Source: Microcoleus sp. GA_180221_E-2-1-MAG-45_12
GTDB taxonomy: Bacteria; Cyanobacteriota; Cyanobacteriia; Cyanobacteriales; JAAUUE01
Assembly (NCBI GenBank): GCA_020692245.1
Contig: JAIMKT010000016.1
Span: 30,120 to 65,682, forward strand
DNA length: 35,563 nucleotides
Direction: 5' to 3'
Each line of letters begins with the position of its first letter. Within the stretch, counting starts at the first letter, position 1. The notes beneath the pieces were generated by a model that ran no database searches, was not told the DNA's origin, and saw only the letters and a program-made list of their open reading frames with translations. Made by a program: the position numbers and the translations under genes. Below, piece after piece: positions 1 to 35,563 of the stretch.

Positions 1-391
1 CATCGATCGCCACCACAATACATTGCGCTCCATAGCGATCGCTCGATCGATTAATCAATTCTGGTTCCCGGACAGCCGCCGAGTTAATACTGACCTTATC
101 CGCCCCGGCTCTTAATAAATCCTTGATATTTTCCAGAGATTGCACCCCTCCCCCCACAGTTAAGGGAATAAATACCTGCTCGGCAGTACGTTGCACCACA
201 TCAAGAATAATGCCTCGGTCTTCATGGGTGGCGGTAATATCCAAAAATACTAGTTCATCAGCTCCGGCTTCGTTATACACTTGGGCTAGTTCCACCGGAT
301 CCCCAGCATCCCGCAGATCCACAAAATTAATCCCCTTCACCACCCGCCCCGCTTTCACATCCAAACAGGGTAATATCCGCTTTGCCAACAT
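1..391 (-). CDS. hisF: Imidazole glycerol phosphate synthase subunit HisF (3' end cut by window edge)
   Basis: This is the cyclase subunit of imidazole glycerol phosphate synthase. It uses ammonia from HisH to turn PRFAR into imidazole glycerol phosphate and AICAR in histidine biosynthesis, in the cytoplasm. Reading the minus strand from the ATG at 389-391 gives [20 protein letters not shown], then a VDLRDAGDP stretch, [10 protein letters not shown], the PLTVGGGI phosphate-binding loop and [10 protein letters not shown], all typical of the HisF (beta-alpha)8 barrel. About 130 N-terminal codons are present out of roughly 255, and the rest lies beyond base 1. It is divergent from ruvB with a spacer of 47 bases. 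No other histidine gene is visible here. The assignment is firm; only the end is missing. Confidence 0.95.
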
Positions 392-438
392 AGAATTATA
401 GATATTGAATTATATATCTAGTCATCTTAACAGTCCCT

Positions 439-1593
439 ATGGCAATTATTTCTTCTCGTCCCCAGCCTACTAATTCTGGAGAACCACCCAAAAAAGCGAG
501 GGTTTCTGGGGCAAAACCTGCTGGCAAGAATTCCTCCCATCGAGATTTACTCCAAGGGGCAGCGACGATCGAGGAACAGCAGGGAGAAGAAAGTATTTTA
601 ATCAAAGGTAATCAAGGAGATCAGCAGCAGAGCCAAAATCCCCAAGAAGAGAAAATTCGCCCCCAACGCCTTGAGGATTATATTGGTCAAAAGGACTTGA
701 AGGGTGTGTTGCAGATTGCGATCGCCGCTGCTCAGGGCAGAAATGACCCCTTGGATCATCTACTCCTCTACGGGCCACCGGGCTTGGGCAAAACGACTAT
801 GGCAGTAATTCTTGCCACGGAAATGGGAACCAACTGCCAAATCACCTCGGCTCCAGCCCTAGAAAGACCCAGAGATATTGTGGGATTGTTAATGAAAATC
901 ACGGCGGGGGATATTTTATTTATTGATGAAATTCACCGCTTGAGCCGGATGACGGAGGAGTTACTCTATCCAGCCATGGAAGATTTTCGCCTAGATATCA
1001 CCATTGGCAAAGGACAAAGTGCCAAAATTCGCAGCCTGCCCTTACCTCCCTTTACCCTCGTGGGCGCAACTACCCGGGTGGGGGCTTTGAGTTCTCCCCT
1101 GCGCGATCGATTTGGTTTGATCCAGCGCCTAAAATTTTATGATTTAGCCGAACTCCAGACGATCGTTCAACGGACTGCGAGAATTTTACCTGTGGAAGTC
1201 ACCCCAGAGGGAGCCGAGGAAATTGCTCGTCGATCGAGGGGAACTCCCCGGATTGCCAATCGCCTCTTAAAACGAGTCCGGGATTATGCCCAAGTCCACC
1301 AAGCTTCCGAAACTAGCACCAAAATTACTCAAGAAGTGGCTGTGGAGGCTCTGGAACTATTGGAAGTGGATCCCTTGGGGTTGGATTGGACCGATCGCAG
1401 CCTCTTGCAGATCATGATTGATAATTTCAAAGGTGGCCCCGTGGGTTTAGATTCCCTTGCTGCTGCCACTGGGGAAGACGTGAAAACCATCGAAGAAGTA
1501 TACGAACCTTACCTCTTACAGATTGGTTATCTTCAACGCACCCCCAGAGGTAGAATTGTCACCGATGCTGCCCGAAAGCATTTGAGTAATTAG
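439..1593 (+). CDS. ruvB: Holliday junction branch migration ATPase RuvB
   Basis: RuvB is the hexameric AAA+ motor that drives branch migration of Holliday junctions together with RuvA during recombinational repair. The 384-residue product has Walker [11 protein letters not shown] (about 111-120), Walker B ILFIDEIH (about 159-166), the sensor-1 segment GATTRVG and the arginine-finger segment LRDRFG. A C-terminal winged helix includes [12 protein letters not shown] and ends near LQRTPRGR. The first 70 or so residues are a Q/E/S-rich tail not found in short RuvB proteins such as that of E. coli, but cyanobacterial RuvB proteins often carry one. The ATG start lies 47 bases from the divergent hisF start. 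ruvA and ruvC are not adjacent. The stop is followed within a few bases by a small REP element at 1596-1644. Confidence 0.96.
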
Positions 1594-1595
1594 CT

Positions 1596-1644
1596 GAGGA
1601 TGTCTGAAAAAGGTTGCTTGGCAACTAAAGTCGTAACTATCCTC
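1596..1644. repeat. Short REP-like element (49 bp) with GAGGAT/ATCCTC ends
   Basis: The left end GAGGATGTCTGAAAAAG matches the end of the larger miniature element at 31501-31686. It then contains the core AACTAAAGTCGTAACTA and closes with ATCCTC, the reverse complement of its first six bases. It lies directly after the ruvB stop and before the TPR gene. It looks like a minimal or single-ended copy of the same dispersed family. Confidence 0.6.
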
Positions 1645-1681
1645 GGTCGATTTCTTGCAAAAACTGCCTACAATACTAGTT

Positions 1682-2545
1682 ATGGTCAACAAGATTCAAA
1701 GAGTTAGTAAATTTAAAAAGATAGGCAAAATTTGGCAACTGTGCGTGATCCTAGCTCTCGTATTGTTAAGTAGCCTTTGGTCTGGTTATCCAGCCTTTGC
1801 CAACTCCACCACCAACTCCAGCGTTTATACCGAAGAGCAGATTCAAGCCGGGAACGAACTAACCCAGAAGGCGTTTGCCCTCACAGAGCAGGGAAAATTT
1901 GCTCAAGCCGAGAGTTACTGGACAGATTTGATTGAAGAATTTCCAGAAAATCCGGCGATGTGGAGTAATCGAGGTAATGCCAAAGTTAGCCAAAATCAGC
2001 TAGAGAGTGCGATCGAGGATTTTAATCAAGCGATTATGCTGGCTCCTACGGCTACGGATCCCTATCTCAATCGGGGGACGGCTTGGGAAGGTTTGGGAGA
2101 ATGGGACAAGGCGATCGCCGACTATCACAAAGTATTAGAGCTTGACCCCCAAGATGCCATGGGCTACAACAATCTCGGTAATGCCCACGCCGGACAGAGA
2201 AAATGGCAGGAAGCGATCGACTACTACCAAAAAGCCACAGAACTCGCCCCTAATTTTGCCTTTGCCCGCGCCAACTACGCCCTTGCTCTCTACGAAATTG
2301 GTGACATCGACAAATCTTTACAAACCATGCGGAATCTTGTCCGTAAGTATCCCCAGTTTGCAGATGTCCGGGCGGCGCTCACTGCTGTGCTGTGGAGTAC
2401 GGGCAAGCAAGGAGAAGCAGAAAGTAACTGGGTAGCCGCCTTGGGCTTGGATCCCCGCTATCGCAACCTCACTTGGCTAGAAGTAAATCGCCGTTGGCCG
2501 CCTCAAATGATTGCTGCCCTCGAAAAATTCCTGAAGCTCCAATAA
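1682..2545 (+). CDS. Exported tetratricopeptide-repeat protein
   Basis: A 287-residue protein made of a signal peptide and a solenoid of TPR units, which mediate protein-protein contacts. From the ATG at 1682 the N-terminus is basic (MVNKIQRVSKFKK), followed by a hydrophobic core (LCVILALVLLSSLW) and an AFA-N cleavage site near residue 40. About five to six TPR units follow, such as NPAMWSNRGNAKVSQNQLES, DPYLNRGTAWEGLGEWDKAI and DAMGYNNLGNAHAGQRKWQE. An upstream in-frame TTG at 1655 would put nine residues before a better start, so the ATG is preferred. The product should act in the thylakoid lumen or periplasm. Its position just upstream of psbI makes a role in photosystem assembly conceivable, but this is inference from context only. 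Confidence 0.85.
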   Translation: MVNKIQRVSKFKKIGKIWQLCVILALVLLSSLWSGYPAFANSTTNSSVYTEEQIQAGNELTQKAFALTEQGKFAQAESYWTDLIEEFPENPAMWSNRGNAKVSQNQLESAIEDFNQAIMLAPTATDPYLNRGTAWEGLGEWDKAIADYHKVLELDPQDAMGYNNLGNAHAGQRKWQEAIDYYQKATELAPNFAFARANYALALYEIGDIDKSLQTMRNLVRKYPQFADVRAALTAVLWSTGKQGEAESNWVAALGLDPRYRNLTWLEVNRRWPPQMIAALEKFLKLQ

Positions 2546-2578
2546 TTTCCTGAACTGGGAAACCAAGGGCGGAATATC

Positions 2579-2607
2579 TTGAGTCAGATTCCCCTGTCCA
2601 GTATGAT
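2579..2607 (+). promoter_or_regulatory. Candidate sigma-70-type promoter of psbI
   Basis: TTGAGT (2579-2584) and TATGAT (2602-2607) are separated by 17 bases. They would start transcription near base 2614, about 38 bases before the psbI ATG. The element lies between the TPR stop and psbI, so psbI can be transcribed on its own. It was assigned from consensus match only. Confidence 0.5.
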
Positions 2608-2651
2608 AAGGATGCTGTCAAATTTTTAACAAATTTACCCCTAAGAAACCT

Positions 2652-2768
2652 ATGTTGACTCTAAAAATTGCTGTTTATATCGTTGTTGGTATTTTTGCTA
2701 GTTTATTTATCTTTGGCTTTTTGTCCAGTGACCCCGCTCGGAACCCAAAACGTCGGGATATGGAGTAG
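2652..2768 (+). CDS. psbI: Photosystem II reaction center protein I
   Basis: This 38-codon gene encodes a single-helix subunit of photosystem II. PsbI sits at the periphery of the D1 side in the thylakoid membrane and stabilises assembly and dimers. The translation begins [20 protein letters not shown], continues [18 protein letters not shown] and ends at TAG. One transmembrane helix spans about residues 4-23, followed by the conserved [10 protein letters not shown] stromal/cytoplasmic tail of the family. The length matches the usual 38 residues. No strong Shine-Dalgarno sequence is visible. It is monocistronic or co-transcribed with the DUF3769 gene 96 bases downstream. It is short enough to be missed by automatic callers. 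Confidence 0.96.
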
Positions 2769-2799
2769 GGAGTAGCTATGCTGGTGGGGAATTACGCAC

Positions 2800-2831
2800 G
2801 TGAAACAAGTTAAGTAAGTGAAACAAGTTAA
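2800..2831. repeat. 14-bp direct repeat in the psbI-DUF3769 spacer
   Basis: GTGAAACAAGTTAA occurs at 2800-2813 and again at 2818-2831, a period of 18 bases, about 35 bases before the next start codon. It could be a regulatory direct repeat or a replication-slippage duplication. Confidence 0.5.
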
Positions 2832-2864
2832 TTCCCGCCACTTTGATGGTTACAAATACGCGTT

Positions 2865-5327
2865 ATGACCTATACGGTTCCTCCGCTCAACCCACCGATC
2901 GCGATCGAAAATGTAGTTAATGTAGTTAACGTAGTTGATAACGCTAGTATTGACGTAGCTAGGATAGTTAATACACCTAGGGCAGCTACGGAAATTCCTA
3001 GTAACAATACCCCCGTTTCTTCCTCAGAATTTTCGGGATTTTCGGCTAGTAATGCCAATGTTTCTCCCCCAGAATTTTCGGGAGGATGGGAGTTTAGCAC
3101 CAGAGCGAATACCCTAGGGGAACCCATCACAGGCAGGGAGGTTTTTGAAGGATCACCAAGTTCTCTAATAGCTGCACCTCCAGTGAGTGTTCCTACTGAC
3201 CAGAACATTTCTCAGATTCATCAAAATCTTGCCCCAAGCATTAATCAGAATGCTACCCAGATTGTTAATCCCAGTGTCAGTCCAAGAGTTGCTCAAAATA
3301 TTACTCAGAATATTACTCCAAATATTCCTCAAACTTCGCCAAGACCGCCCCTTGCTCCGCCTCCAGAACCACGCCCTTCCCTAGTTATTCCTGATCCAGC
3401 TAATAATCCAAATAATCCCAGTAATACTCCAGAGCCTAATCCCGCTCCCGGTGTAAATCCCCAGCCCCCGTCGAACCCAGCCACAATTCCGGTAGTGGAG
3501 TTGAATGCCGATCGACAGGAATTTTCTATCCCTAGGCAGGTGGTGACAGCGGAAGGGAATGTCCTCCTGAGATATCAACAGGCGGTGTTAAATGCCGATC
3601 GAGCGCAGGTAAATATCCCCAATCGATTTGTGAGTGCCAATGGGAATGTAGTTCTCCGCCGGGGTTTTCAGGTGCTGCGGGGCGATCGCTTCCAGTATTT
3701 TTTCGTCCAAGACCAAGGCACAGTACTCAATAGCAGTGGCGAGATCTTTTTGCCAACTACTACGGGAGATTTTCTGATCGACAACAATCCTGTGGTTGGG
3801 CTACCTCGTTTACCTAGTACCGAAGTGATCGATCGCCAGCCCTTGGACAATATTATTAGTCGGGGCGGTTATTCCTTTATCATTGGTGGGGGAACGGACT
3901 TTGGGAATCTGCGTACACCCCAGAGTGGCGGGATGATTAACCGTTTACGTTTTCAAGCCGAGGAACTAAATTTTGATAGCACTGGTTGGAGTGGGCGCAA
4001 TGTCCGGATTACCAACGACCCTTTTTCACCGCCGGAATTAGAACTTAGGGCTGACACCGCTAGAGTCCAACAGACCCAGACCGACGTTACCGAAATTACT
4101 GCCACCCGCGCCCGGCTAGTTTTGGATCAATCTACGGAAGTTCCCCTGTTCCTCGATCGCCTCGTGTTGGATCGGCGGAGTCAGAGTCCTTCTATTTTTG
4201 ATGTGGGGTTTGATAATGGCGATCGAGGGGGATTATTTATTCAGCGTAGTTTTCGGGTGATCGATCGACCCGGCTTTGCTTTCACTGTTACTCCTCAATA
4301 TTTTGTCCAGAGGGCAACCATCGGTGGTGCGGGGTTACTCAGTCCCTCAGCCTTTGGGGTAGTGGCAAATCTAGAAGGTGTTCTCAGTCCGACTACTCTG
4401 GCAACTGGGAATTTAGTTTTAACCAGTTTTGCCACCAACGAAATCGAAGAGCGACTCCGGGCTAGTCTACGAGTCCGTCAGACCCTAGGGGAAGTCAATC
4501 CCCATTTCTTGAATCTGGAATATACCTATCGCGATCGACTCTTTAATGGTTCCCTTGGCTTTCAAACCGTCCATAGTAGTATCGGCGCAGTCCTAGTTTC
4601 GCCCCTAATTCCCCTCGGAGATACGGGGATCACCTTGAACTACCAAGGCGGCATTCAATACATCAACTCGGAGACCGATCGCCTCCAACTCCTCAGCCCC
4701 GTCCGCGCCAATAACCGGATCAACCTCACCCGCTACCAAGCCAGTGCCTCCCTCGGCAGATCATTTCGGATTTGGCAGGGGGAAGCTCTACCCGCCACTA
4801 GAGAAGAGGGACTCCGCTACACCCCCAATCCCATCAGACCTTTCTTACAAATTAATACGGCTTTGAACGGGCTATACAGTGGCTACAGCAATGGAGACAG
4901 CCAAGAAGCCCTAACTGGCAGAATTGAATTACAGGGGCAGATTGGCAATCTTTCCCGCCTCTATGGTGATTACACTGCTTTTAATATCGGCTATTCTCAA
5001 ACTATTAAACAGGGAAATTCGCCCTTTTTGTTCGATCGCCTCGTTGATACCAGAGTTCTCAGTGCCGGAATTGTGCAGCAAGTCTATGGACCTTTCCTGA
5101 TCGGCTTCCAAACAGCAATCAACCTCGATAGCGGCGCTCAAATCAGCACCGACTACATTTTTGAGTACCGCCGTCGCACCCACAGCATCACTATCCGCTA
5201 CAACCCGATCGTCCAAGTAGGCTCCATCAACCTGAGAATCAGTGATTTCAACTGGAATGGCAATGCAGGCAGTTTTGATGACAATTTAGGTATTCGTCCG
5301 GTTGTCCAAGGTGTTACTAGAGATTAA
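2865..5327 (+). CDS. DUF3769 domain protein, LptD-like outer-membrane beta-barrel
   Basis: An 820-residue protein of the cyanobacterial DUF3769 family, regarded as the counterpart of the LPS-assembly protein LptD, which places lipopolysaccharide in the outer leaflet of the outer membrane. Three parts are visible. Residues 1 to about 205 are low-complexity and rich in Asn, Pro, Ser and Ile. A LptA/OstA-like jellyroll segment starts at VELNADRQEF (about 210) with repeated phrases such as TAEGNVLLRYQQ and SANGNVVLRRG. From about 330 to the end, alternating polar and aromatic strands fit a beta-barrel. There is no recognisable signal peptide, and an in-frame TGA lies eight codons before the ATG, so no longer start exists. 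Codons 16-25 come from a 9-base tandem repeat (NVVNVVNVV). Confidence 0.75.
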   Translation: MTYTVPPLNPPIAIENVVNVVNVVDNASIDVARIVNTPRAATEIPSNNTPVSSSEFSGFSASNANVSPPEFSGGWEFSTRANTLGEPITGREVFEGSPSSLIAAPPVSVPTDQNISQIHQNLAPSINQNATQIVNPSVSPRVAQNITQNITPNIPQTSPRPPLAPPPEPRPSLVIPDPANNPNNPSNTPEPNPAPGVNPQPPSNPATIPVVELNADRQEFSIPRQVVTAEGNVLLRYQQAVLNADRAQVNIPNRFVSANGNVVLRRGFQVLRGDRFQYFFVQDQGTVLNSSGEIFLPTTTGDFLIDNNPVVGLPRLPSTEVIDRQPLDNIISRGGYSFIIGGGTDFGNLRTPQSGGMINRLRFQAEELNFDSTGWSGRNVRITNDPFSPPELELRADTARVQQTQTDVTEITATRARLVLDQSTEVPLFLDRLVLDRRSQSPSIFDVGFDNGDRGGLFIQRSFRVIDRPGFAFTVTPQYFVQRATIGGAGLLSPSAFGVVANLEGVLSPTTLATGNLVLTSFATNEIEERLRASLRVRQTLGEVNPHFLNLEYTYRDRLFNGSLGFQTVHSSIGAVLVSPLIPLGDTGITLNYQGGIQYINSETDRLQLLSPVRANNRINLTRYQASASLGRSFRIWQGEALPATREEGLRYTPNPIRPFLQINTALNGLYSGYSNGDSQEALTGRIELQGQIGNLSRLYGDYTAFNIGYSQTIKQGNSPFLFDRLVDTRVLSAGIVQQVYGPFLIGFQTAINLDSGAQISTDYIFEYRRRTHSITIRYNPIVQVGSINLRISDFNWNGNAGSFDDNLGIRPVVQGVTRD

Positions 5328-5337
5328 ATAGCGTAAG

Positions 5338-5417
5338 TTAGGTTTGACAAAAAGCTATGACCTAAGCCTAGAGACTTGTCCAGAGTGAATCAGAACTTTT
5401 TATATAGCAACAAGTCT
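5338..5417. other. Inverted repeats between convergent genes, possible weak terminators
   Basis: Two perfect inverted repeats lie between the convergent stop codons of the DUF3769 gene and the hydrolase. They are TTAGGT/ACCTAA (5338-5343 and 5360-5365) and AGACTTGT/ACAAGTCT (5372-5379 and 5410-5417). Loops are 16 and 30 bases, and no clean U-tract follows on either strand, so intrinsic termination is uncertain. Confidence 0.3.
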
Positions 5418-5438
5418 ATTGATGATCTTAACTCCTGT

Positions 5439-6908
5439 CTAGGGCGAGGGTCTTTTAATCCAATCAGCAATGTCTTGGATTACGGTTTCTGAGACGTGAC
5501 TAGAAACTTGGTATTCAGCGGGGCTGGGAGTGCCTGTACCGGGGATGAAGAGATGGTTTAGTTGGGGATAACTTTTGAGAGTAGCGTTTGGTCGATCGCC
5601 CAAGGCTGTTTGCCAACCTTGAAAATCTGCCATAGTCACTTGATAGTCTCGTTCTCCTTGGAGAATTAATAATCTTTGGGTTAAACTCTGGGCAGCGATC
5701 GCCGGATCATAGCCCTGTAAATCTTGCCAATAACTCACGGTAGCTCCTAACAAAGGTGTATTAGCCGGAACACGATCCCAAGCAGCATTTTTAATCACCT
5801 CTGCCTGTTGCCGAATGCCATCTATTAACTGTTGTTCTTCCGGTGTCACTGTGCCATCGAGGTTTACTAGGTAGATAGTCTGCTCTAGGAATAAATCTTC
5901 CAAGGGGCGAGTCGGGGCAGCAAGGGCGATGAGTCCAGCAAGTTGGGAATCCCTAGCTCCAATTCTGGGAATCATTAAGCCCCCTAAACTGTGACCGAGA
6001 ATGTAGATACTTTGGGGATTTAGGGAAGCAAGATTTTGATTAGTCTGAGCGTACTGCCGGAGAAAATTCACCGCCTCGATCGCATCATCCACCACCTCCT
6101 CTTTGATGGTAAAACTGCCCTGAAACTCTTGGGGATAAACTAAAGTCCGCTTGTCATAGCGCAACACCGCCACCCCCAAACTAGCTAAACCCCAGGCCAA
6201 ATCCCGGAAAGGTTTATTTGCCCCGATGGTTTCATCTCGATCGTTCGGCCCCGATCCATGCACCAACACCACCACCGGAAAATTACTTCCTTCCCTAGGA
6301 ATAGTCAGGGTTCCGGGCAGGAGATTTGCTCCTGTGCCAATTTGGACTGTTTCTTCCCGAAATTTACTCGGATCAGCATAGCTAGGCGGGGCAAAGGTTT
6401 GGGTAGCTTGGACAGGAATAAAATACAAACCAGCAATTTGTCGATCGCTATTCACCATTACTTGCACTCGTAAACTATCCTTCGCAAACTGACAAACCAC
6501 CACAAACACTTCTCTACCCCCCAGAATTTGGCGGTTTACCTCCTTGATTTCCTGAAAGTCCCCCAACTCCTGAGTAATCGCCGTCCACGCCTGCTGAATT
6601 TCCTCCACAGTTACATTTCTCTGCGTGGCGGGGCTAAAATTGGCAAAGGCTTCTCCAAAGTTTCCTTGAATCAGTTGATTAACCAAAGTAAGGGCGATCG
6701 CTTGATATTCAGTAGTATCCATATTATTAATCGGCGTGCGATTGGTCATAGCAGTCACAATTCGGTTACTCTCACCATCGAAGTCTGATCTTTGCTGAAG
6801 GGCGGCGATCGGCTCCGGCTGATAAATTATCATCCCTAAAACTAGTCCCAAAGTCAAAAGGCTCAGGAGCAGATTTCTAAAAAGTTTTAATCCCAGAGAT
6901 AATTTCAT
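5439..6908 (-). CDS. Exported alpha/beta hydrolase with N-terminal DUF3887 domain
   Basis: Serine hydrolase, probably an esterase or peptidase-like enzyme acting outside the cytoplasm; the substrate is unknown. From the ATG at 6906-6908 the protein has 489 residues. A basic N-terminus and hydrophobic stretch (residues 8-28) form a signal peptide or anchor. A DUF3887-like domain covers about 66-165 (TTEYQAIALTLVNQLIQGNF, then VEEIQQAWTAI). The alpha/beta hydrolase covers about 185-485, with the oxyanion region VHGSGPNDRDE, nucleophile elbow GHSLGG (Ser307), acid Asp421 in QGERDYQV and His452 in QLNHLF. In-frame starts at 6950 (ATG) and 7109 exist; the 7109 start adds an implausible hydrophobic leader, while 6950 remains possible. 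It is convergent with the DUF3769 gene and divergent from cydA. Confidence 0.85.
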   Translation of the reverse strand: MKLSLGLKLFRNLLLSLLTLGLVLGMIIYQPEPIAALQQRSDFDGESNRIVTAMTNRTPINNMDTTEYQAIALTLVNQLIQGNFGEAFANFSPATQRNVTVEEIQQAWTAITQELGDFQEIKEVNRQILGGREVFVVVCQFAKDSLRVQVMVNSDRQIAGLYFIPVQATQTFAPPSYADPSKFREETVQIGTGANLLPGTLTIPREGSNFPVVVLVHGSGPNDRDETIGANKPFRDLAWGLASLGVAVLRYDKRTLVYPQEFQGSFTIKEEVVDDAIEAVNFLRQYAQTNQNLASLNPQSIYILGHSLGGLMIPRIGARDSQLAGLIALAAPTRPLEDLFLEQTIYLVNLDGTVTPEEQQLIDGIRQQAEVIKNAAWDRVPANTPLLGATVSYWQDLQGYDPAIAAQSLTQRLLILQGERDYQVTMADFQGWQTALGDRPNATLKSYPQLNHLFIPGTGTPSPAEYQVSSHVSETVIQDIADWIKRPSP

Positions 6909-7381
6909 TTTCTTATTGCGATCGGTTTTTGGGGGAAGTAGTTTTCTCATTACCTTTTTACCTGAGATTGGCTCCGGTGTGCTATCAAAGATTAAAGTAG
7001 ATGCTAGCAAATCAATCAATAGATCAATTAGTGAAAATGTAATTAATTTAACTCTTTTTTTATTGTTTCTCTCTATTAAAAAAGGTATTAATCTACGACA
7101 ATGTGTCAAACCTTAAGACTTTCCGAGAGATGATTAAATAAAAGTATTAATGGCTTATTCTCAATATCAAATCTAGATTCATTAATTTGCTTATCCAAGT
7201 GCTTAAATCCTCTGCTGCACCAAAGATCAGCACTCCCGAACCTCCTTCATAAATTCGGAAATAAGCAAATTGCGATCGCCAGATTTTGCCCTAGTATTTT
7301 TTGGTGTCTCTTGAATAATTCACTAAAATAAATTACTAATAACGCCTCGATAATTCACCAGAAAATATCTTCATAACCTCC
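6909..7381. other. 473-base spacer between divergent hydrolase and cydA
   Basis: Apart from possible N-terminal extensions of the hydrolase, no gene is visible here. The stretch holds a palindrome AATCTAGATT at 7170-7179, the three-way-junction fold at 7183-7272, a HIP1 octamer GCGATCGC at 7272-7279, and a possible cydA promoter TTGGTG (7301-7306), 17 bases, TAAAAT (7324-7329). Confidence 0.6.
7183..7272. ncRNA. Predicted three-way-junction structured element upstream of cydA
   Basis: Three nested or adjacent perfect helices fit a compact junction. P1 is AATTTGCTTAT (7184-7194) with ATAAGCAAATT (7261-7271), extendable by one U-G pair. P2 is AGTGCT (7198-7203) with AGCACT (7229-7234). P3 is CCGAA (7236-7240) with TTCGG (7254-7258). 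Junction linkers are 3, 1 and 2 bases. The P3 loop contains CCTCCTT, which reads as AAGGAGG on the other strand. The strand of the transcript is unknown: it could be a leader of the hydrolase, an element upstream of cydAB or a stand-alone RNA. It matches no riboswitch that I recognise. Confidence 0.4.
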
Positions 7382-8809
7382 ATGGAATTTCTTTCAAACA
7401 CCGTAGCCTTGTCTCGGATGCAATTTGCTTTGACAGCAATTTTCCATATGCTCTGGCCTGTACTCACCACTGGTATGGGTGTTTACCTAGTAATTGTTGA
7501 AGGATTGTGGCTGAAAACTAAAAACCCCGACTACTACCACCATGCTCGCTTTTGGGCAAAACTATACGTCCTTAACTTTGGGATTGGTGTCGCCTCTGGG
7601 CTGCCGATGGAATTTCAATTTGGCACAAATTGGGCGCCCTTTTCCGAAGCCGTTGGAGATTTCTTTGGCAGTATTCTGGGCTTTGAAGGAGCCATGGCTT
7701 TCATGCTGGAAGCTGGTTTTCTCGGCATCATGCTGTTTGGCTGGAATCGAGTCCCGCCAGCAATTCACTATCTATCAACCATCATGGTCGCTTTCGGGGC
7801 AAACCTTTCTACTGTCTGGATTATCGTGGCAAACTCTTGGCTCCAAACTCCAGATGGGGGAAAATTCATTGATGGAAAATTTATTGTCAGTGACTATTTC
7901 CAAGCAATTCTTAATCCCTTTGCCCTCAAGAGTTTCCTGCACATGTTCTTTGCCACCCTCGAAACTTCCTTATTTGTCATTGGCGGGATCAGTGCTTGGT
8001 ATATCCTCAGCGATCGTCACGTGAGCTTCTTTACAAAATCCTTTCGGATTGCCCTTGGGGCAGCAATTCTGGTGGCTCCACTCCAAATTTATATTGGTCA
8101 TCTCAGCGCTGAACAGGTCTATAAATATCAACCCAGTAAACTAGCGGCGATGGAAGCCAAATGGGAAACTAGTGCGGCAGGAGAAGCGGCGGATTGGAGT
8201 CTGTTGGCAATGCCCAATAACAAAACTCAACAAAATGACTGGGAGATCACCATTCCCAAGGGGTTGGGCTATGTGTTGGAGTTTAAGCAAAATTTGAGTG
8301 AGCCAGTTTTAGGGCTGAAGGAATGGGCTCCAGAGGATCGCCCCCGGATGGTAGGTTTGATTTACTATTCGTTTCGGATTATGAGTGGCATTGGCTTTTT
8401 CCTTGCTGGTTTGATGCTGGTGAGTGTGATGCAATGGCTACGAGGCAAACTAACTCCGGAGGCGATCGCCACCCAAAAATGGCTGTTGAGAGCATGGCTT
8501 TTGGCTAGTCCCCTGGGTTATATCGCTGTGGAGTCTGGTTGGATTGTCCGCTGTGTTGGTCGTCAGCCTTGGGTGGTCTATGGGCAGATTCGCACGGCTG
8601 ATGGGGTGTCTAACCTGCCCTCTGGAGTTGTGCTGGCTTCTCTGACTAGCTTTGCCGTCATCTATACCATTTTATTGATTGCTACTTTCTACTTCGGAAG
8701 ACGGATTATCATTGCTGGCCCTGATCTGGATTTACCCTATCCCGGAGGAGACTTGGATTTATCTCCACCCCAGCTACAGCCCGATCGTCGTCCCGTAGAA
8801 ATTAAATAA
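7382..8809 (+). CDS. cydA: Cytochrome bd quinol oxidase subunit I
   Basis: CydA is the quinol-oxidising, haem-bearing subunit of cytochrome bd oxidase. It reduces oxygen to water at the expense of plastoquinol or ubiquinol in thylakoid and/or cytoplasmic membranes. The 475-residue product keeps the haem ligands His22 (AIFHMLWP), His187 (FLHMFFATLE) and a Met in SFRIMSGIG. The acidic pair GFEGAMAFMLEAGFLG (Glu102, Glu110) and the GRQPW segment are also present. About nine membrane helices are expected. It is shorter than the E. coli protein (522), which fits the short Q-loop type. The ATG follows an ACCTCC stretch with no good Shine-Dalgarno sequence. cydB starts 24 bases after its stop, forming an operon. 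Confidence 0.96.
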   Translation: MEFLSNTVALSRMQFALTAIFHMLWPVLTTGMGVYLVIVEGLWLKTKNPDYYHHARFWAKLYVLNFGIGVASGLPMEFQFGTNWAPFSEAVGDFFGSILGFEGAMAFMLEAGFLGIMLFGWNRVPPAIHYLSTIMVAFGANLSTVWIIVANSWLQTPDGGKFIDGKFIVSDYFQAILNPFALKSFLHMFFATLETSLFVIGGISAWYILSDRHVSFFTKSFRIALGAAILVAPLQIYIGHLSAEQVYKYQPSKLAAMEAKWETSAAGEAADWSLLAMPNNKTQQNDWEITIPKGLGYVLEFKQNLSEPVLGLKEWAPEDRPRMVGLIYYSFRIMSGIGFFLAGLMLVSVMQWLRGKLTPEAIATQKWLLRAWLLASPLGYIAVESGWIVRCVGRQPWVVYGQIRTADGVSNLPSGVVLASLTSFAVIYTILLIATFYFGRRIIIAGPDLDLPYPGGDLDLSPPQLQPDRRPVEIK

Positions 8810-8833
8810 TTAACTAAGTAATTACCAATAACT

Positions 8834-9838
8834 ATGGAAGCTCTACAACATTTTTTACCAGAGGTTTGGTTTGTCATTCTGGCGCTGTTTCTCCTCCTCT
8901 ACGTCATGCTAGATGGTTTTGATCTGGGGGTAGGTATTCTATCTCTGACTTCTTCTAACGAAGAACGCCGGACAATGCTCATGACTAGCTTGGGGAATGT
9001 GTGGGATGCCAACGAGACTTGGTTAGTCCTCATGGGTGGAGCCTTGTTTGGAGCCTTTCCCCTTGCCTACGCTACCATTCTTAGCTCGCTCTATATGCCG
9101 ATTATGGGGATGATTTTTGGTCTAATTTTCCGGGCGGTGGCTTTTGAGTTTCGGGAACATTCAAACCGTAAGTTACTCTGGAATACGGCTTTTGGGGTAG
9201 GTAGTTTCCTTGCTGCTTTTTGTCAGGGTTTGGCTCTGGGGAGTGTGCTATCTGGCATCAAAGTAGATGCTCAGGGGCATTTTGTCGGCACAGTGTGGGA
9301 TTGGATGACTTGGCAATCTCTGTTAATGGCTCTGACCTTGGTGCAGGGCTATGTGTTGATCGGCTCTACCTATCTCATTCTCAAAACCTCTGGAGAACTC
9401 CAAAAAGCTCACTATCGCACTGCTAAGATTGCTGCCTCGACCACTTTAATCGGGGCTATGGTGATTACAACTATTACACCGATTTTCTTTCAGAGTCTCA
9501 GGGATAAACTATTTGATCCGCCTCTGGTCTATGTTTTTGCCGTAATTCCTGTGGTGGGTGTGGTGATTATTTGGCAATTACTCAGTAGTCTCGATCGAGA
9601 AGCAGAAGTAGCTCCCTTTGTCTGGACAATTCTCCTCTTTCTCCTAACTTTCCTCGGCTTGGGGCTAATCGTATTTCCCTACATCATCCCCACCAGCATC
9701 AGCATCTATCAGGCTGCCGCCTCCCCCAGTGCCTTAGTATTCATGATTATTTTCATCGGTTTCCTGATCCCCATCATGCTTTTCTACAATATCTACCAGT
9801 ACATTGTCTTTCGAGGGAAGGTCATCGAACACAGTTAG
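8834..9838 (+). CDS. cydB: Cytochrome bd quinol oxidase subunit II
   Basis: CydB is the structural partner of CydA and is needed for assembly of the haem-containing oxidase. The 334-residue, strongly hydrophobic protein has the family signature YVMLDGFDLGVGIL at residues 23-36, GNVWDANETWLVLMGGALFGAFP at about 56-78, and roughly eight helices up to the end. Its length is in the short range of the CydB family. It follows cydA by 24 bases and is almost certainly co-transcribed. No CydX-like micropeptide and no cydDC genes are visible after it; the next feature is a tRNA with its own promoter. Confidence 0.96.
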   Translation: MEALQHFLPEVWFVILALFLLLYVMLDGFDLGVGILSLTSSNEERRTMLMTSLGNVWDANETWLVLMGGALFGAFPLAYATILSSLYMPIMGMIFGLIFRAVAFEFREHSNRKLLWNTAFGVGSFLAAFCQGLALGSVLSGIKVDAQGHFVGTVWDWMTWQSLLMALTLVQGYVLIGSTYLILKTSGELQKAHYRTAKIAASTTLIGAMVITTITPIFFQSLRDKLFDPPLVYVFAVIPVVGVVIIWQLLSSLDREAEVAPFVWTILLFLLTFLGLGLIVFPYIIPTSISIYQAAASPSALVFMIIFIGFLIPIMLFYNIYQYIVFRGKVIEHS

Positions 9839-9863
9839 AGTCTGAAAAATAATTAAATTTTAG

Positions 9864-9894
9864 TTGACAAAACCCAGAGTCTTTCTGCTAATAT
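9864..9894 (+). promoter_or_regulatory. Promoter of tRNA-Gln
   Basis: A perfect -35 box TTGACA (9864-9869) is followed by TAATAT (9889-9894) at 19 bases, or by GCTAAT (9887-9892) at 17 bases. It lies about 45 bases before the mature tRNA. It was assigned by consensus. Confidence 0.55.
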
Positions 9895-9940
9895 AGTTAA
9901 TGTTGATTCAAAGCTTTTGATTCAATACCCATGAGCTTAA

Positions 9941-10012
9941 TGGGGCGTCGCCAAGTGGTAAGGCAGCGGGTTTTGGTCTCGCCATTCCTAGGTTCGAATC
10001 CTAGCGCCCCAG
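9941..10012 (+). tRNA. tRNA-Gln (anticodon UUG)
   Basis: The 72-base cloverleaf is complete. The acceptor stem is TGGGGCG with CGCCCCA, the D arm is GCC AAGTGGTAA GGC, and the anticodon stem is GCGGG/CTCGC with loop TTTTGGT, giving UUG at 34-36. The T arm is CTAGG TTCGAAT CCTAG. The discriminator base is G and the following bases are TTA, so CCA is not encoded and must be added by the nucleotidyltransferase, as is usual in cyanobacteria. In cyanobacteria tRNA-Gln is normally charged through Glu-tRNA(Gln) and GatCAB. Confidence 0.97.
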
Positions 10013-10383
10013 TTACAATCAGTCCAAGAAAATTAATTAAAAATCTACCTGATATCAGCCATAGGGCTTTTGGGGATGATTTTGTCGATATTCCAAATCA
10101 AGCTCTTTTTAACGCACAGATGAAGATGTTTGCGGATTAAATTTTGTGAGCGTTTCATTAAGAAATGTATTCAATTTTACAAAAAATGAGATAAACGCCC
10201 CGCCTAAGGGAAAATGTAAGAATAGCCCCGCAGATAATTGGTGAATGCAGGTTTCCTAGAGCAAAGGTGGTATTGCCTAGATTAGGAAATTTAGAGAATT
10301 AGCGAAAGTTGCGTAGAAATATCTTCTGGTGGGGAATTGGATCGAAATTAGCAAAAAATCTGACCAGAGTTTGGAGGTGCGAG
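10013..10383. other. 371-base spacer after tRNA-Gln: possible coding remnant and a 5' hairpin
   Basis: Bases 10057-10140 read in one frame as ISHRAFGDDFVDIPNQALFN plus AQMKMFAD and a TAA. This resembles the end of a real protein but has no start of its own, so it may be a gene remnant. At 10252-10258 and 10283-10289 a perfect 7-bp inverted repeat, TTTCCTA/TAGGAAA, could form a hairpin in the leader of the pentapeptide gene. A strong Shine-Dalgarno sequence GGAGG precedes that gene. Nothing else is recognised. Confidence 0.4.
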
Positions 10384-11244
10384 ATGTATGACTATGATCT
10401 CCTTGAGCAATATTTATCGGGTAAAAGAGACTTTGGGAGTGTCAACCTAGCTCAAATCAATCTACCGGGAGTAAATCTTGCCGAGATTTTATTAACAGGA
10501 GCAAACCTAACCAAGGCAGTCCTGCCAGCAGCGTACCTAGTTTCTGCTAATTTCAGCCGGGCAAATCTGACGGCGATCGACCTGACCCAAGCCTTTCTGC
10601 AAAGAGCTAATCTTAGTTTTGCCAAGCTCTGTTATGGCAATTTGATGGGAGTGGATTTGAATAAAGCTAATCTCCATGGGGCGAGTTTGGTGAAGACAAA
10701 TCTCCGGGGAGCCAAGCTGAGTGGGGCAAATCTAGCCGGGGTAACTTTACGGGAAGCTAATCTCGAAGGGGTGAACTTGAGTGGAGCGGATTTGCGGGGC
10801 ATTAATCTGCGGGGTGCAAATCTGCGGGGAGCAAACCTCAGTTGGGCAAATCTGAGCGGGGCAAGATTAAGCGGGGCTAATTTCCAGGGAGCGACCTTGA
10901 ACGGGGTGAAACTCCGGGGGGCTTATCTAAATAGTGTGGACTTGCAGCAGGCGGATTTGGCGGGGGTCAACCTCAGTGAGGCGAAATTAAACGGAGCCAA
11001 CTTGACGGGAGCCGATTTAACCGCAGCAAATTTGAGTAATGCCCATCTCCGGCTGGCAGTTTTGAATTTGGTGAAGTTACAAGCAGCAGACTTGCGAGGG
11101 GCGGATTTCCGGGATATCCAGTTTACGGGTGTGAATTTGGCTCGATCGATCTACGACTGTGCTACCCAGTTTCCCCACGGTCTAGACCCGAATGACTATG
11201 GAGCTTACCAAGACAGCGAAGAATTGCTTTCTATTCCTGCCTAA
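10384..11244 (+). CDS. Pentapeptide-repeat protein
   Basis: A 286-residue protein consisting almost wholly of A(N/D)LXX pentapeptides, roughly 45 in a row from residue 20 to about 260, such as GANLRGANLSWANLSGARLS. Such repeats fold into a right-handed square beta-helix. In cyanobacteria these proteins are abundant, but their functions are mostly unknown. The N-terminal cap MYDYDLLEQYLSGKRDFG and the tail YDCATQFPHGLDPNDYGAY are common ends of the family. The start at 10384 is chosen because GGAGG lies 8 bases upstream; an in-frame TTG at 10309 would add 25 unrelated residues and lacks a site. It has no signal peptide, so it is cytoplasmic. It precedes an orphan histidine kinase on the same strand by 97 bases. 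Confidence 0.9.
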   Translation: MYDYDLLEQYLSGKRDFGSVNLAQINLPGVNLAEILLTGANLTKAVLPAAYLVSANFSRANLTAIDLTQAFLQRANLSFAKLCYGNLMGVDLNKANLHGASLVKTNLRGAKLSGANLAGVTLREANLEGVNLSGADLRGINLRGANLRGANLSWANLSGARLSGANFQGATLNGVKLRGAYLNSVDLQQADLAGVNLSEAKLNGANLTGADLTAANLSNAHLRLAVLNLVKLQAADLRGADFRDIQFTGVNLARSIYDCATQFPHGLDPNDYGAYQDSEELLSIPA

Positions 11245-11341
11245 GTTGCGGGATTGAATCTTAAGTAGGCGATCGTGTCCATACAAATCTTAAGAAAATA
11301 TAAAATCACGGGGTTAATGGAACCCAACGGAGGTCAGAGTT

Positions 11342-12556
11342 ATGGGTGGAAGATATCAACATCATCAAGTTCAGGAGTTTCTACCCCTTGATATGAGTAC
11401 CTGTGATTTGTTACCAGAAGGACAACGGGAGTGTTGGCAGAGTATTGTTAATGAACTAAATGCCCGGCTCCAGACGAAAACAGTGGAACTGCAACAGGTG
11501 GTGAGCGATCGCCAAGCTCTAGAAAACCAATGTGAACAACTCCAAGAACAGGTAGAAGAAACCTCTGCCCAAGTTCATGCTCTGACGGAAGCGGCGGCGG
11601 CTCAAGCCCGCCAATTTAGTGAAACCCTGAAGCAGTTACGCCAAAACCAAGCCCAAATTGTCCAAACCGAAAAGATGTCCAGCTTGGGATTATTAGTGGC
11701 GGGAGTTGCCCACGAGATTAATAACCCGGTAAATTTCATCTATGGGAATCTGACCCATGTGGAAAGCTATGTCCAGTATTTAATGGATTTGGTGGGACTT
11801 TATCGCCAGCATTACCCCCATCCAGTCCCAGAAGTAGCTAATAATAGTGATGAAGAAGAGTTGGAGTTTCTCTTAGAAGATCTACCCAAGATTTTACATT
11901 CCATGAAATTGGGGGCCGATCGCATTCAGAAAATTGTCTTGTCTTTACGGAATTTTTCGCGGATGGATGAGGAGGGAGCCAAGGAAGTTGATATCCATGA
12001 AGGGATTGATAGTACGCTGCTGATTCTCCAAAGCCAACTCAAAGCCAAGGGTAATCACCAAGAAATTCAAATTGTCAAAGATTATGGTCAACTGCCCATG
12101 GTGGAGTGCTTGGCGGGGCAGGTTAATCAAGTATTTATGAATTTATTGACCAACTCGATCGATGCTTTGACCGCTAGAAGAAATTTACCCAATGTTGCCC
12201 AACCTGAAACTTTTGAGCTAGTTTCTAGTCCAGTAGTCAATCCAGAAAGTACCCCCCAAAACGCACCACCGACCATCACCATTCAAACTCAAATGCTCGA
12301 TCGAGAATGGCTATTGATCCGGATTGCTGATAATGGCACGGGTATTCCTGAAAGTGCCAGACCTGTACTATTTGACCCCTTCTTTACAACCAAACCTATT
12401 GGCAAAGGCACGGGCTTGGGGCTATCGATTAGCTATCAAATCATTGCCAAGCGTCATCAAGGAGTATTAGATTGGAGTTCTACCCTAGGAGAAGGCACGG
12501 AGTTTATAATCAAGCTTCCCCTCAAATTCTCTTCAGAGGATGGATTTAGTAACTAA
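11342..12556 (+). CDS. Soluble orphan sensor histidine kinase
   Basis: A 404-residue histidine kinase without membrane segments. Residues about 35-110 form a Q/E-rich coiled coil. The phosphoacceptor region follows as KMSSLGLLVAGVAHEINNPV, with His124. The catalytic ATPase domain shows the N box NQVFMNLLTNSIDAL, G1 DNGTGIPE, F box FDPFFTTK and G2 GKGTGLGLS. No input domain is recognised in the first 40 residues, so the signal may come through a partner or the coiled coil itself. The ATG is preceded by GGAGG. No response regulator is adjacent. The protein is closely related to the membrane-bound kinase at 31788-33389 over the whole transmitter region. Confidence 0.9.
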   Translation: MGGRYQHHQVQEFLPLDMSTCDLLPEGQRECWQSIVNELNARLQTKTVELQQVVSDRQALENQCEQLQEQVEETSAQVHALTEAAAAQARQFSETLKQLRQNQAQIVQTEKMSSLGLLVAGVAHEINNPVNFIYGNLTHVESYVQYLMDLVGLYRQHYPHPVPEVANNSDEEELEFLLEDLPKILHSMKLGADRIQKIVLSLRNFSRMDEEGAKEVDIHEGIDSTLLILQSQLKAKGNHQEIQIVKDYGQLPMVECLAGQVNQVFMNLLTNSIDALTARRNLPNVAQPETFELVSSPVVNPESTPQNAPPTITIQTQMLDREWLLIRIADNGTGIPESARPVLFDPFFTTKPIGKGTGLGLSISYQIIAKRHQGVLDWSSTLGEGTEFIIKLPLKFSSEDGFSN

Positions 12557-12602
12557 TCCTCAATACCTTCCTCAACACCTAATGTCTAAGTGATTTTTTT
12601 CA

Positions 12603-14810
12603 ATGCTGATAAATCGTCATCCAATTCAAGCTGATCAATCTAATAAAACTGATCATCCGCATCAACTAAAACCTACGCAAAATAAAAACCGGGACTCTCA
12701 AAGCCGAGGGGCAAGGCGTACCCGACTTCAGAGAAAGATTAAATTATCAATTATCTCGATCGCTTCCCTGTTAATTACCCTTGTTCCTAGTGCTTTCAGC
12801 TCCACCGCAGCCCTAGCAGTCACCCCAGCTCGGCAGGCGACTCCACCAAGGATCGATCGAACGATCAAGTGTGACCTACTGGTTGCTGGGGGCGGATTAG
12901 CCGGGGCGGCGGCGGCCTACGAAAGTTTATTAGCTGGCAGGACAGTTTGTTTAACAGAGATTACCGACTGGATCGGCGGTCAAATTTCCTCTCAGGGAAC
13001 CTCGGCTCTAGATGAACGGACAACCCAACGGGAGCAGCGTTTTTTCCCCAGGGGCTATCTAAAATTTCGCGATCGCATCCTCAAGTTTTACGACAAACCA
13101 AATCCCGGCGGTTGTTGGGTCAGCACTTCCTGTTTTCTCCCCGGTGATGGTCATCAGGTTTTGGCAGAAATTATCAACGAAGCCGCTCAACAGGGCAACG
13201 GTACTCTCCATTGGCTCCCGAATACAGTAATTAAAGATTTAAGCATTAATCAACAGGGTAACTTCATCAATTCTGTAGTGGGGATTCAACATCAGCCCAT
13301 CCCCGGCAGCCTCCCCCTAAATACAAAACCCCTATCGCAAACGATCGAAGATAGCTTTAGCTACGAAAATTCCGACCAGTTCACAAAAACAATTATTTTA
13401 TTTGTCCCCAACCAACCAGACAGAGAAGGTCCAGAGCAAGACCTAGAACAAACTAGACTGCCCAACTGGTATGTGGTGGATGCTACGGAAACTGGGGAAT
13501 TAGTAGCTCTTGCAGATGTTCCCTATCGCTTGGGGATTGACCCTCGATCGTGGGAAGAACCCTCTTCGCCCCTAGATACCAGTTTCCCCTACTGCACCCA
13601 AGGCTTTACCTACACCTTTGCCATGGAAGCCACGGAGACACCCCAAGCTAATCCTCTACCCAGTTTTTACGATCGCTACGCCCCCTACTATAGCTACGAA
13701 GCAGAACGCTTTGCCGACTTTGGCTTATTGTTTACCTACCGTCGGATTTGGCATCCCAGTTGGCGCACGGCTCCTGTAGTGAGATTTGGTAACTTTGGCT
13801 ATACTGCGGTGCAGCCCGGAGATATTTCCATGCAAAACTGGACTTGGGGCAATGACTACCGCCCCGGCACCGCTGCCGATAACTTAATCTACACCCATGA
13901 CCAACTAGCAGCAATGGGACAACTCCAACCCGGTGGCTGGATGGGCGGACTCCGTACTGAAACCCTCTTCCATGGAGAACTATCTTCCCTTGGTTTTTTC
14001 CATTGGCTAGTCTCTGGAACCACCGACTCCCAACTGGGGGATGGCGTAAAAACTCCAAACCTCAATAATCGCCTGTTAGCTGGGCTAGATTCGCCCATGG
14101 GCACCGTCCACGGTTTATCAAAATATCCCTACATGCGGGAAGGCAGGAGAATTATTGGTCGTCCCAGTTGGGGCTATGATCAAGGCTTTGCAGTCACAGA
14201 AATTGATATTTCCCGCCGTACCTACGAAGACGAAGTTTATCGCCAGTCCCTTGATGAGCAAACTCAAAGAACCTTGGGAGTTGCTTTGGGGGGTTGGGAT
14301 ATGTTGAATAGATTGATTGCGCCGGGAGTACCAGATGAAATTCGGGGACGGGATCGATCGAGCATCTTCCCTGATGCCGTGGGGATTGGACACTACAACA
14401 TTGATTTTCATCCCTGCATGGTTCTCAGTCCTCCAGAAACTCCCGGTAACTACGAATTTCCCGGTAAGCGTCAAGGGGAAAGCCAAACCTATCCTTTCCA
14501 AATTCCCCTCAGAGCCATGATTCCCCAAAAGCTAGATAATTTTCTCGTGGGTGGGAAGAGTATTGCTACGAGTCAGATTGCTGCTGCTGCCTATCGAGTC
14601 CACAGTTTTGAATGGTCGGTGGGGGCGGCGACGGCGGCGACGGTAGATTTTGCCCTGAAAAAAGGCGTAATGCCCTACCAATTGGTTGATGATCTGCCCC
14701 AAGCAGAACCCCTGCTGACAGAGTTACAGCAAATTCTCAATCAACAAGGCAATTACACAGCTTTTCCTAATACTTCTATCCTCAACGAATCTTGGGATAA
14801 TTGGCGTTAA
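12603..14810 (+). CDS. Exported FAD-dependent oxidoreductase
   Basis: A 735-residue flavoprotein of the FAD-dependent oxidoreductase (FAD_oxidored-like) group; the substrate is unknown. After a hydrophilic 45-residue leader with a twin arginine (GARRTRLQRK), a hydrophobic stretch (about 48-70) ends in ALA-V, a signal peptide. The dinucleotide-binding motif follows directly: CDLLVAGGGLAGAAAAYES (about 90-108), then GGQISSQG. A second FAD contact near the C-terminus is NFLVGGKSIATSQIAAAAYR. Several paired cysteines (GGCWVSTSCF and others) could form disulfides. No alternative in-frame ATG removes the long leader. It follows the kinase gene by 46 bases on the same strand and may be co-transcribed. 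Export of a folded flavoprotein would favour the Tat route, although the motif is imperfect. Confidence 0.8.
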   Translation: MLINRHPIQADQSNKTDHPHQLKPTQNKNRDSQSRGARRTRLQRKIKLSIISIASLLITLVPSAFSSTAALAVTPARQATPPRIDRTIKCDLLVAGGGLAGAAAAYESLLAGRTVCLTEITDWIGGQISSQGTSALDERTTQREQRFFPRGYLKFRDRILKFYDKPNPGGCWVSTSCFLPGDGHQVLAEIINEAAQQGNGTLHWLPNTVIKDLSINQQGNFINSVVGIQHQPIPGSLPLNTKPLSQTIEDSFSYENSDQFTKTIILFVPNQPDREGPEQDLEQTRLPNWYVVDATETGELVALADVPYRLGIDPRSWEEPSSPLDTSFPYCTQGFTYTFAMEATETPQANPLPSFYDRYAPYYSYEAERFADFGLLFTYRRIWHPSWRTAPVVRFGNFGYTAVQPGDISMQNWTWGNDYRPGTAADNLIYTHDQLAAMGQLQPGGWMGGLRTETLFHGELSSLGFFHWLVSGTTDSQLGDGVKTPNLNNRLLAGLDSPMGTVHGLSKYPYMREGRRIIGRPSWGYDQGFAVTEIDISRRTYEDEVYRQSLDEQTQRTLGVALGGWDMLNRLIAPGVPDEIRGRDRSSIFPDAVGIGHYNIDFHPCMVLSPPETPGNYEFPGKRQGESQTYPFQIPLRAMIPQKLDNFLVGGKSIATSQIAAAAYRVHSFEWSVGAATAATVDFALKKGVMPYQLVDDLPQAEPLLTELQQILNQQGNYTAFPNTSILNESWDNWR

Positions 14811-14834
14811 ATACTAGGTTCTTAAATAGATTCT

Positions 14835-14928
14835 TATCCCAAATCTGGGTATCATAGCTAACTCTACTCTTGTAGTAACGGCTTTAGCCGCTCTATATAA
14901 ATACATTGATAAAACCAGATTTGGTATT
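14835..14928. repeat. 94-bp miniature element with imperfect terminal inverted repeats and REP core
   Basis: The left arm ATCCCAAATCTGGGTATCA (14836-14854) pairs with the right arm at 14907-14928, whose reverse complement reads ATACCAAATCTGG, TTT, TATCA. The centre carries TAGTAACGGCTTTAGCCG (14873-14890), the GC-exchanged version of the REP core found elsewhere in the window. There is no coding capacity. It lies between the FAD oxidoreductase and the next gene. Confidence 0.6.
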
Positions 14929-14957
14929 AAAGTAGATTTGCAAATAGATGTTTATTA

Positions 14958-15563
14958 GTGGGGATTATCGTGCAGGAAGAGACTAGTAAAGTTATTAAAA
15001 AAATTGAACACCCGATGGTGCGGCAGCTCAAATCTCTCCGGCTCCATCAGGCAGATTTGCAGCAATGTTTGGCAATTCTCGATCACTTTCAAAATCTTTT
15101 AGAGATTAATAATTCTCAAATTTCCCTAGAACTGAGTAGGGCAATGGGATTTGCTAGCTTGTCTTTATATTTCAAGGTTTTCAATCCTAGCAAAGACAGA
15201 ATTATGCTAGACAAAACTAAAGTCTTCCGAGATCAACCGGAGTTTAACTCTAGTTTTAATCACTTTCAAAATATCAGAAGTAAGTATCTCATCAATGATG
15301 AAAATGCCCACACGAAATCTTCTGTAGGTTTACTTTTGAATTCTGAAAATCAACCAGTCAAGGTAATTTCCTTGGGAGAAACAGGGATACTGCTGGACGA
15401 TCGAGAAATTCAAAGATTAACTGAATTAGTAGAATTCACCCTGAGCTATCTCTCTCAAAAATCCACCGATATTGAATCACAACTCCTCGCAATTTATCAA
15501 ACTTGGTCAATCCCAGAACTAATCAATCTTCCCGATGTTGATTTTCCTGATCTTAGTAATTAA
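14958..15563 (+). CDS. Conserved hypothetical protein (unknown function)
   Basis: A 201-residue soluble protein that I do not recognise. It has no signal peptide, no membrane helix and no known catalytic motif. The N-terminal 60 residues look helical (KSLRLHQADLQQCLAILDHF, then a segment starting QNLLEI). The middle section GFASLSLYFKVFNPSKDRIM and SSVGLLLNSENQPVKVISLG alternate like beta strands, and a helix follows (IQRLTELVEFTLSYLSQKS). The start is a GTG at 14958; a second GTG at 14970 is equally possible, and neither has a clear Shine-Dalgarno sequence. Codon use, including CGATCG, resembles its neighbours. It is convergent with the lipoprotein gene downstream. Confidence 0.6.
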   Translation: MGIIVQEETSKVIKKIEHPMVRQLKSLRLHQADLQQCLAILDHFQNLLEINNSQISLELSRAMGFASLSLYFKVFNPSKDRIMLDKTKVFRDQPEFNSSFNHFQNIRSKYLINDENAHTKSSVGLLLNSENQPVKVISLGETGILLDDREIQRLTELVEFTLSYLSQKSTDIESQLLAIYQTWSIPELINLPDVDFPDLSN

Positions 15564-15586
15564 GACCCACAAAAAACAGATGAAAT

Positions 15587-16114
15587 TTAAGATGGTTTAA
15601 TTAAATAACTATGCCAGATAATATTCTTAGAATTTGGAAGCTGGTCTAGAAACAATTCAGACGATGATTGAAGAGATGAGTTGCCAGAGATTTCAGGAAT
15701 TAAGAGCCGCCATGATTTATTTTGTCTTTGTTGTTGCACATAGAGATCAAAGGATTGATTTTCTGTGAATTCATGGAGCGGTAATTTTAAGGTCAGGTTG
15801 TAAACTCCTTGGAGATGATAAGTAGGCAACTTTTCGACAACGATCGTGACAATGCTTTTGACCTGCACCTTGCTAATCTCAATATTGGGGTTAGGCTGGG
15901 ATAATTTTTGGCTGAGATGACTATAGGTAGGAGAAATCTGCATAGCGATCGCCCCTGCTACTACTCGATCGCTAGGAAATCTCGCACTAATCCCGCAGCC
16001 AGTCATACCCAAATTAACTACCAAAATCATCAACCCCAGCCCTAGAAATTTTCTAAATTTTGTTGTCAATACCGACCTTAATTTTGCCCCTAATCCAGAT
16101 TTGTAAAATTTCAT
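15587..16114 (-). CDS. Putative lipoprotein (unknown function)
   Basis: A 175-residue putative lipoprotein. From the ATG at 16112-16114 a basic leader is followed by FLGLGLMILVVNLGMTGC, whose lipobox MTGC would lipidate Cys40. The n-region is long, and a TTG about 15 codons downstream would give a more usual 25-residue signal. The mature part, about 135 residues, contains alternating strands such as VKSIVTIVVEKLPTYHLQGV and YNLTLKLPLHEF. This suggests a small beta-rich domain anchored to a membrane facing the periplasm or lumen. No family is recognised. It is divergent from folB, with 83 bases between starts. Confidence 0.65.
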   Translation of the reverse strand: MKFYKSGLGAKLRSVLTTKFRKFLGLGLMILVVNLGMTGCGISARFPSDRVVAGAIAMQISPTYSHLSQKLSQPNPNIEISKVQVKSIVTIVVEKLPTYHLQGVYNLTLKLPLHEFTENQSFDLYVQQQRQNKSWRLLIPEISGNSSLQSSSELFLDQLPNSKNIIWHSYLIKPS

Positions 16115-16197
16115 ACTTGTCAATTCTTATACCTATCTAATATCTAAGCCGTTTTCTGTAGTAAAATCCAACTTGTATCTATGGCGTAGTTAAATTA

Positions 16198-16554
16198 ATG
16201 GATAAATTAGAAATTACTGGGATTCGTTGCTATGGCTATACTGGCTTTTTCTCAGAAGAGCAGACTTTGGGGCAATGGTTTGAGGTTGACCTCGCATTTT
16301 GGCTAGACCTATCTCTGGCTGCCCAAAACGATCGCCTCGAAGATACTTTAGATTATCGGCGCGTCATAGAAACCGTAAAAACTATTGTAGAGCAGAGTAA
16401 ATTTGCCCTCATTGAAAAATTAGTAGAGACGATCGCCACCAAAATTTTAGAAACCGAATCTGTAGATAAAGTCCAAGTTCGATTAGTCAAAGTTTCGCCC
16501 CCAATTCCTGATTTTTCTGGCAGTATCAAATTAGAAATTACCAGAAGTCGCTAA
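16198..16554 (+). CDS. folB: Dihydroneopterin aldolase
   Basis: FolB cleaves 7,8-dihydroneopterin to 6-hydroxymethyl-7,8-dihydropterin and glycolaldehyde in folate synthesis. The 118-residue protein has the family layout. ITGIRCYGYTGFFSEEQTLGQ carries the active-site Glu region, FEVDLAF the first sheet, and LEDTLDYRRVIETVKTIVEQ the second segment with the conserved YRRV. The C-terminal KVSPPIPDFSGSI carries the conserved Lys-containing strand. Length and motifs match the usual 115-125 residues. The ATG lies 31 bases ahead of the patatin-like gene on the same strand, so the two may be co-transcribed, though no functional link is known. Confidence 0.93.
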   Translation: MDKLEITGIRCYGYTGFFSEEQTLGQWFEVDLAFWLDLSLAAQNDRLEDTLDYRRVIETVKTIVEQSKFALIEKLVETIATKILETESVDKVQVRLVKVSPPIPDFSGSIKLEITRSR

Positions 16555-16572
16555 TATTTGAAAATTATAGTT

Positions 16573-16596
16573 ATGAAATTTATTTATGAAATTTAG
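16573..16596 (+). other. Seven-codon upstream ORF overlapping the patatin start
   Basis: ATGAAATTTA occurs at 16573 and again at 16586. The first ATG opens a frame encoding MKFIYEI that stops at TAG (16594-16596), eight bases past the ATG of the patatin gene. The duplication could be accidental or allow translational coupling or attenuation. Confidence 0.3.
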
Positions 16597-17767
16597 GATT
16601 CTGAGTTTAGATGGTGGAGGTATGTGGGGAATCGTTAGTGCGACTATGCTAGCTTCCCTAGAGAGGGCGATCGGTAAACCCATTCAAGAATATTTTGATT
16701 TAGTTGCCGGAACTTCTACGGGAGCCATTTTAGCAGGAGGGATTGGTAATGGGAATTCTCCTCAAGAATTAATTAATTTATACGCCCAAAATGGTTTAAC
16801 TATTTTCCCCTATACTAAACTCTTTACTCCCAAAAGAATCCCCGTAGCTCTCCGCTATGGCATCCTTGGACCCAAGCATTCTCCCGATGGTTTAAGCAAA
16901 GTTCTCCAAGGTCAATTTGGAAATAAAAAAATATCAGATATTCCCTATCCCAAGCTATTAATTACTGCCTACGATACCCTCAGTAGAAGCCCCATATTTT
17001 TTAAGAATTGGCGGAGTCGTTTTATCGATCTTCCGTTGTGGGAAGCCTGCGTTTGTTCGGCTGCTGCTCCGACATTTTTTCCAGCCCATCGTCTCACTAG
17101 AAAAGAAGGAGGAAGCGTTGCTAGGGCGACGAGTAATAGTATTTCTTTTGCTGAAATATTAAATGTTGATCCCTACAATAAAATGCAGGTAGAAATTATT
17201 GCCGGACGGGGCGCAGGACAAATTCGAGAAGTTAGTAATTTCTTACAAACAAGGCAGGAGCAGGTAGCCTTAATTGCTCATCCTTGGGAAGTAATTCCTA
17301 ACCATACTTCTGCCTATAGCTTAACCGTAGAATACTCACTGATTGATGGTGGCGTGGGCGCAAACAACCCTGCTGCCTGTGCGATCGCTGAAGCTCTTCG
17401 GCTCGGTCATGCTCTCGAAGATATCTATGTTTTATCTGTAGGTACGGGTTTATTTACTGAATCTATTCCTTGGGAACAAGCTGAACGTTGGGGCATTCTC
17501 AACTGGGCTACGACAATCTCGAATGTCTTAATTGATGCTTCTTCAGATATTAATGATTATGTTGCTGCACAAGTCACCGATAGAGATCATTACTTACGCT
17601 TGCAATTTAGGCTCGATCGAGATACTTCTGTTGCAATTACTAACAAAATAGATGATGCTAGTGATGATAATTTAAATAATTTAGTCCGGGTAGCTAATGA
17701 GTATATTAATCAGCCCCATGTTGTTCGTAATATCCAAGATTTTTTAGTAAAAGCAGCCGATGATTAG
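16586..17767 (+). CDS. Patatin-like phospholipase / acyl hydrolase
   Basis: A 393-residue cytosolic or membrane-associated lipid acyl hydrolase using a Ser-Asp dyad. The oxyanion motif LSLDGGGMWGI lies at residues 7-17, the nucleophile elbow GTSTG at 42-46 (Ser44), and the catalytic Asp254 in LIDGGVGANNPA. The usual basic residue of the GGGx(K/R)G oxyanion motif is Trp here. A region from about 175 to 240, including SVARATSNSISFAEILNVDP and an IIAGRGAGQIREV segment, lies between the two catalytic parts. No signal peptide or membrane helix is present. No neighbouring defence genes such as a CD-NTase are seen, so a role in lipid turnover is more likely than in antiphage signalling. Confidence 0.87.
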   Translation: MKFRILSLDGGGMWGIVSATMLASLERAIGKPIQEYFDLVAGTSTGAILAGGIGNGNSPQELINLYAQNGLTIFPYTKLFTPKRIPVALRYGILGPKHSPDGLSKVLQGQFGNKKISDIPYPKLLITAYDTLSRSPIFFKNWRSRFIDLPLWEACVCSAAAPTFFPAHRLTRKEGGSVARATSNSISFAEILNVDPYNKMQVEIIAGRGAGQIREVSNFLQTRQEQVALIAHPWEVIPNHTSAYSLTVEYSLIDGGVGANNPAACAIAEALRLGHALEDIYVLSVGTGLFTESIPWEQAERWGILNWATTISNVLIDASSDINDYVAAQVTDRDHYLRLQFRLDRDTSVAITNKIDDASDDNLNNLVRVANEYINQPHVVRNIQDFLVKAADD

Positions 17768-17804
17768 CTGTTTATTTTAAGTTATTTGTTGTAATTATAA
17801 TTAT

Positions 17805-18629
17805 ATGGCTACTTATCCCCAAGCTCGGAAGAAATTTGCCCAACATTGGCTCAAAAATGACAAGATTTTAGCGAAAATCCTGACGGCGGCTCAACTCAAA
17901 TCTGGCGATCGCATCCTCGAAATTGGGCCCGGCACAGGAATTTTGACTAGTCAATTAATTCATCAAGTTGCCGCAGTTTTAGCCGTAGAGCTAGACCGAG
18001 ATTTGTGTGAATTTCTAGTGAAAAAATTTCGCAATGCCGATAAGTTTTTATTGTTACAAGGGGACTTTTTAGAATTAGATGTGGACTCTCAACTAGTGGG
18101 TTTATCTCAATTTCAACAGCCTAATAAAGTAGTCGCCAATATTCCCTACAATATCACAGGCCCAATTATTGAAAAACTTTTGGGGACGATCGCCCAACCT
18201 AACCCCCGTCCCTATGAATCGATCGTCCTCCTTGTCCAAAAAGAAGTTGCCGATCGCCTCTACGCCCGCCCCGGTTCCAGAGCCTTTGGAGCCTTATCAG
18301 TCCGTGTCCAATACTTAGCTTCCTGTGAACTAATTACCCCCGTGCCAGCCAGTGCCTTCTCACCACCCCCCAAGGTTGAATCCGCCGTTGTCCGCCTCTA
18401 TCCCCGTCCCCTAGAAGTTGCTGCCACCAACCCCCAATACCTAGAAACACTACTGAAGTTGGGCTTTGCTGCCAAGCGGAAAATGCTTCGTAACAATCTC
18501 CAATCTATTTGCGAACGGGATCAATTGAGCCAAATTCTGGAACAATTAGAACTAAATCCTCAATGCCGTGCGGAAGACCTCAGTGTGAGCCAATGGGTAC
18601 AACTCAGTAACCTGCTACATAAGGATTAA
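17805..18629 (+). CDS. rsmA: 16S rRNA (adenine(1518)-N6/adenine(1519)-N6)-dimethyltransferase
   Basis: RsmA (KsgA) dimethylates two adjacent adenines in the loop of helix 45 of 16S rRNA, a late step of small-subunit maturation. The 274-residue protein shows a SAM-binding segment RILEIGPGTGILTSQL (about 38-53), acidic AVELDRDLCEFL, the catalytic motif VVANIPYNITGP and the downstream conserved PVPASAFSPPPKVESAVVRL. The C-terminal helical domain contains FAAKRKMLRNNL. It starts at ATG 17805. ispE follows on the same strand after 77 bases, an adjacency found in many bacteria. The spacer contains a 15-bp triplicate repeat. Confidence 0.96.
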   Translation: MATYPQARKKFAQHWLKNDKILAKILTAAQLKSGDRILEIGPGTGILTSQLIHQVAAVLAVELDRDLCEFLVKKFRNADKFLLLQGDFLELDVDSQLVGLSQFQQPNKVVANIPYNITGPIIEKLLGTIAQPNPRPYESIVLLVQKEVADRLYARPGSRAFGALSVRVQYLASCELITPVPASAFSPPPKVESAVVRLYPRPLEVAATNPQYLETLLKLGFAAKRKMLRNNLQSICERDQLSQILEQLELNPQCRAEDLSVSQWVQLSNLLHKD

Positions 18630-18674
18630 TTTAATCTGGTTAGGTTTAATTTGGTTAGATTTAATCTGGCTAAT
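18630..18674. repeat. Three tandem copies of a 15-bp unit between rsmA and ispE
   Basis: The units are TTTAATCTGGTTAGG (18630-18644), TTTAATTTGGTTAGA (18645-18659) and TTTAATCTGGCTAAT (18660-18674). They begin at the base after the rsmA stop codon and end 32 bases before the ispE ATG. Confidence 0.7.
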
Positions 18675-18706
18675 TAAGGTCTAGTTAATATAGTTTTTTT
18701 GACACC

Positions 18707-19651
18707 ATGCGTTCCTATTCTTTAGCTGCTCCGGGCAAGATTAATTTACATTTAGAAATTCTCGGCGATCGACCCGATGGTTATCACGAACTGGCGATGA
18801 TTCTCCAGAGCATAGAACTGAGTGATATTGTCACGATCACACCCCTGAGTACCGAGGCAATCCGGCTCCACTGCAACCATAACCAAGTCCCCCTCAATAA
18901 AGATAATCTTGCGTTCAAGGCTGCCGAGTTGATGGTGGCAAAATTCCCTGCTGCCTTTGCCCAATGGGGAGGGGTAGAGATCACGATCGAGAAAAATCTC
19001 CCTGTAGCGGCGGGGTTGGCAGGGGGATCCAGTAATGCGGCGGCTGTAATTGTCGGCTTAAATCTCCTCTGGGATTTGGGTTTAACTCAGCCCCAGTTGC
19101 AAGAGTTGGGAGCAGGGATTGGTTCTGATGTGCCTTTTTGTATTAGCGGTGGCACGGCGATCGCCACAGGCAGAGGCGAAACCCTTGATAACTTGGTCAC
19201 TCCCCCAGAAATCTACGTTCTCCTTGCCAAGTATCGAAGTTTAGCCGTATCTACCGCTTGGGCGTACCAAACCTATCGCCAGCAATTTAGTCATACCTAT
19301 CCCCCCGATTCCCAAGCTCTAGCTGCTCGGAAAACAAAATTATCAGAGACAGACCTGCTACAGACAATCGCCCACCAAGACCTCGATCGCTTAGGGAAAT
19401 CCCTCTACAACGACCTTGAAAAAGTGGTTTTACCCGCCCACAGCCAAGTAGCCAAACTCCGGCAAACCCTAGAAAGTTTCCCCAACTCTGGAGTCATGAT
19501 GTCTGGTTCTGGCCCCACGGTCTTTGCTCTCTGTAGCAGCCAACAGCAGGGAGAAGAACTCCAAAGGCAACTCAAGGCTGCTCTCCCGGAGCCTGATCTA
19601 GAAATCTGGGTGACAAAATTTAACTCTGGTGGAGTAAAAGTAATTAGTTGA
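18707..19651 (+). CDS. ispE: 4-diphosphocytidyl-2-C-methyl-D-erythritol kinase
   Basis: IspE phosphorylates the 2-hydroxyl of CDP-methylerythritol with ATP in the MEP pathway, which supplies isoprenoids for carotenoids, the chlorophyll phytyl chain and quinones. The 314-residue GHMP kinase has motif 1 APGKINLHLEI with RPDGYHEL, motif 2 PVAAGLAGGSSNAAAVI (ATP loop, about residues 100-116), GIGSDVPFCISGGTAIATGR, and motif 3 MMSGSGPTVFAL near the C-terminus. The ATG at 18707 is preceded by an AT-rich stretch without a good Shine-Dalgarno sequence. It probably shares a transcript with rsmA. Confidence 0.96.
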   Translation: MRSYSLAAPGKINLHLEILGDRPDGYHELAMILQSIELSDIVTITPLSTEAIRLHCNHNQVPLNKDNLAFKAAELMVAKFPAAFAQWGGVEITIEKNLPVAAGLAGGSSNAAAVIVGLNLLWDLGLTQPQLQELGAGIGSDVPFCISGGTAIATGRGETLDNLVTPPEIYVLLAKYRSLAVSTAWAYQTYRQQFSHTYPPDSQALAARKTKLSETDLLQTIAHQDLDRLGKSLYNDLEKVVLPAHSQVAKLRQTLESFPNSGVMMSGSGPTVFALCSSQQQGEELQRQLKAALPEPDLEIWVTKFNSGGVKVIS

Positions 19652-19688
19652 ATGTGGTTATCTGAACACAAAATGCTGTAATTAAAGA

Positions 19689-20522
19689 TTATTCAGAAAT
19701 CTGTGGGTTAGCCATGATTAGGGATTGAATGATCTCAGGCGTTAATTTTTGCATATTCTCAAGGACGATCGCCGCTCCAGCAGTTTCCAGGGTTTGGGCA
19801 TAGATTTGGGCAGAGGCTGGGGTAGTTTGGACATGGGGCGGTAAAATTCCCACACCAATCCAAGTTCTGGCGGGTTGTTGCTGCCGAGCCTGATTAACCG
19901 TGTACAGATCCGCCACAGTATCCCCCAGGTAAATTACTGGTTCGGGATTTGGGTCTAAATTTGAAGCTAGATGGGGAGTTTGATCTGCGAGGATAGCGAC
20001 AGTCTGGAATAGTCCAGTGGGGTTTGGTTTGCCCGGTGCATCTTCCATCGCCACTAAAACTGGAGAGCTTAAGCCTAGACGCTTGGTGAGAACAAATTCT
20101 GCCGATCCCCTAGTGGCTCCACTAAAAAATCCCCATTTAATTCCGGCTTGGGTTAAGGATTCTAGATAAGCTGGCTCCACCAATAGCGGCTCTGAGCAAA
20201 TATAGCCATTCCAGTTTTCGGGGTCTGAGCCTCGGTAGCGAGATTGAAAGAACTGGACGATTTCTGGGTAGGTAACTGGTGAGTTATCTGGATTATCCTT
20301 GGGGATTTCTGGGGGGTGAGATTGCAAGTAGCGCTTAATCAATTCTTGGGAGGCTTCCCAGTCGTTATTCCATGTGCCTTCTGATTTGAGGCGATCGATA
20401 TCTTCTGGGGTCGGGCGATATTTCCCTTGGGTAAAATGCTCCACCGTATCTGCCAAGGCTCGACGATAGGATCCACCCACATCTCGAACAACGCCATCAA
20501 TATCAAAAATTACCATTGTCAT
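19689..20522 (-). CDS. HAD-family hydrolase (TIGR01548-like)
   Basis: A 277-residue haloacid-dehalogenase-type phosphatase of subfamily IA. Motif I is VIFDIDGVVRDVGGSYRRAL (nucleophile and acid Asp). Motif II is the FFSGATRGSAE segment, motif III contains EDAPGKPNP (Lys), and motif IV is YLGDTVADLYT. The cap region DRLKSEGTWNNDWEASQELI resembles the HAD subfamily TIGR01548 known from cyanobacteria and archaea. The substrate is unknown; sugar phosphates are plausible for the class. Two in-frame ATGs (20522 and 20516) are possible. The start region itself is partly duplicated in the upstream spacer. It lies downstream of aroK on the same strand, separated by a 256-base repeat-filled gap. Confidence 0.82.
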   Translation of the reverse strand: MTMVIFDIDGVVRDVGGSYRRALADTVEHFTQGKYRPTPEDIDRLKSEGTWNNDWEASQELIKRYLQSHPPEIPKDNPDNSPVTYPEIVQFFQSRYRGSDPENWNGYICSEPLLVEPAYLESLTQAGIKWGFFSGATRGSAEFVLTKRLGLSSPVLVAMEDAPGKPNPTGLFQTVAILADQTPHLASNLDPNPEPVIYLGDTVADLYTVNQARQQQPARTWIGVGILPPHVQTTPASAQIYAQTLETAGAAIVLENMQKLTPEIIQSLIMANPQISE

Positions 20523-20671
20523 AATATTTCAAAAATTATAAAAAAAATTAGGAGATTTTTACTACACAATCAATATCAAAAATTATCATTATCATAATAT
20601 TTCAAAGTAATATTTCAAAAACCATAAAAAAACAAAGAGATTTTTATTACACCATCAATATCAAAAAACTT
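20495..20671. repeat. Degenerate tandem duplication of the HAD gene start region
   Basis: Copy 1 (20495-20567) covers the first codons of the HAD gene and its upstream bases. Copy 2 (20569-20652) repeats ATCAATATCAAAAATTA, CATAATATTTCAAA and GAGATTTTTA in the same order, with a short internal insertion. A partial third copy begins at 20653 with CATCAATATCAAAAA. Confidence 0.65.
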
Positions 20672-20673
20672 CA

Positions 20674-20776
20674 CTCTCGTAGTCGGGCTTTAGCCCTCTA
20701 AAATTATATTTTCAAGGGTGCTAATAACTAAATTTCTAATCATAATTAAGAGCGACTAAAGTCGGAACTACGAAGG
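20674..20776. repeat. 103-bp inverted-repeat element with two REP cores
   Basis: The left arm TCGTAGTCGGGCTTTAGC (20678-20695) and the right arm GCGACTAAAGTCGGAACTA (20752-20770) are related as imperfect inverted repeats, flanking an AT-rich centre. The right arm ends two bases before the aroK stop codon (minus strand). Possible roles are transcript 3'-end protection or a non-autonomous mobile element. Confidence 0.55.
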
Positions 20777-20778
20777 AG

Positions 20779-21357
20779 TTAATTCAAGTTATTTTTAGGA
20801 GGATTTGAGTTGGGTTGACGGAGAACTGTGGGGATTAACTCGACAATTTTGGTAGTTATTATAGCTGGGGTTTGCAACTCATTAAGGGAAATCTTCAGAT
20901 CAGCTTGGGCATACATCACTTGCCTTTGAGCAAAAATTTCTTGGAGACGTTGGGCTGGGTTCGGGGTTTGTAGCAGGGGGCGAGTTCGATCGCTCTGTAA
21001 ACGTTCCAACAGCAGAGAAATCGGCGCATCTAACCAGACTACTAAACCCTGTTGGAGATAGCTCCAGTTTTGGCGTATCGTGACAATCCCTCCCCCGGTA
21101 GCCACCACCAGCCGAGTATAACTAGAAATTTCTCCTAGGACTTGGGACTCGATCGAGCGAAATACTGCTTCCCCCTCCTCCGCAAAAATATCACTAATAG
21201 ATTTCTTACTGACTTGCGTAATTAAAGTATCCGTATCAAAGAATTTATAACCCAATTCTTGCGCTAATAATTCGCCTACGGTGGTTTTTCCCGCCCCCAT
21301 CATCCCGACTAAATAAACATTCAAACCCTGCAATGAACTTTTCAATAAACTCTCCAT
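20779..21357 (-). CDS. aroK: Shikimate kinase
   Basis: AroK phosphorylates shikimate at the 3-hydroxyl with ATP in the pathway to chorismate and aromatic amino acids. The 192-residue P-loop protein has Walker A GMMGAGKTTVGELLA (about 18-32), FDTDTLI (shikimate-binding Asp), the FAEEGEAVFRSIE segment with the binding Arg, VATGGGIV (glycine-rich motif) and the lid segment SDRTRPLLQ. Length and motif spacing fit the family. The ATG at 21357 opens the frame. It is alone, with aroK-neighbour genes such as aroB absent, and is followed by the REP element. The spacing of 57 bases to the SPFH gene upstream allows co-transcription. Confidence 0.95.
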   Translation of the reverse strand: MESLLKSSLQGLNVYLVGMMGAGKTTVGELLAQELGYKFFDTDTLITQVSKKSISDIFAEEGEAVFRSIESQVLGEISSYTRLVVATGGGIVTIRQNWSYLQQGLVVWLDAPISLLLERLQSDRTRPLLQTPNPAQRLQEIFAQRQVMYAQADLKISLNELQTPAIITTKIVELIPTVLRQPNSNPPKNNLN

Positions 21358-21414
21358 AAACTATCTAAATACACCTCTGCATAATGCTCTACAAAATATC
21401 TATTAGTCGCTGCC

Positions 21415-22158
21415 CTATTTACCTAATAGGATATTAGATTGTCCTGTAGCTGTGGGGGGAACCAAAGAACTGCCATCCCATTTGTCGATCGCCTGCTTCA
21501 TCAAAATCCGCTCCGTGAGGGCTGAATCCAGTGCCTTGAGTCTTTCCGCTTCAATTCCGGCAGTAACCAATTCAGTTCTTTTCCGTTCCTGTTCTTGGAT
21601 GGCAATCTGCTTTTGTTCTACAGCTTTTTGGACATCGGGATCAAGAATAAAACCTGTGACATTAAAATCTTGAAAATTAATATAGCCAGCCTGTTGTAGC
21701 TGTTTGATAATATCTTGCTTGATCTCTGTGGCAACGGTGGCTTGGTTTTCGATAATAAAAGTCATGGCGTACTTAGAGACGACATTTTTCACCGCCGAAA
21801 GCAGAACAGGCTGCACTACAGTGTTTTGGATGGCTTGGACGCTTCTGCCGATCTGGATATAAGCTTGGGGAGCCGCATCGGGGGCGATCGAGAAAGTCGC
21901 TGTAGCTGCCACGATAATTTTTTGGGAATCCTTCGTGAGGGAAGTAAATTCTTGGGGGAGGGCGACCGTGCGAATGCTTAATTGATTGATTTCTCGTAAG
22001 GGAGGAAACACCAGACTAATTCCCGGCTCTACGGGTTCTGCTTGCACTTTACCAAAGCTGGAGACAATGCCCACATTCCCAGATTCCACGATCGCACATC
22101 CAGAAATTAAAAGGGAAAATATTAATAATAAAGGAGCGAAAATTCTGGAGAGTTTCAT
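21415..22158 (-). CDS. SPFH/prohibitin-family membrane lipoprotein
   Basis: A 247-residue SPFH (stomatin, prohibitin, flotillin, HflK/C) protein; members scaffold membrane microdomains or regulate membrane proteases. The N-terminus MKLSRIFAPLLLIFSLLISG ends in lipobox ISGC (Cys21), so it is probably lipid-anchored. The SPFH domain follows: GNVGIVSSFGKV, EPVEPGISLVFPPLREI and LTKDSQKIIVAATATFSI, then a helical part ending in AIQEQERKRTELVTAGIEAE. Its strands match prohibitin-like proteins of cyanobacteria. A 13-bp duplication directly upstream doubles the Shine-Dalgarno sequence AGGA. It has no FtsH neighbour here. Confidence 0.85.
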   Translation of the reverse strand: MKLSRIFAPLLLIFSLLISGCAIVESGNVGIVSSFGKVQAEPVEPGISLVFPPLREINQLSIRTVALPQEFTSLTKDSQKIIVAATATFSIAPDAAPQAYIQIGRSVQAIQNTVVQPVLLSAVKNVVSKYAMTFIIENQATVATEIKQDIIKQLQQAGYINFQDFNVTGFILDPDVQKAVEQKQIAIQEQERKRTELVTAGIEAERLKALDSALTERILMKQAIDKWDGSSLVPPTATGQSNILLGK

Positions 22159-22159
22159 A

Positions 22160-22185
22160 AATAATCCTGAAAATAATCCTGAAAA
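22160..22185 (-). promoter_or_regulatory. Duplicated ribosome-binding site of the SPFH gene
   Basis: On the minus strand TTTCAGGATTATT occurs twice in tandem, 13 bases each, directly before the ATG at 22158. The proximal AGGA sits at a normal distance, and the distal copy lies 13 bases further upstream. Confidence 0.6.
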
Positions 22186-22301
22186 TTTGGGAAGTAAACT
22201 TCTAAGGTCAACTTCTCTTAATAAACAGGTATCTCCTACCCATCAGCAAGAATTAAAAATAACTGAGGAGAGATCGCCCTGCCATCTGATTTCACTAACT
22301 G

Positions 22302-23384
22302 TTAATAACTCAGAATGCTGCTATCTTGAGTTCGCATAGATATCTCCTCTGGGGATTGGTGCTGCCAGATTTGCCCATCTAGAGCCATTTGCTCGATCGA
22401 GCTAGCCAGACGGAGGGCTTTGAGAGCCTGTTCTCCACCCACCGAGGGCTGATCTCCCCCCCGGACACAACTGACAAAATGTTCTAACTCTGCATGGAGG
22501 GGTTCAATATTACTGGTGTAGACTTTTTCAATTAAACCATCCTGCCGATAAAGTACCTGCCCATAGTCAGTCATGCAATTAGCGGTAGTCTGGCGATGAA
22601 TTAAAATTTCGTTATTAAGAAAATCTGCCTCCGTCAAAGAGCTTTGGCAATGGGCGACAATCCGCCGAATCTTCTTGTGGGTAACTTTGCTAGCTGTGAG
22701 AGTAGCGACAATGCCGTTGCCAAAAACTAGGGTAGCGGTTACATAATCTAGATAACCAGAATCCTCGGCTCGACTGCCACTAGCCGTTAGTTTCACCACC
22801 GGAGAAGCTGCCAATTCTAGGAGTAGATCAATGTCATGGATCATCAAATCCAAAACTACCGACACATCATTAGCCCGTTGAGAATAGGGACTCATGCGAT
22901 GGGCTTCTAGGGCAAGGAGTTGTTCGGCTTTTAATACCTTACTTAGTTCTGCAAAGGCGGGGTTAAAGCGCTCAATATGTCCCACTTGCAAGATTTTTTG
23001 GGCGGCGGCGGCAGCATTAACTAAGGATTCTGCTTCGGCAATACTGGCTGCGATCGGCTTTTCGATCAAAACATGCACCCCAGCATTAAGGCAGGTCATC
23101 CCCACATCATGATGCAACCGAGTTGGTACTGCCACACACACGGCATCCACATGGGGCAGCAGGTCGTGGTAATCTTCAAAAAATCGGACTCGATACTTAC
23201 TAGCGGTGTCAATCCCTCGATCGACATTCAAATCTGCTACCCCAATCAACTGCACGTCCTTCATAAAACTAAGAACACGAGTATGATGCTGCCCCATATT
23301 GCCCACGCCGATGACACCCACTCGAATGGGAGAAATTTTCCCAAGTTCTTGAGTTTCCGTGGCTGGTATCATGCTATTTTGCAC
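22302..23384 (-). CDS. Gfo/Idh/MocA-family NAD(P)-dependent oxidoreductase
   Basis: A 360-residue dehydrogenase, probably acting on a sugar or nucleotide sugar. The N-terminal Rossmann fold shows RVGVIGVGNMGQHHTRVL (about 21-38) and GVADLN. The EKPIA motif with the cofactor-contacting Lys and the GHIERFNPAF strand are typical. The alpha/beta C-terminal domain contains VLDLMIHDIDLLLEL, with the catalytic-site His/Asp region of the family. The start is a GTG at 23384 because GGGGAG lies seven bases upstream of it; an ATG four codons further in has no such site. The substrate is not predictable from sequence. It is followed by the SPFH gene after 143 bases on the same strand. Confidence 0.85.
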   Translation of the reverse strand: MQNSMIPATETQELGKISPIRVGVIGVGNMGQHHTRVLSFMKDVQLIGVADLNVDRGIDTASKYRVRFFEDYHDLLPHVDAVCVAVPTRLHHDVGMTCLNAGVHVLIEKPIAASIAEAESLVNAAAAAQKILQVGHIERFNPAFAELSKVLKAEQLLALEAHRMSPYSQRANDVSVVLDLMIHDIDLLLELAASPVVKLTASGSRAEDSGYLDYVTATLVFGNGIVATLTASKVTHKKIRRIVAHCQSSLTEADFLNNEILIHRQTTANCMTDYGQVLYRQDGLIEKVYTSNIEPLHAELEHFVSCVRGGDQPSVGGEQALKALRLASSIEQMALDGQIWQHQSPEEISMRTQDSSILSY

Positions 23385-23570
23385 TCAGCTTCTCCCCTAC
23401 ACCAAGATTAATGATTTAAGCTAGAACCTCAATGGTGACATGACAGGACCTAGCCAGATGATCAGAATTACGTCTTCATCTTTAAGTTCCATGGAAACTA
23501 CAGCTTTCCCAAAGATCTTAAATTGCTATTTAGCATACCATCTAAGTTACAAATTATTTACAAAAATCCA

Positions 23571-23618
23571 CTGGAGTTAGTTCCTGAGTTAATTCTAGAG
23601 TGTTAATTCTGGACTTAA
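23571..23618. repeat. Degenerate short tandem repeats downstream of the cyclase gene
   Basis: The sequence GAGTTAATTCTAGAGTGTTA (23586-23605), followed by ATTCTGGACTTAATT, contains near-tandem copies of GTTAATTCT(A/G)GA with a period of about 16 bases. They lie between the cyclase stop and the Gfo/Idh/MocA start. The function is unknown. Confidence 0.35.
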
Positions 23619-23653
23619 TTGTGGGGTTGATTTATGGGGCTATTTTTCCAGAT

Positions 23654-26305
23654 TTATTTTTCTGTCATGATCCAAGAACCATCCCAATCATCAGGAGGAG
23701 CATTTTTAAGCCAGTGCTGACAACGCTGCATGTGTAAGTCAGCAGATTTATCACGGCTGTCAATTTCTGTAACCATGGCAAATTCGCCGATCGCCCTCGC
23801 AAATTGACGCTTCCGATACAACTCCAAGCCCTTGGCATAGTGGTCTATAACCTGAAGTTTTTGATCGGTAACAGTTTCTGTGCGGAGTCCTACTAATTCA
23901 TAGACACTAACTGGCTGGGTTTTGCCCTTCACCTTGAGGTAGTCTAGTTCCCTTGCCCAAATTCGATCGGCACAGGGATGGTAGGTTTGTTCACTGATGA
24001 CAATATCACAGCCGTACTGTTTGCTTGCACTTTCCAGACGAGAAGCCAAGTTTACCCCGTCCCCGATCGCCGTATATTCCATCCGCCGACTAGAACCAAT
24101 ATTACCCCCCAGAACCTTATCTGAGTGAATACCAATCCCGATCGAAATTGGTATCTGTCCTTCCGTTATTCGCTTTGTGTTGAATAAAGCTAACCGATTC
24201 CGCATCTCCACCGCCGTTTGTACCGCCATCCATTGGTGATCATCCAGAGGGAGAGGTGAACCAAAGACAGCCATCATCGCATCACCGATATACTTATCTA
24301 GGGTTCCCTTGTAGTGAAACAGGACATCCACCATGTCTTCAAAGTATTCGTTGAGCATACTCACCACGTCTTCTGGAGACATTTTTTCGGTGAGAGTGGT
24401 GTAGCCCCGAATATCTGAAAAGAGGACAGAGACATCCTTGAGATTTCCCCCCAAGAGGGCTTCCCCACCACTGATAAGTTGTTCAGCTAACTCTTGGTTC
24501 ATGTAGCGATACATGGTAGTTTTCAGGCGTTTTTCATCACTGATATCTTCCATGATCACCAAGGCTCCATTGACCTTAGTAGAATCCGCAGCATCGGCGA
24601 TCGTATTAATCGAAATATTCACACTGTGCTGCTCTGTGCCAGTAGATTGCAAAATTTGGTCTGGGTAATACTGTTCCCGGTTTTTCTCTTCTTGGGGATT
24701 GAGAGCATTGTGGAACCACTGCAAAAACTTGTTGGGATTTTTTTCAGCATTATTTTTGTCTTGCTTTTCCTGCACCCAAACTAGCTCTGCCACCAGTCTG
24801 CCTTCAATCTTATCTTCAACTTTTAAGCCCAGTAGCTCCTTCGCTTTTTCATTGGCGGCAATAATCTTGCCATCCTTGGCGGTGGAGATCACCCCATCAG
24901 ATAAACTGCGGAGAATATCCCGTTGCATCTGCTCCTGTTGCTTGATGGTGGCAAATAATTTGGCATTTTGCAGGGCAACTCCAGCTTGGATATTGAACGC
25001 CTCCATGAACTCTTGGTCACTGCGATCGAACCCTGCTTTCCAACAATCGGGAGCCGTCGGCCAGTTTTCCGGATCGTAGGGGGGATATTCCCCTTGTTTG
25101 AGTTTATTAATTAGCTGAGTAACCGCAATTAATTCTCCATCCCCATTCTTCACAGGCATACAGAGCATACTGCAAGTCCGGTAGCCCGATCGATTGTCCG
25201 TATCCTTAGAAGTTTGGGAATTGGGATGATCATAAAGATCAAAGCCAATATTTAATGGCTCGCCACTAGTAGCCACCTGCCCAGCAAAACCAGCCCCTAG
25301 GGGAATGCGGATTTCCCTTAGTTCGCCAGCAATGGGAATTTTTGTCCACAACTGCCCTGCTTCTTGGTCAATCAACCACAGGGTACTGCGATCGGCTCCC
25401 ATCAGTTTTTTCGCCTCATCCATCACCTTACCTAGGGTTTCTTCGAGGTCTAGGCTACTCTGGCTCAGGGATTGGGTGGCTGTCATCAGGGCTTCAGCAG
25501 CGCGCTGGCGTTGGGTAGCTTTTCTCAGGGAACGAGAAGATTCTAAGATCAAGCGAATAGAAGGGGCAAAATCTGCAAATAGAGCCTCATCTGCTTGGGT
25601 AAATCCAGTGTAGTCAATGCGCTGATCTAGTTCCGAAGCTGGATCATTTTCTTTCTTCAGCTTATTCAACAACTGCACCACTGCCACTAGCTTGCCATCT
25701 TCTCCTACTAGAGGCAAACACAGCATGGTATAAGTCCGATAGCCAGTTTTTTTGTACTGCTCCTTGGCAGCTTCAGAGCGGGGATCATCAAAAAAGTCGT
25801 GGGGAATATTGACTACTCGCTTATAGGTAGCCACTTCTCCAGCGATCCCTTGGTCAGCATTAATCCGAATTTCAAAGGAGCCGCCCCCACTGCCCTTGGC
25901 GACGATCGACCAGAGCTGTTGCTTCTCTTCATCCAACAAAAATATTGTCGTCCGGTCTGCCCCCAAAAGTTCTCCAGTTTTGAGACTAATGGACTGGAGC
26001 ATTTCATCAAGAATACCGTCAAACCCTTGGCTGCTAAGAATATCATCTAGCATAGAAAGAGTTTGATTCATCACCACCAATTTATCCTCTACACCGTTGA
26101 CCACCTGCTTAAAGGTATCTTGGTTGAGGGGTGCAAGGTAGGCAGAAAAGTTGCCCTTGGTAGTAGCTAAGGCACTGGAAGAACTTGGCTTAGGTTGATG
26201 TCCTTGGTTATCGCTAGGGGTATCAGCGGTTTCCACTACCACATCAATATCAATGGTAGTTTCACGGGCATCTAGGGTCTGACGTTTAGGAGATGCAGCT
26301 GTCAT
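23654..26305 (-). CDS. Class III adenylate cyclase with tandem GAF and PAS domains (CyaB type)
   Basis: An 883-residue cytosolic cyclase making cAMP from ATP. Domain order is GAF-A (about 95-250, NK...F...DE motif at N214/K215/F235/D239/E240), GAF-B (about 285-445), PAS (about 460-590) and a class III catalytic domain (about 620-800). A TPR-like tail contains YRKRQFARAIGEFAMV. Catalytic residues are present: metal Asp631 in VLFSDIRGYT and Asp675 in KYIGDAMMAVFG, adenine-specifying Lys671, Thr745 in RMEYTAIGDGVN, and Asn752/Arg756. This architecture equals CyaB1/CyaB2 of Anabaena, where the GAF tandem binds cAMP. The Thr in place of Asp marks the bicarbonate-responsive IIIb group. In GAF-B the motif ends in D430-Q431 rather than DE. 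Confidence 0.92.
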   Translation of the reverse strand: MTAASPKRQTLDARETTIDIDVVVETADTPSDNQGHQPKPSSSSALATTKGNFSAYLAPLNQDTFKQVVNGVEDKLVVMNQTLSMLDDILSSQGFDGILDEMLQSISLKTGELLGADRTTIFLLDEEKQQLWSIVAKGSGGGSFEIRINADQGIAGEVATYKRVVNIPHDFFDDPRSEAAKEQYKKTGYRTYTMLCLPLVGEDGKLVAVVQLLNKLKKENDPASELDQRIDYTGFTQADEALFADFAPSIRLILESSRSLRKATQRQRAAEALMTATQSLSQSSLDLEETLGKVMDEAKKLMGADRSTLWLIDQEAGQLWTKIPIAGELREIRIPLGAGFAGQVATSGEPLNIGFDLYDHPNSQTSKDTDNRSGYRTCSMLCMPVKNGDGELIAVTQLINKLKQGEYPPYDPENWPTAPDCWKAGFDRSDQEFMEAFNIQAGVALQNAKLFATIKQQEQMQRDILRSLSDGVISTAKDGKIIAANEKAKELLGLKVEDKIEGRLVAELVWVQEKQDKNNAEKNPNKFLQWFHNALNPQEEKNREQYYPDQILQSTGTEQHSVNISINTIADAADSTKVNGALVIMEDISDEKRLKTTMYRYMNQELAEQLISGGEALLGGNLKDVSVLFSDIRGYTTLTEKMSPEDVVSMLNEYFEDMVDVLFHYKGTLDKYIGDAMMAVFGSPLPLDDHQWMAVQTAVEMRNRLALFNTKRITEGQIPISIGIGIHSDKVLGGNIGSSRRMEYTAIGDGVNLASRLESASKQYGCDIVISEQTYHPCADRIWARELDYLKVKGKTQPVSVYELVGLRTETVTDQKLQVIDHYAKGLELYRKRQFARAIGEFAMVTEIDSRDKSADLHMQRCQHWLKNAPPDDWDGSWIMTEK

Positions 26306-26744
26306 ATAGTTTCTCTTTAGCAGAAGCCTTCAATTTAGGAGCAAGGAATAATTGGAGGGTATTTTACAAACTTATAGGCTAGTGCCAATGTACTCTATGA
26401 GCAAATTTACAACTATTACCCTAAGTTTACTCTTAAATTATCCTGTGGGTTTGTTTGCTTACTAGGTTAGCAGACTGGTAGCAAACTGGGATAAATCTAG
26501 ATTAATCTAAATTTAAGTTTAAGTTGAGCCTGGTTTTAGACCTAAATGTTAGACTAAAATCTAAAATCAATTTCCCCAATAGGTATAAAGTTAAACCCCA
26601 TATCTAATTCTGAGTTTAATTGCAATCTAGATTCAATTTTAGTCTAAGTCCCTGATCAAGCCTTAGATACTTAAACTCTAAATTTTAGTTGTCTAAGTTT
26701 TAATACTAGTCACACCCAGATTTTATTTCAAGCATTCCAAAAAT
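26306..26744. other. 439-base AT-rich upstream region of the adenylate cyclase
   Basis: No gene is visible. The region is full of short TCTAAA/TTTAGA-like motifs and contains two copies of the perfect palindrome AATCTAGATT (26494-26503 and 26624-26633), about 130 bases apart. It forms the 5' region of the cyclase gene and the 3' flank of the next gene, both on the minus strand. Confidence 0.5.
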
Positions 26745-27344
26745 TTAGTTGTTATTGTTGCGGAGTTCACTCTCTAACTGATCGAGATCTGAGCGAAGAA
26801 AAATTGTGATCTGACCATTGGCTCCCGTTTCATTGCTGCCTCTGGTGGTTTCTAGCCAGTAACCAAATCGATCGCCCAAGCGTAGTTCTCCCCGGCGGGC
26901 TGACAATAGCGGTAAATTCTGTCTTTGGGCAAGGGCTACTTGTTCAGGACTGGGGTATTGATAGATCACTCTAGCTAGGAAATAATCTTGATAAATATCG
27001 GCACCATAGATTACCCGGAGGGATTCTTCGAGGCGATCGGTCGAAATGCCATTAATTACATCGTAGAAAGAGATTTGTTCTCTACGGATCATATTGCTGT
27101 TATCACTCACATCAAAAACAGAAGTAACAGGCAGGACGGAAGCATTAAATAAAAAGCGTTGAGTTGCGGTGTTAAATCTTCTTACCGTCAATCCATCTCC
27201 CAAGGCTGGAGTTAGGGAAGGGTTCGATCGAATCCACGCAGCTACTTGTTGGCGAGTTTGTCCGGGTAAAGCGAGAGCAGGGGCGCTGATGAGACAGGAA
27301 CTGAGGGCGAAGATGGCGAGGGAGAGAGTTTTGGTAGAGAGCAT
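26745..27344 (-). CDS. Small exported protein of unknown function
   Basis: A 199-residue protein with a clear signal peptide MLSTKTLSLAIFALSSCLIS followed by APALA and a likely cleavage before LPGQ (residue 26). LSSC at 14-17 also fits a lipobox, but the hydrophobic core continues past it, so a soluble secreted form is more likely. The mature part contains TRQQVAAWIRSNPSL and GDGLTVRRFNTATQRFLFNA. No enzyme motif is recognised. Instead of a Shine-Dalgarno sequence, its leader contains pyrimidine-rich tandem repeats. It is divergent from the membrane TPR gene. Confidence 0.7.
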   Translation of the reverse strand: MLSTKTLSLAIFALSSCLISAPALALPGQTRQQVAAWIRSNPSLTPALGDGLTVRRFNTATQRFLFNASVLPVTSVFDVSDNSNMIRREQISFYDVINGISTDRLEESLRVIYGADIYQDYFLARVIYQYPSPEQVALAQRQNLPLLSARRGELRLGDRFGYWLETTRGSNETGANGQITIFLRSDLDQLESELRNNNN

Positions 27345-27350
27345 GGGGGT

Positions 27351-27408
27351 AAAGGAGGTAAAGGAGGTACAGAGAGGTACAGAGAGGTACAGAGAGGTAC
27401 AGGGAGGT
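27351..27408. repeat. Tandem AGGT-type repeats in the leader of the exported protein gene
   Basis: On the plus strand AAAGGAGGT occurs at 27351-27359 and 27360-27368, followed by four 10-bp units of ACAGAGAGGT type (27369-27408, the last one ACAGGGAGGT). On the mRNA strand this reads as repeats of ACCTCC/ACCTCT directly upstream of the ATG at 27344. A related series lies at 35046-35081. Confidence 0.75.
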
Positions 27409-27579
27409 TAAAGAATTTCTCAATGATGATGTTAATATACCCAAGTAATACTATTAAATTCCGAAATCTATATTGATCCTAGTGAAAACCCAAACCCCAA
27501 CTCAAGGCTCCAGAGATGGGAATACTAGACTCGGAAAAGGCGTAATAAATTTCTGTAAATATTGTGGGAGTTATTTTAA

Positions 27580-29076
27580 TTGAGTTCTTCTCCATCCTCA
27601 GATAATTCAAGTTTTCAAGAGCAGATCGTACATCTAAACGCACGACTTGATCATTTCTCCCAAAACGACCTTGACCCGATCGCCCGTGATGAGTTAGCCC
27701 TTGATATCCTGTGCGATCGTGATAACCTGCAATCCATTCTCAAAGACCTCGCCCAAAATCAAAAACTAGAAGCTGCTACGGTTTCAGAAATTGATACTCT
27801 CGATCGCCGCCTAGTTGCCCTCAACTCGAAATTCATCAACATTTCTGCCCTGCCTCGCTGGCGTGAAACCTTTGATCCCAGTCCCAACTCTTGGTGGTGG
27901 TTTCCTGAAATTGAAGATTCTAAGCCCAAAATAGCCCTCCGTCGTCGGGATGTCTTTTGGCGGGGTGTATCCATAGTCTCCCTCCTAGCCACAGCCAGCG
28001 CCGCCAGCACTATCCTGCCAGTCTTTTCCATCGGGGGCTTTGGTTTAGGTGAAGCCCTAGCCAGTGCTGGACAAGTTACGGGTTTGGCTGTGTTGGGTCG
28101 AGGCGTGCTTACCCCCGAAGGAACTAAAGTTCTCAGGCAGTTTTGTGACAAATTTTCCATTCCCGACAAATGGTACAGTGAGGCGATCGCTGCCTTTTCC
28201 TTAACACTAGGTGTTGTGTCCATGTGGGCTGCTCAGGATGGCTTGCCTCGCTGGTTCAATTACAGTGCCAATCAACACTATCAACTGGGGGAACTCAGGG
28301 AAGCCCGCACAAGCTACCAAAAAACTCTCTCCTTGATGCCCTCCAACAACGAAGCATCTCTGGGGCTGGGACTGGTGCATGAATCCCTAGGGCAGCTCAA
28401 AGAAGCGGGGGAAGCCTATCAGCAAGTAGTCGAACAAGGCGACCCGATCGCCCTCAGTCGCCTAGCACGTGTCCAATTTTCCCAGTTATTGCAAGCCGAT
28501 CGTCCTGACAAGCTTTTACAGAATCAGCAAACCGCTGAAATCGAAGCCCTACTCAAGCTAGCGTTACACCGTATCGATAATAGGGGTTTATCCCAAAACG
28601 ATGCAGCCAATCAGCGATATCAAATCTATCGGAATCTTGGTTGGTTGCGCTGGTGGCAACGGGACTACATCGGTGCAGAATCAGTACTCAAACAAGCGAT
28701 CACAGAGGACGAATCTCTTCCTGAGCTACAGCTAGGAACCGGGCTTTCCCGTTGTCTCCTTGCCGAAACGTACCGTGAAGAAGGACGGGAAGCGGAAGCT
28801 AAAATTGAATACACCATCTGTGTAGAAGAGTCCCGCCCCGAAACCCTCACTGAATACGAATGGTTCTTCCAAGTAGGACAGGGACGGATGGCTACCTGCA
28901 TTGACACCAGTGCGGTGATGCGGGGAACTAGTTTGGAAGTTATTCAAAAACTGCCTCTTTGCGCTGCTAAAGACGAGCCTAGCCCTAGCAATTCCGTGGC
29001 TCCTGAACCCAACCAAGGGGGACAACAACCTTTACCGAGTCCATCGGTGGGGACTACTGTACCAACTAAACCTTAA
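27580..29076 (+). CDS. Membrane-anchored TPR protein
   Basis: A 498-residue protein with an N-terminal alpha-helical cytosolic part (1-120), about three hydrophobic segments (127-150, 155-175 and 200-218), then a TPR-rich region from about 230 to 440 (YQLGELREARTSYQKTLSLM and ASLGLGLVHESLGQLKEAGE) and a proline/serine-rich tail. TTG at 27580 is taken as the start because GGGAG sits nine bases upstream and no ATG occurs for about 200 codons. The TPRs would lie on the side opposite the N-terminus if three helices are real. It is divergent from the exported protein gene, with 235 bases between starts. The function is unknown; scaffolding of a membrane complex is plausible. Confidence 0.8.
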   Translation: MSSSPSSDNSSFQEQIVHLNARLDHFSQNDLDPIARDELALDILCDRDNLQSILKDLAQNQKLEAATVSEIDTLDRRLVALNSKFINISALPRWRETFDPSPNSWWWFPEIEDSKPKIALRRRDVFWRGVSIVSLLATASAASTILPVFSIGGFGLGEALASAGQVTGLAVLGRGVLTPEGTKVLRQFCDKFSIPDKWYSEAIAAFSLTLGVVSMWAAQDGLPRWFNYSANQHYQLGELREARTSYQKTLSLMPSNNEASLGLGLVHESLGQLKEAGEAYQQVVEQGDPIALSRLARVQFSQLLQADRPDKLLQNQQTAEIEALLKLALHRIDNRGLSQNDAANQRYQIYRNLGWLRWWQRDYIGAESVLKQAITEDESLPELQLGTGLSRCLLAETYREEGREAEAKIEYTICVEESRPETLTEYEWFFQVGQGRMATCIDTSAVMRGTSLEVIQKLPLCAAKDEPSPSNSVAPEPNQGGQQPLPSPSVGTTVPTKP

Positions 29077-29172
29077 CCAGCAACCCGTAATTATGTTGAT
29101 AGGCTCCTTTGCCTGAAGGCTAGAAGATGACTAGGGCGATCGATCTGACAAAGCTATGACAAAGCTGGGAGA

Positions 29173-30291
29173 TTAGGATTTTTTGGTAAGGATCTTTTGG
29201 TAGTAGTTTTTGAGGGTTTGGGTGGCAGCAGCCCAGCCCCATTTTTCGGCTTCCGCTCGGGCTTGATGGCGGAGAGTTTCCCTTTGGGTGGGGTCGTTGA
29301 GGAGTTTCTGGGTTGCCACGATCGCTCCCTGTTCATCTTCAGGATCAAATAAATAGCCGTTGACTCCATTTTGGACAATATCAGGGATTCCCCCCGAATT
29401 TGCCGCCACCACAGGACAACCCGCTGCCATAGCCTCTAGCAAAACTAAACCCAAAGTTTCTGTGCGAGAGGGAAAAATAAATACATCCGCCGAAGCGTAG
29501 GCTGCCGCTAAGGTCTTTCCAGACAGATAACCGACAAAATTAGTTGCTGTCCCTGCAAAATGTTCTTCCAAAAACTGCCGATGGGGCCCATCACCTACGA
29601 GGGCAAGGCGAGCATGGGGAATGGATTCGAGGACGGGTTTGATGCGATCGATCTCTTTTTCTGCCCCTAACCTGCCGACATAAAGCAATAAAGGAGCCTC
29701 TGGATGACCTTGGGAAAGAAGTTTCCGCATTTCTAAGCTGGCTAAACTGGGATCAAAGGTTTCCGTATCTACACCCCGTTGCCACAGGTCTACTCGTTCA
29801 ATATCGTGATCCCGGAGTTCTTGCACCATGGCTGTCGAGGTACAGAGATTTAGTTCTGCCTGATTGTGGGCGAGGCGGAGGAGTCCCCAGAGAGTATCTT
29901 CTAGCATTCCCAGCCCGTAGTGTTGCAGGTATTGGGGCAGATGGGTATGGTAGGAAGCCAAGATGGGTATCCCCCATTTTTTCCCGTAATAGATACCGCC
30001 CACACCGATAATTGCAGGGTTAGCTACGTGGATAATATCTGGTTGAAATTCTTGGAGTTTCTGGCCGATCGCTGGTCTGGGTAGGGCTGCCTTTAGCTCT
30101 GGGTATAGGGGAAAGGGAAAACTAGGAACCCCGTAGACTTCTGCCCCCATATATTCCCGCAGTCCGGCTTCAGGAGTCACCACCAACACCTGATCGCCGC
30201 TTTTTTGGAGATGCTCGATCGTGTGCCGCAGCCGAGTCACAATCCCGTCTACCTTGGGCAGGAAAGTCTCTGTGAATAGAGCTATACGCAT
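29173..30291 (-). CDS. sqdX: Sulfolipid synthase (UDP-sulfoquinovose:DAG sulfoquinovosyltransferase)
   Basis: SqdX transfers sulfoquinovose from UDP-sulfoquinovose to diacylglycerol, making SQDG, an anionic lipid of thylakoid membranes. The 372-residue GT4 glycosyltransferase begins MRIALFTETFLPKVDGIVTR, the hallmark start of SqdX, followed by FPFPLYPELKAALPRP. The C-terminal lobe has LLYVGRLGAEKEID and the E-x7-E segment FPSRTETLGLVLLEAMAAG, then GGIPDIVQNGVNGYLF. The ATG at 30289-30291 is chosen because conservation begins there; the frame stays open 18 codons further upstream. sqdB is not adjacent. It is divergent from pheS. Confidence 0.88.
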   Translation of the reverse strand: MRIALFTETFLPKVDGIVTRLRHTIEHLQKSGDQVLVVTPEAGLREYMGAEVYGVPSFPFPLYPELKAALPRPAIGQKLQEFQPDIIHVANPAIIGVGGIYYGKKWGIPILASYHTHLPQYLQHYGLGMLEDTLWGLLRLAHNQAELNLCTSTAMVQELRDHDIERVDLWQRGVDTETFDPSLASLEMRKLLSQGHPEAPLLLYVGRLGAEKEIDRIKPVLESIPHARLALVGDGPHRQFLEEHFAGTATNFVGYLSGKTLAAAYASADVFIFPSRTETLGLVLLEAMAAGCPVVAANSGGIPDIVQNGVNGYLFDPEDEQGAIVATQKLLNDPTQRETLRHQARAEAEKWGWAAATQTLKNYYQKILTKKS

Positions 30292-30486
30292 AGAAGCTAA
30301 AAAATTTTGTAGTGAATTTCTCAAGTTAAGTTTTGATATACCCAAGATTTTAGCAAAGGGTGCGATCGCTTACTGCCTTTCATCTCAAGAGCCTTTTTTG
30401 AGAAATGTTTTTGCAAAGACCAGAACCTAGTCTAGGATTATCAATAATAAGCAATAATTTAAGTAAATATAAGTACTACGGCAACC

Positions 30487-31491
30487 ATGACTACTTCTTC
30501 CCTGAGCCAGATTGAGACCGAACTGGCAGCCCTGAAAACTACCGCCCTAGAGGCGATCGCCAACCTCAGCGACCTCGAATCCCTAGAGCAGTTGCGGATC
30601 AATTACCTAGGTAAAAAGGGGCAGCTATCCGTAGTTCTCCGGGGGATGGGGCAACTAGGAGCAGACGATCGACCCCGGATTGGAGCCTTAGCCAATGAGG
30701 TCAAAGAAGCCCTCCAAACCCTCCTTGACAACAAGAAAAACCAACTCCAAGCCGCTCTGATTCAAGCCCAACTCGCTGCCGAAACCCTTGATGTCACTAT
30801 GCCCGGCATCTATCGTCCCCAGGGGCGAGTCCATCCCCTCACTGGCATGATCGATCGAGTCATTGATATTTTTGTGGGACTAGGTTACACGGTCGCCGAT
30901 GGCACAGAAATGGAAACTGACTACTACAATTTTGAAGCCCTGAACACGCCCCCAGACCATCCGGCAAGAGACATGCAGGATACTTTTTACCTGCCCGATG
31001 GCAACCTGCTACGGACTCACACTTCTGCCGTGCAGATTCGGTACATGGAAGAAAATGATCCCCCCATTCGGGTAGTGGCTCCCGGACGTTGCTACCGTCG
31101 AGACACCGTTGATGCGACCCATGCCGCAGTTTTCCACCAGATCGAACTCTTGGCCGTGGATGAAGGACTGACCTTTACTGACCTCAAAGGCACGATCAAA
31201 GAATTTATCCGAGAAATGTTTGGGGATCTGCCTATTCGCTTTCGGACTAGTTACTTCCCTTTTACGGAACCCTCGGCTGAGGTGGATGTGCAGTGGCAGG
31301 GGAAATGGTTAGAGGTTTTGGGCTGTGGCATGGTAGACCCCAATGTCCTCAAATCCGTGGGTTATGACCCTGAAATCTACACTGGGTTTGCTGCTGGGTT
31401 CGGGGTGGAAAGATTTGCGATGGTGTTACATCAAATTGATGATATCCGCCGTTTTTATAACAGTGATCTGCGCTTCCTCCGACAGTTCTAA
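30487..31491 (+). CDS. pheS: Phenylalanine-tRNA ligase alpha subunit
   Basis: PheS is the catalytic alpha subunit of the alpha2beta2 class II synthetase that charges tRNA-Phe. The 334-residue protein starts with a coiled-coil arm (about 1-95) that contacts the tRNA. The catalytic domain then shows [20 protein letters not shown], the motif 2 region [26 protein letters not shown], and motif 3 [20 protein letters not shown]. Its length fits the family. pheT is not adjacent, which is usual in cyanobacteria. The AATAGTTCTAA direct repeat that flanks the downstream miniature element begins inside the stop codon. The start region lacks a clear Shine-Dalgarno sequence. Confidence 0.96.
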
Positions 31492-31697
31492 TAGTTCTAA
31501 GAGGATGTCTAAAAAGTTTCTAGCGACTAAAGTCGTTACTACAAAAACCTACTCTACCAGCATAAATTAAAGGCAGATTAGAGAAAAATTTAGAGCTTTA
31601 ATTAACCTAGGTTATTTGAATTTATTCTAGTAGTTGCGACTTTAGTCGCTAAGGTCAAGAAAATATTACCTTCTCAGACATCCTCCAATAGTTCTAA
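31490..31697. mobile_element. Miniature inverted-repeat element (MITE-like) with flanking direct repeat
   Basis: The element spans 31501-31686. It has perfect 10-bp terminal inverted repeats GAGGATGTCT (31501-31510) and AGACATCCTC (31676-31685). Each arm carries the REP core GCGACTAAAGTCG (31523-31535 and, inverted, 31637-31649). An 11-bp direct repeat AATAGTTCTAA abuts the left end (31490-31500) and recurs one base after the right end (31687-31697). It has no coding capacity, so any movement would depend on a transposase elsewhere. The 9-bp periodicity of the target (AGTTCTAAT) is a caution when reading the repeat as a target duplication. Confidence 0.65.
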
Positions 31698-31787
31698 TAG
31701 TTTAAATGGCAATATTGCCTAATTCTCGATAGCATCACCTCCCCATAGGGGCATCGTTAAATACCAGTGGTTTAGCCCATTTAGCTC

Positions 31788-33389
31788 ATGGCAACAACAA
31801 CTATTCAAGACCCTAGAAAGGTAGAACAGCTACGCCAATTTTTAACTTGGATGCTCATAGCAACAATCATTACTGTGGGCTTTCAGTTTGTAGTGGGTTT
31901 GTTTTTTGCCTCTGGCTTAACGAGGATATTGTTGGTAGCTTCCCTGAGCCAAGGTGTTACCCTAATGTGGGCAAGGAGATTGGCGGGACGAAATCGCCCT
32001 AGTGTGGCGATCGCAGTGGTTGTGGCTGGACTCTGGGGCATCTGTCTATTAACGACTTACCTGTGTCCGGTGCTATTTCCGATGGTGGTAGCGTTGATTG
32101 TCCTCTCCTTGGTGATTGGGCTGCCCTACCTGAAGCAGTGGCAGTTATCCCGGTTGATGATCGGGGCGATCGGGATGACTCTCTTCACCTCTTTCCTCTC
32201 CTTCCAAGAACATGACTGGCAAATTCCCCTGCCCGAATTATTTGTGGCAATTTCTAAATTGCTGCTGGTGCCAATTACGATCGGGCTAATTATATTTTTG
32301 ATTTGGCAGTACAATCAACGCCTCAATCAACTCTTGCGACAGGTGGAAAAGGATAACGCTGCCCTCCAAGCCTCCCAGCAACTCCTAGAAGCCAAGGTAA
32401 AGGAAACCAACCAAGCAGCCCAGATCGCCCAAGCTCAAGCCCAACAGCTAGAAAGCACGATCGTCCAACTCCAAAACGCCCAAGCCCATTTGGTGCAAAG
32501 CGAAAAAATGTCTAGCCTCGGACAGTTGGTGGCGGGGATTGCCCACGAGATTAATAACCCCGTAAATTTCATCTATGGCAACCTTAAACATGCTCAAGAC
32601 TACGCACGGGATCTACTCCAGCTTATTGATTTTTACCAAGGCTTTTTGCCAGACAATCATCCAGAAATTGACTACCAACACCAGATTATTGAACTAGAAT
32701 TTTTGGTGGCTGACCTGCCAAAGATGCTGATGAGTATGCAGGTAGGGGCAGAGCGGATTCGGGAAATTGTGCTTTCCTTGCGAAATTTTTCTCGGTTGGA
32801 TGAGGCGGAAATGAAGGCAGTGGATATCCACACAGGGATTGAAAGTACTTTGATGATTTTGCAACATCGCCTCAAGGGAAAACCAGACATGCCGAATATT
32901 TCGGTGATTAAGGAGTATGAGAATCTGCCCTTAGTAGAATGCTTTCCGGGACAGTTGAACCAAGTGTTGATGAACCTCATTGTCAACTCGATCGACTCTC
33001 TAGAGTCACACTTTGTGAATCAAGCCCCAGAAGCCGCAGGTTTCCCCCAAGAACCGCCGTTTATCTGGATCAGAACTCATCTAGAGGAAGAGACAGTCCC
33101 AGAATCTCTGGCTTTATTTCAAGATTTAGAGAAAGAAGGGGAAGCAACGAAAATCACCACAAGGAAAATATTAATTAGTGTGGCGGATAACGGCGTGGGG
33201 ATTCCCGAAGCGATTCTGGGGAAGATTTTTGATCCCTTCTTTACGACCAAACCCGTTGGCAAAGGGACAGGGTTGGGGCTGGCGATCGCCCACTCAACTA
33301 TTGTCGAGAAGCATGGCGGTAAAATCACCTGTACCTCAATTCCCGGCAACGGCACAGAATTTATTTTAGAGATTCCTCTTCAACATTAA
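31788..33389 (+). CDS. Membrane-bound sensor histidine kinase
   Basis: A 533-residue kinase with about six hydrophobic helices in residues 18-175, almost no loops outside the membrane, a Q/A-rich coiled coil (176-240) and a transmitter. The phosphoacceptor is His253 in MSSLGQLVAGIAHEINNPVN. The ATPase domain has NQVLMNLIVNSIDSL, ADNGVGIPE, FDPFFTTKPVGKGTGLGLA. The membrane part could sense a hydrophobic or membrane state, as in MASE-like input domains, but no named family is recognised. No response regulator lies next to it. Across the transmitter it is paralogous to the soluble kinase at 11342-12556, including near-identical nucleotides around the His box. Confidence 0.9.
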   Translation: MATTTIQDPRKVEQLRQFLTWMLIATIITVGFQFVVGLFFASGLTRILLVASLSQGVTLMWARRLAGRNRPSVAIAVVVAGLWGICLLTTYLCPVLFPMVVALIVLSLVIGLPYLKQWQLSRLMIGAIGMTLFTSFLSFQEHDWQIPLPELFVAISKLLLVPITIGLIIFLIWQYNQRLNQLLRQVEKDNAALQASQQLLEAKVKETNQAAQIAQAQAQQLESTIVQLQNAQAHLVQSEKMSSLGQLVAGIAHEINNPVNFIYGNLKHAQDYARDLLQLIDFYQGFLPDNHPEIDYQHQIIELEFLVADLPKMLMSMQVGAERIREIVLSLRNFSRLDEAEMKAVDIHTGIESTLMILQHRLKGKPDMPNISVIKEYENLPLVECFPGQLNQVLMNLIVNSIDSLESHFVNQAPEAAGFPQEPPFIWIRTHLEEETVPESLALFQDLEKEGEATKITTRKILISVADNGVGIPEAILGKIFDPFFTTKPVGKGTGLGLAIAHSTIVEKHGGKITCTSIPGNGTEFILEIPLQH

Positions 33390-33492
33390 CCAAGGCTAAA
33401 TTATTTCTTAGTGGTTGTCAGGGATTTACTTATTTAAGGGCTGGTTTTGTTGGTACACTTGACAGAGAAATTAAGCTGTGAGTGGAATAGTT

Positions 33493-34920
33493 ATGAGTGC
33501 AGTGAGTTCTCAAGAAATTAAGTTTGGTACCGATGGTTGGCGGGGTCTGATTGCCCATGATTTTACTTTTGCCAATGTGCGGAAGGTAACAAGGGCGATC
33601 GCTGTTTACCTAGCCACCGCCTATAGTCAAGATCGTCCGGTGTTGATTGCCTACGATACCCGGTTTTTGGCTGATGAATTTGCTCAAACTGCGGCGGAAG
33701 TGTTGGCAGAATTGGGCTGGACGGTGAAGATTGTCGATCGAGATTGCCCAACTCCAGTAATTGCCTACAGTGCCAAGCATCTCAACTCTGCCGGAGCCTT
33801 GGTATTTACCGCTAGTCATAACCCGGCTCCCTACTGTGGGATTAAATATATTCCTGACTATGCTGGGCCAGCCACCCCAGAAATCACGGATACGATCGTG
33901 GCGAATATCCCCAAATCTAGTGATGCAGTCGTTGCCAAAAAATATCCAGAGCAGATTTCTTTATTTGATCCCAAACCCGCTTATCTAAAATTCATCTACA
34001 CCTTGTTAGATATTGACCGGATCCGTAGTGCGGGACTCCGGGTGAAGTACGATGCCCTCTATTCCACATCTAGGGGCTACCTAGATACCATTCTCAAGGA
34101 TGCAGGCTGTGAGCTAGAAACTCTCCATGCCTACCGGGATGTCCTGTTTGGGGGCGGAATGCCAGAACCCAAGGGTGAGCAGTTACAGGAATTGGTAGCG
34201 GCTGTTCAGAAAGATCAAGCTGATATTGGTTTAGCCACGGATGGAGATGCCGATCGCTTCGGGATCGTTGATGAATTGGGCAATGTCCTAACTCCCAACA
34301 CGGTGTTATTGCTTCTAGCCCGCCACTTGTTGAAAAATAAAGGCAAAACTGGAGCGATCGTCCGCACCGTTGCCACGACTCATTTACTCGATAACCTTGC
34401 CCTCAAGTATGGTTTAACTATCTACGAAACTGCCGTGGGCTTTAAGTACATTGGCGAGAAAATGCGGGAAACCACGGTCTTAATTGGTGGGGAAGAATCC
34501 GGCGGCTTGAGCATTGTGGGGCATATTCCCGAAAAAGACGGCATCCTTGCAGATATGTTGGTAGCCGAATTAATTGCCTACGAAGGTAAACCCCTGAGCC
34601 AATTAGTCGCCGAAGCGATCGCCGAAGCCGGGGGCCCGTTGTTTAACCAGCGTCTCGACCTGCACCTAGAAGAAGCTCATAAGGCAGCAATTCTCAAGTA
34701 TTTTGATAATCCACCGATTAGCTCGATCGCCGATATCAAAATTAAGGAAGTTGGTCGGAAAGATGGCATTAAGCTCTACCTAGAAGATGGCAGTTGGGTC
34801 TTACTCCGTCCATCGGGAACCGAACCCCTGATGCGAGTTTACCTTGAAACTAATTCTCCCGAAAAACAAGCCAAAATTGTTCAATTCATGGAGCAAATAG
34901 TTCACCAGATCAAACCCTAA
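33493..34920 (+). CDS. Phosphoglucomutase/phosphomannomutase family protein
   Basis: An alpha-D-phosphohexomutase that interconverts hexose 1- and 6-phosphates, feeding glycogen, cell-wall or nucleotide-sugar synthesis. From the ATG at 33493 it has 475 residues. All four signatures are present: KFGTDGWRGL at the N-terminus, the phosphoserine loop VFTASHNPAPY, the metal loop ATDGDADRFGIVDE, the sugar-binding GGEESGGLS and the phosphate-binding RPSGTEPLMRVY. Which sugar it prefers cannot be told from motifs; the family includes PGM, PMM and GlmM. A GTG five codons upstream (33478) is an alternative start. It stands alone between the kinase and a repeat-rich spacer. Confidence 0.9.
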   Translation: MSAVSSQEIKFGTDGWRGLIAHDFTFANVRKVTRAIAVYLATAYSQDRPVLIAYDTRFLADEFAQTAAEVLAELGWTVKIVDRDCPTPVIAYSAKHLNSAGALVFTASHNPAPYCGIKYIPDYAGPATPEITDTIVANIPKSSDAVVAKKYPEQISLFDPKPAYLKFIYTLLDIDRIRSAGLRVKYDALYSTSRGYLDTILKDAGCELETLHAYRDVLFGGGMPEPKGEQLQELVAAVQKDQADIGLATDGDADRFGIVDELGNVLTPNTVLLLLARHLLKNKGKTGAIVRTVATTHLLDNLALKYGLTIYETAVGFKYIGEKMRETTVLIGGEESGGLSIVGHIPEKDGILADMLVAELIAYEGKPLSQLVAEAIAEAGGPLFNQRLDLHLEEAHKAAILKYFDNPPISSIADIKIKEVGRKDGIKLYLEDGSWVLLRPSGTEPLMRVYLETNSPEKQAKIVQFMEQIVHQIKP

Positions 34921-34925
34921 GAAAT

Positions 34926-35117
34926 AGTGAACAGTGAACAGTGAATAGTAAACAGTGAACAACAAGAGTTGATGATAGTAACTAATACTTCGACAAGTTT
35001 TACAGGGAGCCTGCCGAATTACTCAGTACAAGTAACTAGGAACTTTACCTCCTCTACCTCCCTGTACCTCCCCTTACCTCCTGATAACTGATAACTGTTC
35101 ACTGATAACTGATAAAC
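34926..35117. repeat. Tandem AGTGAACAG / TGATAACTG repeats with a TACCTCC series upstream of aat
   Basis: AGTGAACAGTGAACAGTGAA and variants fill 34926-34963. TACCTCC recurs every 9-10 bases at 35046-35081, and TGATAACTGATAACTGTTCA and ACTGATAACTGATAAACTC fill 35082-35119. CAGTGAACAG on the left and CTGTTCACTG on the right are reverse complements, so the spacer can fold as a long hairpin. Similar simple repeats are common between genes of filamentous cyanobacteria. Confidence 0.65.
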
Positions 35118-35119
35118 TC

Positions 35120-35563
35120 ATGGGGATAAATTTTGATGTCGGGGCAATTATCGATGGCTACGCTCAGGGCTATTTTCTAATGTCTGATGAAAATGGTCAC
35201 AATTTGGGCTGGTACTCCAGTAATCAACGAGCCTTAATTCCCCTCGATCGCCGCTTTCGTTATCCCAAGTCTCTCCAGCGAGCCTTAAATCAAGGATGGT
35301 TTCGGGTAGCGATCGACCAAGATTTTCCTGCCGTAGTAGAAGGGTGTAGCGATCGAGAAAGCACATGGATTTCCCCGACCCTCAAGGATATTTATCACGA
35401 TCTCCATCGAGCGGGTTATGCCCACAGTTTTGAAACTTGGCAGGGTGACGAACTGGCGGGGGGAATCTTAGGGATTGTCATCAACGGGGCTTTTATTGGG
35501 GAGTCGATGTTTTATCGCATTCCTGAAGGTTCTAAGGTAGCTATGGTGAAGCTGGTGGAACAC
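35120..35563 (+). CDS. aat: Leucyl/phenylalanyl-tRNA--protein transferase (3' end cut by window edge)
   Basis: Aat attaches Leu or Phe to N-terminal Arg or Lys of proteins, tagging them for ClpS/ClpAP degradation in the N-degron pathway. The 148 codons visible start [20 protein letters not shown], continue with [75 protein letters not shown] and GESMFYRI, matching the C-terminal acetyltransferase-like fold of Aat. The usual WWSPDPR motif appears here as GWYSSNQR, so substrate-site details differ from E. coli. The ATG at 35120 is preceded by repeats and no clear Shine-Dalgarno sequence. The rest of the gene lies past base 35563. Confidence 0.88.

Follow-up and report, generated by a model that had tools for sequence, protein, structure and literature searches.

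Does the compact inverted repeat between a hydrolase gene and the bd oxidase genes cydAB of Microcoleus sp. GA_180221_E-2-1-MAG-45_12 act as a structured RNA, and if so from which strand, or does it have a simpler origin? We addressed this question in a stretch of 35,563 nucleotides (hereafter the window, whose coordinates are used throughout). The genes that border the spacer and the parts of the fold are as follows.

5439..6950, minus strand: alpha/beta hydrolase with DUF3887 (domain match; EstD-like, under the NCBIfam cut-off)
7382..8809, plus strand: cydA (domain match, Cyt_bd_oxida_I)
8834..9838, plus strand: cydB (domain match, Cyt_bd_oxida_II)
7183..7272, no strand assigned: three-way-junction inverted repeat (from folding, shuffles and a geometry search)
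7184..7194, no strand assigned: 5' arm of helix P1, AATTTGCTTAT, pairing with 7261-7271
7261..7271, no strand assigned: 3' arm of P1, ATAAGCAAATT, pairing with 7184-7194
7198..7203, no strand assigned: 5' arm of P2, AGTGCT, pairing with 7229-7234
7229..7234, no strand assigned: 3' arm of P2, AGCACT, pairing with 7198-7203
7236..7240, no strand assigned: 5' arm of P3, CCGAA, pairing with 7254-7258
7254..7258, no strand assigned: 3' arm of P3, TTCGG, pairing with 7236-7240
7169..7289 (approximate ends), no strand assigned: wider imperfect inverted repeat, with AAATCT-type outer arms around P1 (from folds)

An exact three-way junction of rare geometry and ordinary stability

The first-pass annotation had described three perfect helices of 11, 6 and 5 bp joined by linkers of 3, 1 and 2 bases. 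RNA folding returned exactly this three-way junction as the minimum free energy structure of the plus strand (-18.6 kcal/mol), with the perfect helices spanning 7184-7271: P1 comprises 11 Watson-Crick pairs and an additional U-G pair at 7183/7272, P2 six pairs and P3 five. The motif CCTCCTT (7241-7247) lies within the P3 loop, so that the minus strand presents AAGGAGG in a loop, again as annotated. Folds of the wider repeat (7165-7291 on the minus strand and 7168-7396 on the plus strand) gave z-scores of -3.3 and -2.5, no sharper than those of the core.

To what extent such a fold is unexpected depends on the property that is scored. A search for the exact geometry (P1 of at least 11 bp, further helices of 6 and 5 bp, linkers of at most 3 bases) found the element itself and no other occurrence in 223 kb of its own genome, and none in 60 shuffled (first-order Markov) copies of these 223 kb. 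A looser geometry (9, 5 and 5 bp) occurred 10 times in the 60 shuffled copies, or about 0.03 times per 35-kb window. Among dinucleotide shuffles of the element, 24 of 20,000 folded as well on the plus strand and 2 of 20,000 on the minus strand. When stability was corrected for composition, 18 of 29,308 native 90-nt windows in the 223 kb were as extreme or more so; these represent roughly a dozen places, about one per 18 kb. Two other 90-nt stretches of the window itself, 23571-23660 on the plus strand and 14836-14925 on the minus strand, have composition-adjusted energies as low or lower. The arrangement of perfect helices is thus unusual, and its folding stability is ordinary for this genome.

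These numbers bear directly on the possibility that the pairing arose by chance in an AT-rich spacer and was spotted as the whole window was searched by eye. The element was indeed chosen post hoc out of 35 kb, folds of comparable or better corrected stability recur throughout the genome, loosely similar junctions are expected at the rate given above, and no conservation was found. Against this stand the absence of the exact geometry from all shuffled copies and the rarity of shuffles that reach the minus-strand energy. We consider chance pairing unlikely, and of the alternatives weighed here the one to be taken most seriously.

A single-copy element with no recognizable relatives

Overall, the searches for copies and homologues matched the element to itself alone. 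BLAST, a single-sequence covariance model and an arm-pattern search revealed no second copy in its own genome. BLAST against 60 relatives and 390 genomes of the class yielded no credible homologue, the DNA matches in relatives being of the HIP1 or AT type only (21-54 nt), and the covariance model, applied to 293 genomes of the order, produced only sub-threshold matches in other contexts; since the whole-genome searches begin with filters, they may have overlooked homologues alike in structure but with little sequence in common. The loci surrounding cydA in other cyanobacteria and those surrounding relatives of the hydrolase contained no homologue either, and here too the covariance model gave sub-threshold matches only, again within other contexts. 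No match to the element was found in plasmid, phage and viral collections, nor was there a credible match to any Rfam family at gathering or relaxed thresholds, the best sub-threshold matches being implausible eukaryotic families far under the cut-off. With no homologues to compare, there is no covariation to count, either for or against the fold. The literature searched contained nothing on the element at 7183-7272 or on the box upstream of cydA described below. As a structured RNA, the element is of little importance at present, being a single copy for which no relatives were found.

The minus strand folds more stably, mostly owing to its composition

The minimum free energy of the minus strand is -31.6 kcal/mol, compared with -18.6 kcal/mol on the plus strand, as eight G-U pairs, which are A-C mismatches on the plus strand, lengthen all three helices. 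The minus-strand z-score is about -4.8. However, minus-strand shuffles average -18.0 kcal/mol and plus-strand shuffles -9.1 kcal/mol, so that most of the energy gap between the strands reflects G/U-rich composition. We therefore did not take the greater minus-strand stability as evidence of strand. The minus strand also carries a short putative frame.

7147..7233, minus strand: 28-codon reading frame with a GTG start (read from the sequence)

Its GTG lies in frame, 7 nt past the AAGGAGG (7247-7241). The minus strand could accordingly encode a leader element of the hydrolase or a small RNA, perhaps with the AAGGAGG and GTG opening a 28-codon leader peptide that starts in P2. Either form of minus-strand RNA would draw its only positive support from the minus-strand stability. 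The start of the hydrolase is more than 230 nt away. A promoter consensus scan of the minus strand returned one promoter-like site against 2.6 expected, with no terminator above chance; this lone site lies downstream of the element on that strand, and a transcript from it would omit the element. Of the functions proposed in the first-pass annotation, a leader switch for the hydrolase thus finds no homologue at the loci of hydrolase relatives and no minus-strand promoter or terminator above chance, and the proposal of a small RNA fares no better, given the lack of a family match, a homologue and a clear terminator. Cyanobacterial small RNAs, a class surveyed in PMC1242208, resemble the element in being intergenic and structured; the element differs in having no family match, no homologue and no promoter or terminator evidence. 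We regard a minus-strand RNA as unlikely, and place it just behind chance pairing.

A conserved box upstream of cydA and a long predicted leader

Comparison of the regions upstream of cyanobacterial cydA genes uncovered a sense-strand box resembling AAACCTTAARACTTTC, from which a promoter and a leader can be predicted in the window.

7110..7123, plus strand: conserved cydA-upstream box, ACCTTAAGACTTTC, within a box-like stretch at 7107-7123 (upstream-region comparison)
7156..7161, plus strand: predicted -10 hexamer, TATTCT, 32 nt past the box
7168..7381, plus strand: predicted cydAB 5' leader of 214 nt (from the box and the -10 spacing)

Scored by its 14-nt core, ACCTTAARACTTTC, the box was present with at least 12 of 14 matches at 8 of 50 CydA loci, where 0.25 were expected from shuffles, and at 12 of 29 further loci, where 0.67 were expected; several of these loci are close kin, and the independent lineages are fewer (Pseudanabaena, two kinds of Leptolyngbyaceae, Gloeobacterales and order-level relatives). 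Carriers of a AAACCTTAARACTTTC-like box are the window, L007, L011, L017, L018, L019, L033, L042 and about 19 of the loci L178-L206. At L005, whose cydA is the closest examined (82%), the box is not at its usual place. In the first set, the window and six further loci have a -10-like hexamer 31-33 nt past the box; these hexamers match only loosely (4-5 of 6; 4 of 6 for the TATTCT of the window) and the allowed range was wide, and we read the spacing as support rather than proof. On this basis transcription would start at about 7168. The box is possibly a binding site for a regulator of cydAB.

The box mostly lies 76-124 nt ahead of the cydA ATG, and in the window at -272. Given the -10-like hexamer at the shared spacing, the cydA leader is predicted to be about 160 nt longer here, at 214 nt compared with 41-56 nt in box-bearing relatives. 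The element falls wholly within this extra length and would make up the first half of the leader. The suggestion of a regulatory element near the oxidase operon therefore stands with respect to position, between the conserved box with its -10-like hexamer and the cydA ATG; regulation is a candidate role. Cyanobacterial cydAB appears to possess a conserved upstream box set at a constant distance from the -10 position, which offers a testable control site for bd oxidase, and we consider this box a more promising lead than the fold.

An exact second copy of the box occurs elsewhere in the genome (G000:C68:18802-18817, about 1003-1018 of L125), about 206 nt upstream of glnA; the corresponding copy in the same-genus genome is degenerate. 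We rejected the box as the mark of a cydAB-glnA regulon, as its occurrence ahead of glnA is confined to the two genomes belonging to the genus.

A probable palindromic insert between the predicted cydAB promoter and cydA

The explanation that we favor, with about even confidence, is that a lineage-specific, single-copy palindromic segment of about 90-125 bp was inserted, or grew, between the cydAB promoter and cydA. With a promoter at the position of the box and the -10 hexamer, the cydAB transcript would begin with an unusually long leader whose first half is the segment, folded into the three-way junction. We would expect no more than a passive effect, in which a stable stem near the 5' end alters leader length and mRNA stability, and a ligand- or protein-sensing switch is unnecessary to explain the element. 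The pairing, its single copy, the conserved box and the added distance are observed, and the promoter, the transcription and the effect are inferred. The element is present once, inspection by eye revealed no target-site duplication at the plausible borders, and the rest of the leader is too diverged to mark those borders or the empty site; we likewise infer the insertion rather than observe it. The fold being stabler on the minus strand, not on the strand of cydAB, counts against this explanation, as does the lack of the box at its usual place at L005. The fold itself is confirmed, any function is a candidate one, and we rate the element as ordinary.

The same position would suit a more active role, in which the element is a cis-acting regulatory RNA of the cydAB leader. 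The 3' side of P1 (7263-7273) is complementary at 11 of 11 positions to cydA codons 14-17 (7420-7430) on the plus strand, and this pairing and P1 are mutually exclusive, so that the choice between them could set cydA expression. However, P1 dominates, with a pair probability of 0.99 against 0.009 for the alternative and 2.8 kcal/mol between them. The cydA side encodes MQFA and reads the same in relatives that lack the element, which indicates that it is constrained by the protein and that the 11-nt match may be due to chance. Structured 5' leaders such as attenuators and riboswitches resemble the element in that a three-way junction lies in a predicted mRNA leader; they differ from it in that the element has no Rfam match, no conservation and no terminator or sequestered start codon beside cydA. 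A cis-acting RNA is therefore doubtful and follows the minus-strand RNA in our ranking, and its specific form, a lineage-specific switch that tunes oxidase expression through P1 and codons 14-17, is very improbable.

The favored origin, a palindromic segment in the leader, invites comparison with the miniature inverted-repeat transposable elements (MITEs) of bacteria, which are likewise short, palindromic, non-coding and situated in intergenic spacers or leaders. As regards terminal inverted repeats, the element has 11-bp perfect arms and degenerate outer arms, with approximate ends. Least probable of all is that it is itself a MITE or an insertion-sequence relic: the long inverted arms with weaker outer ones and a hairpin insert in the same leader of another genome would suit such an origin, but MITEs are multiple-copy elements, whereas this one is single even by arm pattern, shows by eye no target-site duplication and is absent from the plasmid and phage collections.

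That insert, at L180 (genome G166), adds about 100 hairpin-rich nucleotides between the promoter region and cydA relative to its close relatives L178, L179 and L181, with which the flanking sequence aligns closely. Its core, CCCCCCCTTAATAAGGGGGGG, has no sequence relation to the element in the window and looks like a mobile inverted-repeat element. As an independent case, L180 shows that the cydA leader can accept such inserts, and that the spacer between the box and cydA tolerates hairpins.

The gene neighborhood is itself variable. In the sole other genome of the genus (G001), tocopherol-type methyltransferase and prenyltransferase genes precede the tRNA that trails cydB in the window; cydAB was not found in this assembly (87% complete), and the hydrolase gene there runs into the end of a contig, so that G001 could not serve as a comparison for the spacer. 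Comparison with the corresponding locus (L145, G001:C69) places a rearrangement border at 9838-9846 of the window, with cydAB on one side of the comparison and the tocopherol-type genes on the other ahead of the tRNA and pentapeptide region. The spacer between the hydrolase and cydAB may thus be a young, lineage-specific junction, which would fit a lineage-specific element.
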